The notes under the pieces: generated by a model
Told to the model about the DNA's origin: nothing
What the model saw: the letters and a program-made list of their open reading frames with translations, nothing else
The model's database searches: none
Position numbers and translations under genes: made by a program
Part shown: piece after piece, positions 1 through 64,000 of the stretch
Position numbering within the stretch: position 1 is the stretch's first letter
Layout: each line of letters begins with the position of its first letter
Source of the DNA: a bacterium
GTDB lineage: Bacteria > UBA10199 > JACPAL01 > GCA-016699445
Reading direction: 5' to 3'
Length of the DNA: 64,000 nucleotides
Assembly: GCA_035454885.1 (NCBI GenBank)
Contig: DATIGE010000027.1
Span: 1 to 64,000 of the forward strand

Positions 1-483
1 GTTGTCCTCGTCGTGGATCATGACCTTTCTCTGGACAAAGACCGGGCCGGTATCCACGCCCTCGTTCAGCCGGAAGACGGCGACGCCCGTTTCCTCGTCC
101 CCGTTGATGAGGGCCCACTGGAGCGGGGCGGCGCCGCGGTATTTCGGAAGAAGCGAGAAATGGACGTTGACGCAGCCGTGCGGCGGCAGGTTGAGGATCT
201 CCTTGGGCAGGATCTTGCCGTAGGCGACGATGGCGATGACGTCCGGCTTCAGACGCGTCAGTTGTTCCAGAAATTCCGCGTTGCTCCGGATTTTGTCCGG
301 CTGAAAAAGGGGCAGCCCGTGCTCCTTGGCGAAGGCCGCGACCGGCGGCGGGGTCAAGTCGCGGCCGCGTCCGGCCGGCTTGTCCGGCTGGCTGACGACT
401 CCGGCGACCTTGTGGTTCGACGCCAGAATCGCCTTCAGGGAGGGAACGGCGATTGCGGGGGAACCCATGAAGACGATGTTCAT
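1..483 (-). CDS. fmt: Methionyl-tRNA formyltransferase, C-terminus outside window
   Basis: Transfers a formyl group from 10-formyl-THF to the methionine of initiator tRNA in the cytoplasm. The first 161 residues are visible, about half of the usual ~310. They start MNIVFMGSP and carry the PDKPAGRG loop and the HFSLLPKYRGAAP stretch (~residues 105-120) that holds the catalytic Asn-His-Ser/Asp region of this family. The frame is open to the window edge, so the gene is cut rather than broken. It lies 4 bp downstream of def, the usual priA/def/fmt arrangement. Confidence 0.93.
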   Translation of the reverse strand, partial: MNIVFMGSPAIAVPSLKAILASNHKVAGVVSQPDKPAGRGRDLTPPPVAAFAKEHGLPLFQPDKIRSNAEFLEQLTRLKPDVIAIVAYGKILPKEILNLPPHGCVNVHFSLLPKYRGAAPLQWALINGDEETGVAVFRLNEGVDTGPVFVQRKVMIHDEDN

Positions 484-487
484 GTCA

Positions 488-1057
488 TTACCCTACGTAA
501 GTGGGGCCGGAGCCGTGTTCGATTTCTTCTTGTTGGTAGCGCTCATGCCGCTCGAGTTTCTTCTTGTAAAGGTCCTGCTTGAGCCGGGAGATTTTGTCGA
601 AGATGAGCTTGCCGTCCAGATGGTCGATCTCGTGCTGGAAGGCGACGGCGAGCAGGTCTTCTCCCGGGTATTTCACCTTTTTTCCGTCGCGGCCCAAGCC
701 TTCCACCACGATCTTCTTCGAGCGCTCCATCGGAACGACGAGCTGGGGAAGCGAGAGGCAGCCCTCGTCCCAGAGGATCTTGCCCTCCTGAATGGTGATG
801 ATGGGATTGATGATCGCCTTCGGGTCCGGCTTGTGCGTTTCGCGCCCCTGATCGTCTTTTTCCAAAAGGCCGACGTCGATGACGAGAATTCGCTTCGAGA
901 CGGCGACCTGGGGTGCGGCCAAACCCACGCCCGGCGCGGCGTACATGGTCTCGTACATGTCGTCGATGAACCTTTGGATCTCGGCGTCGACCTTCTCGAC
1001 CGGTTTGGCCACCTTTCTCAGAACCGGATCGGGATATTTTACAATTTCCAGAATCAT
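488..1057 (-). CDS. def: Peptide deformylase
   Basis: Removes the N-formyl group from nascent proteins using a divalent metal. At 189 aa it is slightly longer than the E. coli enzyme because of a charged Lys/Glu-rich C-terminal tail. All three family motifs are present: GVGLAAPQ (~residue 44), EGCLSLP (~97) and QHEIDHLDG (~140). The Cys of the second motif and the two His of the third are the metal ligands. It sits 9 bp downstream of priA and 4 bp upstream of fmt, so translation is probably coupled. Confidence 0.96.
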   Translation of the reverse strand: MILEIVKYPDPVLRKVAKPVEKVDAEIQRFIDDMYETMYAAPGVGLAAPQVAVSKRILVIDVGLLEKDDQGRETHKPDPKAIINPIITIQEGKILWDEGCLSLPQLVVPMERSKKIVVEGLGRDGKKVKYPGEDLLAVAFQHEIDHLDGKLIFDKISRLKQDLYKKKLERHERYQQEEIEHGSGPTYVG

Positions 1058-1066
1058 TTTGATTTC

Positions 1067-3076
1067 CTACATCATATCGACCGGGTCGACGTTCACCAGC
1101 ATCTTCACCGTCGAGGGTAAGTCATTCTCCGCGAAATCGTCAAGGATGGCGGCCAATTTGGGTTGGAGGCGGGCGTACTGGGCCGTTTTCACCAGCACCC
1201 TCCATCGAGACTTGCCGCGTACGGTTTCCACGGGGCGGGGCGCCGGGCCGAGCAGGGATTCGTCCGTTTTCAAGGCGCGCCCCGCCCGCAAGGCCAGGGC
1301 TTCCGAGGTCTTTCTCACCGTTCCGGCGTTGGATCCCGACAGCCGGATTTCCACCAAACGCAGAAAAGGGGGATACCCGGCCTCGCGTCGATGCCCCAAC
1401 TCCGTCCGGCAAAACTCCAGCCCGTCGTACGAGACGGCGGCGATCAGACTTTCGTGTTGCGGTTGATAGGTTTGGATGAGCACGGTCCCCGGCCGTTCGG
1501 CGCGCCCCGCGCGGCCCGCCACCTGCGTCAGGATTTGGTAAGTTCGCTCGGCCGCACGGAAGTCGGGGAGATGCAGGCCGACATCGGCGTCCAGGATCCC
1601 GGCGAGCGTGAGATGCGGGTAGTCGTGCCCTTTGGTGATCATCTGAGTGCCGACCAAGACGTCGATCTCGCGCCTTTTCATTTTCTCCAGAATGTCCAGG
1701 CCGCCGGCCGCGCCGGCCGTGTCGCGGTCCATCCGCGCCACGCGGGCGCCCGGAAAGAGGCGTTGGACCTCGGAGGCGACCTTTTCGGTGCCGAAACCCC
1801 GGAGCGATAAGGTCGCCTTGCCGCAGGCGGGGCAGACGGGATCGTAGGGCCTTGAGGATTCGCAATAGTGGCATTCGAGACGCGCGGGATTTTTGTGAAA
1901 CGTGAGGGAGATATCGCACCGTCCGCATTCCGGCACCCGGCCGCATTCGGGACACATCACGAAGGGGGCGTAGCCGCGGCGATTGACGAAGAGCAGCGCT
2001 TGCTCCTTTCGCTTGAGGGCGGCTTCGAGCTCTTGCAGGAGCTCCGACGAGAAAACGGGATGCCTGTCCTTTTCGCGGCGGAGGTCGACGATCCTTACCT
2101 CGGGAAGCTTTGCTCCCAGAGGACGGGCGGCGAGGCGCAGGCACGTCATTTTGCCCTGGGCGCAGCGTTGAAGAGCTTCGAGGGACGGCGTGGCCGAACC
2201 CAAAATGGCGAGGAGGTTTTCGTGCGCCGCGCGCCAAAGGGCCAGATCGCGGGCGTGGTAGCAGAAGCGCTCCTCCTGTTTGTACGACGAGTCGTGCTCT
2301 TCATCGACGACGATCAATCGCAGGCGGGGCATCGGCAGGAAGACGCCCGACCGCGTTGCGACGACAATGCGGTGCCGTCCCTCGCGCGCGCCTTTCCAAA
2401 CCTCGTAGCGCTGGGACCGCGTGAGGCCGCTGTGGGAGACGGCGACGTCGCCGGGATTTTTCCCCAACGCCCGGAAACGTCCCACGACCTGGGGCGTCAG
2501 GCCGATCTCCGGCACCAGCACGAGCACCTGGCCGCCGGTCTCCAAGACGCTCTGGGCGGCGCGAAGGTAGACCTCCGTCTTGCCGCTGCCGGTGATGCCG
2601 TGAAGCAGGAAGGGACGGACCGGCCTGGCGAGTCCCTCCAAAACTGTTCTTAAGGCGGCCTCCTGTTCGGCGTTCAACGACGGCAGAGTGGGCGTGTCAA
2701 ACGAAGCCGCGTGAGGGACCTTTTTTCGGGCCTTGGTCTCGCGCGCCTTGGCCCTCGTCTCGAAGAGATCGGGAGGCGCGAGATGCCGCAAGACCTCGCC
2801 GATCGGCGTCAGGTAGTAGGCTGCGGCCCATTCGAGGAGCTTGAGTTCCTTTTGGGAGAGGAGGGGCCGGAGGACGGCGTCGATTTCCTTGATCTTGAGG
2901 GATTTTTCCGCGTGTGGGGTTTCCCTGAGGATGCAGCCCACCGCATGTTTGCGTCCCAAGGGCACGCGGACCAGGCATCCGGGGCGGGCCTCCCCGGCCA
3001 GGTGAGACGGGACGCGATAGGTCAGGGTGTGGCGCATGGCCAGAGGCAGGACGACTTCGATCAGCATTTGCGTCAC
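1067..3076 (-). CDS. priA: Primosomal protein N' (replication restart helicase PriA)
   Basis: A 3'-5' superfamily-2 helicase that reloads the replisome at stalled forks. The 669 aa (E. coli 732) contain an N-terminal 3'-DNA-binding domain, Walker A GITGSGKTE, a DEEHD Walker B box, and the Zn-binding Cys array in the form CPECGRVPECGRCD...CHYC...CPACGK between helicase lobes. The C-terminal lobe has GTQMITKGHDYP and QVAGRAGR. It starts the priA-def-fmt operon. The short N-terminus is within family variation. Confidence 0.95.
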   Translation of the reverse strand: MTQMLIEVVLPLAMRHTLTYRVPSHLAGEARPGCLVRVPLGRKHAVGCILRETPHAEKSLKIKEIDAVLRPLLSQKELKLLEWAAAYYLTPIGEVLRHLAPPDLFETRAKARETKARKKVPHAASFDTPTLPSLNAEQEAALRTVLEGLARPVRPFLLHGITGSGKTEVYLRAAQSVLETGGQVLVLVPEIGLTPQVVGRFRALGKNPGDVAVSHSGLTRSQRYEVWKGAREGRHRIVVATRSGVFLPMPRLRLIVVDEEHDSSYKQEERFCYHARDLALWRAAHENLLAILGSATPSLEALQRCAQGKMTCLRLAARPLGAKLPEVRIVDLRREKDRHPVFSSELLQELEAALKRKEQALLFVNRRGYAPFVMCPECGRVPECGRCDISLTFHKNPARLECHYCESSRPYDPVCPACGKATLSLRGFGTEKVASEVQRLFPGARVARMDRDTAGAAGGLDILEKMKRREIDVLVGTQMITKGHDYPHLTLAGILDADVGLHLPDFRAAERTYQILTQVAGRAGRAERPGTVLIQTYQPQHESLIAAVSYDGLEFCRTELGHRREAGYPPFLRLVEIRLSGSNAGTVRKTSEALALRAGRALKTDESLLGPAPRPVETVRGKSRWRVLVKTAQYARLQPKLAAILDDFAENDLPSTVKMLVNVDPVDMM

Positions 3077-3116
3077 GTTTCCAGCCCTACACCCTGCGCC
3101 CCTCTGAGGAAAATAT

Positions 3117-3145
3117 TTGTTTTCAGGTGCTTGATTCTGTAGAAA
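3117..3145 (+). promoter_or_regulatory. Possible sigma70-type promoter for tRNA-Pro
   Basis: TTGTTT (3117-3122) and TAGAAA (3140-3145) are separated by exactly 17 bp, and the -10-like box ends 31 nt before the tRNA. The hexamers are only partial matches to TTGACA/TATAAT, so this is a suggestion based on position and spacing. Confidence 0.35.
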
Positions 3146-3176
3146 TCAGGTTTCCACCGCCGTTTGTGTCTTCCGT

Positions 3177-3250
3177 CGGGGCGTAGCTCAGCCTGGTAGA
3201 GCGCTTGCTTCGGGAGCAAGAGGTCGCTGGTTCAAATCCAGTCGCCCCGA
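3177..3250 (+). tRNA. tRNA-Pro, anticodon CGG
   Basis: A 74-nt cloverleaf. The acceptor stem CGGGGCG pairs perfectly with CGCCCCG. The D arm is AGCTCAGCCTGGTAGAGC, the anticodon arm is CTTGC-TTCGGGA-GCAAG giving anticodon CGG, and the T arm is CTGG-TTCAAAT-CCAG. The discriminator is A. CCA is not encoded, so it must be added after transcription. The 3' end is partly duplicated exactly one tRNA length downstream. Confidence 0.97.
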
Positions 3251-3325
3251 CCGAGGACGCAAAGGACGTCGATGGTCAGCGAAGCAGCACAGACGCCCGT
3301 TGGTGTCAGATCCTGTCGCCCCGAC
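3251..3325 (+). repeat. Decayed tandem remnant of the tRNA-Pro 3' half
   Basis: The 11-nt sequence GTCGCCCCGAC that ends tRNA-Pro (3241-3251) recurs at 3315-3325, an offset of exactly 74 nt, the length of the tRNA. The preceding ~18 nt (TTGGTGTCAGATCCTG) still resembles the T arm CTGGTTCAAATCCAG with one inserted base. The 5' half has no recognisable D arm or anticodon arm. This could be a decayed tandem tRNA copy or the far end of an old tRNA-targeted insertion. No integrase is nearby. Confidence 0.6.
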
Positions 3326-3363
3326 AAAAAATCATCTGAAACAAGTTGATATTATTGATGAAT

Positions 3364-3852
3364 TCAAGGCTCGTCCTCGGAAAGAACGCCCTTGAGAAGC
3401 CGGTTCAAGGCCTTGCGCTTGCCCTTGGCAAAGCGCCGTGAGGGGTCCTGTTCGAAATCCTCGGGCCGCTCCAGGGCGATCTGAAATTCGCGCGAGCTGA
3501 GGATCCCGCAGCCCTTCTTTTCCGCACTGCGCATGACCTCCTGATCGGACGACACGACGATCGCCGAAGGCCCCCATTCCGAGGCCGCCGCCCGAATCCA
3601 ATCATCCGCGCTCTGTCCATCCGCGGTGAAGACGACGCGCATGCCCCGGTCGACGTGCTCCTTGGCGGTCCACGAGCCCGCCTTGTAGGCATCGAAGACG
3701 ACGGTCACGTCGAAGTTCTGGAGCTGAGGGCGCCTGGCCAGCCAATCCAAAACCGCCTCGCGGCCCTTGTCGTGGCCGCGGATCGCTTCGTCGCGAAAAA
3801 TGCGGTCCTGCCAGAGGAAGTTATAACCGTCGATGAGGATTTTCGTTGCCAT
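3364..3852 (-). CDS. NYN-domain (YacP-like) predicted ribonuclease
   Basis: A 162-aa protein beginning MATKILIDGYNFL, the first acidic strand of the PIN-like NYN fold. It also has VVFDAYKAG (~residue 53), FTADGQSADDWI (~76) and VVSSDQEV (~97), supplying the conserved Asp residues expected to bind metal. NYN/YacP proteins are RNA-processing nucleases; the substrate here is unknown. The start is the ATG before the DGYN motif; the open frame upstream is antisense to the next gene. It is divergent from the M20 gene with a 45-bp gap. Confidence 0.85.
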   Translation of the reverse strand: MATKILIDGYNFLWQDRIFRDEAIRGHDKGREAVLDWLARRPQLQNFDVTVVFDAYKAGSWTAKEHVDRGMRVVFTADGQSADDWIRAAASEWGPSAIVVSSDQEVMRSAEKKGCGILSSREFQIALERPEDFEQDPSRRFAKGKRKALNRLLKGVLSEDEP

Positions 3853-3897
3853 GGAATTTCGCCGAACATCCTGTAAAATGGGTTTTGACGCAACCCT

Positions 3898-5217
3898 ATG
3901 CTGTTCGACCTCATTGAAGAATGCAAAAAGATCATCGCCATCAACACGGCGGGTTCCGCGGGGACGCGGAGGTTGGTCGAACACCTCGTCCCTTACTGCA
4001 GGGCTCTGGGTTTTCGCGTCTTCTTTCAGAGTCCGGACAACGGCCCCGCGGCCGACCTGAACCTGATCGCGCATACCCAGGCGGAGGGGGCGCCGGATCT
4101 CTGTCCTCAAGGCCTGGCGATGGTGACCCACCTGGACACCGTGCCCGCCGGTGACAGGAGTCTCTGGACGGAGACGGGGGGCGATCCCTACCGGGCGACG
4201 ATCCAGGGGGACAAAATCTACGGATTGGGGAGCGCCGACACGAAGCTCGACTTTCTTTGCAAGCTCCTGGCGATCGAACAGGTGGGGTTGCAGAACGTCA
4301 CGGTTCCCGTCGTCCTCGTCGGGACCTTCGGCGAGGAGCGGTCCCTGGCGGGGGCCCGTCTCCTGCTCGACGGCGCGCTTATGAAGCCCAAGTTTGCCCT
4401 GATCGGCGAGCCCTGCGAACTCAAGGCGGTCGTGGCGCACAAGGGGATTTTGTACATGAGGGCCGTTTTTCGGAGTGAAGGGGCGCAGGGCCTTGCACCC
4501 CCACAAACAAGACATTTCCACGGACGCGCCGCCCACGGCTCCATGCCTCATTTGGGGGAGAACGCCGTGGAGAAGGCGATCCGCTGGCTCATGGCCGAGT
4601 GGAACGTCGAGGCGACCGAGATCGACGGAGGCGTCGCCCACAATATCGTGCCCGACTCGTGCCGTCTGTCCTACGTGGCATCCGAGGGACCGGGGCCCCG
4701 CGTCCGATTCCTCAAGTCCTTTATCGACGCCATTGACCGGGCGCGCCTCTTTCTCGCGACGCACCGGAATCCCTCCTTCGACCCCCCGCATACGACCGGT
4801 AACATCGGCGTCATCCGCACGCACGCCGATGGAACCGTCGAGATTGAATTCGACTACCGCCTGATCCCCGAGACGGACTCGGAGGCCTTGTTTTCCATAT
4901 TTGAGAAGATCGGCGCGAGCGTGCCCGGGGCGGCCGTCGAGGAGATCCGCTCCAACCGGCCTCTCAACACGCCTCCGGATTCGGAAATCGTCCGGCGGGT
5001 GGGGGACGCGCAGGAGGCCTGCGGGCTCGCTCGCGCCTTCGTCGTCAAGTCGGGTAATACCGAAGGCGCGATCTTCCACGACATGGGGGCGCAGGCGGTG
5101 ATCACCGGCCCCGGCCGGGCGGTCGGCAACATCCACGCCCCCAACGAACACAACGAGATTTCCCAGCTGAAGAAGGCCGTCGAATTCTACACGGCGTTTC
5201 TCCGCCGGTTCTGCTAG
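3898..5217 (+). CDS. M20-family N-acyl amino acid deacylase (DapE/ArgE-like)
   Basis: A zinc-dependent amidohydrolase of 439 aa. The expected ligands are visible: H78 and D80 in THLDTVPAG, D114 in GSADTK, the E146-E147 pair in GTFGEE, an Asp/Glu in GEP, and the C-terminal His in HAPNEHNE. The dimerisation-domain HGRAAHGS loop follows. Family members remove succinyl or acetyl groups from diaminopimelate, ornithine or lysine. The AstA-like gene starts 9 bp downstream and an amidinohydrolase follows, so N-succinylornithine (or N-succinylarginine) is the best guess for substrate. A role as ordinary DapE in lysine synthesis is the main alternative. Confidence 0.85.
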   Translation: MLFDLIEECKKIIAINTAGSAGTRRLVEHLVPYCRALGFRVFFQSPDNGPAADLNLIAHTQAEGAPDLCPQGLAMVTHLDTVPAGDRSLWTETGGDPYRATIQGDKIYGLGSADTKLDFLCKLLAIEQVGLQNVTVPVVLVGTFGEERSLAGARLLLDGALMKPKFALIGEPCELKAVVAHKGILYMRAVFRSEGAQGLAPPQTRHFHGRAAHGSMPHLGENAVEKAIRWLMAEWNVEATEIDGGVAHNIVPDSCRLSYVASEGPGPRVRFLKSFIDAIDRARLFLATHRNPSFDPPHTTGNIGVIRTHADGTVEIEFDYRLIPETDSEALFSIFEKIGASVPGAAVEEIRSNRPLNTPPDSEIVRRVGDAQEACGLARAFVVKSGNTEGAIFHDMGAQAVITGPGRAVGNIHAPNEHNEISQLKKAVEFYTAFLRRFC

Positions 5218-5226
5218 TATTTTGTC

Positions 5227-6072
5227 ATGTCCTTCATGATCCGCCCCGCCCGTCTGTTGGACGCTGAAGCATTGGTCGAGCTCGCCAACTCGCTTTCGGC
5301 CCGGGGCTTTCTGACGCTGCCCGAGCGTCCCGAGGAGATGGGCCGGCTCATCGCCCTTTCGGAGCAGGCATTCCGCGGCGCCCTGAAGGACCCCGACCGG
5401 GGGCGCTACCTTTTCGTCCTGGAGGACATGGCGCAGAGGCGCGTGGTGGGGGCCTCTCTCATCGTCGCGAGACACGGGGACCCCGAATCCCCCCATCTCT
5501 ATTTCCAGATCGACGAGGAGAAGGGGACGTTGAGTTTTCAGTCGGACACGGAAGGACGGACGGAATTGGGAGGGCTTATTCTGCATCCCGATTACCGCGG
5601 CAGGCCCGAAAAGCTCGGCAAAGGCCTTTCCCTGATCCGTCTTCTTTACATCAAACGGAATCCCAATCTCTTTAAGGAGGATCTCCTGGCGGAATTTCTG
5701 CCCCCGTTTACGGCGGACGGCAAGTCGCATCTCTGGGAGTCGCTGGGCCGGCGTTTGACGGGCATGGGATACCGGGAGGCGGATGAGAAATCCCGGCGCG
5801 ACAAGCGATTCGTCCTATCGGTCTTTCCGCGCGGTCCGATCCTCTTGAGTTCCTTGTCGGAAGAGGCTCAGATGTCGATCGGCCTGGCGGGTCCGGAGTC
5901 GGAAGGCGCGGTGAAGCTGCTCAAGTCCGTGGGATTCCAATACCTGCACCAGATCGATCCCTTCGACGGCGGGCCTCACTACGGCGTCAAGAAGAGGGAC
6001 GTGACCTACGGCGTCGCCGAGGATTTTCTGTTCGAGCAGAGAGAGATCAAATGGATGTTCACTCCGTCCTGA
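5227..6072 (+). CDS. AstA-like arginine N-succinyltransferase family protein
   Basis: A GNAT-fold acyltransferase of 281 aa, shorter than classical AstA (~340). It matches AstA in MIRPARLLDAEALVELA at the N-terminus, the LILHPDYRG acetyl-CoA-type core strand (~residue 118), HLWESLGRR (~176, AstA usually FWQSLGKRF) and FDGGPHYGV near residue 246. AstA adds succinyl from succinyl-CoA to the alpha-amino group of arginine. It is preceded by the M20 deacylase and overlaps the amidinohydrolase by 22 nt, so the three genes are co-translated. No astC, astD or astE is present. Confidence 0.82.
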   Translation: MSFMIRPARLLDAEALVELANSLSARGFLTLPERPEEMGRLIALSEQAFRGALKDPDRGRYLFVLEDMAQRRVVGASLIVARHGDPESPHLYFQIDEEKGTLSFQSDTEGRTELGGLILHPDYRGRPEKLGKGLSLIRLLYIKRNPNLFKEDLLAEFLPPFTADGKSHLWESLGRRLTGMGYREADEKSRRDKRFVLSVFPRGPILLSSLSEEAQMSIGLAGPESEGAVKLLKSVGFQYLHQIDPFDGGPHYGVKKRDVTYGVAEDFLFEQREIKWMFTPS

Positions 6073-6968
6073 TGGGCGATCCCGGCGAATTCCACATCGC
6101 CGGAGGCGCCAATCCCTTCACCCGGACGTGGTGGGGGCGGAAGAAATACGTCAACCTCGCGAAGGCGATCGAGCAGTGGCAAGGCTTGCGCAGCCTCCTC
6201 GTTTCCCTGGGTGTCCGTGTTCACGTGATTCCCGCCTCGCATGAGAACCCGGGACTGGTCTATCCCGCCAACTTCGGCGTCCGCCTGGGGGATACGTTCG
6301 TCCTCTCGAATCTCCTGCCGACGCGGTCGGGGGAGAGGCCGGTCTATGAGGCCTTTCTCAAGGGATTGGGCCTCAAGACCGTCCGGATGCGGCATCGCTT
6401 CGAGGGCGAGGCGGAGTTCTTTCCCGTCGGTTCTCGTTACCTCTTCACCTACGGGGCCGTGAAGAACCAGCGCTTCAAGCCGCGCTTCGCGATCCCGCCC
6501 TGGATGCGCGTCTACGGCTTCCGCACCGAGCGGCACGCCATGGACGAGCTCAAGGCCTTTCTCCCCACGGGGACGGAGATCGTGGATTTCGAGTTGATCG
6601 AGGAGTCGCACTACCACGGCGACACGGTCTTCTGCTCCTTCGGTCCGAACCGGGAATTCCTGCTGGCGTACCTGGAAGGCGTCTCCGAGGCCGACCGCGA
6701 ACGCTGCCGGCATCTCTTCAAGGAAAACCTGATCGTCTTATCGTCCCGGGACGGATTTCACTACGCGGCGAATTCGTTCCAGGTGGAGACGCGGGACGGG
6801 TTGAAACTTCTCATGCCCGAGGGCGTGAGCGATTCGCTCCTGGGTCAGGTCCGGGAACGGGGCGTGACGCCGGTGGCGATCGACGTTTCCGAGTTTTTGA
6901 AAAAGGGCGGCGGGGCGGTCAAGTGCATGATCGGGGACTTGGGGAACCTCCCCCAACCCCCTCCTTAA
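6051..6968 (+). CDS. Guanidino-group-modifying enzyme (amidinotransferase/dimethylargininase/AstB-like fold)
   Basis: 305 aa with the catalytic set of the superfamily: an acidic residue at RFEGEAEF (~118-120), His189 in HYHGDTVF, and Cys292 in GGGAVKCM. Enzymes with this triad hydrolyse arginine-type guanidines (arginine deiminase, DDAH, succinylarginine dihydrolase AstB). The overlap with the AstA-like gene suggests it acts on N-succinylarginine. The last residues (LPQPPP) and the TAA stop are encoded by the flanking hairpin repeat at 6957-6979, so the original C-terminus may have been altered by that repeat. Confidence 0.82.
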   Translation: MDVHSVLMGDPGEFHIAGGANPFTRTWWGRKKYVNLAKAIEQWQGLRSLLVSLGVRVHVIPASHENPGLVYPANFGVRLGDTFVLSNLLPTRSGERPVYEAFLKGLGLKTVRMRHRFEGEAEFFPVGSRYLFTYGAVKNQRFKPRFAIPPWMRVYGFRTERHAMDELKAFLPTGTEIVDFELIEESHYHGDTVFCSFGPNREFLLAYLEGVSEADRERCRHLFKENLIVLSSRDGFHYAANSFQVETRDGLKLLMPEGVSDSLLGQVRERGVTPVAIDVSEFLKKGGGAVKCMIGDLGNLPQPPP

Positions 6969-6979
6969 CAAGGAGGGGG
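6957..6979. repeat. Hairpin repeat flanking the DUF559 cassette, left copy
   Basis: The arms CCCCCTCCTT and AAGGAGGGGG form a perfect 10-bp stem with a 3-nt loop. The stop codon of the amidinohydrolase gene lies in the loop. A near-identical hairpin occurs at 7875-7895 on the other side of the two low-GC genes. It could also stop transcription, but no T-run follows. Confidence 0.75.
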
Positions 6980-7030
6980 CTATCACTCGGTCGTCCCTTA
7001 TTGATAAGTAGGAGTTGGAGCGTTTGAAAT

Positions 7031-7462
7031 ATGGCCACTGACAACGAGCTGCACACTCTGCACAGATATTTCATTTGGATGGATAGGATGAGAGTTCATT
7101 TTGATGAAGTTATTCGAAAAGCGGAGGGTCAATTTAAGACTGATCAAGGAGCGCAGATCGACGCATTCCTATATATGTCATATTGGTATGCGGGGATGTA
7201 TGTGGTCATCGAGGGCTGGAGGGAATTGCAACTCAGTGATGACAAGGTTGATTATCTACTAAGTTCTTCTGACCATGTTGAACTTTTGAGGAGGGATCGA
7301 AATGGAGTCTTCCATTTCCAGAAGACATACTTTGACAAGAGATTCAGTGATCTTTGGTCATCCAAGGAAATTGTAGCTTGGCTCAGAAAGTTGAGTGCCG
7401 CGTTCAGCGGATTTTTTCTACGATGGTCTCGGAGTCGCAAACTAGATTCGCGAGATGGGTAA
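7031..7462 (+). CDS. Hypothetical protein of a low-GC cassette
   Basis: 143 aa, no family recognised. It is rich in aromatic residues (FIWMD, YMSYWYAGMYVV) and contains a basic C-terminal segment FLRWSRSRK; no signal peptide or clear membrane helix is seen. Base composition is visibly more AT-rich than all neighbours, pointing to recent acquisition. Its 3' end overlaps the convergent DUF559 gene by 59 nt. Both lie between the two hairpin repeats, so it probably travelled with them. Confidence 0.6.
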   Translation: MATDNELHTLHRYFIWMDRMRVHFDEVIRKAEGQFKTDQGAQIDAFLYMSYWYAGMYVVIEGWRELQLSDDKVDYLLSSSDHVELLRRDRNGVFHFQKTYFDKRFSDLWSSKEIVAWLRKLSAAFSGFFLRWSRSRKLDSRDG

Positions 7463-7793
7463 GGACGGAGTTCAAGTGGTTCAAAACAGCGTTGTTTTGA
7501 TATCTGACCACATCCAAGGATAGGCATCGCAAATATTCTTCGCGGGCTCGATCGTGAGCTATTTGATTAATTTCGTCATGCACATCTCCATCAACTTCGA
7601 CGACGAGCCTCTTCTCAGGACAGAAGAAATCGACAACGAATGGTCCAATGCCGTGCTGTCTACGAAACTTCAGACCTAAGAATTGTTTTGCTCGTAGCTT
7701 CGACCAAAGCATTCGCTCAGCAGTCGTCATTGCCACTCTGAGTTGTCTCTTGAGCTCGAGTTTATTTGGATCGCCTCGGAGTGTGCGTGGCAT
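7404..7793 (-). CDS. DUF559-domain protein (Vsr/restriction-endonuclease-like fold)
   Basis: 129 aa with the DUF559 pattern: TTAERMLWSKLRAKQFLG, then FRRQHGIGPFVVDFFCPEKRLVVEVDGDVH, where the D and E-x-D are the likely metal-binding residues of a PD-(D/E)xK/Vsr-like nuclease. Biological role is unknown; such genes are scattered and often sit beside short palindromic repeats. It is AT-rich relative to its surroundings and is convergent with the preceding hypothetical gene. Confidence 0.87.
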   Translation of the reverse strand: MPRTLRGDPNKLELKRQLRVAMTTAERMLWSKLRAKQFLGLKFRRQHGIGPFVVDFFCPEKRLVVEVDGDVHDEINQIAHDRAREEYLRCLSLDVVRYQNNAVLNHLNSVLTHLANLVCDSETIVEKIR

Positions 7794-7874
7794 AGAGCCT
7801 CCCCATGCTGGGAGGCGATAAAGATCATCGGATAAGAATGGGGCTGCGGTTGCGTCACTCGACCTACTCGGTCT

Positions 7875-7931
7875 CCCCTCCTTGCTAAGGAGGGGTAGGG
7901 GGGAGGTGGAACAAGGGCGCCCTCCCCCTAC
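7875..7931. repeat. Hairpin repeats flanking the DUF559 cassette, right copy
   Basis: CCCCTCCTT-gct-AAGGAGGGG (7875-7895) repeats the left hairpin. It is followed by a second inverted repeat, GTAGGGGGGAGG...CCTCCCCCTAC (7895-7931). The stop codon of the downstream CBS gene lies at the end of the second arm. Confidence 0.7.
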
Positions 7932-8329
7932 TTTTCTTGCACCAGCGCCCGCAGAAAATCGAACACCGTGATGATCCCGACCATCTTGTCGCCGTCGCAG
8001 ACGGGCAGGGCGCCGATGTGCTTTTCGATCACCAGGGCGGCGGTCTTCCTGAGATCATCGTCCGGCGAGACTTTGTAGACCTTCGTAATCATCACGTCCT
8101 CCACGTGCAGATCGTCGCTCAACCGGTAGAGGTCGTTCCATTCCCTGAAGACATCCGCGATGTCGGGACGGCGCAGGTCCCGGTCGGTCACGAAACCAAC
8201 CAGTTTTTCGCCAACCACCACCGGCAAGTGGCGAAAACCGTTCTTCTTCATGATTTTGAAGGCCTCCTTGACGGAGGTGCCGGGGGTGACGGTGACGACC
8301 TTGGGGGTCATCCAGTCCTTGATCTTCAT
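7928..8329 (-). CDS. Tandem CBS-domain protein
   Basis: 133 aa made only of two CBS motifs, starting MKIKDWMTPKVVTV. The first covers residues ~8-60 and ends VTDRDLRRPD; the second ~75-130 and ends GIITVFDFL. Stand-alone CBS pairs bind adenine nucleotides and act as energy or redox sensors. Its ATG overlaps the stop of the PFOR/DHODH chimera (ATGA), so it is translationally coupled and may regulate that enzyme. AAAGGAG precedes the start. A paralogue lies at 22513-22962. Confidence 0.85.
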   Translation of the reverse strand: MKIKDWMTPKVVTVTPGTSVKEAFKIMKKNGFRHLPVVVGEKLVGFVTDRDLRRPDIADVFREWNDLYRLSDDLHVEDVMITKVYKVSPDDDLRKTAALVIEKHIGALPVCDGDKMVGIITVFDFLRALVQEK

Positions 8330-10557
8330 GATCCGCTCCTTTGAACGTTTCGTGATTCTTCTCCGGACGGGCGCCGTCGATCACGCGCGAAAAAATCGCC
8401 GGCCTCCTTGACGGAACCGAAGCCCTTGGACTCCATCCAGGCCTTGAGGACCTCCTGCAGGCGCCGGAGGTTGTCCGCCTCGGGAGTGACGTAAACGGCG
8501 CTGACGCCCGAGAGCAGGGCGCCAAGGACGTCCCCGGAGGCCGAGACGGGTCCCGCCGCTCCCAAATCGATTCCTTCGCGAGGGAGCGTCCCCAACACGG
8601 GGAGGGCGAGACGGAAAATCTGATGGCCCGGAAGAAGGACCTCGTCCCTCCTCTCGAGCGAATCCGGGTGGGGGACCGGCCCCTGCGGCGTTCGGAACAA
8701 CACCAGGGCCTTGAGTCCGGCCTGGGACAGGGAGCCGAATTCCTCCTTCAGAAAAGGACAGAGGCCGGGCGTGATGCGTGCGGCGACGGGAATGCGGACG
8801 GCGGCGCTCACGAGCTGGATGATTCGCAAGGGGTCGGCGGATCCGCCTTCCTCGGACGACTTCAGAAACAACTCGATGGCGTCCGCCCCGGCCTGTTCGA
8901 CGGCGAAGGCGAGCGCCAGCCAGTTCTTTTCCGAAACGGCCTCGATGCCGGCGATCACCGGCGTTTCGACGGCGGATTTCCAACCTCGCAGGAGCTCCAG
9001 ATGACGTTCGAGCGGAGGCCGGGCCTCGAAGCCCGGTTCAGGCTCGCCGCGGTTCAAGGCCAAGAACGTCTTCCAAGCCTCGCGGTCGAGCTCCTCCTCC
9101 GAGATCGGGCCGAAGAACAAGGCGCCGATGGGTGCCGCCGCCAGGTCTTGCCGGGGGGCTTCTTCCGAGACGCACGCGATGAACGGAGACCCGAGGCGGA
9201 ACCCCATGTAGGCGGTCCTCACGTCGGTCGCGCCGGCGGAAGGACGGGCGGGGAAGTTCCCCTCTCCGGCGTGGAGCGGAAGGACCGGGGCCGGCCGCGG
9301 GGACGAAAGCGTTATCTCGCGGCGAGCGAGGTCCATCGCCCGCCGGTGGGCGTCGACGATTTCGCCGCTGAATTCCCCCCAGCGGTCCTGGACGGCCTCC
9401 GAAACGGTCTCGAAGGCCCCCTCCGCCGGAAGCCCCAGCCAGGTCTCGGAATCGAGCAGGGACAGCAGGCTTGCGGTGAGGATGGGGCTGACGACGTCTC
9501 CCAGTCCGGCGCGCCGGGCGATGTCGCGCAAGTCCAACGAACGTTCCCGTAAGTCCGGTCCCGAGGCCGTGAGAAGAGGCCCCGCGAGAGAGATCGTCAG
9601 CGACGGCCGGAGGACGGGACCGTGACGCCGGATGGGGTTCCGGGAAAGGCGCAGGTGGATCCCGGTCGTTCCGCCCTCCGTGATCGTGTAGCACTGAAAG
9701 TACGAAGGGGATCGGGAGGATATGTTTTTGAGCAGTTCACGGACGGCGGTTTGCGCCTCGCCCCCCGACCCGCCGTCCCGGAGAATCGCTTCGAAAACGT
9801 CTTCCGGGGACGGGGATGAGGGGGACAAATCCGTGATGGGGGGGAGGGTCGTGAACCACGACCAGCCGCCGACGATGCCTTGGTGAATCGCCGCGAGGAC
9901 GTCCGCCTGCAGGACCTTGGTCGCCGCCAGGCTCCGGACCGTTGATGGAAAGGAATCCAAGAAACGGCGGCCGTCGAACGGCCGCCACAGGCGGACGCGG
10001 ACGACGCCGGTTTCCGCGTCCGGGCCGGCGTCTTGCCCCAGAGTCGCCGCGATCCGCGAGGGTTCGGCGGGGCCGGTATATTCGTAGGCGCCATAGGAGC
10101 GGCCGGTGATCGCCTTCAGACGCGCGCACAGGCGTTCGAAAGCCTCGGCGGCGGTTTCCTGGGGGGGCTTTCGGATTTCGGCGGATGCGCCCCAGTCCTC
10201 CCGCGCCAGGACGTCGATCTTGGCGAACTCGCGTCCCACCCAGCGGCGGTCGAAAAAATGGAGGACCGGGCGGCCGGTGTCCCGCGCCAGAAGCGAGGCC
10301 ACGGCGGCCATGTCGGACGCCTCTTGGGCCGAGCCCGAGGCGATGAGGGGAATGTCCTGCGACGTGAACGGGGCGAGTTCGGAAGGGTCGTCGACGGCCA
10401 CGTGAAAGGCGCGCGTGGCGCGGGCGTCCTTGTTGTGCAGGATTTCCAGGAGACTTGAATAATCCTTCGGCAGCTCGAAAACGGTCCCCTCCCAGGCCTC
10501 GGCCGTTCCCTTCACGGCTTCGATGCCTTCGAGGGCCTGGAGCGAGGGGCTTCTCAT
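8326..10557 (-). CDS. Chimera of PFOR alpha-like and dihydroorotate dehydrogenase-like domains
   Basis: 743 aa. Residues ~60-330 follow pyruvate:ferredoxin oxidoreductase domain order: GSAQEASDMAAVASLLA...HFFDRRWVGREFAKID, then ITGRSYGAYEYTGPAEPSRIA, then RVRLWRPFDG...LPSTVRS-type text, then a YTITEGGTTGIHLR stretch like the gamma-domain GxxDGTVGANK. Residues ~445-715 follow a DHODH-like TIM barrel: YMGFRLGSPFIA, VIAGIEAVSEKNW, EQAGADAIEL, IPVAARITP, VSASGDVLGALLSGVSAVYV. TPP- and Fe-S-binding regions of PFOR are absent and both halves have drifted. In some genomes intact nifJ and a DHODH-like gene are neighbours; here they appear merged. Catalysis is uncertain; a regulatory or scaffold role is possible. 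Confidence 0.7.
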   Translation of the reverse strand: MRSPSLQALEGIEAVKGTAEAWEGTVFELPKDYSSLLEILHNKDARATRAFHVAVDDPSELAPFTSQDIPLIASGSAQEASDMAAVASLLARDTGRPVLHFFDRRWVGREFAKIDVLAREDWGASAEIRKPPQETAAEAFERLCARLKAITGRSYGAYEYTGPAEPSRIAATLGQDAGPDAETGVVRVRLWRPFDGRRFLDSFPSTVRSLAATKVLQADVLAAIHQGIVGGWSWFTTLPPITDLSPSSPSPEDVFEAILRDGGSGGEAQTAVRELLKNISSRSPSYFQCYTITEGGTTGIHLRLSRNPIRRHGPVLRPSLTISLAGPLLTASGPDLRERSLDLRDIARRAGLGDVVSPILTASLLSLLDSETWLGLPAEGAFETVSEAVQDRWGEFSGEIVDAHRRAMDLARREITLSSPRPAPVLPLHAGEGNFPARPSAGATDVRTAYMGFRLGSPFIACVSEEAPRQDLAAAPIGALFFGPISEEELDREAWKTFLALNRGEPEPGFEARPPLERHLELLRGWKSAVETPVIAGIEAVSEKNWLALAFAVEQAGADAIELFLKSSEEGGSADPLRIIQLVSAAVRIPVAARITPGLCPFLKEEFGSLSQAGLKALVLFRTPQGPVPHPDSLERRDEVLLPGHQIFRLALPVLGTLPREGIDLGAAGPVSASGDVLGALLSGVSAVYVTPEADNLRRLQEVLKAWMESKGFGSVKEAGDFFARDRRRPSGEESRNVQRSGS

Positions 10558-11705
10558 TCAGCGAGCTCCCGCAGGCGGTCGATCCTCGCCGGCATGTCGG
10601 GGGGCAGATCCAGACCCTGGCTTCCCGAGAAGCCGAAGGTCGTTTCCTGCAGCCAGCGGTCGAAGCACTTCTTGGCGGTCTCGGAGTGCGGCAGGCCGGT
10701 GACGCACGCCTCCAGGTAGTATTCGTCCAGGTTCCAAAGGAGGGGATCCTCGAGAACCGAGTGGGAGACGCCCAGGATCCGCAAGGCCTCGGCCTTCTGT
10801 TCCGGCGTGGTCGGCCGCGCGAGGGTTTCCTGGGCAAACGAAACGGCGCGGAGATAACTCACGTCCCCGGCGTGGTCCGCCTGGTAGGTCTGGAGGGTCT
10901 GAGCGCGGTCCACGAGCCGCCGGGCCTTCTCAAGCCACGAAACGGCGGGGGCCGACGGGTCGAGGCTCTTTTCCCTCTTCCATTCGCCCACGTCCTTTTT
11001 CCAGGCCTCAATCTGTCCGCGGAAAAAGCCGGAGAGATCCTTCCTTGCGTGGACGCGATCCAGGATCTCCTGAGCGAGCTTGGGGTCCTGCTTCACTCGG
11101 ACCGCGATCGTCAGGGCATTCCTCACGGCGTGCGGCAGTTCCGTCGACCGCGCGGCCACCGAAGGCTCCTTGGCGAGAATGTCCTGATAAAGGGAAATGG
11201 CCTTGTCGAACTGGCGGGTGGCGGCGAGGAATTCCGCCTTCTGGAAGGGCGTGAGCTTCAAGGCGTCCAGTCGGCGGCCGCCGTCCCGGAACGTCTTGCC
11301 GGTCGCGGAACTCGTGTGGCACTCGAAGCAGAACCCGGTCGCCGTGCGGATGCGGTTCCTCAGGTAGACGGGATTCCCGGATTTTGCCGCCTCTTTCAAG
11401 TCGGCCAGGTATTCGGAGTAGACCGAGGCCACGGCGGAGAGTCCCGGACGCGTCGCGCCGGTCACCTCCGGCATGACGTGCGCGATGCCCTCCAGCCGGT
11501 CGATGAGCGCCACGATCTTGGCGTAATTGGCGGCCTTGCGAAAACTCTCGGGCGAGGCCGCGATTTCTTGAAGTTCCAAGATCGTGGCGAAGTTCTGATT
11601 CATCATCGGCTTGAGTTCTTCGGTCGAGGCTTGCTCTGCGCGCGCGGCGGGCGTCAGGATCAGCGAAAGGAACGAAAAGACAGAGAGAAATAAGGTTGTC
11701 TTCAT
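10554..11705 (-). CDS. Periplasmic monohaem c-type cytochrome-like protein, mostly helical
   Basis: 383 aa from the ATG at 11705, which begins a clear signal peptide (MKTTLFLSVFSFLSLILTPAARA). One haem c motif, CFECH, lies near residue 132. The remainder (FQKAEFLAATRQFDKAISLYQDILAKEP and later repeats) looks like TPR/solenoid helices. The frame extends upstream to 11804 but the extra residues look non-secretory. A GGAGGAG sits ~20 nt before the chosen ATG, a long spacing. The 3' end overlaps the chimera gene by 4 nt. Confidence 0.7.
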   Translation of the reverse strand: MKTTLFLSVFSFLSLILTPAARAEQASTEELKPMMNQNFATILELQEIAASPESFRKAANYAKIVALIDRLEGIAHVMPEVTGATRPGLSAVASVYSEYLADLKEAAKSGNPVYLRNRIRTATGFCFECHTSSATGKTFRDGGRRLDALKLTPFQKAEFLAATRQFDKAISLYQDILAKEPSVAARSTELPHAVRNALTIAVRVKQDPKLAQEILDRVHARKDLSGFFRGQIEAWKKDVGEWKREKSLDPSAPAVSWLEKARRLVDRAQTLQTYQADHAGDVSYLRAVSFAQETLARPTTPEQKAEALRILGVSHSVLEDPLLWNLDEYYLEACVTGLPHSETAKKCFDRWLQETTFGFSGSQGLDLPPDMPARIDRLRELAE

Positions 11706-11825
11706 GGTGAATGCGATTATGGGAATCTCCTCCGAAGAAACATGGCCTTGCTCATACCAAAAGTCCACCGCCGAGTCATCCGGAACCTCGTTCGAAGACC
11801 GCAAGAAGGTCGCGTCTGTTTCGTC

Positions 11826-13319
11826 TCAGCGCACCACCACCACATCCTCATTTTCTCCCACGTACCGTCGTGCGAACGATAGCTCCTGCTCGTTCTCCGC
11901 AAAGATCGTGTAGAGCGGTGCGCCCTTTTTGACCGCGTCGCCCGTCTTGGCGTGCAGGTAAACGCCGGCGGCCGGGTCGGTGGGGGCGCCGGCGAGTTTG
12001 GCGACCCGCGCCAGCTTGAGGTTGTGCAGGGACGCGATGCGGCCGGAGGCGGGACTGCCGATCGTCGCCTTGTGGGAGGCCTTGGCCCAGGGCTTCAGCG
12101 TTCCCTGCTTGGTCGCGATCGCCAGGAACTTTTTGAGCGCGTGGCCGGAGTCGAGGATGCCGCGCGCGGCCGCGGCGCCTCGGCCTTTGGCGATCTTGTC
12201 CGCGAATTCCAAGAGCTCGCCCGCGAGTGCAATCGATTTCTCCCTCAGGTCGGCGGGGGCGTCATCGCGCCCCTCGAGGACCTTCATCACGTCCTGGGCC
12301 TCCAAGACCGGGCCGATGCCGCGGCCGACGGGCTGGCCCCCGTCCGTAAAGACCACGCGCACCTTGAGGCCGATCCGTCGCCCGACGCGCTCGAAGAGTC
12401 GCTTGAGACGGAGGGCGTGGGCCTTGGAACGGACCTTGGCCGTGGGACCGACGGGGATGTCGAGGAGGACGTGGGTCGATCCCGCCGCCCTTTTCTTGGA
12501 GAGGATCGAGGCGATCATCTGACCTTCGGAATCCAGGGAGAGCGGGCGTTCCACCGAAATGATGATATCGTCGACGGGCGCCAGGTGAAGGGCGCCGCCC
12601 CACGCGATGCACGCCTTCTCCTGCGACACGATCCTCTTCATGTCTTTCAGGGAGAGGCGGACGTTCGTGATTTGCTCCATGGTGTCGGCCGTGCCCGCGG
12701 GCGAGGTGATCGCACGCGAGGAGGTCTTGGGAATCGGAATTCCGAAGGCTGCCACGATGGGAACGATGATCATCGTGGTGCGGTTGCCCGGGATGCCGCC
12801 GATGCAGTGCTTGTCGAGGACGATCGGCAGTTTCCAGCGGATGGTCTCGCCGGTCGCGATCATCGCCTCGGTGAGCCATACGATCTCGTTCTCCGTCAGC
12901 CGCTTTTGGGCGCAGGCGACGACGAAGGCGGTCAGTTCGATGTTCGAGTAGCGGTAGGCGGCGACGTCGCGGACGATGCCCAGGATCTCGCAGCGGCTCA
13001 AGACCCGACCGTCGAGCTTTTTGCGGACGAAGTCGGTAGAATGCAGAGGGTTGGGGTGGGCGAGCGAGACCTCCGCCCCTTCCGGGGCCCCCAGTCGGCG
13101 GAAAGCGGTGATGGAGAAGCCGATCTCGCCCTCGTGGATCATGTTGTTTTCGGTCATGTTGAGGGTGGCCAGGATCGACTTCTTGCCGTAACGGATCTCG
13201 ATCTTGGAGAGGGCGGCGAAGCCCAGGCTCTTGCAGATCTCGCAGCCGACCGGCATGTAGACGATGTTCTCGCGGTAGGTGTCGATGCCCACCTTGCGGA
13301 CGCGAAGGGTTGCCGTCAT
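11826..13319 (-). CDS. AMP/thymidine phosphorylase-family enzyme
   Basis: 497 aa, longer than bacterial DeoA (~440) and matching the ~500-aa archaeal-type AMP phosphorylase subfamily with an extra N-terminal domain (residues 1-85). Active-site text is well conserved: DKHCIGGIPGNRTTM, IPKTSSRAITSPAGTADTME, and a C-terminal barrel region (LHAKTGDAVKKGAPLY). It phosphorolyses nucleosides or nucleoside monophosphates to (phospho)ribose-1-phosphate. Start chosen at 13319, where ATGA overlaps the mutase stop. No RuBisCO or ribose-bisphosphate isomerase is in the window. Confidence 0.82.
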   Translation of the reverse strand: MTATLRVRKVGIDTYRENIVYMPVGCEICKSLGFAALSKIEIRYGKKSILATLNMTENNMIHEGEIGFSITAFRRLGAPEGAEVSLAHPNPLHSTDFVRKKLDGRVLSRCEILGIVRDVAAYRYSNIELTAFVVACAQKRLTENEIVWLTEAMIATGETIRWKLPIVLDKHCIGGIPGNRTTMIIVPIVAAFGIPIPKTSSRAITSPAGTADTMEQITNVRLSLKDMKRIVSQEKACIAWGGALHLAPVDDIIISVERPLSLDSEGQMIASILSKKRAAGSTHVLLDIPVGPTAKVRSKAHALRLKRLFERVGRRIGLKVRVVFTDGGQPVGRGIGPVLEAQDVMKVLEGRDDAPADLREKSIALAGELLEFADKIAKGRGAAAARGILDSGHALKKFLAIATKQGTLKPWAKASHKATIGSPASGRIASLHNLKLARVAKLAGAPTDPAAGVYLHAKTGDAVKKGAPLYTIFAENEQELSFARRYVGENEDVVVVR

Positions 13320-14743
13320 GAAGCCGCCTTTTTCATCCGGTCGATGAACGTCTCGTCCGTCGATTCGCCATAAATCCTCAAGAGAGGTTCGGTCTTGGAG
13401 CGCCGGATCAGGATCCAGCCCGAACGAAAGGACCACTTCACCCCGTCCAACGTCGATGTCTCCAAGACCGCTTCGCCCACGGCCCGTTCCCACAGGAGGG
13501 GATCGAGCCATTTTTCAGCCTCCTCCCGGGAAGGCAGTTTCAGATCGACGCGATGATAATGAAAATGTCCGTACCGCCGTCCCAGGTCCGCGATCAACTC
13601 CGGAATCGTTCTTCCCGTCGTTGCCAGCATTTCCAGGACCAGACCGTGCGCCATGAGACCGTCTTTGAAGGGAAGGTGAGGGCCGTACGCCATCCCGCCC
13701 GTTTCTTCGAAGCCGATCAGAGGATTTGGGTCTTCCACCATGTGGCGGCCCATGCTCATGAAGCCCACGGGCTCGATCCTCAAGGGAACGCCGAAGTCCG
13801 CGCAAACCCGCCGTGTGAGCTCCGAACAGCTCACCGTTTGAGACACCGTCCCGCGCTCGCCGCGAATGGCCAGCAGGTACCAAGCCATCAATGTGCCCAG
13901 GGGATTGTTTTGGACGTAGAGGCCGGCGTGATCCATCGCCGAAAACCGGTCGCCGTCCACGTCGGTCGCAAGCCCCGCGATCGCGCCTGATCTTGGGACG
14001 AGGGCGCCCAGTTCCGTGAGGGAGGTCGCGTCGGGTTCCAGACGCCGCCGTCCGAAGGTGGGTTCCATCGCCATGGGAACGCCGGTCTGTCGGACGCCCA
14101 GCGAATCGAGAAAGAGCGGAAAGAGCGGCGTGACCGTCCCGGCGAAGGCGTCCCAGGCGACGGAGAGGCCGGCCGCCCGGATCTTGGCGGCATCGACGTG
14201 TTTGAGGATCGAATCGATGTAACGCCGGCGAAGGGCCTCGACGTCCGCGAGTCCGGCAAAGCGGCGATGAAGGTCAAAGTGTAAGGGCGAATCTCGTGAA
14301 AAGCCCCCTTCGGGGTGTATTCTCCCTTCCAAGATCTCATTCGCGCGTTTCTCAATCCGATCGGCCAGATCCCGCCCGATCAGGGCCCCGGAGGCGTCGA
14401 GGACCTTGAGGCCGTTGTAGTAGTACGGATTGTGGCTGGCGGTGACGACCAACCCGAAATCGTACGGGGTGTCGCGCGCCAGTGTCGCGACGCCGGGCGT
14501 TGGAAACATCTCCGGGATCAGATCGACCGACCAGCCCAGCGTCTCCAAGAGCGCGGCGACATGATGGCCGAACTCCTTCGAGAGAAACCGGTTGTCGAAG
14601 CCGACGATCGCCCGCCGCGGGGGTAAGAGGCCCGCCAGGGCGGAAACGACCGCCGAAAGCCGGGCGACGGTGAAACCTTCCGCGGTGACGGCCCGCCAAC
14701 CGGAGTCGCTGATATGAAGTCTTGAAGAACTGATATTCGTCAT
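13316..14743 (-). CDS. Phosphohexomutase family protein (PGM/PMM type)
   Basis: 475 aa of the alpha-D-phosphohexomutase family. The phosphoserine loop is VVTASHNPYYYNG (~residue 100), the metal loop is TDVDGDRFSAMD (~245), the sugar-binding loop is GFEETGGMAYGP (~335), and a phosphate-binding RSGWILIRRSKTEP lies near the C-terminus. It isomerises sugar 1-phosphates and 6- or 5-phosphates. Translational coupling with the phosphorylase makes ribose-1-phosphate (phosphopentomutase activity) a sensible substrate, but glucose or mannose phosphate cannot be excluded. Confidence 0.85.
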   Translation of the reverse strand: MTNISSSRLHISDSGWRAVTAEGFTVARLSAVVSALAGLLPPRRAIVGFDNRFLSKEFGHHVAALLETLGWSVDLIPEMFPTPGVATLARDTPYDFGLVVTASHNPYYYNGLKVLDASGALIGRDLADRIEKRANEILEGRIHPEGGFSRDSPLHFDLHRRFAGLADVEALRRRYIDSILKHVDAAKIRAAGLSVAWDAFAGTVTPLFPLFLDSLGVRQTGVPMAMEPTFGRRRLEPDATSLTELGALVPRSGAIAGLATDVDGDRFSAMDHAGLYVQNNPLGTLMAWYLLAIRGERGTVSQTVSCSELTRRVCADFGVPLRIEPVGFMSMGRHMVEDPNPLIGFEETGGMAYGPHLPFKDGLMAHGLVLEMLATTGRTIPELIADLGRRYGHFHYHRVDLKLPSREEAEKWLDPLLWERAVGEAVLETSTLDGVKWSFRSGWILIRRSKTEPLLRIYGESTDETFIDRMKKAAS

Positions 14744-14794
14744 GGAACTAGTCGAAATTTCTGGCTAATGTGCCACATTACTGGAGGTCCGGCT

Positions 14795-15721
14795 ATGGCA
14801 CAGTTGAAGATTCTTTGGGGCGTGAATCCCTTTCAGGATGGGAGCGAGATCCGGCGAAAAGGGGAGCTCTTCCTGAAATCCTTGGGAGGAAAGCCTCGCA
14901 CGGTCACGCCGGTCTATGTCTCGAGTCCGATGGAGCTGCAAATCGCGCTCGAGTTCAGCGTTCCCTTGCAGGAGCGGTACCGTCAGGTGGCGGAGCAAAG
15001 CCTGAAGAAATATCTCTCCAAGGTGAAAGGGTTGCCGCTCCGTCCCGCCCGCGTGATCATCGAGTCCTCTCCGGGCCTCGCCGCCGCGTCGAAGGCGCTC
15101 GCGGTGCATGCCGCCCGTGAAAAGGCGGATGCCGTCGCCGTCGGAACGCATGCGCGGTCGGGCTGGACGCGATTCGTCCTGGGCAGCTATGCGGAATCCC
15201 TCCTGGCGTTCTCCCGGACGCCGCTCGTTTTCCTGAACCCCCGCGCCCGGGTCGCCGGCAAGATCCGGAAGATCCTCTTCGCGACCGACCTGAGCCCCGC
15301 TTCGCGCAAGGCATTCGCCTTCTTGTGCCGTTTCGCCGCGGCGACGGGCGCGTCCGTCGAGGTGCTGCACGCCGTCGAGACGCCCCGGCATTGGGCCACG
15401 ACCTACGGCCTTCTCCTCGCCGGATCCCGCGCCTTGACGATCGACGAGTATCTGGCGGATCTTCGCGAAACGGGTCTGCGGAAGATCGGGGCGTTCTTGA
15501 AGATCGCCAAGTCGGCGGGGGTCAAGGCCTTGCCGCGAGTCGAGGTCGCTCCCCGACGCGTGTCCGACATCGTTCTGAAGGCGGCGGACTCCGACCATGT
15601 GGACATGATCGCGCTTGCCGCCCAGAGCAGCCGTCTCCGAGCCGGTCTTCTGGGCAGCGTGGCACGCGACGTTCTACGATGGTCCCGGGTTCCCGTCTGG
15701 ATCTGGAACGCCGTCCGGTGA
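14795..15721 (+). CDS. Tandem universal stress protein (UspA family)
   Basis: 308 aa from the ATG at 14795, preceded by TGGAGG at good spacing. Two Usp domains: residues ~1-145 (VGTHARSGWTRFVLGSYAESLL, the usual GxHGRxGxxxxxxGS nucleotide loop) and ~150-308 (KILFATDLSP, and a second loop ALAAQSSRLRAGLLGSVARDVLRWSRVPV that lacks the canonical Gly-x2-Gly). The second domain may not bind ATP. The gene is divergent from the mutase operon, and its 3' end overlaps the convergent MFS gene by 48 nt. Confidence 0.85.
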   Translation: MAQLKILWGVNPFQDGSEIRRKGELFLKSLGGKPRTVTPVYVSSPMELQIALEFSVPLQERYRQVAEQSLKKYLSKVKGLPLRPARVIIESSPGLAAASKALAVHAAREKADAVAVGTHARSGWTRFVLGSYAESLLAFSRTPLVFLNPRARVAGKIRKILFATDLSPASRKAFAFLCRFAAATGASVEVLHAVETPRHWATTYGLLLAGSRALTIDEYLADLRETGLRKIGAFLKIAKSAGVKALPRVEVAPRRVSDIVLKAADSDHVDMIALAAQSSRLRAGLLGSVARDVLRWSRVPVWIWNAVR

Positions 15722-16882
15722 CGGCTTCGGGCGCGGCCGGTCGCTCGGAAGAAGTGTCAGAAGCATCGTGGTCACCACGGTCAGCCCCGCGTTCAACAGA
15801 AACGCGAATCGGGAGTTCACGTGGTCCCAGATGAGACCGAAGAGCAGCGAGGCCGGCAGGAGACCCATGCCGTAGGCGAAGTAATACCAACCCAGGGTCG
15901 TCGCCCGGACTTCGCTCGTGGCCACGGTGGCCGGGTAGGCCCGTTCGGCGGGCTCGATCAGCCCCGTATGAAACCCGTAAGCCGCGATGAGTCCCCAGGC
16001 GATGGGAAGGCTTCCATTGAAGGCGAATCCCGCGTAAATCACCGAAAAGAGAATCCACCCCAGGGCGATCGTCCGCCGCCGGCTCCAGGCGTCCGACAGG
16101 CGGCCTCCCACGTAGGTCGCGACGAGCGTCGAGATCGTCATCGCGAACCATGCCATCGGCATTTGGTAGGGGGCGAGACCCAGATCCTTCATCTTCATGA
16201 TGAGAAAGAGCTCGGATGGCGTCGTGAGCGCGGAGAGGAACATGAGGGCCACGTAGATCTTCATCGCGCGCGGAAGCCTTTTCCAGGAAAGCCCGGAGGA
16301 GGACGGCGGCGCCTGCGCGGGCACCGTTTTGATGAAACGCGGTATGATCAAAACCGAGAGGATCGCGGGAATGCTGGCGACGAGAAATAGGGTCGGGAGC
16401 TTGATGGAAAACGCCGCCAGAATCGCCGTCGCGGCGAGGGGGCCGATGAGCGAACCCGTGTGGTCCATCATGCGCTGAATGCCGAAGGCCTCCCCCCAGC
16501 GGGATTTTTCCATCGACTCCGTCAATAGCTGGTCGCGCGGCGCGGTGCGGATGCCCTTGCCGAAGCGATCGAGAATGCGGACGGAGAGCGTGACCTCCGG
16601 AAGAGGAAGGGCGTAGAAGAGCCGCGCAAAGGTGCAGAGGGCGTAACCCCCGATCGTGAGCGCCTTGCCCTTGCCCCGGCGGTCCGCATACCAGCCGGAA
16701 AAGAGCATCGTCATGTTGGAGATGGAACTCGCGAGCCCTTCCATCACCCCCAAAAAGCTCGCCCCCAATCCCATCGTCGCGAGATAAGCCGGAAGCAGCG
16801 GCGTGATGACGTCAGCCGTGACGTCGTTGAAGAGGCTCAAAAGGCCCAGGAGGAGGACGTTGCGGGGAATCCGCCGGGACAT
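15674..16882 (-). CDS. Major facilitator superfamily transporter
   Basis: 402 aa, 12 predicted membrane segments. The N-half has the FNDVTADVITPLLP helix-1 text and GWYADRRGKGKAL as the loop 2-3 motif; RILDRFGKGIRTAPRD lies near residue 105. These resemble MFS subfamilies annotated as metal or drug exporters, but the substrate cannot be read. It starts 4 bp after the first of three cytochrome genes, so it is the last gene of the ATPase-cytochrome operon. Confidence 0.83.
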   Translation of the reverse strand: MSRRIPRNVLLLGLLSLFNDVTADVITPLLPAYLATMGLGASFLGVMEGLASSISNMTMLFSGWYADRRGKGKALTIGGYALCTFARLFYALPLPEVTLSVRILDRFGKGIRTAPRDQLLTESMEKSRWGEAFGIQRMMDHTGSLIGPLAATAILAAFSIKLPTLFLVASIPAILSVLIIPRFIKTVPAQAPPSSSGLSWKRLPRAMKIYVALMFLSALTTPSELFLIMKMKDLGLAPYQMPMAWFAMTISTLVATYVGGRLSDAWSRRRTIALGWILFSVIYAGFAFNGSLPIAWGLIAAYGFHTGLIEPAERAYPATVATSEVRATTLGWYYFAYGMGLLPASLLFGLIWDHVNSRFAFLLNAGLTVVTTMLLTLLPSDRPRPKPSPDGVPDPDGNPGPS

Positions 16883-16886
16883 GAGA

Positions 16887-17306
16887 TCAGAGGCTCGAGT
16901 TCTTCGTGGCGGCTTCCGGGGAGGAATGCGAGAGGTGGCAGCGGAAGCAGTTCTCGGAGAGCCGGTTCATTCCGTCTTCCACACCGGAGGAACTCTTCCG
17001 GGCCGCCTCCCGCTTGAAATCCACGATATCGGAGCTCAATCTCTTCATGTCCCTGGAGGGATGTCCCCTGTCTTTGAGGGACTTGACCGTCTCCGCCCGT
17101 GCCGCCATTTCATCCAAGATCCTGATCACTTCGTCGTAGCGAGGCGTCTTCGGAGCGAGTTCCACTTCGAGCTGCTGGAAGGACTTCATGAGACCCCGCA
17201 TCTGGTCCATCAACTGAAGCTGCTGGGGGGTCAGTTCGCCGGCGCGGATGGAAAATCCGGCGCAGGAGAGCGCGATGGCAAGCAGCAAGACGGAGGAGAT
17301 TCGCAT
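16887..17306 (-). CDS. Small secreted cytochrome c, C-terminal haem (paralogue 1)
   Basis: 139 aa with signal peptide MRISSVLLLAIALSCAGFSIRAG and a single CFRCH motif at ~residue 121, i.e. near the C-terminus as in class II cytochromes (c'/c556 type, four-helix bundle). The body is helical with an LxxQMRGLMKSFQQLE pattern shared with the two following paralogues. Likely a periplasmic electron carrier. Separated from the next paralogue by 13 bp. Confidence 0.78.
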   Translation of the reverse strand: MRISSVLLLAIALSCAGFSIRAGELTPQQLQLMDQMRGLMKSFQQLEVELAPKTPRYDEVIRILDEMAARAETVKSLKDRGHPSRDMKRLSSDIVDFKREAARKSSSGVEDGMNRLSENCFRCHLSHSSPEAATKNSSL

Positions 17307-17319
17307 GGCGGTCTTCCTC

Positions 17320-17748
17320 TCAGTCGTAGCGGCGGGGGGCGTTGGCCGCGTGACAACGGAAACACGAGTCGTACAGCGCGTCGATCTCCTTGCGGAGAGT
17401 CAAGGGGTCCTGGCGAGCGGAGTATTTCCGGATTCTCTGGAGTTGGGAGTTGAGTCCTTTGAGCATGGGCTCCCAATCCTTGTTGGGAACGACCTTCTGG
17501 ATCGTGCGCCGGACCGCGTCCATCTGGTCGGCCAAAGCCGTTATTTTGTCATAGTCGACGCCGCCCGCGGTGATGTTGTTCTCGATCTCCACGAAGCCGC
17601 TCTCAAGCTGGGTCATCTGTTGGCGAAGCTGAAGAACGAGCTGGGGGTCGTTCAACTTCGAATGAGGCTTGTAGGGGCGTTCCGCGGCCGAGGCGACGCC
17701 GGCGGCCAGCAAGGCGGCGATGGCAAACATGAACAGGTTCCGTTTCAT
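17320..17748 (-). CDS. Small secreted cytochrome c, C-terminal haem (paralogue 2)
   Basis: 142 aa. Signal peptide MKRNLFMFAIAALLAAGVASA, then LRQQMTQLESGFVEIENNI and a single CFRCH at ~residue 132. Same layout as its neighbours: two LxxQM-type helices, a D-x2-R-x2-I-Q-K-V-type helix, then the haem motif. Sequence identity among the three is modest, so the triplication is old. Confidence 0.78.
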   Translation of the reverse strand: MKRNLFMFAIAALLAAGVASAAERPYKPHSKLNDPQLVLQLRQQMTQLESGFVEIENNITAGGVDYDKITALADQMDAVRRTIQKVVPNKDWEPMLKGLNSQLQRIRKYSARQDPLTLRKEIDALYDSCFRCHAANAPRRYD

Positions 17749-17779
17749 TTCGTTCTCCTTGCGTCATCCCTTTCATCGA

Positions 17780-18202
17780 CTACTTCATCATCATCGGCGC
17801 GTGCGTCTGGTGGCATTTGAAACAGGTCTCGAAAAGGCGGTCAAGGTCCCCCTTGAGCGCCGCGCGGTCGCGGCGGCGGGAATCGCGCTGGAGGCCGTCG
17901 ATCTGGGAGGAGAGTTGTTTGAGAGCGTCTTGGAGCCCCCCGTCGGGCATCACCTTGCGGATTTTGTTCCCGGCCGCCTCCATTTCGTCCAGGGCCTTGA
18001 GGACCACCCTGAAGTCCACCTTGTCGGAGGCCGATAGGAGTTGGATGTCCACGAACCGCATCTCCAGGCGCGTCATTTCTTCGCGGAGGGGGATGTAAAC
18101 CTCCGGATCCTTGATCCGGGGTTCGGGGGGCGACGCGGTCAAGGCCCCGCCGAAAAGCAAGGCGGCGGCAAGAGTCAGGCTTATTGCCTTCACGTTTTTC
18201 AT
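17780..18202 (-). CDS. Small secreted cytochrome c, C-terminal haem (paralogue 3)
   Basis: 140 aa. Signal peptide MKNVKAISLTLAAALLFGGALTAS, LREEMTRLEMRFVDIQLL, and CFKCH at ~residue 130. The second of two adjacent ATGs (18202) lies 6 nt after GGGAGG and is preferred to 18205. It follows the P-type ATPase by ~35 bp and begins the cytochrome triplet. Confidence 0.78.
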   Translation of the reverse strand: MKNVKAISLTLAAALLFGGALTASPPEPRIKDPEVYIPLREEMTRLEMRFVDIQLLSASDKVDFRVVLKALDEMEAAGNKIRKVMPDGGLQDALKQLSSQIDGLQRDSRRRDRAALKGDLDRLFETCFKCHQTHAPMMMK

Positions 18203-18239
18203 CATAGGCCTCCCGTGTGCCGAATGGCCATGATGGATA

Positions 18240-20786
18240 TCATGTCCGTCCGGTTTTTCCCATGGCTTTCAGGAACTCGAACCAAAGCACGCTGGAAAAA
18301 CCGGCCGCGACGCAGAGGAGGGCGCGGCGGACGGTCAGGGGCGCGAAGTAAAAGAGATCCCTCAGGACGGGAATCGTCAGGACCGCCGCCAACACGGCCG
18401 CCGCTCCGGCAAAGACGAGCCACAAGGCACGGTTGGGTGAGCGGAGCGTGGCCCAGATCGTGCTCTTCCAAGACCGGTTCGTGAGGATCAGGCCCAGGTT
18501 CGCGGCGACGAGCGTCGTGAATGTGGTGGCGCGGAGGGTCTCCGCCGGCTGTCCGAGCGACCGCCCCCAAACGTAAACGCCGAAACAGACTCCGAGAACG
18601 CCAAGGCCTTGGAGGGCGCTCAGGGCGAAGAGACGGCGTCCGAAGAGCGGCGATTCGCGATCGCGCGGAGGGCGGCGCATGATGTCCTTCTCCTCCGGTT
18701 CGGATTCGAAAACGATCGAGCAGGCCGGGTCGATGATGAGTTCCAGAAAGACGATATGCGCCGGAAAGAAGATCAAGGGCCAGCCAAGGAGGACCGGCAG
18801 GAGGGCCAGCCCGGCGATGGGAACATGGATGGAGAGGATGTAGGCGACCGCCTTCTTCAGGTTGTCGAAGATCCGGCGGCCCATCCGCACGGCGGCGACG
18901 ATGGAGGAAAAGTCGTCGTCGATCAGGACGATCGAGGAAGCCTCGCGCGCGACGTCGGTCCCGCGGCCTCCCATGGCGACTCCGATGTGGGCGGATTTCA
19001 GCGCCGGGGCGTCGTTCACGCCGTCTCCCGTCATGGCCACCGTCTCGCCGTTCGATTTGAGGGCCTCGACCAGGCGGAGCTTTTGCTCGGGCACCGTGCG
19101 GGCGTAGACGTTCGTTCCGCGGGCGCGTTCGCGGAGATCGTGCTCGGACATTTGCTCCAGTTCGGGACCGCTCACGATGCCGCCGGTGGCGTCGAGGCCG
19201 ATCGCATCCGCGATATGGCTTGCGGTGCCGGCGTAGTCGCCCGTGATCATGACGACGCGAAGGCCGGCATCCGCGCATTCCCGGATGGCCCCGGGCACCG
19301 AAGGGCGGATCGGATCGGCGAAGCCCAGAAGACCGACGGGCCGGAAGTCGAAATCGTGCTGGATCTCGGGCAAGGAGGGTTTTCGAAAGTAGGCCTTGGC
19401 GACGGCCAGGACCCTCAGGCCCCGCCCGGCCATCTCCTGAACCTTCTTCGCCAGGAAAGACTCTTCCTTTGGATCGAGATGGCAGAGGTCCAAGACGGCC
19501 TCCGGCGCGCCTTTCGCAGCAATGACGAAATCCGACCCTCCCGGCGATCGCCAGACGTGCGAGAGGGCCAGGAGGGCCGGTGTGAGAGGGTATTCACGGA
19601 TGAGCGTCCAGTCGCGATGGATGTGTTCGGTGCCGGCCAGGTAACGGGTCGCGAGCTCCTGGATGGCTTTTTCCATGGGGTCGAACGGATCGCGCTGGCT
19701 CGCCAGGAGCGCGAATTCCCCCAACTCGTGGAACGTTTCCGCCAGGGCGGTCGCCGTGTCCTGGGCCGCGTCGTGAAACTCCCCGTTCGCGTGGAGCAGC
19801 TCCACCGTCATGCGGTTCTGCGTGAGGGTGCCGGTCTTGTCGACGCAGAGGACGGTGGCAGCGCCGAGGGTCTCGATGGCGGCGATGCGGCGGGTCAGGA
19901 CGTTCCGGGCCGACATGCGCCAGGCCCCGAGGGCCAGAAAGACCGTGAGGACGACGGGGATTTCCTCCGGAATCATCGACATCGCCATCGTGATGCCGAC
20001 CAAGAGGCCATCGACCGCGCTGGAACGCGAATAACCGTAAAGAACGGCGGTCAACGCGCAGAGCCCGAGGCCCAGGGTGGCGAAGATCCTGACCAGGCGC
20101 CCGGTCTCCCGTTGGAGCCGCGTTTTCTCGGGTTTCACGGATTGAAGGATCTTTCCGATCTTTCCCATCTCGGTGCGGATTCCAGTGGCCGTGGCGCGGG
20201 CCGCGCCCTGGCCTTGAACGACCAGGGATCCCGAAAAGACGAAGGGAAGGTCATCCCCGCCGGGCCGCGCCTCGAGCGGCGTCGGGGCGCCGGCGTCGGC
20301 CATCCGCTTACGCACGGGGATGGACTCGCCGGTCAAGAGCGACTCGTCGACGGCCATGTGGGTGGAAGTGACGAGGATCCCGTCCGCGGGAACGCGGTCT
20401 CCCTCCTTGAGGAGGACGAGGTCGCCTCGCACGACCTCTCGTCCGGGAATCCGTCGCGATTGGCCGCCGCGCACGACGAGCGCCCGCGGGCTGGAGAGGT
20501 CGCGCAGGGCCTCCAGGGCCCGTTCGGTCTTGTGCTCTTGGTAGAAAGTGATCGCGAGAACGAGGAGGACGGAGACCGCCAACATGAGGGCTTCTTTGAT
20601 GTCGCCCAGGGAAAAATAGACGGCGGAGGCGGTCAGGAGGAGGAGGATCATCGGCTCGCCGGCCACCTCGAGGGCGATGGAGACGAGACCGCGCCGTTTG
20701 GAAGTGGGTATCTCGTTCGGGCCTTCGTTTTTGAAACGCTCGGCGGCCTCGTTCTCGGACAGACCCTGTTCGAAAATATCTCTCAC
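18240..20786 (-). CDS. P-type cation-transporting ATPase (P2/calcium-ATPase-like)
   Basis: 848 aa inner-membrane pump starting at GTG. Cation-ATPase N-terminal domain (GLSENEAAERFKNEGPNEI), actuator SLLTGES (~165), helix-4 IPEEIPVVLTVFLALG (~272), phosphorylation site VDKTGTLTQNR (~315), and hinge MTGDGVNDAPALK (~590). The C-terminal six-helix cation-ATPase domain is complete. The helix-4 PEEIP resembles Ca/Mn-type pumps, not CPx heavy-metal pumps. Co-transcription with three cytochromes and an MFS transporter is unusual. Confidence 0.9.
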   Translation of the reverse strand: MRDIFEQGLSENEAAERFKNEGPNEIPTSKRRGLVSIALEVAGEPMILLLLTASAVYFSLGDIKEALMLAVSVLLVLAITFYQEHKTERALEALRDLSSPRALVVRGGQSRRIPGREVVRGDLVLLKEGDRVPADGILVTSTHMAVDESLLTGESIPVRKRMADAGAPTPLEARPGGDDLPFVFSGSLVVQGQGAARATATGIRTEMGKIGKILQSVKPEKTRLQRETGRLVRIFATLGLGLCALTAVLYGYSRSSAVDGLLVGITMAMSMIPEEIPVVLTVFLALGAWRMSARNVLTRRIAAIETLGAATVLCVDKTGTLTQNRMTVELLHANGEFHDAAQDTATALAETFHELGEFALLASQRDPFDPMEKAIQELATRYLAGTEHIHRDWTLIREYPLTPALLALSHVWRSPGGSDFVIAAKGAPEAVLDLCHLDPKEESFLAKKVQEMAGRGLRVLAVAKAYFRKPSLPEIQHDFDFRPVGLLGFADPIRPSVPGAIRECADAGLRVVMITGDYAGTASHIADAIGLDATGGIVSGPELEQMSEHDLRERARGTNVYARTVPEQKLRLVEALKSNGETVAMTGDGVNDAPALKSAHIGVAMGGRGTDVAREASSIVLIDDDFSSIVAAVRMGRRIFDNLKKAVAYILSIHVPIAGLALLPVLLGWPLIFFPAHIVFLELIIDPACSIVFESEPEEKDIMRRPPRDRESPLFGRRLFALSALQGLGVLGVCFGVYVWGRSLGQPAETLRATTFTTLVAANLGLILTNRSWKSTIWATLRSPNRALWLVFAGAAAVLAAVLTIPVLRDLFYFAPLTVRRALLCVAAGFSSVLWFEFLKAMGKTGRT

Positions 20787-20831
20787 GCGCGGGGTTGAGT
20801 GTTACCACGGAAGGCGGTATGCTGCCATCGA

Positions 20832-21221
20832 ATGATCAACGAACTCTTGAAATCAAAGGCCCAGGCCGCCCTGAAGGACAAGAAGGTGTTGAATTCCCTC
20901 CTTTACGAGGCGACGGTGAAGGCCGACGCCAACAAGGGTAGGATTCGGAGCCTCTGGTCGAACCTCAAGGCGCTCGCCCGGATGGTGCGCGCGTGGGCGG
21001 GAGGACAATACAGCGACGTCCCGTGGAGGAGCCTCGTCGCCGCCCTGGCCGCGCTGATCTATTTCGTGAACCCGTTCGATCTCATTCCCGACTTTTTGAT
21101 CGTCGGCCTGGCTGATGACGCCTTGTTCGTCGGCTGGGTCCTGGCGTCCATTCAAACGGATCTCAGCAAGTTCCTCCTGTGGGAGAAGACCATACCCGTC
21201 CGGGCGGAAAGGGTGGAGTGA
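20832..21221 (+). CDS. DUF1232 (YkvA-type) membrane protein
   Basis: 129 aa from the ATG at 20832. The DUF1232 signature YFVNPFDLIPDFLIVGLADDALFVGWVL occupies residues ~78-108, including the invariant D-L-I-P-D core, and forms a short hydrophobic hairpin. Function is not known for the family. Divergent from the ATPase with a ~45-bp gap. The next gene starts immediately after its stop (TGATTG). Confidence 0.8.
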   Translation: MINELLKSKAQAALKDKKVLNSLLYEATVKADANKGRIRSLWSNLKALARMVRAWAGGQYSDVPWRSLVAALAALIYFVNPFDLIPDFLIVGLADDALFVGWVLASIQTDLSKFLLWEKTIPVRAERVE

Positions 21222-21587
21222 TTGAAGCCCCGGTCCTTCCGCTTGGCGCTTGTCGTCGCCTCCCTCTATACGGTCATCGCGGCGGTCGTGAGCCTCTGGG
21301 ATCTTTTCAGCCCCGCGCCCCCGGGCGCATGGCTGGTTTTGCGGGGAATCGGTGTCTGCATCGTCACCCTGCCGGCCTGTTATATCGTCGAGAACGTCTT
21401 TCCCGCCTTGGGAATCCCGAGCCCCAACTTTTATGACATTCGCGAGAGTCCCTACACGGTGATCGCGCTGATCGTCATGATCCTCTCCTGCGCGGCGTTG
21501 ATCTACTCCATCACGGCGTGGATTCAAAAGCGGATAAGGTCCAGAACGATAAAGACCCGTCGTCCGCGATCCGGTCACCCCTCCTGA
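21222..21587 (+). CDS. Small integral membrane protein, unknown
   Basis: 121 aa beginning at TTG. Three or four hydrophobic segments: LALVVASLYTVIAAVV, WLVLRGIGVCIVTLPACYIV and YTVIALIVMILSCAALIYSI, followed by a basic tail IQKRIRSRTIKTRRP. No family recognised. It abuts the DUF1232 gene and overlaps the convergent protease gene by 13 nt, so the pair is likely one transcript. Confidence 0.6.
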   Translation: MKPRSFRLALVVASLYTVIAAVVSLWDLFSPAPPGAWLVLRGIGVCIVTLPACYIVENVFPALGIPSPNFYDIRESPYTVIALIVMILSCAALIYSITAWIQKRIRSRTIKTRRPRSGHPS

Positions 21588-22462
21588 AACGCGACCCCGT
21601 TCGCTCTGAGGAAATCCTTGACCCGGTCCACGTGGAGGCACCGCCCCACGTGCAAAAAGGCGTTGTCCGAGACCGTCACGGTCTTGCCCATCTTCAAGAC
21701 CTCTTGATGGATGTCGAATCCCAAGTAGAGATGGCCCGTGGCGAACTGGACGCCCCAGACCTTGCCTTCGGTGTCGAAGACCGGACCGCCGCTCTGGCCG
21801 CGTAGACCCGGCGTGCTGAGCTCAAAGCCCGAGACGGTTTCGTGGCCGTTGCCCCCCTGCAGAATCAGCCGGGTCACCATGCCTTCGATCGGAAAGAGAG
21901 GCGTGTGAACCTGCCCTTCCTGCGTCCATTCGATCGCGTCTCTCTCGTCATTGTAACGAAAGTTCGTAAAATCGGGGAACGGGTAGCCCAGGCGGCAGAC
22001 CATGAGTCCCGGCTTGAGCGCGGATGTGCCCGCGGGAAAGACGGGGAATTGCTCGCAGTGCAGGCGGCTGTTGGAGAACTTGATCAGGGCCAGGTCGAGT
22101 TTTTCATGGGGGATGATCTTGACGTCGAGCTTTCCGTCCGCGCAGTTGACGAACGTGTTCCGGATCTCGACCGTGATCCGCTCCGAGTACCCGTATTTTT
22201 TCTCCAGCTCCCGGACGGCCGCCCGGCGCTTGCGGACGATCAGATCGTGCGCCTCTCTTTGAAACTGGCGGTAGCGGCGGTTGACGCGGTCGGCGTTGGC
22301 GACCAGGTCCGAGACGTGGCGGCAGGTGAGTGCCCAGCCGTCGGCGTTAAGGAAGAAGAGAGTGGCCGTGGAGGGTACAACGGTCTGGGAGCCGTAATTG
22401 CGGGTGATGATGTGGATGGGCCGGACGAACCGCGCGGCTTTTTCGATCGCCTGAACGAACAT
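21575..22462 (-). CDS. Trypsin-like (S1/HtrA-fold) serine protease, no export signal
   Basis: 295 aa. The catalytic triad is visible as H in LTCRHVSD (~49), D in KLDLALIKF (~127) and S in LRGQSGGPVFD (~234). There is no signal peptide or membrane anchor and no PDZ domain, so it is predicted cytoplasmic, unlike DegP. An ~65-residue charged helical insertion (RRYRQFQREAHDLIVRKRRA) separates His and Asp. It lies 50 bp downstream of the CBS gene and may share its promoter. Confidence 0.82.
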   Translation of the reverse strand: MFVQAIEKAARFVRPIHIITRNYGSQTVVPSTATLFFLNADGWALTCRHVSDLVANADRVNRRYRQFQREAHDLIVRKRRAAVRELEKKYGYSERITVEIRNTFVNCADGKLDVKIIPHEKLDLALIKFSNSRLHCEQFPVFPAGTSALKPGLMVCRLGYPFPDFTNFRYNDERDAIEWTQEGQVHTPLFPIEGMVTRLILQGGNGHETVSGFELSTPGLRGQSGGPVFDTEGKVWGVQFATGHLYLGFDIHQEVLKMGKTVTVSDNAFLHVGRCLHVDRVKDFLRANGVAFQEG

Positions 22463-22512
22463 GAAGGTCTCCGGGTCGACTTTCCTTTATACCACGAGTG
22501 CGACAAGAAGGC

Positions 22513-22962
22513 TTACGCCGGCAGAACGGCGTCTTTTCGGTCTTGCAGCTCCCGGCCGGAGAGTTCGCGGACGAGCGCCTTTAGGATGTCACGGTTTGCG
22601 ATCACGCCGACCACCTTCCCCTTGCCGGCGACGACGGGCAGGATGCCGATCTTCTTTTCCACCAGGATCGAAGCGGCCGTCAGAAGGTCCGTCTCCGGCC
22701 TGACGGTCAGGACGGGAGAGGTCATGACGTCCTCGACCGCGATGTCCTCCCCCAAGCGGTACAGGCGGTCCCACTCCCGGAAGACGTCGGAAATCTTGGG
22801 CCTGCGGAGATCCCGGTCGGTGACGATGCCAACGAGTTGGCCTCGCCTGACCACGGGCAGGTGACGGATGTCGCGGGTCTTCATCAGGCCGAAGGCCCGC
22901 CGCACCGAAGCCGTCGGTGGAATCGAAAACACCTTCTTGGTCATCCAATCTTTGACCTTCAT
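22513..22962 (-). CDS. Tandem CBS-domain protein, second paralogue
   Basis: 149 aa from the ATG at 22962 (MKVKDWMTKKVFSI). It matches the 7928-8329 protein along its length, including VTDRDLRRP, the rare linker DVFREWDRLYRLGEDI and a second EDVM motif. It adds a C-terminal tail (ELSGRELQDRKDAVLPA). A symmetrical ATGAC-CTTC-GTCAT site lies 60 nt upstream, suggesting control by a Crp/Fnr protein. Likely an adenylate-binding regulator with unknown partner. Confidence 0.85.
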   Translation of the reverse strand: MKVKDWMTKKVFSIPPTASVRRAFGLMKTRDIRHLPVVRRGQLVGIVTDRDLRRPKISDVFREWDRLYRLGEDIAVEDVMTSPVLTVRPETDLLTAASILVEKKIGILPVVAGKGKVVGVIANRDILKALVRELSGRELQDRKDAVLPA

Positions 22963-23021
22963 GAAGAGTCCCTCGCGGTTCGAAATCGTTTTCAAAATAG
23001 CCCGGAACGCCAAAGAGCGAC

Positions 23022-23035
23022 ATGACCTTCGTCAT
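23022..23035. promoter_or_regulatory. Crp/Fnr-type operator upstream of CBS gene
   Basis: ATGACCTTCGTCAT: the 5-nt half-sites ATGAC/GTCAT are fully symmetric around a 4-nt spacer. It ends 60 nt upstream of the CBS start. The same architecture recurs elsewhere in the window. Confidence 0.6.
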
Positions 23036-23057
23036 GCCTCGACCGCTCTCGGGCCGC

Positions 23058-23972
23058 CTAACGCCGAATCGGGAGCTTGGTCTCCGCGTAATCGGCGCGA
23101 ATCGCCGGCTTGGGAGCTTCAGCGCCGCTGTGTTTCTTGCCCGTCCAGTAAATCAGCATCAGGAACATCTGGTAGAAATAGAAGATCCACAGGGCGCCCA
23201 GCATGAGGGAGGCGAGCGAGCCGTACAGGAGGTTGTACTGGGCGAAGCTCCGTTCCGTGAGCGACTTGAAGGCGACTTGGCCCGCGACGAGGGCGCACGC
23301 GAAGACGATGCCTCCGACGAGCATGCGCCTCACGGGAACGCGGCGGGTCGGCAGGATGAGGGCCGCGCAAAAAAACATGAAGAAGGCCGAAAAGAGAAAG
23401 ACGCCGCGGGAGGCCAGGGCCGAAGGGAGGAAGACATCGAAGGCGGCCAGCGTCCGGCGGACGGCGCCCAAGAGGAGCGGCGTCAGGAGGACGAGCATGG
23501 AGCCGGTCAGCCACACGAGAAAGAACAGGCGCCGGAGGAGGTAGTTTCGCCGCCGGCCCGTCTCAAGGAGGTCGTTCACGATGTGTTCCAGGTTCAAGTA
23601 GATGAGCCGGGAGGACAGAAGGAGGGTCACGACGCCGAACCAGCCGAACGTCCGGCGCTTGATGAAAAGTGATTCGAGGCTTTTCAGGACGACGGGGCTC
23701 TGGATGGGGAAGAACTGCTCGATCATCTCCATCATCTCATGGACGAGCACCTTTTGAGGGACGACATGGCCCAGGAGGGTGGTGAGGACCAGGACGAGCG
23801 GCACGATCGAGATGATGGTGTAGAACGAAAGGCTCGCCGATTTGTTCGTGAAATCCTTCCGCGCGTGGGCGTCCCAACGGCCTTTGAGGCTCTTCGCGAC
23901 GGCGAGGGCCTTGCGGGTTGAGGCCGTCACTCCGGAGGGGCCTCGCGTTGCGAGGTGCATGACGGCCTTCAT
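23058..23972 (-). CDS. YihY/BrkB-family inner-membrane protein
   Basis: 304 aa with six predicted membrane helices. The family text is clear: SASLSFYTIISIVPLVLVLTTLLG (~residues 46-68), RRTFGWFGVVTLLLSSRLIY (~108-128), and the C-terminal YGSLASLMLGALWIFYFYQMFLML. Often annotated as ribonuclease BN by old error; real function is unsettled. It is upstream of, and co-directional with, the CBS and protease genes. Confidence 0.88.
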   Translation of the reverse strand: MKAVMHLATRGPSGVTASTRKALAVAKSLKGRWDAHARKDFTNKSASLSFYTIISIVPLVLVLTTLLGHVVPQKVLVHEMMEMIEQFFPIQSPVVLKSLESLFIKRRTFGWFGVVTLLLSSRLIYLNLEHIVNDLLETGRRRNYLLRRLFFLVWLTGSMLVLLTPLLLGAVRRTLAAFDVFLPSALASRGVFLFSAFFMFFCAALILPTRRVPVRRMLVGGIVFACALVAGQVAFKSLTERSFAQYNLLYGSLASLMLGALWIFYFYQMFLMLIYWTGKKHSGAEAPKPAIRADYAETKLPIRR

Positions 23973-24005
23973 ACCATATCACCGCGCCGGCCGCGAGGAG
24001 GAAGG

Positions 24006-25871
24006 TCAGGCCGGTACGAGGGTGTACTGGAAAGGCGTCAGCTCTTCGCGAAGGAGCTGGTAGAGGGCCTGGGGAAGCTGAACGTAAACCTGTCTCCGAT
24101 AGCGACGGAGTTTGCGCAGAAGAAGGGCCACCTGCAGGGCGCTTGATTCCTTCAGGGAGCGGCAATCGATGACGATCTCCTCGTGCGACTTCCGGAGCGT
24201 CCTCCGGATGGCCCGCGACAGACGGAGGATCCGGTCCATGTCGGCCGCGTCCTTGAGGTCGATCCAGAGCCGTTCGATGCCCTGCCGGGCGGCGATTCTC
24301 AGCGACACGCCTTCGAGGTTCTGGAGCGTCCGCGTGACGGCCGTCTGGAGACGTAGAAAAGACGCCTGCACGCCCGAGGGTGTCTTGTCGAAATGCCGGA
24401 CGCGGTAGCTCTTGAGGGACAGGGCGGCGATCCAGTCGGTGAGGATGACGGCCACGGTCTTGGGGTTCCTCAGGGCCGGCAGGCAGGAACGCAGGAAATA
24501 GGCGATGCGTCTCGGTCCGCCCGGAAGGATGCCGTGGACCAGCAGGCCAAGGCCGTAGGAGATCTTCTGCTTCCACGACAGGTGCGGCGAGGTGAGCGGC
24601 TTCCTCAGATGCCGTAGCTTGTTGCGGATGCGCTGGAAGATCGCGCGGTCATCCGTGAGCCTTCGCTGCAGGTCCTCGTAACCCGCGACCAGATCCTCAT
24701 GGGACATCCGGAGCGGAATGACGTTCGTGAAAGGGCGCGTGTTGTCGGGCGCGTGTTCCTGCTTCAGACGCCCCGCCTTCTGGAGCCTCTCGAAGAGAGG
24801 CGTCTTGGGCAGTGCGCAGAGAAGGGCCACCATGGAGACGACGATTCCGGAGGAGACGATGAAGTTATACTGGCGCTCGAAGATCGTTTTGTCGTCGTTG
24901 TCGAATCCCACGATGAATCCCGCGAAGATGTCGATGCCGTAATCGTAGACCGTCCGGATGGAGCTCAGGAGGTCGCCGCGCAGGTTCTGCTTCTTCAAGG
25001 TCTCCATGAGGCTGTCCTCGTTCGGCGTTTCGATGCCGATGAAGACCCACTCGAAGTTCGCGTCCCGGAACAGCCCCATCAGTTCCGCGTCCGCCGCCAT
25101 GTTGATGGAGGCCTCGGTCCCGAAGCTGAACCGGTAATCGTGGCGCTTTTGGTATTCCGCCAGGAAGGCCAAGAACTCCTTGGCCTTGTGGATGTGGCCG
25201 ATCAGGTTGTCGTCGACGAAGAAGACGCTCGTGACGCCCCGGCTCCTCAAAAGGTCCAATTCACGCTCCACCTGCCCGAGCGATTTCGTCCTCGGTTTGC
25301 GGCCGAACATGACGATGATGTCGCAGAACTCGCAGCGGAAGGGACAGCCGCGCGAGAATTGGAGGGAGACCTTTTGGTAGTGTTCCGTCTTGAGGAGGTC
25401 GTAACGGGGCGCCGGCGAATCGGTCAGGTCCACCTCGCCGGTCTCCTGGTAGAGGGCCAGCGGATGTCCGGCGGCGAAATCGGCGCAAAATCGCGGCCAG
25501 ATGTATTCGGCCTCGCCCGAAATCACCGCGTCTGCGAGTCCTTCGTAATCCTCCGGGCAAAGCGAGGCGTAGGAGCCCCCGGCGACGACGAAGATCCCCC
25601 GCTTCTTGAAATGTTCCAAAATCTCTTTTTGGCGCGGAACTTGCACGCCCATGCCGCAGACGCCCACGAGGTCGGCCTGGAAATCCCAGTCGATGGATTC
25701 GACGTTCTCGTCGATGATCGTAATGTCCCAGTCCGAGGGCGTGAGGGCGGCCAGGGTGGCCAGCCCCAGGGGGGAATTGACCGTCTTCTTGTCCGTGGTC
25801 ACGTGGTCCAAGGCCCAAGAAAAGCTCCAAAAGCTTTCGGGGAACTTCGGATTGATGAGAAGGAGTTTCAT
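24006..25871 (-). CDS. B12-binding radical SAM protein with C-terminal STAS-like extension
   Basis: 621 aa from ATG 25871. Residues ~1-140 form a cobalamin-binding Rossmann-like domain (MKLLLINPKFPESFW, VAGGSYASL). The radical SAM cluster CPFRCEFC has C176, C180 and C183, followed by a TIM-barrel and a DUF4070-like segment (to ~450). Residues ~535-621 (EEIVIDCRSLKESSALQVALLLRKL) resemble a STAS/MlaB fold. The cofactor set suits methylation or other C-C bond chemistry on lipids or small molecules. HpnP-like hopanoid methylation is one possibility but no hopanoid genes are nearby. Confidence 0.82.
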   Translation of the reverse strand: MKLLLINPKFPESFWSFSWALDHVTTDKKTVNSPLGLATLAALTPSDWDITIIDENVESIDWDFQADLVGVCGMGVQVPRQKEILEHFKKRGIFVVAGGSYASLCPEDYEGLADAVISGEAEYIWPRFCADFAAGHPLALYQETGEVDLTDSPAPRYDLLKTEHYQKVSLQFSRGCPFRCEFCDIIVMFGRKPRTKSLGQVERELDLLRSRGVTSVFFVDDNLIGHIHKAKEFLAFLAEYQKRHDYRFSFGTEASINMAADAELMGLFRDANFEWVFIGIETPNEDSLMETLKKQNLRGDLLSSIRTVYDYGIDIFAGFIVGFDNDDKTIFERQYNFIVSSGIVVSMVALLCALPKTPLFERLQKAGRLKQEHAPDNTRPFTNVIPLRMSHEDLVAGYEDLQRRLTDDRAIFQRIRNKLRHLRKPLTSPHLSWKQKISYGLGLLVHGILPGGPRRIAYFLRSCLPALRNPKTVAVILTDWIAALSLKSYRVRHFDKTPSGVQASFLRLQTAVTRTLQNLEGVSLRIAARQGIERLWIDLKDAADMDRILRLSRAIRRTLRKSHEEIVIDCRSLKESSALQVALLLRKLRRYRRQVYVQLPQALYQLLREELTPFQYTLVPA

Positions 25872-25910
25872 AAAGAAGCTATTAGAGCCGGATTCGTAGG
25901 CCGACGTCAA

Positions 25911-26324
25911 TCACGGATTCGAAGGCTTGGGATCCTCGTATGTCAGGATGTGGAGGGAAAGCTCGGGGAAGGACTTCTTCATCTCGGAGACGAGGCCCGC
26001 CTTGTCCCGGGATTTTTCGAAGACGAAGCCGACCGATTTCTGAAACGCCGACACCTTGACGGTCGAAGGGTCCACGCCCGCCCGCTGCGCGAGCCAGGAT
26101 GCGATCTCATCGGCCCGCTTTTGAGGTAGGGGGCCCAACACCTTGAGGACCACGAACTCCAGCTTGTCGGGGGCGGCGGCGACCTTTTGCGCCGCCTCCC
26201 AGGTGTAAACCGCGGCGCGGTTGTCCTCCCGGCAGAGGCCGCACGGATAGGCGCTACTGACTTGCGTCAATAACACCCATAGCACCGTGATGGGCATCCG
26301 CAAATTCATGATCGACAAAGACAT
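25911..26324 (-). CDS. Small secreted protein downstream of nirK, unknown
   Basis: 137 aa if started at 26324 (GGAGAAGGGA upstream); starts at 26309 or 26297 would give a tidier signal peptide (MPITVLWVLLTQVSSA). Mature part begins YPCGLCREDN, a CxxC pair, then a ~70-residue beta-alpha-beta pattern (LEFVVLKVLG...ADEIASWLAQ...VGFVFEKSRDKAGLV) reminiscent of a ferredoxin-like/HMA fold without its metal Cys. It overlaps nirK, so translation is coupled. A copper-handling role for NirK is possible but unproven. Confidence 0.6.
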   Translation of the reverse strand: MSLSIMNLRMPITVLWVLLTQVSSAYPCGLCREDNRAAVYTWEAAQKVAAAPDKLEFVVLKVLGPLPQKRADEIASWLAQRAGVDPSTVKVSAFQKSVGFVFEKSRDKAGLVSEMKKSFPELSLHILTYEDPKPSNP

Positions 26325-27279
26325 ATTGTCCCTTCTCCGGGATCACGAACTCAAAAATCGCCCCGTTCGAGGCCCCCAAGAGAAACGTTTGCAGGCCCCG
26401 GAACTCGTTGGCGGGGTTCCCGTCCACCCAGACCTTGTCGAAGATCGTCCCGATCACGTGGAAACTCGATGTGTCGTTGGGGCCGGCGTTCAAGACGTAG
26501 AGGCGGACGCGATCGCCGGGCTTGGCGGCGAGGGGTTCCTGGATGTGGCGCTGGAACCGGCCGTTGAAGGTCACATAGGTCGGGTGCTTCATCTCGACGG
26601 CCTCCATGTCGGTGTCGTAGGTGCCGTCGGCGTCCGGCGTCTTCTTGGGGTAAAACTCCGATTGGACCAGGGCGTATTCGCGGTCCACCTTCGTGGGGTA
26701 TCCGTCCTTGGGCTCGACGACCGTCATTCCGTACATCCCCTTGGCCAGGTGCTGGAGCACCATGGTGGTGGCGCAGTGGTACATGAAGACGCCGGGGTAG
26801 TTGGGGGTCCATTCGAAGGAGAGCGTCTGGCCGGGGTCGATCGTCCGGTACTTGTCCTGAGGCGAGACCATGGCCGCGTGGAAATCGATCGAATGAGGCA
26901 TGGGCAGCGTGAAGCTCGCCTGCTCGGACGACCGGTTGGTGAGGGTGAAGACCACCTTGTCGCCCTGGCGCACGTGGATCGTGGGGCCGGGGACGTCGTC
27001 GCCGAAGGACCAGAGGTTCATCTTGACGTTGTCGAACACTTCGACGGTCTTGTGGCTCACGTCCAGGCGCACATGATGGACCGTCTCCTTGGGGACCGGC
27101 TTGATCTCGGGGAGCTTGGTCACCGTGTCGCCTTCATAGAGGGCGGCGCCCTTGGGAAGCTCGGTGCCGAGCTTGGACTCGGGGGATCCGTATTGGGTGC
27201 CGTAGGTCTCCGGCTTTCCCGCGCATCCGGCGAGGGTGAATCCGACGAGGAGCGCAAGCGCCAGGGGAATGTTTTTCAC
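26254..27279 (-). CDS. nirK: Copper-containing nitrite reductase, lipoprotein type
   Basis: Reduces nitrite to nitric oxide. 341 aa from GTG, with a lipobox LAGC (Cys19), so it is membrane-anchored as in AniA. Two cupredoxin domains. Type 1 copper ligands are H129, C169, H177 and M182 (MPHSIDFHA; MYHCATTMVLQHLAKGM). Type 2 ligands are H134, H168 and the His in SSFHVIGTIF; D132 is the catalytic Asp. GTGA overlap with the small gene upstream. Regulation probably follows the whole moco operon. Confidence 0.93.
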   Translation of the reverse strand: MKNIPLALALLVGFTLAGCAGKPETYGTQYGSPESKLGTELPKGAALYEGDTVTKLPEIKPVPKETVHHVRLDVSHKTVEVFDNVKMNLWSFGDDVPGPTIHVRQGDKVVFTLTNRSSEQASFTLPMPHSIDFHAAMVSPQDKYRTIDPGQTLSFEWTPNYPGVFMYHCATTMVLQHLAKGMYGMTVVEPKDGYPTKVDREYALVQSEFYPKKTPDADGTYDTDMEAVEMKHPTYVTFNGRFQRHIQEPLAAKPGDRVRLYVLNAGPNDTSSFHVIGTIFDKVWVDGNPANEFRGLQTFLLGASNGAIFEFVIPEKGQYVFVDHEFADAHHGAMGVIDASQ

Positions 27280-27557
27280 GGCTCCTCCTTTTCAAGCTTG
27301 GCAAGTTCTCGTGCTTCCTTCGACCAGGGCTCGAAGCGCTCCGCGTGACTGCAAATTCCGATGATGCTTCTTCCACACTGCTGGCTGACCTGCATTTCAT
27401 TTTTTAGGATCTTCTTGATGGCGCTGGACACCGCCGTCTTGAGGGGGGCTATCGGCCCGCGGAAACCCCGCTTCAAGACGGCCTGGCAGGTCGCTTCCGT
27501 CAGGTCTTTGAGAAAACGCTCGATGGGGATGTTGAAGCGAAGATGGGCGCCACTCAT
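27276..27557 (-). CDS. Small hypothetical protein between nnrS and nirK
   Basis: 93 aa, starting MSGAHLRFNIPIE, no signal peptide. The two Cys of ICSH and SQQCGR (residues ~62 and ~70) and the helical SSAIKKILKNEMQ are the visible features. No family recognised. It overlaps nirK by 4 nt and follows nnrS by 8 bp, so it is a real member of the operon and may serve nitrite or NO metabolism. Confidence 0.6.
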   Translation of the reverse strand: MSGAHLRFNIPIERFLKDLTEATCQAVLKRGFRGPIAPLKTAVSSAIKKILKNEMQVSQQCGRSIIGICSHAERFEPWSKEARELAKLEKEEP

Positions 27558-27565
27558 AAAGCCTC

Positions 27566-28738
27566 CTATTCGGTTGTTCGAACGATGCGCGGAAGGGCGA
27601 ACCAGCCCCATGCGACGAGCCCAGCGATCCAGGCCCAGGCGGCGAAGAGGAGATGATTCCAATAGGCCGCCTCGGGAAGGAGCCGCGCGATCGAGCGCGT
27701 CACCGTGGCGAGCAGGATGAGGGCGACGGCCGCCTTGAAAAAGCGCGAAGTCCGTTCCAGCGCGAGGTCGTGGCCGCCGTGGGCTAGGGTCACGCGGGTC
27801 GCGACCGCGAGGGTCATGAGACCGAACCCGCCCACGTAGGTCAGGTGCCGGACGTGGACGGCATAAGACGGAAAGGCGGCGGGGAGCCAGAGACCCAATA
27901 GAAGGAGCCAGCAGGAGATCCAGAGGCTCCACGCCATGGTCGATCGCACGAGGGGAAACCTGTGGATTTTCCAGTCGTGAAAACTCACCAGGGTGAAGAC
28001 CGCGGCCCGGATGGCGATCGCCGCGACCGCCGAAACCCAGACCTCCAGGGCGAAGGACCCGATGAGGATCGCCGAGACCGCCCACAGCGGGGCCGGAACG
28101 AGGCGGAAGAAGGGGAGGGGCTTCGCGTCCCTGGGTCGGATCCCCATCGTGACCGGCGGCGTGCAGGTCGGATGGCCCAGAAGGTTCGGGATGAGAAAGA
28201 TCCCGACCCCGAGGATGAGGAGGAGCTGGAAGCCTTCATAAAGGAACAGGCGGCCGAGGGTGTCGAGTGCCTCCCAGCGGCCGGTCAGGTCATGCGCGGC
28301 TTGGAAAATGGACGCCGCCGTTTGAGTCGTAAAAGCCACGAGGGCGAAGATCAAAGGCGGCGGCGGATACGTGCTCCGCCGGTGGATGCGGCGCCAGCAG
28401 AAGGCGAGCATGAGGAGACTGAACAACCCCAGGGAGGCATGAAAGGGCAGTCGGTTCGGGAGAAAGACCGTGATCAGGAGGCTGGCCGCCAGCGCCGCCG
28501 TCAGCATGAGGTCGCCGCGCTCGGGGCCGAAGCTCCCGGTGAATCGGGGGACCGCGGTCATGAGAAATCCCGCGGCAAAGAGGGGGAGGAATCCCCCCGT
28601 CATGAGGTCAGCGTGCCAGTCCCTGGGGTAGACCGTCATGAAGTGATGAAGAAAGAGGATCCACAGGACGGTGCCCGCCACTCCAAAGAGCCATCCGGCG
28701 GGAAAGAAGAAGCGATAGGCGTCGATCTCGCGGTTCAC
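27566..28738 (-). CDS. nnrS: NnrS family haem-copper membrane protein
   Basis: 390 aa from a GTG that overlaps the TauE stop (GTGA), about 12 membrane helices. Family features: FLHHFMTVYP, GFLMTAVPRFTG (~residue 60), AAHDLTGRW, LLILGVGIFLIPNLLG and VRHLTYVGGFGLMTLAVATRVTLAHGGH (~300), with conserved His residues. NnrS proteins accompany denitrification genes and protect against nitric oxide stress. Its place directly before nirK fits that role. Confidence 0.88.
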   Translation of the reverse strand: MNREIDAYRFFFPAGWLFGVAGTVLWILFLHHFMTVYPRDWHADLMTGGFLPLFAAGFLMTAVPRFTGSFGPERGDLMLTAALAASLLITVFLPNRLPFHASLGLFSLLMLAFCWRRIHRRSTYPPPPLIFALVAFTTQTAASIFQAAHDLTGRWEALDTLGRLFLYEGFQLLLILGVGIFLIPNLLGHPTCTPPVTMGIRPRDAKPLPFFRLVPAPLWAVSAILIGSFALEVWVSAVAAIAIRAAVFTLVSFHDWKIHRFPLVRSTMAWSLWISCWLLLLGLWLPAAFPSYAVHVRHLTYVGGFGLMTLAVATRVTLAHGGHDLALERTSRFFKAAVALILLATVTRSIARLLPEAAYWNHLLFAAWAWIAGLVAWGWFALPRIVRTTE

Positions 28739-29499
28739 CAGAGTCCCCCCCAAAGGCCTCCAAGGAGTCTCAAGGCGACGGTCAGGATCAAGAGGCCCGT
28801 GATCCGTTGCAGGGCCAGGCTTGGAATCCTTCCGGCGCCGAGGCGGCTCCCGATCTGGCCGCCCAAGAAGGCGGCGGCGATCAAAGGAATCACATGAGCG
28901 GCCGGGATGTCGAGTCCTCCCTTTGTGAACTGTCCCAGGAGCCCCGACGCGGAGTTGACCAGGATGAAGAGGGACGCCGCGGCCGCGGCCTGGCGCGGGC
29001 CGGCCCAGCGGAGAAAGAGAAGGACGGGGGCGAGAAAGATCCCGCCGCCGATCCCGACGATGCCCGAGAGAAACCCCAACAGGGTCCCCAAGACAAGCCC
29101 GAGACCCCAAGTATTCCTGATGGCGGGGGCCTTCGCGGCCTCGATGGCCTTGTCGAGAAACAGGAGGCGCGCGGCGGCCGCCGCGAGAGAGAGGCCAAGG
29201 AGGAGGGTGAAGAGCTCCTTGCCGACGGGAATCCTTCCCCCCAGATAGGCCGCGGGGATGGAGCCGATCAAAAAAGGCAAGACCCGCTTGAGGTCCAAAT
29301 GCCCGGCCTTAACGAAATGCCAGGTCCCTCCCGCCGCAACGATCAGGTTGCAGAGGAGGGCGACCTTTGGGATCGAGCCGTAGGGGTATTGAAAGAGGGC
29401 GAGGAGGGCCAGATAGGTCGAACCGCCGGCGAGTCCCCCCATGGCGTAGACGAGGCCGGTGAGGAAAAACAGGGGTGTGATGACCCATGCGGCGTTCAT
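28735..29499 (-). CDS. TauE/SafE-family permease
   Basis: 254 aa, seven to eight membrane helices, from ATG 29499, which shares one base with the moaCB stop (TGATG). Two halves each contain the family Gly-rich motif (GGLAGGSTYLALLAL at ~22 and SGIVGIGGGIFLAPVLLF at ~145). TauE/SafE proteins move sulfite, sulfonates or other anions. Within a moco/denitrification operon, an oxyanion substrate is plausible but unproven. Confidence 0.82.
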   Translation of the reverse strand: MNAAWVITPLFFLTGLVYAMGGLAGGSTYLALLALFQYPYGSIPKVALLCNLIVAAGGTWHFVKAGHLDLKRVLPFLIGSIPAAYLGGRIPVGKELFTLLLGLSLAAAAARLLFLDKAIEAAKAPAIRNTWGLGLVLGTLLGFLSGIVGIGGGIFLAPVLLFLRWAGPRQAAAAASLFILVNSASGLLGQFTKGGLDIPAAHVIPLIAAAFLGGQIGSRLGAGRIPSLALQRITGLLILTVALRLLGGLWGGLW

Positions 29500-30404
29500 C
29501 AATGCCCTCCTCCCCCCATCATGTTGAACGCATGCAGGACGTGAGGAAAGACCGCAGCGATCCCCTCCCGGACGCCGTTGGACGACCCGGGCAGCGTGAC
29601 GATGAGCGTCCGTCCGCGCGTGCCTGCCACGCCCCGCGAGAGCATCGCGTACGGCGTGCGCCTCTGCCCGAAGGCGCGCATGGCCTCGGTGATGCCGGGC
29701 GCCTCCCGCTCGATGAGCGAGCTCACGACCTCCACGGTGACGTCGCGGGGACCCAGCCCCGTTCCGCCCGTGGTGACGATGAGCCCGATCTTTTCCTCGA
29801 TCCATCCCAGAATTTTCTTTCGGATCTCCTCGCGATCGTCCGGGACGACCGCGTAGTGTTTCACATCGACCGGGAATCGTTTCATCTCGTCGCAAATCAT
29901 CTTCCCCGACTTGTCGGATTTCTTGCCCCCCGAGACGCTGTCCGAGGTGACGAGGACGGCGGTCTTCACGGGGGCGACGAGGTCCGCCCCGAAGTCGCTC
30001 TTGCCCCCGTGCTTTTCGATCAATCGCGTCTCGCCGATGACGACGTCTTTGTCATAACCCTTCATCATGTCGTAGATCGTGAGCGCGGCGACCACGGCGG
30101 CCGTCAGGGCCTCCATCTCGACCCCCGTCTTTGCGACCGTCTTCACCTCGGCCCGCACGGTGATCTCGCCCGGTTTAGGCTCGAACGCGATCGAGACGGC
30201 GTCGATGGCGAGGGGGTGGCAATAGGGGATCAGTTCCTGGGTCTTCTTGGCCGCCAGGCATGCCGCGGCCCTGGCGACGTTCAGGACGTCGCCCTTGGGC
30301 GTATCGCCTTTGACGGCCCGGTCAATCGTCTCCTTCTTGGCGATCACGCGGGATTCGGCGACGGCGGTGCGCAGGGACTCGATCTTGTTCGTAATGTCGA
30401 TCAT
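29499..30404 (-). CDS. moaCB: MoaC-MoaB fusion, molybdenum cofactor biosynthesis
   Basis: 301 aa. Residues 1-~137 are MoaC (VARAAACLAAKKTQELIPYCHPL, AKTGVEMEALTAA, YDMMKGYDKD), cyclic pyranopterin monophosphate synthase. Residues ~147-301 are MoaB/MogA-like (VTSDSVSGG, TTGGTGLGPRDVT, LPGSSNGVREG), which adenylates molybdopterin before Mo insertion. The fusion puts an early and a late step in one chain. It ends where the permease gene begins and follows moaA with no gap. Confidence 0.92.
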   Translation of the reverse strand: MIDITNKIESLRTAVAESRVIAKKETIDRAVKGDTPKGDVLNVARAAACLAAKKTQELIPYCHPLAIDAVSIAFEPKPGEITVRAEVKTVAKTGVEMEALTAAVVAALTIYDMMKGYDKDVVIGETRLIEKHGGKSDFGADLVAPVKTAVLVTSDSVSGGKKSDKSGKMICDEMKRFPVDVKHYAVVPDDREEIRKKILGWIEEKIGLIVTTGGTGLGPRDVTVEVVSSLIEREAPGITEAMRAFGQRRTPYAMLSRGVAGTRGRTLIVTLPGSSNGVREGIAAVFPHVLHAFNMMGGGGH

Positions 30405-31388
30405 TTAACCTCCAATCGCGCTCATGCACGGAGTCGCGAGCGACGGCAGTTGGACAAAACCCGCATGGCCCGGTCTCTTTCCCTGCAAGAGATCCCGAAC
30501 CTCCCCGGCGATCTCATCGTCGGAAACACCCGGCGTCCGGAGCCGGTCCCTGAACGAGAAGGTGCCGTCGTAGGCCAGGCAATCCTGGAATCGTCCGTCG
30601 CTCGAGATCCGGATGCGGTTGCAGGCGTCGCAGAACGGGTGAGAGACAGGCGCGATGAATCCGACCAGGGTCCCTAATTCCTGGATGCGGTAGTAGCTGG
30701 CCGGTCCCAGACCCAGGCGCTCGGTCGACGGCAGCAGCGTGAAGCGCTCCGAGAGCCGTTCCAGAATCTCGTCTCTCGGGATGAATAGGCGGGGCATGCC
30801 GAGTCCCGGCCCGATCGGCATCATCTCGATGAACCGGAGGGTCAGGCCTTGGCGGGCCGCGTATTCGAGCAGATCTGTGACCTCGCCGTCGTTGATCCCC
30901 CTCTGCACCACGGCGTTGAGCTTGATGGGGCTAAAACCCTCGCGGCGGGCGGCCTCGATGCCCTCGAAGACGCGCTCGATCTCGCCCAGGCGCGTGATTT
31001 GACGGAATCGCTTGGGTTTCAAGGTGTCGAGGTGGATGTTGATCTGCGTGAGCCCCGCTTCGCGGAGCGCCTTGGCGATCGGCGCCAGGAGGAGGGCATT
31101 GGTCGTGAGCAGGACCTCTTCCAGGCCGCCGATCGCCTTGAGTCGGCGGACGAGTTCCGGAAGACCCTGGCGGACCAGGGGTTCCCCGCCGGTCAGCCGC
31201 ACGCGTCGTATCCCGAGGCCGGCCAGGAGGGACACCAGTCGTTCGATTTCCTCGAACGAGAGGATCTCGGATCGGTGCGCCTTCGAAATGCCCTCGGGCG
31301 GCAGACAGTAGTGGCAACGGATGTTGCACAAATCCGTGAGCGAGAGACGAAGGTATTCGATCTTTCTTTGCGAACCGTCAGTCAGCAT
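30405..31388 (-). CDS. moaA: GTP 3',8-cyclase
   Basis: Radical SAM enzyme for the first step of molybdenum cofactor synthesis. 327 aa. The N-terminal cluster is CNIRCHYC (~residues 20-27), then RLTGGEPLVR (~63). The second cluster near the C-terminus is CDACNRIRI with a later Cys in QDCLAYDG. The protein ends in CMSAIGG; the C-terminal di-Gly is needed for activity in MoaA. It overlaps mobA by 11 nt. Confidence 0.95.
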   Translation of the reverse strand: MLTDGSQRKIEYLRLSLTDLCNIRCHYCLPPEGISKAHRSEILSFEEIERLVSLLAGLGIRRVRLTGGEPLVRQGLPELVRRLKAIGGLEEVLLTTNALLLAPIAKALREAGLTQINIHLDTLKPKRFRQITRLGEIERVFEGIEAARREGFSPIKLNAVVQRGINDGEVTDLLEYAARQGLTLRFIEMMPIGPGLGMPRLFIPRDEILERLSERFTLLPSTERLGLGPASYYRIQELGTLVGFIAPVSHPFCDACNRIRISSDGRFQDCLAYDGTFSFRDRLRTPGVSDDEIAGEVRDLLQGKRPGHAGFVQLPSLATPCMSAIGG

Positions 31389-31956
31389 GGGTCTTCTCCA
31401 GGAATTCCAGGTCCTTCCTTGTGTTGACGTTGAACCAGGCGTCCCCCTCCACCGGAATCCAGGCGACGTTCGAGAGATGGGTGCAGAAGTCCCTGAGCGA
31501 TAGCTTCTCCTCGCCGAGGCAGCAGCGGAGGCGGTGGAGGAGGTTGCGGGAATAGAGGGCCAGCAAATATTCGTGGATGCCGTCGTGGGTCGCGATCGCG
31601 GCGTCGGCCGATCCCGCCTGCGCGATGATCCTTTCGATCGTGATGGCTTGGAGCAGCGGCATGTCGCAGGCCACCACGAAGATCCGGTCGTTCATCGTGT
31701 TGTCGAACGCCGTGACGATGCCTCCCAGGGGGCCCATGCCGGGGATTCCGTCCTGGGCCATGCGGATTCCCAGGTGTTCGTAGGCCCCGGGCGCGTTGGT
31801 GACGAGGAGGACGTCGTTGAAGACGACGTCCATGACCTTGGCGACCCGCTTGATGATGGGGACGCCGAGAAAGTTCGTCAGGGCCTTGTTCTCCCCGAAG
31901 CGCGAGGAGGCCCCTCCCGCGAGGATGACGCCCGTGATGTCAGCAACAAGCGGCAT
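31378..31956 (-). CDS. mobA: Molybdenum cofactor guanylyltransferase
   Basis: 192 aa nucleotidyltransferase with the MobA loop LAGGASSRFGENKAL (~residue 12) and VACDMPLL (~97). It attaches GMP to Mo-molybdopterin to make the bis-MGD cofactor used by NarG. It overlaps moaA at one end and moaE (17 nt) at the other. Presence of mobA matches the need of the nar operon for bis-MGD. Confidence 0.9.
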   Translation of the reverse strand: MPLVADITGVILAGGASSRFGENKALTNFLGVPIIKRVAKVMDVVFNDVLLVTNAPGAYEHLGIRMAQDGIPGMGPLGGIVTAFDNTMNDRIFVVACDMPLLQAITIERIIAQAGSADAAIATHDGIHEYLLALYSRNLLHRLRCCLGEEKLSLRDFCTHLSNVAWIPVEGDAWFNVNTRKDLEFLEKTHAD

Positions 31957-32326
31957 GTTGGCCTCCTTCGATCTTCCAAATCGGCGCCTCGCTCTTCAGC
32001 GCGTCGATCACGTAGCGGCAGGCCTCGAAGGCGTCGGCGCGGTGGGGCGAGGCGACCGCCACGACCACCGCCTCCTCGCCCACGGGGATCCAACCGACGC
32101 GGTGAACGACCGAGACGGCCTCGATGGGCCAGCGGCGCCTGGCCTCCGCCGCGATCGATTCCAGGACCTTCCGCGCCATCTCGGGATAGCATTCATAGAG
32201 AAGCCCCTCGATCCCGCCGTCGTTGCGGATCGTCCCGAGAAAATGCACGACGCCGCCCGACGTCACCGAACGCACGGAGTCGAGGACCTGGGGGACGTCG
32301 ATCCGTTCGTGAACGATCGCGATCAT
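31940..32326 (-). CDS. moaE: Molybdopterin synthase catalytic subunit
   Basis: 128 aa from ATG 32326. It has FLGTIRN (~33), LLYECYPEMA (~46), HRVGWIPVGEEAVVVAVASPHR (~80-100) and KSEAPIWKIE (~115), including the Lys of the catalytic KxxxPIWK motif. It works with MoaD to insert sulfur into precursor Z. It starts 4 bp after moaD. Confidence 0.93.
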   Translation of the reverse strand: MIAIVHERIDVPQVLDSVRSVTSGGVVHFLGTIRNDGGIEGLLYECYPEMARKVLESIAAEARRRWPIEAVSVVHRVGWIPVGEEAVVVAVASPHRADAFEACRYVIDALKSEAPIWKIEGGQHAACC

Positions 32327-32330
32327 CTTT

Positions 32331-32579
32331 TTAACCTCCGCTGACCGGCGGGATGAACGCGAGTTCGTCCCCCGGCCGCACGACCGTTTCCGGAGGCACG
32401 TACTCGCAGTTGACGGCAAAACGGGTGAAGGGCAGGAAGCGCGCGCCGTCCTCCGGGGAATCGAAGAGTTCCTCAAAAATTTCGCGGGCCGTCTTGGAGC
32501 GGTCGAGGGTGACTTCCTTCTGATCCGCGCGAAAGCGGGTTTTGAGGGTTGCGAAGAAACGAAGGGTGATCGTCATCAA
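32331..32579 (-). CDS. moaD: Molybdopterin synthase sulfur carrier subunit
   Basis: 82-aa ubiquitin-fold protein (ITLRFFATLKTRF at the N-terminus) ending in SGG, the di-Gly that is thiocarboxylated. It overlaps moeA by 4 nt and is followed by moaE, its partner. An adenylating enzyme (MoeB) is not seen in this window. Confidence 0.92.
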   Translation of the reverse strand: MMTITLRFFATLKTRFRADQKEVTLDRSKTAREIFEELFDSPEDGARFLPFTRFAVNCEYVPPETVVRPGDELAFIPPVSGG

Positions 32580-33751
32580 TTGTCCTCCAGAAATTCGAAC
32601 GACAAGGACTCGCCGGCGGCGATGCGTTGTTTGGAGGCGGGGACGATCAGAACGGCGTTGGCGCGGGCGAGCGAGCGGAGCATGGCCGAACCCTGCGCCC
32701 CGGCGGAGCGGGCGATGAACCGGCCGTTCTCGGAGGTGACGATTCCGCGCAGATAGACCTCCTTGCCGGAGGCGCCCTTGAGCGGCTCGGCCGCGACCGC
32801 CTCGTGCGGGGTGCGGCTGATCTTTTCGGCCCCCATCATCTTGAGGAGGGCCGGCCGCACGAAGCGGTCGAAGACCAGGAGGGCGGAAACGGGGTTGCCG
32901 GGCAGGGCGAAGACATGGGTCCGTCCCCAGAGGGCGTAGAGCAGAGGCTTGCCCGGTTTGATGGAAACCTTGTGAAAAACGACCTGGGCTCCGAGCGCCT
33001 CGAGGGCCTTCGGGACCAGGTCGAAGTCGCCGGCGGAAACCCCGCCGATGGTGATCAGGACGTCTGCGCCGTTCCCCCGGTTCAAGGCCTTCTTGAGCGT
33101 GTCCTCGTCGTCGACGGCGGCGCCGACCGTCTCCGCCTCGATCCCCATTTCCTTGAGGGCGGCGGCGAGAGCGGGGCCGTTGCTGTTGTAAATTTGTCCC
33201 GGTCGTAGGGGCACGGCGCGCCGTGCCCCTACATCGACCAATTCCGAACCCGTCGAGAGGACGCGCACGCTCGGTCTGCGAAAGACACGGACGGTCTCAA
33301 GCCCCAGGGCGGCCATGAGGGCGATCGTCCGGGACGTGATCCTTTCGCCCGCCCCGAAAAGCCGGTCGCCCTTCGCCACGTCCTCGCCCGCCCGGCGGAT
33401 GTTGTCCCCCCGGGTGACGGGTTTCATGATGGGCCATTCTTCGAACGGCACGACGGCATAAGCGCCTTCCGGCACCGGGGCCCCGGTCATGATGCGAAAG
33501 GCCTCTTCGGGATGAATGACGGACGGTCCCCGATCCCCGGCCGCAATCGTCGGCATGACCTGAAACGAATCCCCTTCGCCGGCGATGACGTACCCGTCCA
33601 TGGCGGAATTGTCGAAGGGTGGGAGCGGGATGGGGGCGACGACCGGACTGGCCAGGTGCCGGTGAAGGGAGTCTTTCAGGGGGCAATCTTCGATGGAAAG
33701 CGGCTCGGCCCGCGAGAGGATCGCGGCCAGCGCGTCCTGCGCTGAGGTCAT
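32576..33751 (-). CDS. moeA: Molybdopterin molybdenumtransferase
   Basis: Inserts molybdate into adenylated molybdopterin. 391 aa from ATG 33751 with AAGGAGAAG at ideal spacing. Features: PFDNSAMDGYV (~45), RIMTGAPVPEGA (~86), STGSELVDVG (~166), GGVSAGDFDLVP (~240), ALPGNPVSA (~290), and a C-terminal barrel domain. Residues ~174-183 (GARRAVPLR) derive from a perfect 28-bp palindrome that replaces the usual short GEPL turn, apparently without loss of frame. First gene of the moco-nirK operon. Confidence 0.94.
   Translation of the reverse strand: MTSAQDALAAILSRAEPLSIEDCPLKDSLHRHLASPVVAPIPLPPFDNSAMDGYVIAGEGDSFQVMPTIAAGDRGPSVIHPEEAFRIMTGAPVPEGAYAVVPFEEWPIMKPVTRGDNIRRAGEDVAKGDRLFGAGERITSRTIALMAALGLETVRVFRRPSVRVLSTGSELVDVGARRAVPLRPGQIYNSNGPALAAALKEMGIEAETVGAAVDDEDTLKKALNRGNGADVLITIGGVSAGDFDLVPKALEALGAQVVFHKVSIKPGKPLLYALWGRTHVFALPGNPVSALLVFDRFVRPALLKMMGAEKISRTPHEAVAAEPLKGASGKEVYLRGIVTSENGRFIARSAGAQGSAMLRSLARANAVLIVPASKQRIAAGESLSFEFLEDN
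33205..33232. repeat. 28-bp perfect palindrome inside moeA
   Basis: Arms GTAGGGGCACGGCG/CGCCGTGCCCCTAC are exactly self-complementary. It shares arms with elements at 51562, 53491 and 57201, so it is a member of a dispersed palindromic element family. Confidence 0.8.
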
Positions 33752-33803
33752 GTTTCTTCTCCTTGCCAATTCGGCCCCGATCCATTGGATCGGAACGTCG
33801 GGT

Positions 33804-33827
33804 GGCGGTGCCGTTTCCGGCGCCGCC
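33804..33827 (-). terminator. GC hairpin downstream of tatA
   Basis: GGCGGTGCC and GGCGCCGCC can form a 9-bp stem (one G-U) with a 6-nt loop, between tatA and moeA. No T-run follows in the direction of tatA transcription, so a terminator role is tentative; it could instead attenuate readthrough into moeA. Confidence 0.3.
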
Positions 33828-33892
33828 CCGTCCCAAGGACCGTGTCCTAAGCCGCGCGGCCTAGGGTTTAGGTCCCTGGGATCGGAGTTTGT

Positions 33893-34066
33893 TCAGGTCA
33901 ACCGGTCCTTAATCTCGGCCGTTTCCTTCTCGACCTCCCTGATCCCCTTCTTAAAGTTCTTGAGGAACTTTGCGAGCCCCTCTCCCAAGGAAGGGAGTTT
34001 GCTGGGTCCGAAGATCAGGAGGGCGAGAGCCAAAACGGCGGCGATTTCCCAAGGTCCGAGTCTCAT
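33893..34066 (-). CDS. tatA: Twin-arginine translocase TatA/E subunit
   Basis: 57 aa from ATG 34066: one membrane helix (WEIAAVLALALLIFGPSKLPSLGEGLAKFLKNFKK type) with the FGPxKLP hinge, amphipathic helix and acidic tail. It forms the pore for folded, cofactor-containing proteins; ActB in this window carries an SRRDFLK Tat-like signal. No tatBC nearby. A near-palindromic ATGATTTTTGTCAC lies 57 nt upstream. Confidence 0.9.
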   Translation of the reverse strand: MRLGPWEIAAVLALALLIFGPSKLPSLGEGLAKFLKNFKKGIREVEKETAEIKDRLT

Positions 34067-34122
34067 AGAGATTTCGTTACACCTCCGTCCCGGAAACGTC
34101 ATGACGGCCGGCAGAAGAGCGC

Positions 34123-34136
34123 ATGATTTTTGTCAC
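34123..34136. promoter_or_regulatory. Crp/Fnr-type site upstream of tatA
   Basis: ATGATTTTTGTCAC, 57 nt before the tatA start; half-sites ATGAT/GTCAC with a 4-nt spacer. Spacing matches the sites before narC and the histidine kinase gene. Confidence 0.5.
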
Positions 34137-34212
34137 ATCCGCTTCTCATTGAAATGATTGGTTTTTTTAGTCATGCCGCCCGCGTTGCATTGCGGCGGGG
34201 GCGCCGCAGGGC

Positions 34213-34226
34213 ATGATTGATGTCAT
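34213..34226. promoter_or_regulatory. Crp/Fnr-type site upstream of the dehydrogenase/TPP operon
   Basis: ATGATTGATGTCAT, half-sites ATGAT/GTCAT, ending 35 nt before the dehydrogenase start. It faces the tatA site across a 195-bp divergent intergenic region that otherwise shows only a GC-rich patch. Confidence 0.5.
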
Positions 34227-34261
34227 TCCGCTGGAAGAGGGAAGAGGGTAGTCATCGAACC

Positions 34262-35260
34262 ATGGACGCCTCGCCCGAGATCCCCACGGTCGTCTCCCTC
34301 TCGCCCCTCCCGAAGGGTTTCCTCGAACAACTCCTGCTGCCGCACCTCGCGGGCCGCACCCTGGATCTCGTCAGCGCGGCCGACTCAAGCCCCGAGGGAC
34401 TTCAAGCCGCCGTCCAAAGGGCCCGGATCCTCCTGGGCGACTACACCTTCGAGCGCCGGATCACGGCCGCGACGATTCAGGAGGCCGGCCGGCTTCAACT
34501 CATCCAGCAGCCCAGCGTGGGCGTCCAGCACATCGACCTCGAGGCCTGCCGGGCGAAGGGGATCCCCGTCGCCAACGCCGCGGGCGCCAACGACAAGAGC
34601 GTCGCCGAGCACACGATCCTCCTGGCCTTGATGCTCCTGAAGAAGGCCCTCTACTTCCACCGGAGGACGGAGGCGGGCGTCTGGGCCCAGTCCGAGGCCT
34701 TCGAGTTGGGGGTCTTTGAGCTTGCGGGCAAACGCTGGGGGATCGTGGGCATGGGCCGCATCGGACGCGAATTGGCCAGGCGTCTCGGTCCCTTCGGGAC
34801 CGAGATCGTCTATTTCGACCCCCGGAGGCTCCCGGCGGAGGAGGAAGACGCACTGGGCGTCGCCTACGTCCCCTTGGAAAAGCTGATACGAAGGTCGGAT
34901 ATCGTAAGCCTTCACGTGCCGCTGACGCCCGAGACGCGGGGCATGATCGGCGCGGAGGTCCTGCGTTCCATGAAGACGGGATCGTACCTGATCAACGTCG
35001 CCCGGGGCGAATTGGTCGACGAGAAGGCCCTCGCGGAGGCCCTCAATACGGGGGCGATCGCCGGGGCCGGGATCGACGTCTTCTCCGAGGAGCCGATCCG
35101 TCCCGGCCACCCGCTTCTCACGTGCCGGAACGTGGTGCTCACGCCGCATCTGGCCGGCACCACCAACGAGGCGCGGGCGCGGGTCATCGAAGTCTCCGTG
35201 AAGAACATCCTCCGCGTCTTGAATGGCGAGAAACCCGTCAATGTAGTAAACGGAGTCTAG
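34262..35260 (+). CDS. D-isomer-specific 2-hydroxyacid dehydrogenase family protein
   Basis: 332 aa from ATG 34262. NAD-binding Rossmann motif GIVGMGRIGRELARR (~160); catalytic Arg in INVARGELVDEKAL (~245), Glu in FSEEPI (~276) and His in VVLTPHLAG (~297). N-terminal substrate lobe includes LIQQPSVGVQHIDLEAC. Reduces a 2-keto acid or oxidises a D-2-hydroxy acid; phosphoglycerate, lactate and glyoxylate are all possible. It abuts a TPP-dependent enzyme, which suggests a shared 2-keto acid route. Confidence 0.87.
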   Translation: MDASPEIPTVVSLSPLPKGFLEQLLLPHLAGRTLDLVSAADSSPEGLQAAVQRARILLGDYTFERRITAATIQEAGRLQLIQQPSVGVQHIDLEACRAKGIPVANAAGANDKSVAEHTILLALMLLKKALYFHRRTEAGVWAQSEAFELGVFELAGKRWGIVGMGRIGRELARRLGPFGTEIVYFDPRRLPAEEEDALGVAYVPLEKLIRRSDIVSLHVPLTPETRGMIGAEVLRSMKTGSYLINVARGELVDEKALAEALNTGAIAGAGIDVFSEEPIRPGHPLLTCRNVVLTPHLAGTTNEARARVIEVSVKNILRVLNGEKPVNVVNGV

Positions 35261-36937
35261 ATGGCCCAACTCAGCGGCGCTCAGGCCCTAGCCCTCGGTT
35301 TGGAAAAGATGGGGACGACCCGCGTCTACGGCATCATCGGGACCTCCATCCTGGGATTCTTCGAGGGGCTCTACGATTTCCGGGAACGCATCCGCTACAT
35401 CTCCTGCCGCCACGAGCAGGTGGCCGCCTCGATGGCGGATGCTGAGGGACGCCTCACCGGACGGCCCGGCGTCGCGGTCGTCCACTCGGGCCCCGGGGCC
35501 TTGAACGCGATGGTGAGCGTGGGCAACGCCTACAAGGACTGTTCGCCCCTGATCGTCATCACCGGGGCGGTCAAGTCGCGCCTCAAGGGCACCGACGGCA
35601 TGTTGGAGGCGGACCATCTTCGCATTTTCGCCCCTTTTCTGAAGGGCGGGTATCGCGTGCAAAGGGCGGCCGATGTCCCCGAGATCCTGTCGGCCGCTTA
35701 TCGCGCGTGTCTGGCGGGCGCTTGGGGCCCCGCTCTCATCGAAGTGCCGGAGGACGTCTGGAAGGAGAGGGCGGAGGTGGACGAAGCGTCCTATCGTTTT
35801 GAGAGGCCGGACGTCCCGCCACCGGACCCTTCCGTCCTTGGTGCGATCTTGGAGGCCCTGCAAAGGGCGAAGAGACCGTTGATCCTGGCCGGTTGCGGAG
35901 TCGCTTACGCGGGGGCGGCCGAAGGACTTCGGGTCATCGCGGAAAGACTCCGGGTCCCGGTGATCACGACCGGCAACGGCCGCGGCGTTCTTCCGGAAGA
36001 CCATCCCTTGTGTCTGGGCCGCGCCGGGTTCGGAGGGGGGACCCCGCCGGCGGATCATGCCTTTCAGCGGGCCGACGTCATCCTGGGGATCGGCTGCGGG
36101 ATCTCCGACATGGTGACCTACGAGTTCACGCAAGAGACCGAAGCCGATCTTTATCTCATCAACCTCGACCCCGCGGCCGAGAAGAGGAAGTTCTACGTCG
36201 AGAGAAATCTTCTGGCCGATGCCGGCCGCGCCCTCGAGACCTTGAACCGGATCGCCGTCGAAAATGGGATCGGTCCTCTCGCCGACTGGTCGGCCGAGAG
36301 GCGCGAGGGGGACTCCCAGTGGCGGGGGATGCTCGCCGCCGCGGCGGGGCCGCGGGAACCGCTTTCGCCGTCTTATGCGCTGAGCCGCCTGGACCCCCTC
36401 CTGCCCCGTGACGCGATCGTCACGGGCGGCGCGGGGATGCACGTCCTATACGCGAACAACCATCTCCTGGCGCGAGGGCCCCTTCAGTTTCTCGCCTCGG
36501 TCAACTTCGGCGCGATGGGATTCGGTCTGCCCGCGGCGATGGGCGCCAAGATCTCGCTCCCCGGCCGGGTCGTTGTGGCCGTTCTGGGGGACGGAGACTT
36601 TCTCATGACCGTCCAGGATTTGGAGACGGCCGTCCGCGAGAAGATCGGGGTCAAGATCGTCGTCATCAACGACAACTCCTACCGCGTCCTCGAGATGAAA
36701 CAGAAGCTGCAGTACCAGGGGCGCGTCCTGGGGACGCGGCATGGAAACCCCGACCTCCTGAAGCTCGCCGAGGCCTTTGGGATTCGAGCCCGGCGCCTGG
36801 GGGCGTCCGCCGGGGTTGATGCGGTCTGGCAGGAGATGCTCGCGACACCCGATCCCTTCCTGGTGGAGATTCCCACGGGTGCCGACGATTTGCCTCCCAC
36901 CAACATCGAGGCCGTGCTCAAGATGGGGCAGCAGTAG
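35261..36937 (+). CDS. Thiamine pyrophosphate enzyme, acetolactate synthase-like
   Basis: 558 aa starting on the base after the dehydrogenase stop. N-terminal pyrimidine-binding domain with catalytic Glu in CRHEQVAASMADAEGR (~50); central domain (~190-320); C-terminal pyrophosphate domain GDGDFLMT...NDNSYRVLE (~440-470). This family decarboxylates 2-keto acids and makes C-C bonds. The FAD-site and regulatory-subunit partner of true IlvB are not evident here (no ilvN nearby), so oxalyl-CoA/glyoxylate carboligase, sulfoacetaldehyde or phosphonopyruvate-type activity are alternatives. Confidence 0.85.
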   Translation: MAQLSGAQALALGLEKMGTTRVYGIIGTSILGFFEGLYDFRERIRYISCRHEQVAASMADAEGRLTGRPGVAVVHSGPGALNAMVSVGNAYKDCSPLIVITGAVKSRLKGTDGMLEADHLRIFAPFLKGGYRVQRAADVPEILSAAYRACLAGAWGPALIEVPEDVWKERAEVDEASYRFERPDVPPPDPSVLGAILEALQRAKRPLILAGCGVAYAGAAEGLRVIAERLRVPVITTGNGRGVLPEDHPLCLGRAGFGGGTPPADHAFQRADVILGIGCGISDMVTYEFTQETEADLYLINLDPAAEKRKFYVERNLLADAGRALETLNRIAVENGIGPLADWSAERREGDSQWRGMLAAAAGPREPLSPSYALSRLDPLLPRDAIVTGGAGMHVLYANNHLLARGPLQFLASVNFGAMGFGLPAAMGAKISLPGRVVVAVLGDGDFLMTVQDLETAVREKIGVKIVVINDNSYRVLEMKQKLQYQGRVLGTRHGNPDLLKLAEAFGIRARRLGASAGVDAVWQEMLATPDPFLVEIPTGADDLPPTNIEAVLKMGQQ

Positions 36938-36966
36938 GGAAGGCCGTCGGAGGACCGGAAATCCGC

Positions 36967-37332
36967 CTAAGAGGCGTATTCCCGCACGGCCGCCAGGAGT
37001 TCCTGCGGCGAGCAGGATTTGTTGAGGTAACCGGCGGCGCCCAGATCCATGGCTTCGCGGGCGATCTCCTCGTCGCCAACGGCCGAGAGGATGACGATCG
37101 GGATTGTCTTCAATCGAGGATCCTTCTTCAGTTCCCGCAAGACCCCCAGACCGCTCATCCCCGGGAGCATGAGGTCCAGAAGGATGAGGTGTGGCATTTC
37201 CGAGCGGGCGCTGGCGATACCCGCCACCGGATCGGCGGCGGTTGAACACCGATAATGATGGCTCTCAAGCCTCTTCCTGACCTGCTGCAAAATCTCCGGC
37301 TCGTCATCGATGATGAGGATTGTTTTCATCAA
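36967..37332 (-). CDS. Stand-alone response regulator receiver
   Basis: 121 aa, receiver domain only: acidic pair IIDDEPEI (~8), phospho-acceptor Asp in LILLDLMLPGMSG (~53), Thr/Ser in VILSAVGD (~82) and Lys in YLNKSC (~104). No output domain, so it must signal through protein contact. It starts 11 bp after the kinase gene and is presumably its partner. Confidence 0.9.
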   Translation of the reverse strand: MMKTILIIDDEPEILQQVRKRLESHHYRCSTAADPVAGIASARSEMPHLILLDLMLPGMSGLGVLRELKKDPRLKTIPIVILSAVGDEEIAREAMDLGAAGYLNKSCSPQELLAAVREYAS

Positions 37333-37343
37333 GCCTCCTTATT

Positions 37344-38639
37344 TTAGCCCCTATCCTTCCAGACTGGGAGGGTGAAGTGAATTTTCATGCCTTGGCCCAC
37401 GGCGCTTTCCGCCCAGATCCGACCGCCATGGCGTTCCACGATCTCGCGGCAGATCGCCAGGCCGAGCCCGGCACCCCCCGTCTCTCCCCGGCTCTGCGTG
37501 GCCCGGATGCGGTGATACCGGTAAAAGAGGCGATCCAGTTCCTCGGGGGCGATGCCGGGGCCGTCATCCTCGACGATGAGATGAAGGAAGCCGTCGAACG
37601 GGGTGACGGTGACGCCGATGCGGCTGCGGGCATACCGGAGGGCGTTGTCGAAAAGGTTCCGGAAGACCTGGATCAAGCGGCTGGGATCGGCGTTGAGATC
37701 GGGAAGCCCGTCCGGCACCTGAATGTCGAGACGAAGGCCCCGTTCGCGGGCCGGTTTCTCGTAGTTTTTGCGGGTTTCCTCGAGGACCGGAAGGAGGATG
37801 GCCCGTTCCGGTCCTATGGCCGGCTGCCCCGATTCGAGGCGGGAGAAATCCAGCATCTCCCCGGAAATCTTCGCCAGCCGGATGCAATTCCTGAGAACCC
37901 CCTCCAGGGTTTCGAGATGCTCCTCTTTGAGGGACCCTGCGAGCTCGTCCTTCAGGTTTTCGATGGACAGACGGATAATCGCCAGCGGGGTCCGGATCTC
38001 GTGCGAGATGGTTCCCACCAGCTCGTCCTTCAGACGGTCGATCTTTTTCTTCTCCGTGACGTCCTCCATGACCCCCACGTAGTGCGTGATTTCGCCCTTG
38101 CTGTTGCGGATGGGAGAGATGCGGAGAAGTTCGTCATAGACCTGGCCATCCTTCCTGCGATTGATGACTTCGCCTTGCCAGTCCTTGCCGGCGGTGATGG
38201 CGTCCCAGAGCTGCTTATAGATCTCGGGGGGCGTGCGGCCCGATTTCAAGAGGCGGGGATTCTGACCCAGCATCTCCGCGCCGGAATAGCCGGTCATTTG
38301 GGAGAACCGCGGGTTCACGTATTCGACGTCCCCCTTCCGGTTCGTGATGATGATCGAAACCGGCGAGTTCTCCACCGCCCGCGATAGCTTGGCAAGAGCC
38401 GCTTCGGATCTCCGGTGTTGGGCGTCCAGAACGAGGATGGCCAGGGCCATCACGAGAAAAGAGGCGAGGGCCCCGCGGCTGATGTAGAGGTGCTTGAGGG
38501 TTTGAAGCGAGGCCTCGCGTAAGAGGGTCTCTTCCAGGATCCGCGTCAGAGAAAAGACAACCGCGATCGTAACGACGGCGCCGACGGCGAAGACGACCCA
38601 CGTCAACCGGCTTGGCTGCAACCTGGCAGCTCGTCTCAC
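37344..38639 (-). CDS. PAS-domain sensor histidine kinase
   Basis: 431 aa from GTG 38639 (the frame is open to 38702, but that would place the start inside the operator). Two membrane helices (LTWVVFAVGAVVTIAVVF and ALASFLVMALAILVL), one PAS domain with PAC (~90-215; RAVENSPVSIIITNRKGDVEYVN), HisKA box VGTISHEIRTPL, and an HATPase domain with N, G1 (VEDDGPGIA) and G2 (GGAGLGLAI) boxes. The PAS lacks visible haem or flavin ligands; signal unknown. GGGGG lies ~12 nt before the GTG. Confidence 0.87.
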   Translation of the reverse strand: MRRAARLQPSRLTWVVFAVGAVVTIAVVFSLTRILEETLLREASLQTLKHLYISRGALASFLVMALAILVLDAQHRRSEAALAKLSRAVENSPVSIIITNRKGDVEYVNPRFSQMTGYSGAEMLGQNPRLLKSGRTPPEIYKQLWDAITAGKDWQGEVINRRKDGQVYDELLRISPIRNSKGEITHYVGVMEDVTEKKKIDRLKDELVGTISHEIRTPLAIIRLSIENLKDELAGSLKEEHLETLEGVLRNCIRLAKISGEMLDFSRLESGQPAIGPERAILLPVLEETRKNYEKPARERGLRLDIQVPDGLPDLNADPSRLIQVFRNLFDNALRYARSRIGVTVTPFDGFLHLIVEDDGPGIAPEELDRLFYRYHRIRATQSRGETGGAGLGLAICREIVERHGGRIWAESAVGQGMKIHFTLPVWKDRG

Positions 38640-38695
38640 TTTTTTATTATCCCCCCGGCGACCGATGACGGTTATGACCTGAGGCAGACGGAGGC

Positions 38696-38709
38696 ATGAC
38701 ATTGGTCAT
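38696..38709. promoter_or_regulatory. Crp/Fnr-type operator upstream of kinase-regulator pair
   Basis: ATGACATTGGTCAT, perfectly symmetric half-sites ATGAC/GTCAT, 57 nt before the GTG start of the kinase gene. A second looser copy (ATGACGGTTATGAC) lies at ~38664-38677. Confidence 0.6.
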
Positions 38710-38729
38710 GCAGCGGCGGCACCCAGGGT

Positions 38730-39176
38730 TCAACCGCCGTGTTTTTTCATGTCCCGGAAGATGCGGTCTCGTTCCGCATCGGTGATGAGCCGGTCGATGG
38801 CGGGGTAGAGGATCTTCTCCTCCTTCATGTTGTGCATGCCCAGATAGTTGAGGAGGAGGGCTTCTTCCTTGTCCGTGTCCGGGGAATTTTCCAAAAGCCG
38901 TTGATGGATGACCTCCAAGAGTCCACGGATTTGCGTATGTTCAATCCGCATGACGGCGGTGGGGCCCACCTGATGCATCCCGCTCTTCTCCTCGAAGACG
39001 GGGAACAGGATCTCCTCTTCCCAGAGGATATGGCGCTCCAGGCCCGCATAGAATTGAGCGAAGATCTCGCGCGCCTTGAGGAAGTCGTTTTGTTTGAGGC
39101 GCTGGAATTCCTGGAAGAGCCGGTCCAGCCGGTCGTGGTCCTCCTCGTAAAAGCGGCTGATGGGCGGGTGCGTCAT
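38730..39176 (-). CDS. Hemerythrin HHE-domain protein (short)
   Basis: 148 aa, one four-helix HHE domain. Likely di-iron ligands are the His in YEEDHDRLD (~14), HILWEEE (~49), RIEHTQIRG (~79) and MHNMKEE (~113), with the Glu that follow. Binds O2 or NO or stores iron. It sits under a TTGAT-N4-GTCAA site 71 nt upstream, consistent with anaerobic or nitrosative induction. Confidence 0.87.
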   Translation of the reverse strand: MTHPPISRFYEEDHDRLDRLFQEFQRLKQNDFLKAREIFAQFYAGLERHILWEEEILFPVFEEKSGMHQVGPTAVMRIEHTQIRGLLEVIHQRLLENSPDTDKEEALLLNYLGMHNMKEEKILYPAIDRLITDAERDRIFRDMKKHGG

Positions 39177-39246
39177 CGAATCTTTTCCCTACACTGTATC
39201 GTGCCCCATCGGCCGCGCGGTCCCATGACTCGGCTCAGGTCCATAA

Positions 39247-39260
39247 TTGATTTTCGTCAA
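39247..39260. promoter_or_regulatory. FNR-like box upstream of short hemerythrin gene
   Basis: TTGATTTTCGTCAA is a close match to the FNR consensus TTGAT-N4-ATCAA. It ends 71 nt upstream of the start codon and overlaps the stop of the longer hemerythrin gene. A weaker ATGACTCGGCTCAG sits at ~39225-39238. Confidence 0.7.
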
Positions 39261-39922
39261 ATCGCGGACATCCGGGCCTGGATGCGGGACATGTCCTCAC
39301 GGGACAAGAGGGCCTGGGCGAGCGGAAGGAGGGTCGTATTCTCCTTGTAGATATGGAGTTTCATCGTCTCGACGATCTCCTGGCCGAGACCGAAGGCATG
39401 CTCAAAGAGGAGGTCGCGGTCCGAGGGGTCTTTCATGCGCGGCGCGAGGCCCAGGAGATTGAAGGCCAGGGCCGCCGCCTGCGTGACCCGCGTGTGATCG
39501 GCCTCCATCATCTCCACCGGCGTGACGGGATTGGGTCCCGGGCTATGCTCACCGGAGGCGAGGAATCTCTCGCGGAGGAGGGGGAAGAGGGCCTTTTCCT
39601 CCCTTTCCGTGTGCCGCGCCATGTCCCCGTCGTGGCACTCGAAGAACCGCTTCAGGGCGGCGCCGATCTCCGGCGTGAACCGCCAGCGATTGGCCTTAAG
39701 CGCCACGAGGGCGCTGTCGAAGGCGGTGAGCACCTTGAGGAACTCCTCATGGTCGTCGATCAGTTGCCTCAAGGGTGCGGCCATCTTCTCGTAAGGAACG
39801 GCCTTCACGTTGGACGGGGCGAAGGCCTCCGGAGGTTCCATGGGCGACGGCAGGTCTTCTGCGAGGCCCTTTTCGGCCTTCCGGCGGAGGGGGTCGCTTT
39901 GGAGAGACGGGAGTTCGATCAT
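39257..39922 (-). CDS. Hemerythrin HHE-domain protein (long)
   Basis: 221 aa from ATG 39922 (an in-frame TTG at 39928 is equally well placed). An ~60-residue Pro-rich N-terminus is followed by a four-helix domain with likely metal ligands in IDDHEEFL (~58), FFECHDGDMARHTEREE (~94-106), MEADHTRV (~142) and KLHIYKENTTLLP. Related to proteins that sense or buffer NO/O2. Preceded by a perfect palindrome ATGATCTAGATCAT. Confidence 0.85.
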   Translation of the reverse strand: MIELPSLQSDPLRRKAEKGLAEDLPSPMEPPEAFAPSNVKAVPYEKMAAPLRQLIDDHEEFLKVLTAFDSALVALKANRWRFTPEIGAALKRFFECHDGDMARHTEREEKALFPLLRERFLASGEHSPGPNPVTPVEMMEADHTRVTQAAALAFNLLGLAPRMKDPSDRDLLFEHAFGLGQEIVETMKLHIYKENTTLLPLAQALLSREDMSRIQARMSAI

Positions 39923-39956
39923 GGCCAAACGGTAGCCCCCGCTGGATCGCCGGACA

Positions 39957-39970
39957 ATGATCTAGATCAT
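39957..39970. promoter_or_regulatory. Palindromic Crp/Fnr-type operator upstream of long hemerythrin gene
   Basis: ATGATCTAGATCAT is a perfect 14-bp palindrome ending 34 nt before the hemerythrin start, in a gap of ~85 bp between divergently placed coding ends. Confidence 0.6.
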
Positions 39971-40007
39971 AGCCCAGGGCGCCAACCATCGTTCCGATCG
40001 GCACCCT

Positions 40008-40790
40008 TTATGCCCGGTCAATTCTCTTGAAATTCGGTTCCCTCTTCTCCAAGAAGGCGGCCATGCCTTCTTTGAGTTCCGGTGTCCCGTAAATCCCCTC
40101 CAAGATGCTGAGATCCTTGCGGATTTCTTCGGCCAACCCGCGATGAAGGGAGCGCTTCAGAAGCGTGAGCGACTGGGGGCTTCGCCGGAGGAGGTCACGG
40201 CAGAGGGTGTCCGTGGCGTCGTGAAGTTGCGACGCGGGGACGACGCGGTTGACGAGCCCGATTTCGAGGGCCCGTGCCGCCGTGATCGGTTCGCAGAGGA
40301 ACATCATTTCCTTGGCTCGTCGCAGGCCCAGCAGGCGGGGCAGCAGGAGGGACCCGCCCCAAAGCGGGGCGCTTCCGACCTTGGGTCCGACCTGGCCGAA
40401 GCGCGCGCGGCCGCTGGCGACGGCCAGATCGCAGAAGAGCTGGAGTTCGTTGCCGCCTCCGATGCAGTATCCGTCGATCTTTGCGACGACGGGTTTGGGG
40501 CAGTCGGTGATGGCCTGCGCCAACGCGGACAGGTGCTGGACGAACACGGCGCCCGTCTGGGGGGTCAATCCCAGCATTTCCCCGATGTCGCCGCCCGCGC
40601 AAAAGTTATCTCCTTCTCCCGTCAGGACGACCACGCCCACGGAGCCGTCCCGCCCCACCTGCAGGAAGGCTTTCGCGAGTTCCTCGAGCGTCCTTTGGCG
40701 GAAGGCGTTTCTCTTGTGAGGGCGGTTGAGGGTGATGGTGGCGACGCCTTCTTTTTGTTCGAAGAGAATGTCCGTGTAGGGGCGATTCAC
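40008..40790 (-). CDS. Enoyl-CoA hydratase/isomerase family protein
   Basis: 260 aa crotonase-fold enzyme from GTG. The oxyanion-hole region is GDNFCAGGDIGEML (~64) and KIDGYCIGGGNELQLFCDLAVAS (~105); SAPLWGGSLLLP and LVNRVVP follow. The hydratase Glu pair is not obvious: Glu is present in GGGNE but the second position reads Ser/Ala, so isomerase, hydrolase or thioesterase activity is possible. GTGA overlap with actF makes it the last gene of the nar-act run, an odd partner for a respiratory complex. Confidence 0.83.
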   Translation of the reverse strand: MNRPYTDILFEQKEGVATITLNRPHKRNAFRQRTLEELAKAFLQVGRDGSVGVVVLTGEGDNFCAGGDIGEMLGLTPQTGAVFVQHLSALAQAITDCPKPVVAKIDGYCIGGGNELQLFCDLAVASGRARFGQVGPKVGSAPLWGGSLLLPRLLGLRRAKEMMFLCEPITAARALEIGLVNRVVPASQLHDATDTLCRDLLRRSPQSLTLLKRSLHRGLAEEIRKDLSILEGIYGTPELKEGMAAFLEKREPNFKRIDRA

Positions 40791-40791
40791 G
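40776..40791. repeat. Half copy of GTAGGGGC palindromic element at actF/enoyl-CoA hydratase junction
   Basis: GTAGGGGCGATTCACG matches one arm of the elements at 53491 and 57201. It supplies the first five codons of the hydratase (MNRPY) and overlaps the actF stop. The other arm is missing. Confidence 0.45.
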
Positions 40792-41965
40792 TGTGATGGT
40801 GCAGGCTTTCCGCCAAGTACGGATCATTCTTGGGGACCAGCGGTGCCCGGCCCAAGGCCTTGCCGACCACGTAGAAAAAGAGGGCCCCGTAGCCCAGGGC
40901 GACCAAGACTTCCAGCGGCCCGATCCACCGCTTGCCCGCGGTGTTGGGCATGACCATCAGGTAGAGATCCAGCCAATGGCCGACCAGGAGTGTGACGCAG
41001 ACGCGTTTCAGGACGGCCGGATTCCTCTTGGAAGAGCGCGGCATGAGGATGGCGAAGGGGATCAGCCAATTAAGGGCGAGGTTGAGGAGGAACAGCCAGC
41101 TCCAATCGGGATCCGTGCGGACGATGAAATAAGAGGTCTCCTCCGGGATGTTCGAATACCAAATCAGCAAATACTGGCTCACCCAGATGTAGGCCCAAAA
41201 GGTGGAGAAGGCGAAGACGAGCTTGCCGAGATCATGAAGATGATTCTCGTTGATGAAACCTTCCAGATGGCCGCGCTCCATGAGAAGGACGGCCATCAGG
41301 GTGATGACCGCGAGCCCGTGCAGGAAGAGCCCCGAGAACGTGTAGAGGGAAAAGATCGTGGAGAACCAGTGAGGTTCGAGCGACATGATCCAATCCACGC
41401 TCGCCACGGAGAAGGTGAGGGCGAAGATCGGTATGAAGGCGGCCGACGCGCGCACCAGGGTCCGGTGAGGGCCAAGATCGGCGGCCGAGTCCTCTCTCCG
41501 TGAGGTCCTGCGGAAAAGCCACGCGAAGGCGATCCAGAGCGTGAAGATCGCGGCCATGCGGCCGAAGAAGAACGGAACATTCAGGTAGGCCTGTTTCGCC
41601 GAAAGGATCGGGTCGTGCAGCACGGCCTCGTGGTCCGCCCAGTGATAGAGGCCCTGCATGCCCCCGATCATACTCAAGACAAGCAGGATCATGAGGACGG
41701 CGGTCACGGGGAGGATGGAGGACATCGCTTCGGGGATCCGCCGCAGGACCGTCCACCAGCCGGACCCCGCGATGAAGTGAATCGCGATGAAGAACAGGCC
41801 CGCCAGACCGAGCGAGAGATAGTAGAAATTGTTGATCAACAAGTTGGCCCAGGCGCGCGTCGGGTCGAGAAAGAAGCCGGTGACGAGCGCCGCGGCGCCC
41901 GCTGCCATCGCGATGAAGGCGAGCTTCTTGTATCGGTCGCGGAGCTGAAAGGTTGGCGTGTTCAT
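40787..41965 (-). CDS. actF: Alternative complex III membrane subunit ActF
   Basis: 392 aa, about ten membrane helices, from ATG 41965. ActF is a quinol-site membrane subunit related to ActC/NrfD. Visible features: a GLAGLFFIAIHFIAGSGWW start, ASVDWIMSLEPHWFSTIFSLYTFSG (~200), and HDLGKLVFAFSTFWAYIWVSQYLLIWYSNIPEE (~250-280). Passes electrons from quinol to the haem subunits in place of bc1. ATGA overlap with actE. Confidence 0.9.
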   Translation of the reverse strand: MNTPTFQLRDRYKKLAFIAMAAGAAALVTGFFLDPTRAWANLLINNFYYLSLGLAGLFFIAIHFIAGSGWWTVLRRIPEAMSSILPVTAVLMILLVLSMIGGMQGLYHWADHEAVLHDPILSAKQAYLNVPFFFGRMAAIFTLWIAFAWLFRRTSRREDSAADLGPHRTLVRASAAFIPIFALTFSVASVDWIMSLEPHWFSTIFSLYTFSGLFLHGLAVITLMAVLLMERGHLEGFINENHLHDLGKLVFAFSTFWAYIWVSQYLLIWYSNIPEETSYFIVRTDPDWSWLFLLNLALNWLIPFAILMPRSSKRNPAVLKRVCVTLLVGHWLDLYLMVMPNTAGKRWIGPLEVLVALGYGALFFYVVGKALGRAPLVPKNDPYLAESLHHHT

Positions 41966-42579
41966 GGCTGCGTCTCGGCTGGTTTTGTCTCCGGTTGGGT
42001 CTCGGCCGGTTTGGTCTCGGGTTGCGTGACCGGGTTCTGCAGCGTCCGCACGTACTGGACGATCTTCCAACGGTCTTCCGGGGCGATCTGCGAGGCGTAG
42101 GAGGCCATCATCAACCCCGCCCCGCGGGAAATAACGTGGTAAAGCCGCCCCTCCGGATATTCGCGGACGGCCTTCGAGGTGAACGAAGGCGGATTGGGAA
42201 ATTTGGGGATGAGCGGCCCGTCTCCCTTCCCCTCCGCTCCGTGGCAAACGAGGCAGAAGCGGGTGAAGAGGGCCTTTCCGCGCGCGAGATTTTCCGGCGT
42301 GGCCGGCACGGGGTTCGCGAGCTCGCGGCCCGCGCGCGCCGCTTCTTCGGGTGTCGCCCCATAGTGGAAGGGCTCGAAACCGCGGGGGATCGATCCCTCG
42401 GGCGGGGCTTGGAGCGTCATTCCGTCGCGCGTCAACGGATTGGGCGCGTAGGCGTCGTAGGGGAGGGAGTGAGCCATGTCGGGCAGGAACTCGAATCCCG
42501 GCCTCTTGGGGTTCCTCTCGCAGGCGGAAACCGCCGCGGCGAGCGTCAACACGGCGGCGATGGCGAAAGTCCTATTCAT
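41962..42579 (-). CDS. actE: Alternative complex III monohaem cytochrome ActE
   Basis: 205-aa lipoprotein (VSAC, Cys20) with one CLVCH motif (~residue 110) and a distal Met in GAGLMMAS. The N-terminal region MAHSLPYDAYAPNPLTRDGMTLQAPPEG is typical of ActE. The C-terminus carries a Thr/Pro/Glu/Lys tail with an 8-residue unit (TQPETKPAE) repeated twice, probably a flexible periplasmic extension. It overlaps actD by 8 nt and actF by 4. Confidence 0.9.
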   Translation of the reverse strand: MNRTFAIAAVLTLAAAVSACERNPKRPGFEFLPDMAHSLPYDAYAPNPLTRDGMTLQAPPEGSIPRGFEPFHYGATPEEAARAGRELANPVPATPENLARGKALFTRFCLVCHGAEGKGDGPLIPKFPNPPSFTSKAVREYPEGRLYHVISRGAGLMMASYASQIAPEDRWKIVQYVRTLQNPVTQPETKPAETQPETKPAETQP

Positions 42580-43099
42580 AAACGATCGATCTCTCCGTAA
42601 TGGCGTCCGTCCCCGTCTCCATCAAGATCCTCCGCGCCTTCTCTTCCTCGAAATGAGGGTGTCCCTTCTCCAGGACGACCACGAATCGGTCGTTCGTGAT
42701 GCCCTGCTCCAGGAGAAGGGCCTTGGCGCCCGGCCTCAGGCGCGTCCGGAGAAAAAAGGCCAGCACCGTGGAAAGGCCGCCGATGAGGACCGTGATCTCG
42801 AAGGTGACGGGCAGGAAGGCGAGCGTCGAGTTGGCCGGCTTGCCGCCGACGTTCAAGGGCCAGTCGAAGGCGGAGGTCCAGAACTGAAAGCCCATCGCGA
42901 GAATCAGCCCGAAAAGGCCGGCGAAGAAGGTCACCAGGGCGAGCCTTGAGCGCCGAAGACCCATGGCGTCGTCCAGGCCGTGCACCGCGTAGGGCGTGAG
43001 GACGTCCTGGACCGTAAGCCCCTCGCCGCGCAGCCGTCGCACGGACCTCAGGAGCTTCGTCTCGTCGGTGAAGATGCCGAAGAGGTACTCCTTAACCAT
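42572..43099 (-). CDS. actD: Alternative complex III subunit ActD (DUF3341)
   Basis: 175 aa with a ferredoxin-like N-terminal domain (YLFGIFTDETKLLRSVRRLRGEG, PYAVHGLDDAMG) and two membrane helices (LALVTFFAGLFGLILAMGFQFW and TFEITVLIGGLSTVLAFFL). ActD anchors the peripheral part of the complex. It overlaps actC by 8 nt. Confidence 0.92.
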   Translation of the reverse strand: MVKEYLFGIFTDETKLLRSVRRLRGEGLTVQDVLTPYAVHGLDDAMGLRRSRLALVTFFAGLFGLILAMGFQFWTSAFDWPLNVGGKPANSTLAFLPVTFEITVLIGGLSTVLAFFLRTRLRPGAKALLLEQGITNDRFVVVLEKGHPHFEEEKARRILMETGTDAITERSIVYE

Positions 43100-44462
43100 G
43101 GCCGCCTCCCTCGGGACTGCGGTGCTCGTGGGCGACCACGGCCTTCACCTCCCACATGGCGATGGCGGGCAGCAGCCTCACGAACAGAAGGAAGCAGGTG
43201 AAGAAAAGGCCGAAGGTTCCGATGAAGGTGGCGATCTCGATGAAGGTCGGCGTGTACATCGCCCAGGACGACGGGAGGAAATCCCGGTGGAGCGAGGTCA
43301 TGATGATGACGAAACGCTCGAACCACATGCCCACGTTGATCAGGAGGGTCAGCGGAAAGAGCAGGGCCGGCGTCGTCCGGATGGTCCTGGACCAGAGGAG
43401 CTGCGGGACGATGACGTTGCAGAACACCATGATCGCATACGTCCATCCGTAAGGCCCGAAGATGCGGTTGGAGAAGGCGAATTGTTCGTAGGGGTTGGCG
43501 CTGTACCAAGACGTGAAAAGCTCGGTGGCGTAGGCGAATCCGACGATGGAGCCCGTGAGAAGCATGATTTTCGCCATGGCCTCCAGGTGGCCGACGGTGA
43601 TGTAGTTCTGCAGGTTCATCACGCGCCGTGTGATGATGAGGAGCGTCGTGACCATGGCGAATCCCGAAAAGACCGCGCCGACGACGAAGTACGGCGGGAA
43701 GATCGTCGTGTGCCATCCGGGAATGATGGACGTCGCGAAATCCATGCTGACGATCGAATGCACGGAGACGACGAGGGGCGTGGCCAGTCCCGCCAGGATC
43801 AGACAGAGGGTCTCGTAACGGCTCCACGTCCGGTTCGAACCGTCCCAGCCGACCGAAAGGACTTCGTAGAAAAACTTCTTGATGCGGCTCTTGGTGCGGT
43901 CGCGCAGCGTCGCGATGTCCGGGATCATGCCGATGTACCAAAAGACGAGCGAGATGGTGAAGTACGTGCCGATGGCGAAGACGTCCCACAGGAGAGGGCT
44001 CCGGAAGTTCACCCACAGGGATCCGCGCGTGTTCGGATAGGGGAAGACCCAGAAGGCGAGCCACGGGCGGCCCATGTGGATGAGCGGGAAGATCGCCGCG
44101 CACATGACGGCGAAGATCGTCATCGCCTCGGCGGAGCGGTTGACGGAGGTTCTCCACTTCTGCCGGAACAGGAGAAGGATGGCGGAGATGGGGGTGCCCG
44201 CGTGGCCGATGCCGACCCAGAAGACGAAGTTCGTGATGTCGAAGGCCCAGCCGACCGTCTTGTTGAGGCCCCAGGTCCCGATACCGACCTTGATCTGATA
44301 GGCAACGGCGGCCAAGCCCAGGCCGAGGGCGGCGACGGCGACGACGAAGGCCATGAACCAGGAGGGTCCGGGACGGTGGTCCATCCAGCGGGAGACGTCC
44401 TCCGTGACCTGGATCATCGAGGTCGGGGCGCCGACCAAAGGTTGTCTTCTCTTGCGGATCAT
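43092..44462 (-). CDS. actC: Alternative complex III NrfD-like subunit ActC
   Basis: 456 aa, about ten membrane helices of the NrfD/PsrC family: FVFWVGIGHAGTPISAILLLFRQKWRTSVNRSAEAMTIFAV (~70-110) and HMGRPWLAFWVFPYPNTRGS (~127). The His and acidic residues near these segments are those proposed to form the quinol site and proton path. It overlaps actB and actD. Confidence 0.92.
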   Translation of the reverse strand: MIRKRRQPLVGAPTSMIQVTEDVSRWMDHRPGPSWFMAFVVAVAALGLGLAAVAYQIKVGIGTWGLNKTVGWAFDITNFVFWVGIGHAGTPISAILLLFRQKWRTSVNRSAEAMTIFAVMCAAIFPLIHMGRPWLAFWVFPYPNTRGSLWVNFRSPLLWDVFAIGTYFTISLVFWYIGMIPDIATLRDRTKSRIKKFFYEVLSVGWDGSNRTWSRYETLCLILAGLATPLVVSVHSIVSMDFATSIIPGWHTTIFPPYFVVGAVFSGFAMVTTLLIITRRVMNLQNYITVGHLEAMAKIMLLTGSIVGFAYATELFTSWYSANPYEQFAFSNRIFGPYGWTYAIMVFCNVIVPQLLWSRTIRTTPALLFPLTLLINVGMWFERFVIIMTSLHRDFLPSSWAMYTPTFIEIATFIGTFGLFFTCFLLFVRLLPAIAMWEVKAVVAHEHRSPEGGGHG

Positions 44463-47350
44463 AGGTTTGTCTTGTTCCTCACCTTCGTGAGATATCCCAC
44501 GTTCGGTCTCACGTTCAGTTCCTCCAACACGTGATAGAAACGGCCGTCCTTGTTGAGTTTGGCCGTCCGGCTCGCCGGGTCATTCAGATTGCCAAAGACG
44601 ATGGCTTGAGCCGGGCACGACTGCGCGCAGGCCGGCTGGATCTCGCCGTCCTTCAGGGGGCGGCCTTCCTTCTTGGCCGAAAGCTTCTTCTCCTGGATGC
44701 GCTGGATGCACAGCGAGCACTTTTCCATGACGCCGCGCGAACGAACGACGATGTCCGGGTTCAGGACCATGGCGCCCAGCTCGCTGTTCATGTTGAAGTC
44801 GAATTTGTCGTTGCGGGCATATTCAAACCAATTGAAGCGTCTGACCTTGTAAGGGCAGTTGTTCGCGCAATACCGGGTGCCCACGCAGCGGTTGTAGACC
44901 TGCTGGTTCAGGCCGTCGGAGCTGTGAACGGTGGCCAACACCGGGCAGACCGTTTCGCACGGCGCGTTCTGGCAGTGCTGGCACATCATCGGTTGGTGGA
45001 CGGTTTCCGGATTTTCCTCGGTGCCGGAGTAATAGCGGTCGATCCGGATCCAGTGCATCTCGCGCCGCCGGCGGACTTCGTCCCTGCCGACGACGGGGAC
45101 GTTGTTCTCCGATTGGCAACCGATCACGCAGGCCGAGCAACCCGTGCAGGCCGAGAGGTCGATCGTCATTCCCCAGAGCGCCCCGGAATAGTCGTGCTCC
45201 GCCCAGAGTGTTTTCAGCTCTTCCCGGTGCTCGTTTCCGGCGGCCGGGTTCTTCTTGTACTCGGCCAGCGTCGTCTCCAGGACGATGGGCCGGCCTTCCA
45301 TGGAGTGGTGCGTCTGCGTCGCCGCGAGTTCGACGCGCCGGCCGGTCTTTTCCAACGTAGCCGCGCCGGCGCCGACCAGGGGGTAGGCGTTGACGCCGAC
45401 GTTCTCCCCGGCCTTGCCGCAGCGCGTGCGTCCGTAGCCCAGCGCGATGGCGAGCGTCCGGGCGGCCTGGCCGGGTTGGATCTGAACCGGAATCTCGAGA
45501 GACCCGCGGCCGGTCTTCACCGTCACGACGTCGCCGTCCTGCAGTCCGATCTCCCTGGCCGTCGCCGGGGCGACGGAGACGTAGTTGTCCCACGTGATCT
45601 TCGTCACCGGGTCGGGAAGCTCTTGGAGCCACGGATTGTTCGCATGCCGTCCGTCCCGGAGGGCGATGGGCTCAAAGAGGGCGAGTTCCAGTTCCGCCGC
45701 CGGTTTCTGCGCGATGCGCGAGAGGGCCTCGGACCGCAAGCCGCGCGAGCCGCCGTCCCTGGGAGGGAGCGCGATCAAGCCGTTTCGAACGCAATCGTCC
45801 CAGGGGGAATCGGCCAGATTGGCCGCCCAATAGTTTTTCACGAATTCGTAGGCCGTCTCCGTGCGCCCCATCCATCGCAGGAGACTCTCCGAGGCCGGAC
45901 GCGTGTCGTGGAGGGGGCGGATGACCGGCTGTTGCACATGATACGTGAACGCGTTGGGTTGGGCGTCGCTCCACGTTTCGAGGGCGTGGCTTTCGGGGGC
46001 CACGATCTTTGCGAGCGAAGACGTTTCATCCAGACGGTCGGAGAGCGAGACCGTGAGACGGACCTTCTTGAGGGCCTGGCCAAAGGCCGCCCCGTCGGGG
46101 GCGTCGTAGACCGGATTGACGCCAGCGAAGATGAGAGCGGCGATCTTGCCTTGTGTCAGCTCATCGGCCAAGCGTTGGAACGCCCGGTCGTCGCCCTGGC
46201 GTTGGAACGACGGGTTGTCCAGGTCGACGGTCTTGCCGATGTTGCCCAGGAGGCTGTTGATCGCGGCCACGGCGATCTGGACCGATAGGTCGTTCGTTCC
46301 GGAGACGACGAGGGATTCTCCCCGGGCCGACCAGAGTTCCTTGGCCGTCTCGGCGACCCTCTCGGCATCGACGCCTCTCAGCGGCGCGTTGATCTGCGTC
46401 CCGGTCCCGGCCATGCGTGAAAGCTCGTTGAACAGGGCGGCCGCGACGCCCAGCTCCTCGGAAGGGTTGACCGGGATCCGCAGGTCGGCGTTGGCACCGG
46501 TCAGCGACATCCGCGATTCAAACTGGATATGCCGGGAAACCCATTCCCCATCGGGCTTCCGCCGGCTCGCATAGGCCCGCGTGAATTCGACGGGAGAGAT
46601 CCACGTCCCCAAAAAGTCGCAATTGAGGCCGACGATCACCTTCGCCTTGTCGAAGACATGGCGGGGGAGGGCGCGTTCCCCGAAGGCGAGTTCCTGGGCC
46701 TCGAGCAAGGCGGAGGAAGAGACGGCGTCGTAGACGACGAGTTCGGCGTTCGGATACTTGCGGACCCATTCGTCCGCCAAGGAGCGGAGCGAGGGGCTGG
46801 GCAGCGTTCCGCTGAGCAGGACGATCTTGCCGCCCGAGGCCGCAATGTCGGCGAGTTCCCGGCCGACCAGGGCGTCGATCTCGCTCCAAGAGGCGGGACG
46901 GCCGTCGAGGAGCGGGCCTTTGAGGCGCGCGTCGTCGTACAGGGAGAGCACGGTCGCCTGTCCGGTGGCGCAGACGCCGCCGGCGTTCAAGGGCGACTCG
47001 GCGTTGCCCTCGATTTTGATGGGACGCCCGTCCCGCGTCTTGACCAGCAAACCGCAGGCCGACGGGCACCCGCCGCACGTCGAGGCGTACCAGTTCGGGA
47101 CTCCGGGCACGACGTCTTCCGGTTGGATCAAATACGGAATCGCCTTTTCCACCGGCATGCGGGTGCAGGAGGCCAGGGCCGCCCCGGCGAAACTGAAGCC
47201 CAGGAGCTTCAAGAAGTCGCGGCGGGACGTCTCCATGTGCGCGAAGAGGGGAATCTCATCCGCGAACTCGCGCGAACGCTCCTCCAGACACTTCGGGTCC
47301 TCCCGAAGCTCCTCAAGCCCCTTCCAATATTTTTCATCTAGTAGTGACAT
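44459..47350 (-). CDS. actB: Alternative complex III Mo-bisMGD-like/iron-sulfur subunit ActB
   Basis: 963 aa from ATG 47350. N-terminus has a Tat-like signal (SRRDFLKLLGFSFAGAALASC, with a lipobox-type Cys). Residues ~90-690 are a molybdopterin-oxidoreductase-like fold that in ActB carries no Mo (STCGGCPSACGLLVK is retained). The C-terminal ~250 residues hold four Fe-S cluster motifs: CTGCSACVIGC, CQHCQNAPCETVCPV, CSLCIQRI and CAQSCPAQA. It overlaps actA by 13 nt. Confidence 0.93.
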   Translation of the reverse strand: MSLLDEKYWKGLEELREDPKCLEERSREFADEIPLFAHMETSRRDFLKLLGFSFAGAALASCTRMPVEKAIPYLIQPEDVVPGVPNWYASTCGGCPSACGLLVKTRDGRPIKIEGNAESPLNAGGVCATGQATVLSLYDDARLKGPLLDGRPASWSEIDALVGRELADIAASGGKIVLLSGTLPSPSLRSLADEWVRKYPNAELVVYDAVSSSALLEAQELAFGERALPRHVFDKAKVIVGLNCDFLGTWISPVEFTRAYASRRKPDGEWVSRHIQFESRMSLTGANADLRIPVNPSEELGVAAALFNELSRMAGTGTQINAPLRGVDAERVAETAKELWSARGESLVVSGTNDLSVQIAVAAINSLLGNIGKTVDLDNPSFQRQGDDRAFQRLADELTQGKIAALIFAGVNPVYDAPDGAAFGQALKKVRLTVSLSDRLDETSSLAKIVAPESHALETWSDAQPNAFTYHVQQPVIRPLHDTRPASESLLRWMGRTETAYEFVKNYWAANLADSPWDDCVRNGLIALPPRDGGSRGLRSEALSRIAQKPAAELELALFEPIALRDGRHANNPWLQELPDPVTKITWDNYVSVAPATAREIGLQDGDVVTVKTGRGSLEIPVQIQPGQAARTLAIALGYGRTRCGKAGENVGVNAYPLVGAGAATLEKTGRRVELAATQTHHSMEGRPIVLETTLAEYKKNPAAGNEHREELKTLWAEHDYSGALWGMTIDLSACTGCSACVIGCQSENNVPVVGRDEVRRRREMHWIRIDRYYSGTEENPETVHQPMMCQHCQNAPCETVCPVLATVHSSDGLNQQVYNRCVGTRYCANNCPYKVRRFNWFEYARNDKFDFNMNSELGAMVLNPDIVVRSRGVMEKCSLCIQRIQEKKLSAKKEGRPLKDGEIQPACAQSCPAQAIVFGNLNDPASRTAKLNKDGRFYHVLEELNVRPNVGYLTKVRNKTNL

Positions 47351-47961
47351 TTTGCACAATCCAATCCGCCGATGGGCTTCCCGACGTCGACCGAATGCCC
47401 GTCTATGATCGGGGTTCGCATCACCCCCTCCATCCCGGCAAGTCGGGACGGAGCCTCCTCCGGCGGCGTGATCCCCTTCGCCCGGTGGCAATCCAGGCAC
47501 CACCCCATGGTCAACGGCTTGTCCTGACGCATTCTCGTCATCGTCTCGACGGGGCCATGGCAGTCCTGACAGATGACCTTGCCGGACGTGACGTGCTGGC
47601 TGTGGTTGAAGTAGGCGAAGTCCGGAAGCCGGTGGACCTTCACCCATTCGATCGGTTTGTTCTGCTCGATCGCGGTCCGGATCTTGGCGATCTCCGGCGA
47701 GTCCTTCCTGATCTGCTTGTGGCAGTTCATGCAGACGTTCGCGGGCGGGATGCCGGCGTGACGCCCCTTTTCCGCCGCGAAATGGCAGTACATGCAGTCG
47801 ATCTTGTTGTCACCGGCGTGCACCTTGTGGGAGTAGGCGATCGGTTGGTCGGGCTCGTAGCCCTGGTTGACCCCCACGCGGCGCGCTTCTTGGACCGCCA
47901 GGTTCGCGAAATAGGCGAGCCCTCCGAGGACGACGGCCAGAATGAAGATCTTTCGCCACAT
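47338..47961 (-). CDS. actA: Alternative complex III pentahaem cytochrome ActA
   Basis: 207 aa with an N-terminal membrane anchor (IFILAVVLGGLAYFANLAV) and five CxxCH motifs: CMYCH, CMNCH, CQDCH, CLDCH and CAKCH. Distal His are abundant (YSHKVHAGD, NHSQHV). Five haems is the usual number in ActA. It begins 3 bp after narK2, so the act genes continue the nar transcription unit. Confidence 0.93.
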   Translation of the reverse strand: MWRKIFILAVVLGGLAYFANLAVQEARRVGVNQGYEPDQPIAYSHKVHAGDNKIDCMYCHFAAEKGRHAGIPPANVCMNCHKQIRKDSPEIAKIRTAIEQNKPIEWVKVHRLPDFAYFNHSQHVTSGKVICQDCHGPVETMTRMRQDKPLTMGWCLDCHRAKGITPPEEAPSRLAGMEGVMRTPIIDGHSVDVGKPIGGLDCAKCHY

Positions 47962-47964
47962 CCC

Positions 47965-49287
47965 TCAGCACGGCTTTTCGCAGCCCCTCCGTTTATAGAA
48001 CCACCAGTTGATTCCGACGTTGATGACGTAGAAAACCGCCGCTCCGTAGAAGAAGGACTTCGGCGATCCGTACCTGGCGATCGCTGCCCCGATGAGCGCC
48101 GAGAAGAGAAACGGCCCGTAGGCCGCGATGGCGGCGGTCCAGCCGAGCACGCCCCCCGCCTGCCGCGGCGGAAAAATGACCGGGATTTGGCGGAACGTGG
48201 AGGCGTTGCCGATGCCCGAGAAGAAGAAGAGCGCGAGCATCAAGCCCACGAAGTACGGGAAGTCCGCCATCGATTCCGGGGCCACGTACGGGGTGATCAG
48301 GAGCGAGCAGAGGAGCAGCCCGAGGCCGGAAAGTTGAGTGATGATCGCGCCGCCCCACTTGTCCGACGGCGGTCCCATGAGGACGCGGACGGCGGAGCCG
48401 ATGAGGGGTCCGTAAAAGGCGTACTTGAGCGGATCGGGGGCCTCCGGGAATTTCGCCGTGTAAAGAGACTTGATCATCAGCGGGAAGGCCGCCGAGAACC
48501 CGGAGAACGAACCGAAGGTCATCATGTAGAGCGAGGTCATCAGCCAGGTGTGCTTGTCCTTGAAGATGTCGAGTTGCTGGGTGAACGAGGCCGTGACCGG
48601 CACCCGCCTGAGGAATGCCCAGGCGAGCAATCCAAAGAGGAGCAGGAAAGGCAGGTAGACGAAGGCGGCGTTCTGAAGCCAAATGGGTTTGGAAACCTCG
48701 TTCTTCACGAAGGTCTGCGGACCGCCGGCCAGGGAGCCCAGGGCCGCGAAACCGATGATCCACGGCGTGACGAACTGGACCAGGCTCACGCCGAAATTGC
48801 CGATGCCGGCCTGAACGCCCAAGGCCGTGCCTTGCAGGCGCTTGGGAAAAAAGAGGCTCGTCGACGGCATGAAGGAGGAAAAATCCCCGCCTCCGAACCC
48901 GCACGCGAAGGCCAGGACGACGAAGATCCAAAAAGGGGTTGCGGGGTTCATGATCGCAAGTCCCAGGCCCACCATCGGGAGAATCTTCAGGAACGTCGCG
49001 AAAGTGACGACCTTCCGCGTTCCGTACATGGGGATCAAAAAGGTGTGAATGATGCGCAGCGAGCCGCCGGCCAGGCCGGGCATGGCCGTGAGCCAGAAGA
49101 GCTGCATGGTCGTGAACTTGAAACCGATGTTCGGCAGCTTCACCGCCACCGCGCTCATGACGAACCAGGTGGTGAACGAGAGAACGAGGGAGAACGTCGT
49201 AATGACGAGGGTCCTCCAGGCGATCCTTGCCCCCAGGGCCTTCCAAAAACCTTCGTCTTCGGGCTCCCAACGCGCGATATCGCTCAT
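47965..49287 (-). CDS. narK2: NarK-family nitrate/nitrite transporter (NarK2)
   Basis: 440 aa from ATG 49287, 12 membrane helices. Nitrate signature GFGGGDFSSFMPSTSLFFPKR (~133-153) and a second FFSGIGNASTFRQIPVIFPPR (~358-378), with Arg in each half as expected for anion binding. Probably nitrate/nitrite antiport. ATGA overlap with narK1. The pair parallels the narK1-narK2 order in Thermus nar operons. Confidence 0.9.
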   Translation of the reverse strand: MSDIARWEPEDEGFWKALGARIAWRTLVITTFSLVLSFTTWFVMSAVAVKLPNIGFKFTTMQLFWLTAMPGLAGGSLRIIHTFLIPMYGTRKVVTFATFLKILPMVGLGLAIMNPATPFWIFVVLAFACGFGGGDFSSFMPSTSLFFPKRLQGTALGVQAGIGNFGVSLVQFVTPWIIGFAALGSLAGGPQTFVKNEVSKPIWLQNAAFVYLPFLLLFGLLAWAFLRRVPVTASFTQQLDIFKDKHTWLMTSLYMMTFGSFSGFSAAFPLMIKSLYTAKFPEAPDPLKYAFYGPLIGSAVRVLMGPPSDKWGGAIITQLSGLGLLLCSLLITPYVAPESMADFPYFVGLMLALFFFSGIGNASTFRQIPVIFPPRQAGGVLGWTAAIAAYGPFLFSALIGAAIARYGSPKSFFYGAAVFYVINVGINWWFYKRRGCEKPC

Positions 49288-50813
49288 GAAACCACCTCCG
49301 ATTTTTCCATTTGGGACATGAGGCCTGGGACCTTCTCCTTCATCATTTTCTGGATCACCCGGTGCATCCAGACGATGCAGACGAGCGACAGGAGCGCGAA
49401 GAACATCCAGCACGTGGTCCAGATGCCGGTGGCGTTGAGGAGGTATCCGAAGAGGATCGGGCAGAAGAATCCGCCCAGGCCGCCCAAGACGCCCACGATG
49501 CCGCCCACGACTCCCACGTCCTGCGGAAAGTAGTCGGGGATGTGTTTGTAGACCGCGGCCTTGCCGACCCCCATCATGATGCCGAGGACGAAAACCAGAA
49601 AGGTGAAGATCCAGACGTTCGCCTGAAAGTAGAGATGAGTCACGCCGCGGGCGAGGAGCTGTTTCTTCTTCACCGTGTCGCCGACCTTGACGGCCGGCTC
49701 CTGCCAGGAGCGGGCCGTGGGCAAGATGATGAGGAGGGAATCGTTTTGGCTGGTTTTCTCTCCGGCCGAACCCTCCGGCTTCACCTTCACCGGATAGGTC
49801 TTCACAATCCCCGTCGTGCCCGTGACGGAAATCTGCGCGGGCGTGGCGTCGGTCACCGTGCCGCCGGCCAGGGCCATGACGCCGCCGCCGGGGGAATAGA
49901 TGTCCATTCTCGGAACGATCAGGAGAACCGAAGCAACGAGGCAGGAGCCCAAGACCCAATACATGACGCGGCGGGCGCCGAAGGCGTCGGAGAGCCAGCC
50001 GCCCAAGGCGCGGATGACTCCGGAGGGCAGCGAGAAGATGGAGGCCATGAGCCCGGCCATCGCGATCGACATGGTGTAGACGTTCACGTAGTAGGGGATC
50101 AGCCACTGGGCCAGGGCGACGAAGCCGCCGAAGACCAGGAAGTAATAGAGGCCGAACCTCCAGACGCGGATGCTCTTGAGGGGCGCCAATTGTTGCCCGA
50201 TCGTCTTGGATTGAGAGGCGACCGCCTTCCGCGAGTGCGTCAGGAGAAGGAAGATGATCGTCATGACGACCAGGGCCGCGGCGTAAATCTTGGGCAGGGA
50301 ACGCCAATTCGCGAGTTCCGACCCTCCCGCCGTGAGGCGCGTCAGTATGGTCGGCGCCAAGAGGCTGGTGATCGCCGAGCCCGCGTTGCCCATGCCGAAG
50401 ACGCCCAGCGCCGTCCCTTGCTGTTTCTTCGGGAACCAAACGGACGTGTAGGCGATGCCGACGGAGAAGGAACCGCCCGCCAGACCGAAGCCCAAGCTCC
50501 CCCACAGGAAGTCGGAGTAGGAATCGGCGTAGCTCATCAGGTACATCGGAACGGCGGCCAGAAGCATGAGGAGGGCGAAGACGACGCGGCCGCCGTACTT
50601 GTCGGTGAAGACGCCCAGAGGCAGCCGCACGATGGAACCCGTCAGAACGGGAATTCCGATGAGCCAGCCGATCTGCGCCTTGTCCCAGGCGAAGACCCCG
50701 TTATCCACCAGGAAGGTGACCAGGACCCCGTTCATCATCCAGCAGGCGAAGCAGATGGTGAACGCCAGCGTGTTGAGGGTGAGAACGGAAACGGCCTTGC
50801 CTCGATCCGTCAT
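49284..50813 (-). CDS. narK1: NarK-family transporter with biotinyl/lipoyl-like insertion (NarK1)
   Basis: 509 aa from ATG 50813. MFS core with the nitrate signature GFGLAGGSFSVGIAYTSVWFP (~108-128) and GIVGVLGGLGGFFCPILFGY near the C-terminus. Between membrane helices (residues ~304-398) lies a ~95-residue periplasmic insertion containing VKVGDTVKKKQLLARG, the text of a barrel-sandwich (HlyD/lipoyl) hairpin, but the modifiable Lys is not in an MKM or similar context. ATGA overlaps with narI and narK2. Confidence 0.88.
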   Translation of the reverse strand: MTDRGKAVSVLTLNTLAFTICFACWMMNGVLVTFLVDNGVFAWDKAQIGWLIGIPVLTGSIVRLPLGVFTDKYGGRVVFALLMLLAAVPMYLMSYADSYSDFLWGSLGFGLAGGSFSVGIAYTSVWFPKKQQGTALGVFGMGNAGSAITSLLAPTILTRLTAGGSELANWRSLPKIYAAALVVMTIIFLLLTHSRKAVASQSKTIGQQLAPLKSIRVWRFGLYYFLVFGGFVALAQWLIPYYVNVYTMSIAMAGLMASIFSLPSGVIRALGGWLSDAFGARRVMYWVLGSCLVASVLLIVPRMDIYSPGGGVMALAGGTVTDATPAQISVTGTTGIVKTYPVKVKPEGSAGEKTSQNDSLLIILPTARSWQEPAVKVGDTVKKKQLLARGVTHLYFQANVWIFTFLVFVLGIMMGVGKAAVYKHIPDYFPQDVGVVGGIVGVLGGLGGFFCPILFGYLLNATGIWTTCWMFFALLSLVCIVWMHRVIQKMMKEKVPGLMSQMEKSEVVS

Positions 50814-51514
50814 TTTCCTGCCTCGCGGATTCTTCTGCGGTCCCAATTCCAGATCACCACTTGATAGCGCCGCCACAGGTACGAAACGGGAGGCACGAGG
50901 AAATGCACCAGCCGCGTGAACGGCAGGATGCCGACAATGGTGATCGCGCCGATGATATGGGTCTTCACCATCCAGGGCATGTCGGCGACGAGTTCCACCC
51001 GGGGGGAAAGACGGAAGATCGACCTGAGATAAGGCGTGAGGACAGCGGCGTACCAGGAGGATCCCCACCGGTACGTCAGGGCGTTCGCGATCCCCGTGAC
51101 CACCTGAATGAGAAGAAGTCCCAGGACGAGAACGTCCATCCAGGAGGTGACCGCCCGAATCCGCGGATTCCCAAGGCGCCGGCGAATGAGGAGAGACAGA
51201 CCCACCAGGGCCAAGAGCGCGAACGCCAGGGCCGTCACTTCCAAGACGATCAGACGGACCGGGATGCTGTTCCAAAGAAGCACTTCGCGGGGAAACAGAA
51301 AGCCGATCAGGTGCCCGAGAAAGAGAACGAGGATGCCGTAGTGCCAGGGCACCGAGCCCCAGAAGAGATCGCGGCTCTCCAGGAATTCGGAGGAGAGAGA
51401 GGAAAACTTGTAGCTCTGGAAAAAAAACCGCCAGAGCGAGACGGACAAGAGCAATGTCACCGCCACGTAGGGCGCGACGGCGAAGAGGAGGTAGTTGAGG
51501 GTGTTAGCCGTCAT
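50810..51514 (-). CDS. narI: Respiratory nitrate reductase gamma subunit (cytochrome b)
   Basis: 234 aa, five membrane helices. It carries VPWHYGILVLFLGHLIGFLFP (~56-76) and a second His pair in MPWMVKTHIIGAITIVGILPFTRLVHFL (~186-213), which supply the haem b ligands. It takes electrons from quinol (or a periplasmic donor) to NarH. It overlaps narJ by 11 nt. Confidence 0.94.
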   Translation of the reverse strand: MTANTLNYLLFAVAPYVAVTLLLSVSLWRFFFQSYKFSSLSSEFLESRDLFWGSVPWHYGILVLFLGHLIGFLFPREVLLWNSIPVRLIVLEVTALAFALLALVGLSLLIRRRLGNPRIRAVTSWMDVLVLGLLLIQVVTGIANALTYRWGSSWYAAVLTPYLRSIFRLSPRVELVADMPWMVKTHIIGAITIVGILPFTRLVHFLVPPVSYLWRRYQVVIWNWDRRRIREAGK

Positions 51515-51992
51515 AGGCGTCTCCCGTCATTTCGTCGTTCCGGTAGGCGGGCAATTCCATCGTAGGGGCATGGCGTGCCATGCCCGTACACGGATAATCG
51601 CGTTCCAATATTTCGCGTACCGCCTTCAACGGCTCGGCGTAGGGATTTCCCTTTTCCGCGAATCCTTGAAGCATCTTCTCCAGGGCGGGCAGGATGATTT
51701 TTCCAACCAAGGCCTCGGCCTCCTCGGGGCGAGCGTCGTTGAGCCGCGGGAGCAGGGTCAGGAGATTAGGCAGGTGGTCGGCGAGCTCGGTCCCGCAATC
51801 CACGCTGAACTCCCGATGGAGTTCCTGCAGCTTCACCAGCAAGTGGCCGCGCTTGTAATCCTCGCCGAAGAGGACATAACCGACCTCCAAGAAGCAGATG
51901 GCGTGGATGTCGAAGGTGTTGGTGTAGAGCTCCTCCATTTCCGTGTCCCCGGCGGGGTAACGCAAGAATTCGGCCAACAGTTCGTACTTCAT
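51504..51992 (-). CDS. narJ: Nitrate reductase chaperone NarJ
   Basis: 162 aa from ATG 51992 (ATGA overlap with narH), an all-helical TorD-like chaperone for NarG cofactor insertion (EFLRYPAGDTEMEELYTNTFD, LFGEDYKRGHLLVKLQELH). It is short compared with NarJ (~190-235). Residues ~140-150 (CTGMARHAPT) are translated from a 28-bp palindromic element (51562-51589), so the C-terminus differs from the ancestral protein. Confidence 0.85.
   Translation of the reverse strand: MKYELLAEFLRYPAGDTEMEELYTNTFDIHAICFLEVGYVLFGEDYKRGHLLVKLQELHREFSVDCGTELADHLPNLLTLLPRLNDARPEEAEALVGKIILPALEKMLQGFAEKGNPYAEPLKAVREILERDYPCTGMARHAPTMELPAYRNDEMTGDAYDG
51562..51589. repeat. 28-bp near-palindrome inside narJ
   Basis: GTAGGGGCATGGCG/TGCCATGCCCGTAC; 24 of 28 positions match the moeA element at 33205. 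It is translated in frame near the end of NarJ. Confidence 0.75.
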
Positions 51993-53479
51993 AGCCCCCT
52001 CGCCGGTGCCATGCGGAAGCCGAAGCCCGTGGCGCCCTTTTCCTCGAACACGGACTCCATGGCCTCGATGGCTTCTTCCCGATGCGCGGGTGGAATCACA
52101 AAACGGTCTTCGAAATTCGCGAGCGAGGTGAGGCGGTACATCGCGTCCGCCATTTCGGGCGTCACCTGCACCTCCTGCAGGGCCGCCTTCACCAATTCGG
52201 CCGAGACGTCGCCCACGGTGAGCGACCGGCGGTGGAGACGGACGGCCTGCATCTTTTTCAACACCTCGCGGATGCGGCCTTCGTTGCCCGCCGTGAAGAG
52301 CGAGGCCAGGTATTGAATCGGCAGACGGGTCTTCTCGATGGTGGAAAAAAGCCCCTCCGTCGTCGTCTCGTAAACCTGGTCGTCCACCTGCCCCAGGACC
52401 GGCAGCAGGGGCGGGACGTAAAAAAGCATGGGGAGGGTCCGGTACTCCGGGTGGAGCGGAAGCCCGATGCCCCATTCCTTCACAAACCGGTAGACCGGCG
52501 ATTTCCGGGCGAACTCGAGGGTCGAGTCGTGGATCCCGTTCTTGCGCGCGGCCTCGATCACCTTGGGGTCGTTGGGGTCGAGGAGCAAATCGAGCTGCTT
52601 GGCCACGAGGTCGCTTTCGCTGGCGGAGGCCGTCTCGTGGATGCGGTCGGCGTCGTAGAGGATCACGCCCAGGTAACGGATGCGGCCCACGCAGGAGTGC
52701 ATGCAGGCCGGGGCCTGTCCGGTCTCGATGCGGGGGAAGCAGAGGATGCATTTTTCCGACTTGCCCGTCGCCCAGTTGAAATAAGTCTTTTTGTACGGGC
52801 AGGCGGTGACGCACATGCGCCAGGCGCGGCAGACGTTCTGGTTGATGAGGACGACGCCGTCCTCGCCGCGCTTGTAGATCGCGCCCGAGGGGCACGCCGC
52901 CACGCAGGCGGGATTCAAACAGTGATTGCAGATGCGGGGCAGGTAGAACATCACGAGCTTTTCGACTTGGAACAAGGCCTCCTGCTCGGCGTCGCTCAAG
53001 TTCTTGAAGTTCGGGTCCTTGCGGCCGTAGAGCGGCGAGCCGGAGAGGTCGTCGTCCCAGTTGGGGCCGGACTTGATCTCGATGGGTTCGCCGGTGATGA
53101 GAGAGATCGGACGCGCGGTCGGCTGGTCGTTGCCCTCCGGCGCGTTGAAGAGGTCCTCGTAACGGTACGTCCAGGGTTCGTAATAGTCGTCGATCGTCGG
53201 CAGATTCGGATTGTGGAAGATGTTCTTGAGACCTTTCAGCTTGCCCGCGCCCTTCAGCGTGATGCCGCCGCCCTTCTTCTCCCATCCGCCCTTGTATTCG
53301 TCCTGGTTCTCCCAGGCGGTCGGATAGCCCGTGCCCGGTTTGGTCTCGACGTTGTTCCACCACATGTATTCGGCGCCCCGGCGGTCGGTCCACACGTTCT
53401 TGCAGGCGATCGAACACGTGTGGCAGCCGATGCACTTGTCCAGGTGAAAGACGACGCCGATTTGTGAACGGATATCCAT
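51989..53479 (-). CDS. narH: Respiratory nitrate reductase beta subunit (Fe-S)
   Basis: 496 aa from ATG 53479, with AGGTCAAT upstream. Four Fe-S motifs: CIGCHTCSIAC (~16-26), CNHCLNPACVAACPSGA (~180), CRAWRMCVTACPYKK (~213; Trp in place of a Cys, giving the 3Fe-4S cluster as in E. coli NarH) and CILCFPRIETGQAPACMHSC (~240). It relays electrons from NarI to NarG. Confidence 0.95.
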   Translation of the reverse strand: MDIRSQIGVVFHLDKCIGCHTCSIACKNVWTDRRGAEYMWWNNVETKPGTGYPTAWENQDEYKGGWEKKGGGITLKGAGKLKGLKNIFHNPNLPTIDDYYEPWTYRYEDLFNAPEGNDQPTARPISLITGEPIEIKSGPNWDDDLSGSPLYGRKDPNFKNLSDAEQEALFQVEKLVMFYLPRICNHCLNPACVAACPSGAIYKRGEDGVVLINQNVCRAWRMCVTACPYKKTYFNWATGKSEKCILCFPRIETGQAPACMHSCVGRIRYLGVILYDADRIHETASASESDLVAKQLDLLLDPNDPKVIEAARKNGIHDSTLEFARKSPVYRFVKEWGIGLPLHPEYRTLPMLFYVPPLLPVLGQVDDQVYETTTEGLFSTIEKTRLPIQYLASLFTAGNEGRIREVLKKMQAVRLHRRSLTVGDVSAELVKAALQEVQVTPEMADAMYRLTSLANFEDRFVIPPAHREEAIEAMESVFEEKGATGFGFRMAPARGL

Positions 53480-53490
53480 ATTGACCTCAT

Positions 53491-53548
53491 GTAGGGGCGA
53501 ATCTTGTATTCGCCCTGTCGCGCCGGCGATCACAAGGATCGCCCCTAC
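53491..53548. repeat. Long palindromic element between narG and narH
   Basis: 58 bp with 10-bp terminal inverted repeats GTAGGGGCGA/TCGCCCCTAC. An inner inverted GGGCGAAT...ATTCGCCC suggests a composite of a 28-bp unit plus extra sequence. It occupies almost the whole 75-bp gap, starting 11 bp beyond the narH start. Confidence 0.75.
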
Positions 53549-53554
53549 AAACCA

Positions 53555-57187
<3,633 letters not shown>

Positions 57188-57200
57188 GGTGGTTCTCCGC

Positions 57201-57228
57201 ACAGGGGCGAATACAAATCCGCCCCTAC
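57201..57228. repeat. 28-bp palindromic element supplying the narC stop
   Basis: GTAGGGGCGGATTTG and the opposite arm TTCGCCCCTGT form a near-perfect palindrome on the minus strand. The TAG stop of narC (57225-57227) is within the first arm. Confidence 0.75.
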
Positions 57229-58046
57229 AGGCCGCTCTGGCGGCTCCAGGGTTTCGCGCTTTTCCGGCGCCGTTTCCGCCAGATGAAGTCGGTCGCCCCC
57301 ATCATGACGACCGTGCCCCCCAGGCCCAGGAAGAGGAACTTCTTCTGGTGATTGCCGCCCTGGGTGCCGGCGCGGTCGACGTCGTAGAGAAAGGCCTTGA
57401 GGGCGAAGGCCTCATCGTCGGTCAAGGGTTTGTCCGCGAAGTAGTCCTTCATGATGAGGAAGCCGGGTCTCTTCAGGGCCTTCGAGAGGCCCTTGTCCTC
57501 GTACTTGGAATAGGCCTGGGTGAGATTGAGGCCCATGGTGCCCCCTCCGAGGGGGCCCACGTCGCCGGCCGAGTGGCAGGAGATGCAGGCGGCCCCGCCC
57601 GCCGCCAGCGGAATGCGGCCGGTGAAGAGATCGAGGCCTTTCTGAATATCCGCGGGCGTGGCGGCGGTGGCGGGCTTGAGGTCGATGGCCACCTCCTTGG
57701 GTCCGCCGGCGGCGATGAAATCGAGGAGGGCGTTGATGTCCTGCGGGGTCAGGTCCTGATCCGGCATCTTCTTCTGCTTGAACTTGTTGAAGAGACCGGT
57801 CGCGACGGGATCGCCGGACTGGATCACGGTCTGCGACGATTGGATGAAGGGCACGAGCCATTCGCGCTTCCGGCGGTCGGTGACGCCCTTCAAATCGGGG
57901 CCGATGTCGTCGCCGCCCCCCACCTTGTGGCAACTCGAACAGGTCTTTTCGAAATAGGCGCCCGGTTCGAAGCCCGCCGCGTCGATCGCTGGCAAGGGAA
58001 GTCCAAGAAGGGCAATGAATCCGATCAGAATGCGCCTCTTCGTCAT
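57225..58046 (-). CDS. narC: Membrane-anchored dihaem cytochrome c of the nar operon (NarC-like)
   Basis: 273 aa. Signal peptide [20 protein letters not shown], haem motifs CSSCH (~36) and CISCH (~155) each in a cytochrome c-type domain with a distal Met, and a C-terminal membrane helix ([22 protein letters not shown]) followed by a basic tail. A dihaem cytochrome at the head of narGHJI(K) is the Thermus-type arrangement. Preceded by an FNR-like box 57 nt upstream. The C-terminus RQSGL ends at an element-derived stop. Confidence 0.87.
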
Positions 58047-58080
58047 TCATCCAGCTTAGGAAGGCGGGAGGTGGAATCTA

Positions 58081-58116
58081 ATGACTCGCGTCAGGACAGG
58101 GATTGATTTTTGTCAA
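58081..58116. promoter_or_regulatory. Paired Crp/Fnr-type operators upstream of the nar-act operon
   Basis: TTGATTTTTGTCAA (58103-58116) and ATGACTCGCGTCAG (58081-58094) lie 57 and 35 nt upstream of narC; the first matches the FNR consensus closely. Both overlap or abut the 3' end of the regulator gene. Confidence 0.75.
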
Positions 58117-58816
58117 TACGGGCGATTGGGAAGAGTCGGTCGGGACGGGAGGCCCTCTCCAGGCGTTCGCGGTCGAGGATGAAGATGGACCGGCCGTCGA
58201 CGGCCAGGATGCGCTTCTCGCGGAACTCGCTCAGGAGACGGACGACCGTCTCGGTCGCCGTTCCGACGCAATTGGCGAGGTCCTCCCGCGAGAGCTTCAC
58301 GCCGATCGAACCGTCCTCGCTGCCGTCATGGTAGATCCGGTGAAGGTTCAGGAGGAGGTCCGCGAGGCGTTGACGGACGCTCATCTGGGCGAGGTCGCGG
58401 ATCCGGTTCTCCGCGTGGTCGAGCTCCCGCGCCAGAAGCTCAATCATCTTGAAGGCAAAGGTGACATTGGTCTTGATGACGTTGAAAAAGTCATCCATGT
58501 CGATGGAGAGGACGTCCGTGTCCTCCAAAGCGGTCGCGGAGACCACCAATTGCGGCGTGCCTCCCACCGCCCGCAACGTGAGCAAGTCTCCGGGCCCGGC
58601 CAAGCGGACGATCTGCTCGTGGTTCCAGAGCCCCCTCTTGGAGACCTTGGCCTTGCCATGGATGACGAAGAAGAGCCCCGTCGGGCGTGAACCCTCGTGG
58701 AAGATCGGCTGGCCCTTGGGAATCGTGGTGACTTGGACGTGGGCGAAAAGGGCGGCGAGCTCAATCGGGGAAAGGTCCTCGAAGAGATGATGGTTCGCCA
58801 CGAAGCGGTTGCTCAT
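58091..58816 (-). CDS. Crp/Fnr-family transcriptional regulator
   Basis: 241 aa from ATG 58816 (GGAAGAG upstream). Cyclic-nucleotide-like beta-barrel (residues ~20-120), dimer helix (~130-150), HTH (LSREDLANCVGTATETVVRLLSEF, ~180-205). Glu and Arg of the recognition helix (E-x3-R) match those that read TGA half-sites in FNR and DNR. No N-terminal Cys cluster, so it is not an Fe-S FNR; NO/haem sensing (DNR-like) or another ligand is likelier. Sites resembling its target flank it. Likely master regulator of the nar cluster. Confidence 0.88.
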   Translation of the reverse strand: MSNRFVANHHLFEDLSPIELAALFAHVQVTTIPKGQPIFHEGSRPTGLFFVIHGKAKVSKRGLWNHEQIVRLAGPGDLLTLRAVGGTPQLVVSATALEDTDVLSIDMDDFFNVIKTNVTFAFKMIELLARELDHAENRIRDLAQMSVRQRLADLLLNLHRIYHDGSEDGSIGVKLSREDLANCVGTATETVVRLLSEFREKRILAVDGRSIFILDRERLERASRPDRLFPIARIDKNQSLS

Positions 58817-58901
58817 GTCGTCTCTTCCGAAGTGTTGCAGGTTGGGGACGCGCGAGAGTGAAATCACAACGTCTAGTTCACACGCAGGGCGGAAAACCGG
58901 A

Positions 58902-58937
58902 ATGACGGCGGTCACGAGGGCACATGACCGCCGTCAC
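58902..58937. promoter_or_regulatory. Two Crp/Fnr-type half-palindromes upstream of regulator gene
   Basis: ATGACGGCGGTCAC (58902-58915) and ATGACCGCCGTCAC (58924-58937) are 86 and 108 nt upstream of the regulator start, suggesting autoregulation. Each is a 14-mer with ATGAC/GTCAC half-sites. Confidence 0.5.
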
Positions 58938-58964
58938 CTCATTTTAATCAATTATGTCAGATAC

Positions 58965-60248
58965 TTAGAAAGAAGCCGTTGCCTGCCCATACAAGAAATG
59001 GGCCGTTCCGTTGGTCCCCGTATCGCTGAAGAACGAGCCGCCGCGGAAGACCGAGTAGCCGAGCAGGAAGTTAACCCACTTGTTGAGCGTGTACTTCGTC
59101 AAAAAGTCCACTTCATGACCGGCCAGGCTGGACGCGCCGGCCGCCCCCGCGCGGAGGACGGCCCCGCTCGCGCGGAACATGGCGGTCGCCGGCTCCGGGA
59201 GCAGGAAGAGATGGTAATCCAGCTTCATCATCAGTCCCTTGACGGGCTTGATGGACGTTGAAGCCACGATGTCGTGCAGATTGCTCCATGACGCGAAGTC
59301 GATGTAGCCGTACTTGTCGTGATTGGTCGGGAAGAGGTTGTTGAAGCGCTCGACCTTGGCCGTGCCCGGGTCGTCGCCCGAGGCGAAGTTGTACTCGACG
59401 CCGAGGCGCGGCTTCCAGCCCGTGTCGAACGTGTACCCCGTCGCCGCGTGGCCGGCGTAGGCCAGGTGCGTGTTGGGCTTGTCCTTGCCGAACTGGACCG
59501 CCGCCTCGAGGCTGTAATCCCATCGGTCTTCAAGCGCCGTCCCCGCGAAACGGGCCCCGACGGTCCCCAAGAGGACGCCGGTGATCGCCGGGTTCCCGTC
59601 GCCGTCGTTGTCATTCAGGACGAGGCCGTAGGTGTCGAGCGTCATGTCGGGCCGGATCTTCCAGCCCGAGTAGAGACCGCCGAAATACTCGTTGCCCGCG
59701 CCCTTCTCGTTCCAAGAGGCGAAACCGTCCACGAAGACCTTTTCCCATTCCAGGCGGACCTTGCCGGCGTCGAACGAGCGGCCGATGTTGGACCAGTTGA
59801 AGGCGCCGATGAGCCGCTCATCGCCGTAGGCCAGCTCCTGGCGGCCCACGGTCACCGTGACGATGCTCCCGGCGATCTTCTCCCAGGAGACGAAGCCCTG
59901 GTGAAGGTCGAAGACGTTGTTCGGGTTCGCCGCGTCGTTGTTGTTGGCGATGGTGGATTCCTCCTGGGCGAAGGCTCGCGAGAACTGCGGTTGGATGAAG
60001 ATCCTCAGGCCGTCGACCGGCCGGGCGTCGATGTGGGGCCGGACACGGAGAAGGAGGAACGAGTCGTTAACCACTCCTCCCGTGAGGTTCCCGTAGTCGA
60101 GTTGGCTCTCGGAGCGGAGGCGGATCTCGCCCCCCAGGGAGACGCGGTCGTACCAGTGCTCCGTCTCCCCGTTTTCCCCGGCGCGGACGCTGGCCGGCCC
60201 CGCCACAACGAGGAGCATCGCGCACAGCGCAAACAGTTGGCGTTTCAT
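58965..60248 (-). CDS. Outer-membrane beta-barrel porin (alginate-export-like)
   Basis: 427 aa from ATG 60248 with AAGGAGG upstream. Signal peptide MKRQLFALCAMLLVVAGPASVRA, then alternating strands typical of the PF13372-type porin: RLRSESQLDYGNL, FIQPQFSRAFAQEES, GFVSWEKIAGSIVTVTVGRQELAYGDERLIG, RPRLGVEYNFASGDDP-type text. Ends in ...ATASF, the C-terminal Phe recognised by the BAM machinery. Substrate unknown; placement and upstream box suggest anion or nitrate uptake through the outer membrane. Confidence 0.88.
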   Translation of the reverse strand: MKRQLFALCAMLLVVAGPASVRAGENGETEHWYDRVSLGGEIRLRSESQLDYGNLTGGVVNDSFLLLRVRPHIDARPVDGLRIFIQPQFSRAFAQEESTIANNNDAANPNNVFDLHQGFVSWEKIAGSIVTVTVGRQELAYGDERLIGAFNWSNIGRSFDAGKVRLEWEKVFVDGFASWNEKGAGNEYFGGLYSGWKIRPDMTLDTYGLVLNDNDGDGNPAITGVLLGTVGARFAGTALEDRWDYSLEAAVQFGKDKPNTHLAYAGHAATGYTFDTGWKPRLGVEYNFASGDDPGTAKVERFNNLFPTNHDKYGYIDFASWSNLHDIVASTSIKPVKGLMMKLDYHLFLLPEPATAMFRASGAVLRAGAAGASSLAGHEVDFLTKYTLNKWVNFLLGYSVFRGGSFFSDTGTNGTAHFLYGQATASF

Positions 60249-60300
60249 GAAATCCTCCTTCTTGACCCCCCTCCATAGGGCCGGAGGACGAACGATTATC

Positions 60301-60336
60301 ATGACGCGCCTCAACCCGGCGCATGATTTATGTCAA
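60301..60336. promoter_or_regulatory. Crp/Fnr-type sites upstream of the porin gene
   Basis: ATGATTTATGTCAA (60323-60336) has half-sites ATGAT/GTCAA, ending 75 nt before the porin start. A weaker ATGACGCGCCTCAA lies at 60301-60314. The first overlaps the stop of a small upstream ORF. Confidence 0.55.
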
Positions 60337-60462
60337 AAGAGGAGGCGGGCTGTCTTTGGCGATCTGCTCGTGGGGTTGGAAGGCGTCTCTTTGCCGCGCG
60401 ACCGTGAAGACCACGACCGCCGCCATGCCGAGGACGAAGGCAATTTCCATCCAATGAATCAT
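60328..60462 (-). CDS. Small single-helix membrane protein, putative
   Basis: 44 aa too short for most gene finders: MIHWMEIAFVLGMAAVVVFTVARQ then a polar tail (DAFQPHEQIAKDSPPPLLT). One membrane helix, no Shine-Dalgarno seen before the ATG. It lies ~100 bp after the oxidase operon and could be an accessory subunit similar in size to CcoQ/CbaD-type proteins, or a chance ORF in the porin promoter. This is the only coding potential seen in the 60249-60564 gap. Confidence 0.4.
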   Translation of the reverse strand: MIHWMEIAFVLGMAAVVVFTVARQRDAFQPHEQIAKDSPPPLLT

Positions 60463-60564
60463 GTAAAAAGTCTACGGTACGCGCGTCCGGATGTTCATGA
60501 GCCCGCGCAGCCGTGGGGCTGATTGTCGTCAGGCCCTCCTTGAGCCTCTCCCTTGGCCTCTCCC

Positions 60565-60774
60565 TCAACCTCTCCCCCCGGCCCTCCGTGCGCGGGAACG
60601 GTACCACCAGAAGAATCCCGCGGAGAGGAGGAGGGGCAGGACGAGGAGGAAAACCGTGATCTGGAGGTAGGCCGAGCGTGAGGCGGGGGAACCCGCCACG
60701 TAACAGACCGGGCAGGCCCACAAGGTCCTCGCGACGAGCAAAAACAAGAGATTAGTAAAGATAGACGATCGCAT
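60565..60774 (-). CDS. Small membrane protein with CPVC motif at the end of the oxidase operon
   Basis: 69 aa: MRSSIFTNLLFLLVARTLWACPVC, then a second helix LQITVFLLVLPLLLSAGFFWWYRSRARR. The first segment looks like a signal or membrane helix and CPVCY follows at residues ~21-25. It overlaps the upstream subunit III-like gene by 23 nt. The CxxC could serve CuA or haem-copper assembly, but no family is recognised. Confidence 0.6.
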   Translation of the reverse strand: MRSSIFTNLLFLLVARTLWACPVCYVAGSPASRSAYLQITVFLLVLPLLLSAGFFWWYRSRARRAGGRG

Positions 60775-61318
60775 AAAGGACCGGCCAAACGGCGACCACG
60801 AACAGCCAATACATCCGGCATGCGGCGAGGGCGCCGGCCTTCTCCTCGGTGTAGGCCCCCCGGACGGCGCGGAAGAAACAGAAGAGGAGGAGGCACAGTC
60901 CCGCGACGACGTGAACGGCGTGGGCCCCGATGACGGCGTAGAAGAGCCCTCCGTAGATATTCCTGACCGTCGTGAGCCCGAAGCGGATCAGGCGCGACCA
61001 CTCGTAGCCTTGGACGCCCAAGAAGACGAGACCCCCCAAGCCGGCCAGACCGATCGACCCCGCGACGCACAAGCGACAGCCCTTCTTCAGGGCCGCGCGG
61101 GACCGCCACAGGGCGAGACCGCTGAGAAGGAGAATGACGGTATTGACCCCGGTGACCGCGACCGGCAGGCGCGGTTGGCCCGCCGGCGGCCAAGGCAGGA
61201 CTTGGGCGCGAAGGACCCAGTAGGCGCTCACAAGGCCGGCGAAGAACATGGCCTCCGCCGCCAAGAAAAGCAGCATGCCGAATTCGCTCGACCGGCTGCG
61301 GAGGGGGTTACTTTCCAT
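60752..61318 (-). CDS. Cytochrome c oxidase subunit III-like protein, second copy
   Basis: 188 aa, five membrane helices: SSEFGMLLFLAAEAMFFAGLVSAYWVLR (helix 1), GVQGYEWSRLI (~105), GGLFYAVIGAHAVHVVAGL (~123) and CRMYWLFVVAVWPVLYAIVYLY at the C-terminus. The conserved H-A-x-H-V-V and YEW text marks it as COX3. It is one of two COX3-like genes flanking coxD and is more diverged than the other. Confidence 0.85.
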   Translation of the reverse strand: MESNPLRSRSSEFGMLLFLAAEAMFFAGLVSAYWVLRAQVLPWPPAGQPRLPVAVTGVNTVILLLSGLALWRSRAALKKGCRLCVAGSIGLAGLGGLVFLGVQGYEWSRLIRFGLTTVRNIYGGLFYAVIGAHAVHVVAGLCLLLFCFFRAVRGAYTEEKAGALAACRMYWLFVVAVWPVLYAIVYLY

Positions 61319-61592
61319 AACCGTGCCGGATGTCCGGGGTCAGGCCGAAATAGAGGATCAACATGAAGGCGATGCCGACCAAGAGGATGGCCGTGACGTA
61401 GCGGGCCTCCCATTTAAGCCCCATGTAATAGGCCGCGACGAGGTAGGCCTTGAAAGTCGCGATGCCGAAGATGAGCGCGGTGGCCAGGACCACGTTGCCC
61501 ATGGATCCCAGTGCCACCGAGACGAAGAGGGCGATCAGAAGGACAACCCAAATAGCGACGTAAGAGGGATGTTGGCGTGTCTCGGCGCTCAT
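61308..61592 (-). CDS. coxD: Cytochrome c oxidase subunit IV (prokaryotic CaaD type)
   Basis: 94 aa from ATG 61592 (ATGA overlap with coxC), three membrane helices (YVAIWVVLLIALFVSVALG, VVLATALIFGIATFKAYLVAAYYMGL, VTAILLVGIAFMLILYFGL). The F-K-A-Y-L-V-A-x-Y-Y-M-G-L-K segment is the usual COX4_pro signature. It overlaps the second COX3-like gene by 11 nt. Confidence 0.87.
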   Translation of the reverse strand: MSAETRQHPSYVAIWVVLLIALFVSVALGSMGNVVLATALIFGIATFKAYLVAAYYMGLKWEARYVTAILLVGIAFMLILYFGLTPDIRHGYGK

Positions 61593-62239
61593 TTGGCACC
61601 CCCGGAAGAGGCGATGTAGAGGAGCGGGAAGAGATAGATCCAAACGACGTCCACGAAGTGCCAGTAGATGCCGACCGATTCCACGCGTCGCGCGTTGAGC
61701 CCCTTCCCGAGCCCTCGAAAGACCACGGCGTTGGCGACGAGTCCGCCGATCACGTGGAGGCCGTGCAGTCCCGTCATCAGGTAGTAGAACGACCAGAAGA
61801 GGCTCTTGGCCGGGACGAGTCCGTTGCGGATCTCATGGCTGTATTCGTAGCTCTTGAAGCCTAAGAAGACCAAGCCCAAGAGGATGGTGAGCCCCATGAA
61901 CCGGCGCGCCCGGTCGAGATCGCCGCGCTCGAAGCCTTGGTGCGCGAGGATGACGGTGAGGCTGCTGGTGAGAAGGACGACCGTGTTCGTCGCTCCCACC
62001 CATGTCAGCGTATGGGCCGCCTCTGATCCCCACTCGGGATGGTGAAGCCGGAGCAGGAGATAGGAGACGATCAGCCCGCCGAAAATGACGATCTCGGAGC
62101 CCAGGAACCACCAGATTCCCAGTCTCCAAATGGGCACCGCATGGCCATTCGCTCGCACGGGCAAAGCCCGATGCTCGCTTGAATCGGGGGAGATCCTTCT
62201 CTCCCCCGATGACCCCCATCGAAGAGTGTCTATGGTCAT
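61589..62239 (-). CDS. coxC: Cytochrome c oxidase subunit III
   Basis: 216 aa from ATG 62239 (ATGA overlap with coxA). Helix text: WWFLGSEIVIFGGLIVSYLLLRL (~55), AAHTLTWVGATNTVVLLTSSLTVILA (~80), GLVFLGFKSYEYSHEIRNGL (~120), FYYLMTGLHGLHVIGGLVANAV (~148) and GIYWHFVDVVWIYLFPLLYI at the C-terminus. The E-Y-x-H and H-x-x-H-V motifs are canonical. The N-terminal ~35 residues are polar and variable. Confidence 0.92.
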   Translation of the reverse strand: MTIDTLRWGSSGERRISPDSSEHRALPVRANGHAVPIWRLGIWWFLGSEIVIFGGLIVSYLLLRLHHPEWGSEAAHTLTWVGATNTVVLLTSSLTVILAHQGFERGDLDRARRFMGLTILLGLVFLGFKSYEYSHEIRNGLVPAKSLFWSFYYLMTGLHGLHVIGGLVANAVVFRGLGKGLNARRVESVGIYWHFVDVVWIYLFPLLYIASSGGAK

Positions 62240-63894
62240 AACGTCTCCGCTTGGTTGATGAAGTCGCGGTCCTTCAACCCGGGCAGGCTGTAGTCGTAAG
62301 GGCCGCGGTACACCACCGGATCGGTCTCGAAATTGCCGTGCCCCGGAGGCGACGGCGTCACCCACTCGAGCGTCGTGGCGCGCCAGGGATTGCGCTCGGC
62401 AACCTTCCCCTTCCGCATGCTGATGAAGAAATTCAGGAGGAAGGGGACCTGCGCAATGATCATGACGATGAGGCCGATGGTCGCGATCACGTGCAAGTAT
62501 TGGTATTTGGCGATGTAGTCGAAGAGCGACGGGTCGAAGATCCGGCGCTGGTGGCCCGCCAGCCCGATCGCGAAGAGCGGGAGGAAAACCACGTTGAAGG
62601 AGATCGTCGTGGTCCAGAAGTGGACCTTTCCCCAGAACTCGTTCATGTGGCGCCCGAACATCTTCGGAAACCAGTAATAAAGGCCCGCCAACCCCGCCAT
62701 GACCGTGATGGGAAAGAGCGTGTAGTGAAAGTGCGCCAGCACGAAGTAGGTGTCGTGCAGGTAGATGTCGGCCGCCGCGGAGCCGTTGAAGATTCCCGTG
62801 ACGCCGCCGATCAGGAATTCCGCCATCATGCCGAGCGCGAAGAGCATGGCCGCCGTCAGCCGGATGGACCCGCGCCACAGGGTGGCGATGTATGAGAAGA
62901 CGGCGATGGCGAAGGGCACGGAGATGATGATCGTCGTGATGCTGAAGGGCGTGGCGAGCCGGGGGTCGATGCCGCTGATGAACTGGTGGTGCGCCCAGAC
63001 GATGAAGCTCAAGGCCCCCGCGACGATCGTCGCGTAGATGATCATCTTGTAACCGAACAGCGGCTTCCGGGAGAACGCCGGATAGATCTCCGCCAGGATC
63101 CCCAGGGCCGGCAGGAGGAGGACGTAGACCTCCGGATGGCCGAAGAACCAGAAGAGGTGCTGGAAGAGGAGGGGATCGCCTCCCGCCGCCGGGAGGAAGA
63201 AGCCCGTGTTGAAGAGGCGGTCGGCCAGGAGCATGAAGGCCCCCGCGATGAGCGGTCCGACGGAGAACATGAAGATGATCGAGGCGATGTCGAGCATCCA
63301 CACGAGGATGGGCATCCGGAACAGGCTCATCCCCGGGGCGCGCAGGCTCAAGGTGGTGGTGAGGAAGTTGATCCCGCCCATGAGCATGGAGGCGAACTCC
63401 AGGGCGATGGCCAGGATCCACAGGTGGCCGCCCCAGAAGACGCCCGAAAAGCCCGGTTGGGCGGAGAGGGGCGGATATCCGGTCCACCCGAACTTGGCCG
63501 GACCGCCGGGGAAGAAGAACGACGAGAGGAGGACGACCGTGCTCAAGAAGAAGGTCCAGTAGGACATCATGTTGAGGCGCGGGAAGGCCATGTCCTTGGC
63601 CCCGATCATGAGGGGCAGGACGTAGTTGCCGAAGCCCGAGAGCAGGATCGGCATGGCGACCCAGAAGACCATGATCGTCCCGTGCATGGTGACCAGCGAA
63701 TTGTAGAGATCGGGGTCCACCTGGCCGAAGCCCAAAACCGGCTCGTTGGGCCAGGCGAGCTGGCTGCGGAACCCGTAGGCGAAGAGCCCCCCCACCAGGG
63801 CCATGACGAGGCCGGTGATCAGGTACTGGAGGCCGATGGTCTTGTGATCCACGGAAAAGACGTACTTGCGCAAAAAGCTTTCTTTAGTGTCCAA
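62236..63894 (-). CDS. coxA: Cytochrome c oxidase subunit I (haem-copper, A-family)
   Basis: 552 aa from TTG 63894, chosen because GGAGGT lies 9 nt upstream and overlap with coxB is only 11 nt; an ATG at 63930 would overlap by 47. Haem a/a3 and CuB ligands: MHGTIM, WFFGHPEVYVLLLP (cross-linked His-Tyr and E of the D-channel end), AHHQF and HDTYFVLAHFHYTL. The K-channel Lys is in FSRKPLFGYK and a D-channel Asp lies in GAKDMAFP, so it reads as A1 type. Reduces O2 to water with proton pumping. Confidence 0.95.
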   Translation of the reverse strand: MDTKESFLRKYVFSVDHKTIGLQYLITGLVMALVGGLFAYGFRSQLAWPNEPVLGFGQVDPDLYNSLVTMHGTIMVFWVAMPILLSGFGNYVLPLMIGAKDMAFPRLNMMSYWTFFLSTVVLLSSFFFPGGPAKFGWTGYPPLSAQPGFSGVFWGGHLWILAIALEFASMLMGGINFLTTTLSLRAPGMSLFRMPILVWMLDIASIIFMFSVGPLIAGAFMLLADRLFNTGFFLPAAGGDPLLFQHLFWFFGHPEVYVLLLPALGILAEIYPAFSRKPLFGYKMIIYATIVAGALSFIVWAHHQFISGIDPRLATPFSITTIIISVPFAIAVFSYIATLWRGSIRLTAAMLFALGMMAEFLIGGVTGIFNGSAAADIYLHDTYFVLAHFHYTLFPITVMAGLAGLYYWFPKMFGRHMNEFWGKVHFWTTTISFNVVFLPLFAIGLAGHQRRIFDPSLFDYIAKYQYLHVIATIGLIVMIIAQVPFLLNFFISMRKGKVAERNPWRATTLEWVTPSPPGHGNFETDPVVYRGPYDYSLPGLKDRDFINQAETL

Positions 63895-64000
63895 GGCTCG
63901 AGACCTCCGGGCTTTGCGGTGAGTTTTCATCCAGCCATTTTTGGTAATCCGCCGGGTTCAGGACGTGGAGTTGCCCGCGCATCGTTCCGTGGCCGCTTCC
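63884..64000 (-). CDS. coxB: Cytochrome c oxidase subunit II, C-terminal fragment
   Basis: Only the last 38 codons are in the window. GSGHGTMRGQLHVLNPADYQKW matches the CuA site end of subunit II: the GHxxM motif supplies the His and Met ligands of CuA, and HVLNPADYxKW is the usual C-terminal helix. No haem c domain follows, so the oxidase is not caa3 in its visible part. Gene continues past the window edge. Confidence 0.88.
   Translation of the reverse strand, partial: GSGHGTMRGQLHVLNPADYQKWLDENSPQSPEVSSLGH

Follow-up and report, generated by a model that had tools for sequence, protein, structure and literature searches.

The PFOR gene nifJ and the gene for a DHODH-like protein of the PRK07565 type (NF005741), which often lies just downstream of nifJ, are recorded as members of the same transcription unit in Synechocystis (PMC11368403). 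We found no paper assigning this DHODH-like protein a role, though it is a neighbour of nifJ in many phyla. The family is widely kept even though the Cys that is catalytic in class I dihydroorotate dehydrogenases is already missing from it. In 58 of the 80 best loci, out of 538 confirmed, nifJ lies on the same strand as a DHODH-like gene (61 pairings when split frames are counted), with nifJ directly upstream in most and gaps mostly below 300 bases. These pairs span the Acidobacteriota, Bacteroidota, Chloroflexota, Cyanobacteriota, Verrucomicrobiota and others, which agrees with a preliminary description of the DNA analysed here, where the two genes were said to be separate neighbours in some bacteria.

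In the window, a stretch of 64,000 nucleotides from a bacterial draft genome, alignment of a single predicted protein of 743 amino acids shows a PFOR half fused to a DHODH-like half, with the cofactor sites of both lost. Its gene occupies 8326-10557 of the minus strand as one unbroken open reading frame, while the plus-strand frame of the same stretch is interrupted by stops. The parts of this gene are as follows.

8326 to 10557, minus strand: coding sequence of the fused protein (P0001), 743 amino acids, called from the open reading frame and a coding signature like that of the adjoining genes.
10168 to 10557, minus strand: remnant of PFOR domain I, residues 1-130, beginning near PFOR residue 65 (PDB search, profile, alignment).
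9823 to 10167, minus strand: remnant of PFOR domain II, residues 131-245, with TGRSYGAYEYTGPAE and RLWRPFDG and with the DRTKEPG loop deleted (PDB search, profile, alignment).
9304 to 9822, minus strand: remnant of PFOR domain III, residues 246-418, with YFQCYTITEGGTTGIHLR and large internal deletions; the similarity is weak taken alone (E 1e-4) and the assignment rests on collinearity.
9229 to 9303, minus strand: linker, residues 419-443, in place of PFOR domains IV-VII (alignment; low model confidence).
8404 to 9228, minus strand: DHODH-like barrel, residues 444-718, with altered flavin-site positions (NCBIfam, alignment, model).
8326 to 8403, minus strand: divergent C-terminal tail and stop, where GC3 drops to 0.38 and family similarity ends past residue 720.

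All of the motifs quoted earlier are present in this minus-strand frame (HFFDRR, AYEYTGPAEPSRIA, RLWRPFDG, GGTTGIHLR, YMGFRLGSPFIA and GDVLGALLSG). The gene has a GC3 of 0.81 and a codon log-likelihood of 0.29, against 0.21-0.34 for the adjoining genes, and the signature holds in both halves. About 16 stops would be expected in random sequence of this composition, and the probability of meeting none is about 2e-7. The gene is present in one copy in the host genome, a draft of 2.76 Mb in 82 contigs that is 100% complete and 0.21% contaminated.

Residues ~1-418 form a collinear, gapped remnant of PFOR domains I-III. The first part is matched by the NCBIfam PFOR model TIGR02176 (E 2.1e-15, 56 bits vs a cut-off of 911) and by PFOR chains in a PDB sequence search (E 3e-11), with POR_N of Pfam giving a sub-threshold match only. 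Circularity was removed by building independent profiles from other genomes, with the fusion left out (23 PFOR N-terminal parts and 36 DHODH-like proteins). Against these the fusion scored 70 bits for PFOR in four collinear blocks (57-121, 134-212, 251-311 and 341-415) and 89 bits for the DHODH-like family across 444-718, and none of 400 composition-matched shuffles of the fusion fell below E 0.9. A joint three-family alignment for a full-length model was discarded after its PFOR rows misaligned on the barrel, so the halves were modelled apart. In Foldseek searches of the PDB, the AlphaFold2 model of the PFOR half (pLDDT 71, moderate) matched PFOR at E 7e-22, and that of the barrel half (pLDDT 82) matched class I DHODH, dihydropyrimidine dehydrogenase and other flavin barrels at E ~1e-10, an agreement of fold that is not fully independent since the guiding alignments contained the PFOR and DHODH-like families. 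Overall, separate profile searches, shuffled controls and predicted folds agree on the identity given to the halves in the preliminary description, including the structural match of the first half to PFOR.

The likeness to PFOR nifJ (TIGR02176; PDB 1b0p, 6cin) lies in the order and fold of domains I-III and in the motifs HFFD, TGRxY, RLxRPF and GGxTxxHLR. The fusion departs from nifJ in starting only after the first ~64 residues, in having lost several loops and in missing domains IV-VII altogether, and identity is only ~25%. Glu64, a residue with a functional role in PFOR, falls in the missing N-terminal part together with Thr31. By alignment, R46 occupies the position of Arg114, and domain I is incomplete, lacking its N-terminal part and two of the three residues Thr31, Glu64 and Arg114. 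The roles of Thr31 and Arg114 have been described for PFOR (PMC5020499). Across the stretch compared, 175 PFOR columns are near-invariant (conserved in at least 95% of the compared sequences), with 46 kept in the fusion, 85 substituted and 44 deleted. The earlier observation that the TPP and Fe-S parts are gone holds, with the Fe-S and TPP-partner columns of domains IV-VII missing from the alignment and no Fer4 or TPP_enzyme_C match found in the fusion by Pfam, which leaves neither domain VI (TPP, proximal 4Fe-4S) nor domain V (two 4Fe-4S). In a tree, the branch leading to the PFOR half is extremely long (~10 changes per site) and the half is not placed.

The DHODH-like half resembles PRK07565 over the whole barrel (residues 444-718, 25-36% identity) and shares its N-terminal YMGxxLxxPF motif. 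The NCBIfam match (E 1.9e-28) reaches about 100 bits (99.6-102.9), short of the curated cut-off of 303. Barrel fold and family-wide alignment are those of PRK07565, and 25 of the 49 near-invariant columns of the family are kept; those lost include the conserved N, K, N and GG of the flavin site. Fusion to a PFOR remnant, altered flavin-site positions (S537G, N539E, N564F, K594R, N622R, G670P) and a divergent C-terminus set it apart from that family. These altered positions are presumably FMN contacts, as established for class I DHODHs and carried over to the fusion by alignment. The class I enzymes (PDB 1ep1, 1jub) share the barrel fold (Foldseek probability 1.0, TM 0.61), in contrast to the fusion's lack of the catalytic Cys and the change of most of its FMN contacts. 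Of the catalytic alterations reported earlier for this half, the flavin-site changes are therefore real, whereas the lack of the Cys is inherited from the DHODH-like family.

A survey of genomes for the same fused gene, as proposed earlier, yielded no further member. No second PFOR-DHODH fusion was found in 46 genomes of the host's class, in 385 genomes of many groups (the host's class included), in 41 genomes of two other phyla or in either of two scans that covered 84,980 species; on plasmids, PFOR and DHODH-like matches were separate only. The second of these scans rests on the best 80 of 538 confirmed loci, among which no frame held both halves, and could have missed a distant fusion. Our literature search likewise returned no account of a PFOR-DHODH fusion. 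Weak PFOR-half profile matches in four genomes of the same order proved to be ordinary three-subunit 2-oxoacid oxidoreductases, and one DHODH-like match was a PreA-type protein; none of these is related to the fusion as such. Long frames around DHODH-like genes in genomes G183, G221, G060, G087, G320 and G263 were frame overlaps, and one in genome G111 was a different fusion. The latter (L093, 1439-4015, plus strand) encodes 858 amino acids, joining a DHODH-like domain to a GltD-like glutamate synthase small-chain half with ferredoxin-type cysteines. In related genomes, the loci L190, L192, L194, L195 and L196 are three-subunit 2-oxoacid oxidoreductase operons in the order gamma-alpha-beta, and one of them adjoins a citrate synthase gene.

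A merger of neighbouring nifJ and DHODH-like genes is plausible because such separate neighbours are common and share a transcription unit in Synechocystis, and the fusion likely arose from such a pair. The PFOR half is somewhat closer to DHODH-linked than to solo PFORs (median 54.8 vs 48.8 bits, p 0.007, relatedness ignored). Scored against the same gene pairs, one half shows no significant correlation with the other (rho 0.20, p 0.14), and origin from one pair is therefore unproven. One deletion would have taken PFOR domains IV-VII together with the intergenic space, and further deletions would then have removed the PFOR N-terminus and loops.

The fused gene lies between two others, with which it shares the following features.

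10554 to 11705, minus strand: upstream gene for a monohaem protein, probably exported, with the signal-like start MKTTLFLSVFSFLSLILTPAARA and weak TPR similarity (sequence inspection).
11316 to 11330, minus strand: haem-binding motif CFECH in the monohaem gene.
10554 to 10557, minus strand: ATGA overlap of 4 bases between monohaem stop and fusion start (ORF coordinates).
7928 to 8329, minus strand: downstream gene for a 133-aa protein of two CBS domains (PF00571, E 9.5e-33).
8326 to 8329, minus strand: ATGA overlap of 4 bases between fusion stop and CBS-protein start (ORF coordinates).

The ATGA overlap on each side suggests translational coupling of the fusion with the monohaem and CBS genes, in line with what had been proposed for this locus. 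By inspection, the fusion starts with neither a signal segment nor a strongly hydrophobic stretch. Since the monohaem protein begins with a signal-peptide-like segment, the two probably work in different compartments, judged by simple inspection. Monohaem relatives from two genomes of the class (L036, 1733-2890; L037, 9012-10190) are 28-36% identical to the protein in the window and without a clear Pfam family; they adjoin cytochrome/oxidase genes, with neither fusion nor CBS gene there, and may represent a respiratory-linked cytochrome family not described before. Within the cytosol, the CBS protein is a plausible partner of the fusion, the link being purely genomic. Directly upstream of the operon lies an archaeal-type AMP/thymidine phosphorylase gene (11826-13511, minus strand; PRK04350, 681 bits; TIGR03327, 513 bits, just below its cut-off). 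An AMP salvage-to-RuBisCO route is possible, as the host genome has this gene and one for a RuBisCO large chain (C49). The window also holds a DUF559 endonuclease-like gene adjoining the operon (7404-7793, minus strand) and a molybdenum/tungsten cofactor riboswitch (33743-33899, minus strand; RF01055, 45 bits).

Codon usage, the unbroken frame and the 4-base overlaps with both adjoining genes speak against a misassembly or a recent pseudogene and for a gene that has been maintained. An assembly or sequencing artefact joining two genes might be suspected from a single 82-contig draft, but one false join cannot explain residue changes spread over both halves on top of many separate deletions in the PFOR half; there is no convincing repeat at the junction, codon usage runs on across it, and with the completeness and low contamination of the assembly we regard an artefact as extremely improbable. 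A decaying pseudogene that is open by chance would account for the extreme divergence, the lost catalytic residues, the odd GC3 of the tail and the absence of a relative in the same order. Such decay would, however, have to leave 743 stop-free codons despite deep divergence, a uniform coding signature in both halves and tight coupling to intact adjoining genes, and it appears unlikely.

A still-active redox enzyme with a re-shaped site is also conceivable, in which the barrel would bind FMN or another ligand anew and the PFOR half would present a substrate or partner. The barrel retains its fold and core well and is modelled with confidence, K594R is conservative, Arg114 is retained, and the standard DHODH-like family persists widely without the class I Cys; nearly all polar flavin-contact positions nevertheless differ (N564F, N622R, G670P, N539E) and the Fe-S and TPP parts are gone, making retained activity quite unlikely. 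The preliminary description hinted that the fusion, the monohaem protein and the CBS protein form a new complex with a redox or regulatory function, to which the overlaps among all three genes would lend themselves. The redox version does not fit a monohaem protein that looks exported beside a fusion that does not, nor monohaem relatives that sit among cytochrome genes without fusion or CBS gene, and the fusion has no electron-carrying sites; a complex of all three proteins seems very improbable.

We put at about even the chance that the fusion is a lineage-specific, cytosolic double pseudoenzyme acting as a non-catalytic scaffold or regulator, a function deduced rather than observed. By alignment, the product retains PFOR domains I-III and the flavin barrel as folds and lacks the TPP, Fe-S and canonical FMN sites. 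The surviving domains would probably serve as a binding platform, either a scaffold or a ligand-responsive regulator, and the co-translated CBS protein, which is a typical adenylate sensor, may send them a signal or receive one from them. The monohaem protein belongs to the same operon but probably works outside the cytoplasm. The fusion need not carry 2-oxoacid oxidoreductase activity, because the host genome has two separate, intact-looking 2-oxoacid oxidoreductase (KorAB-type) loci. Against the double-pseudoenzyme reading, it should be noted that only a single member is known and that the branch of ~10 changes per site also fits a decaying gene.

The fusion of neighbouring genes is usually read as a hint that their products work together. 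If both folds were kept with both cofactor sites lost, this would suggest that the two proteins of the ancestral active pair touch physically and that their contact is valuable apart from catalysis. More tentatively, a sparsely sampled lineage could have built a non-catalytic regulator or scaffold of a new kind by fusing what is left of two neighbouring redox enzymes and coupling it to a CBS nucleotide sensor. If true, the fusion would count as a double pseudoenzyme of a kind that is rare in the core metabolism of bacteria.
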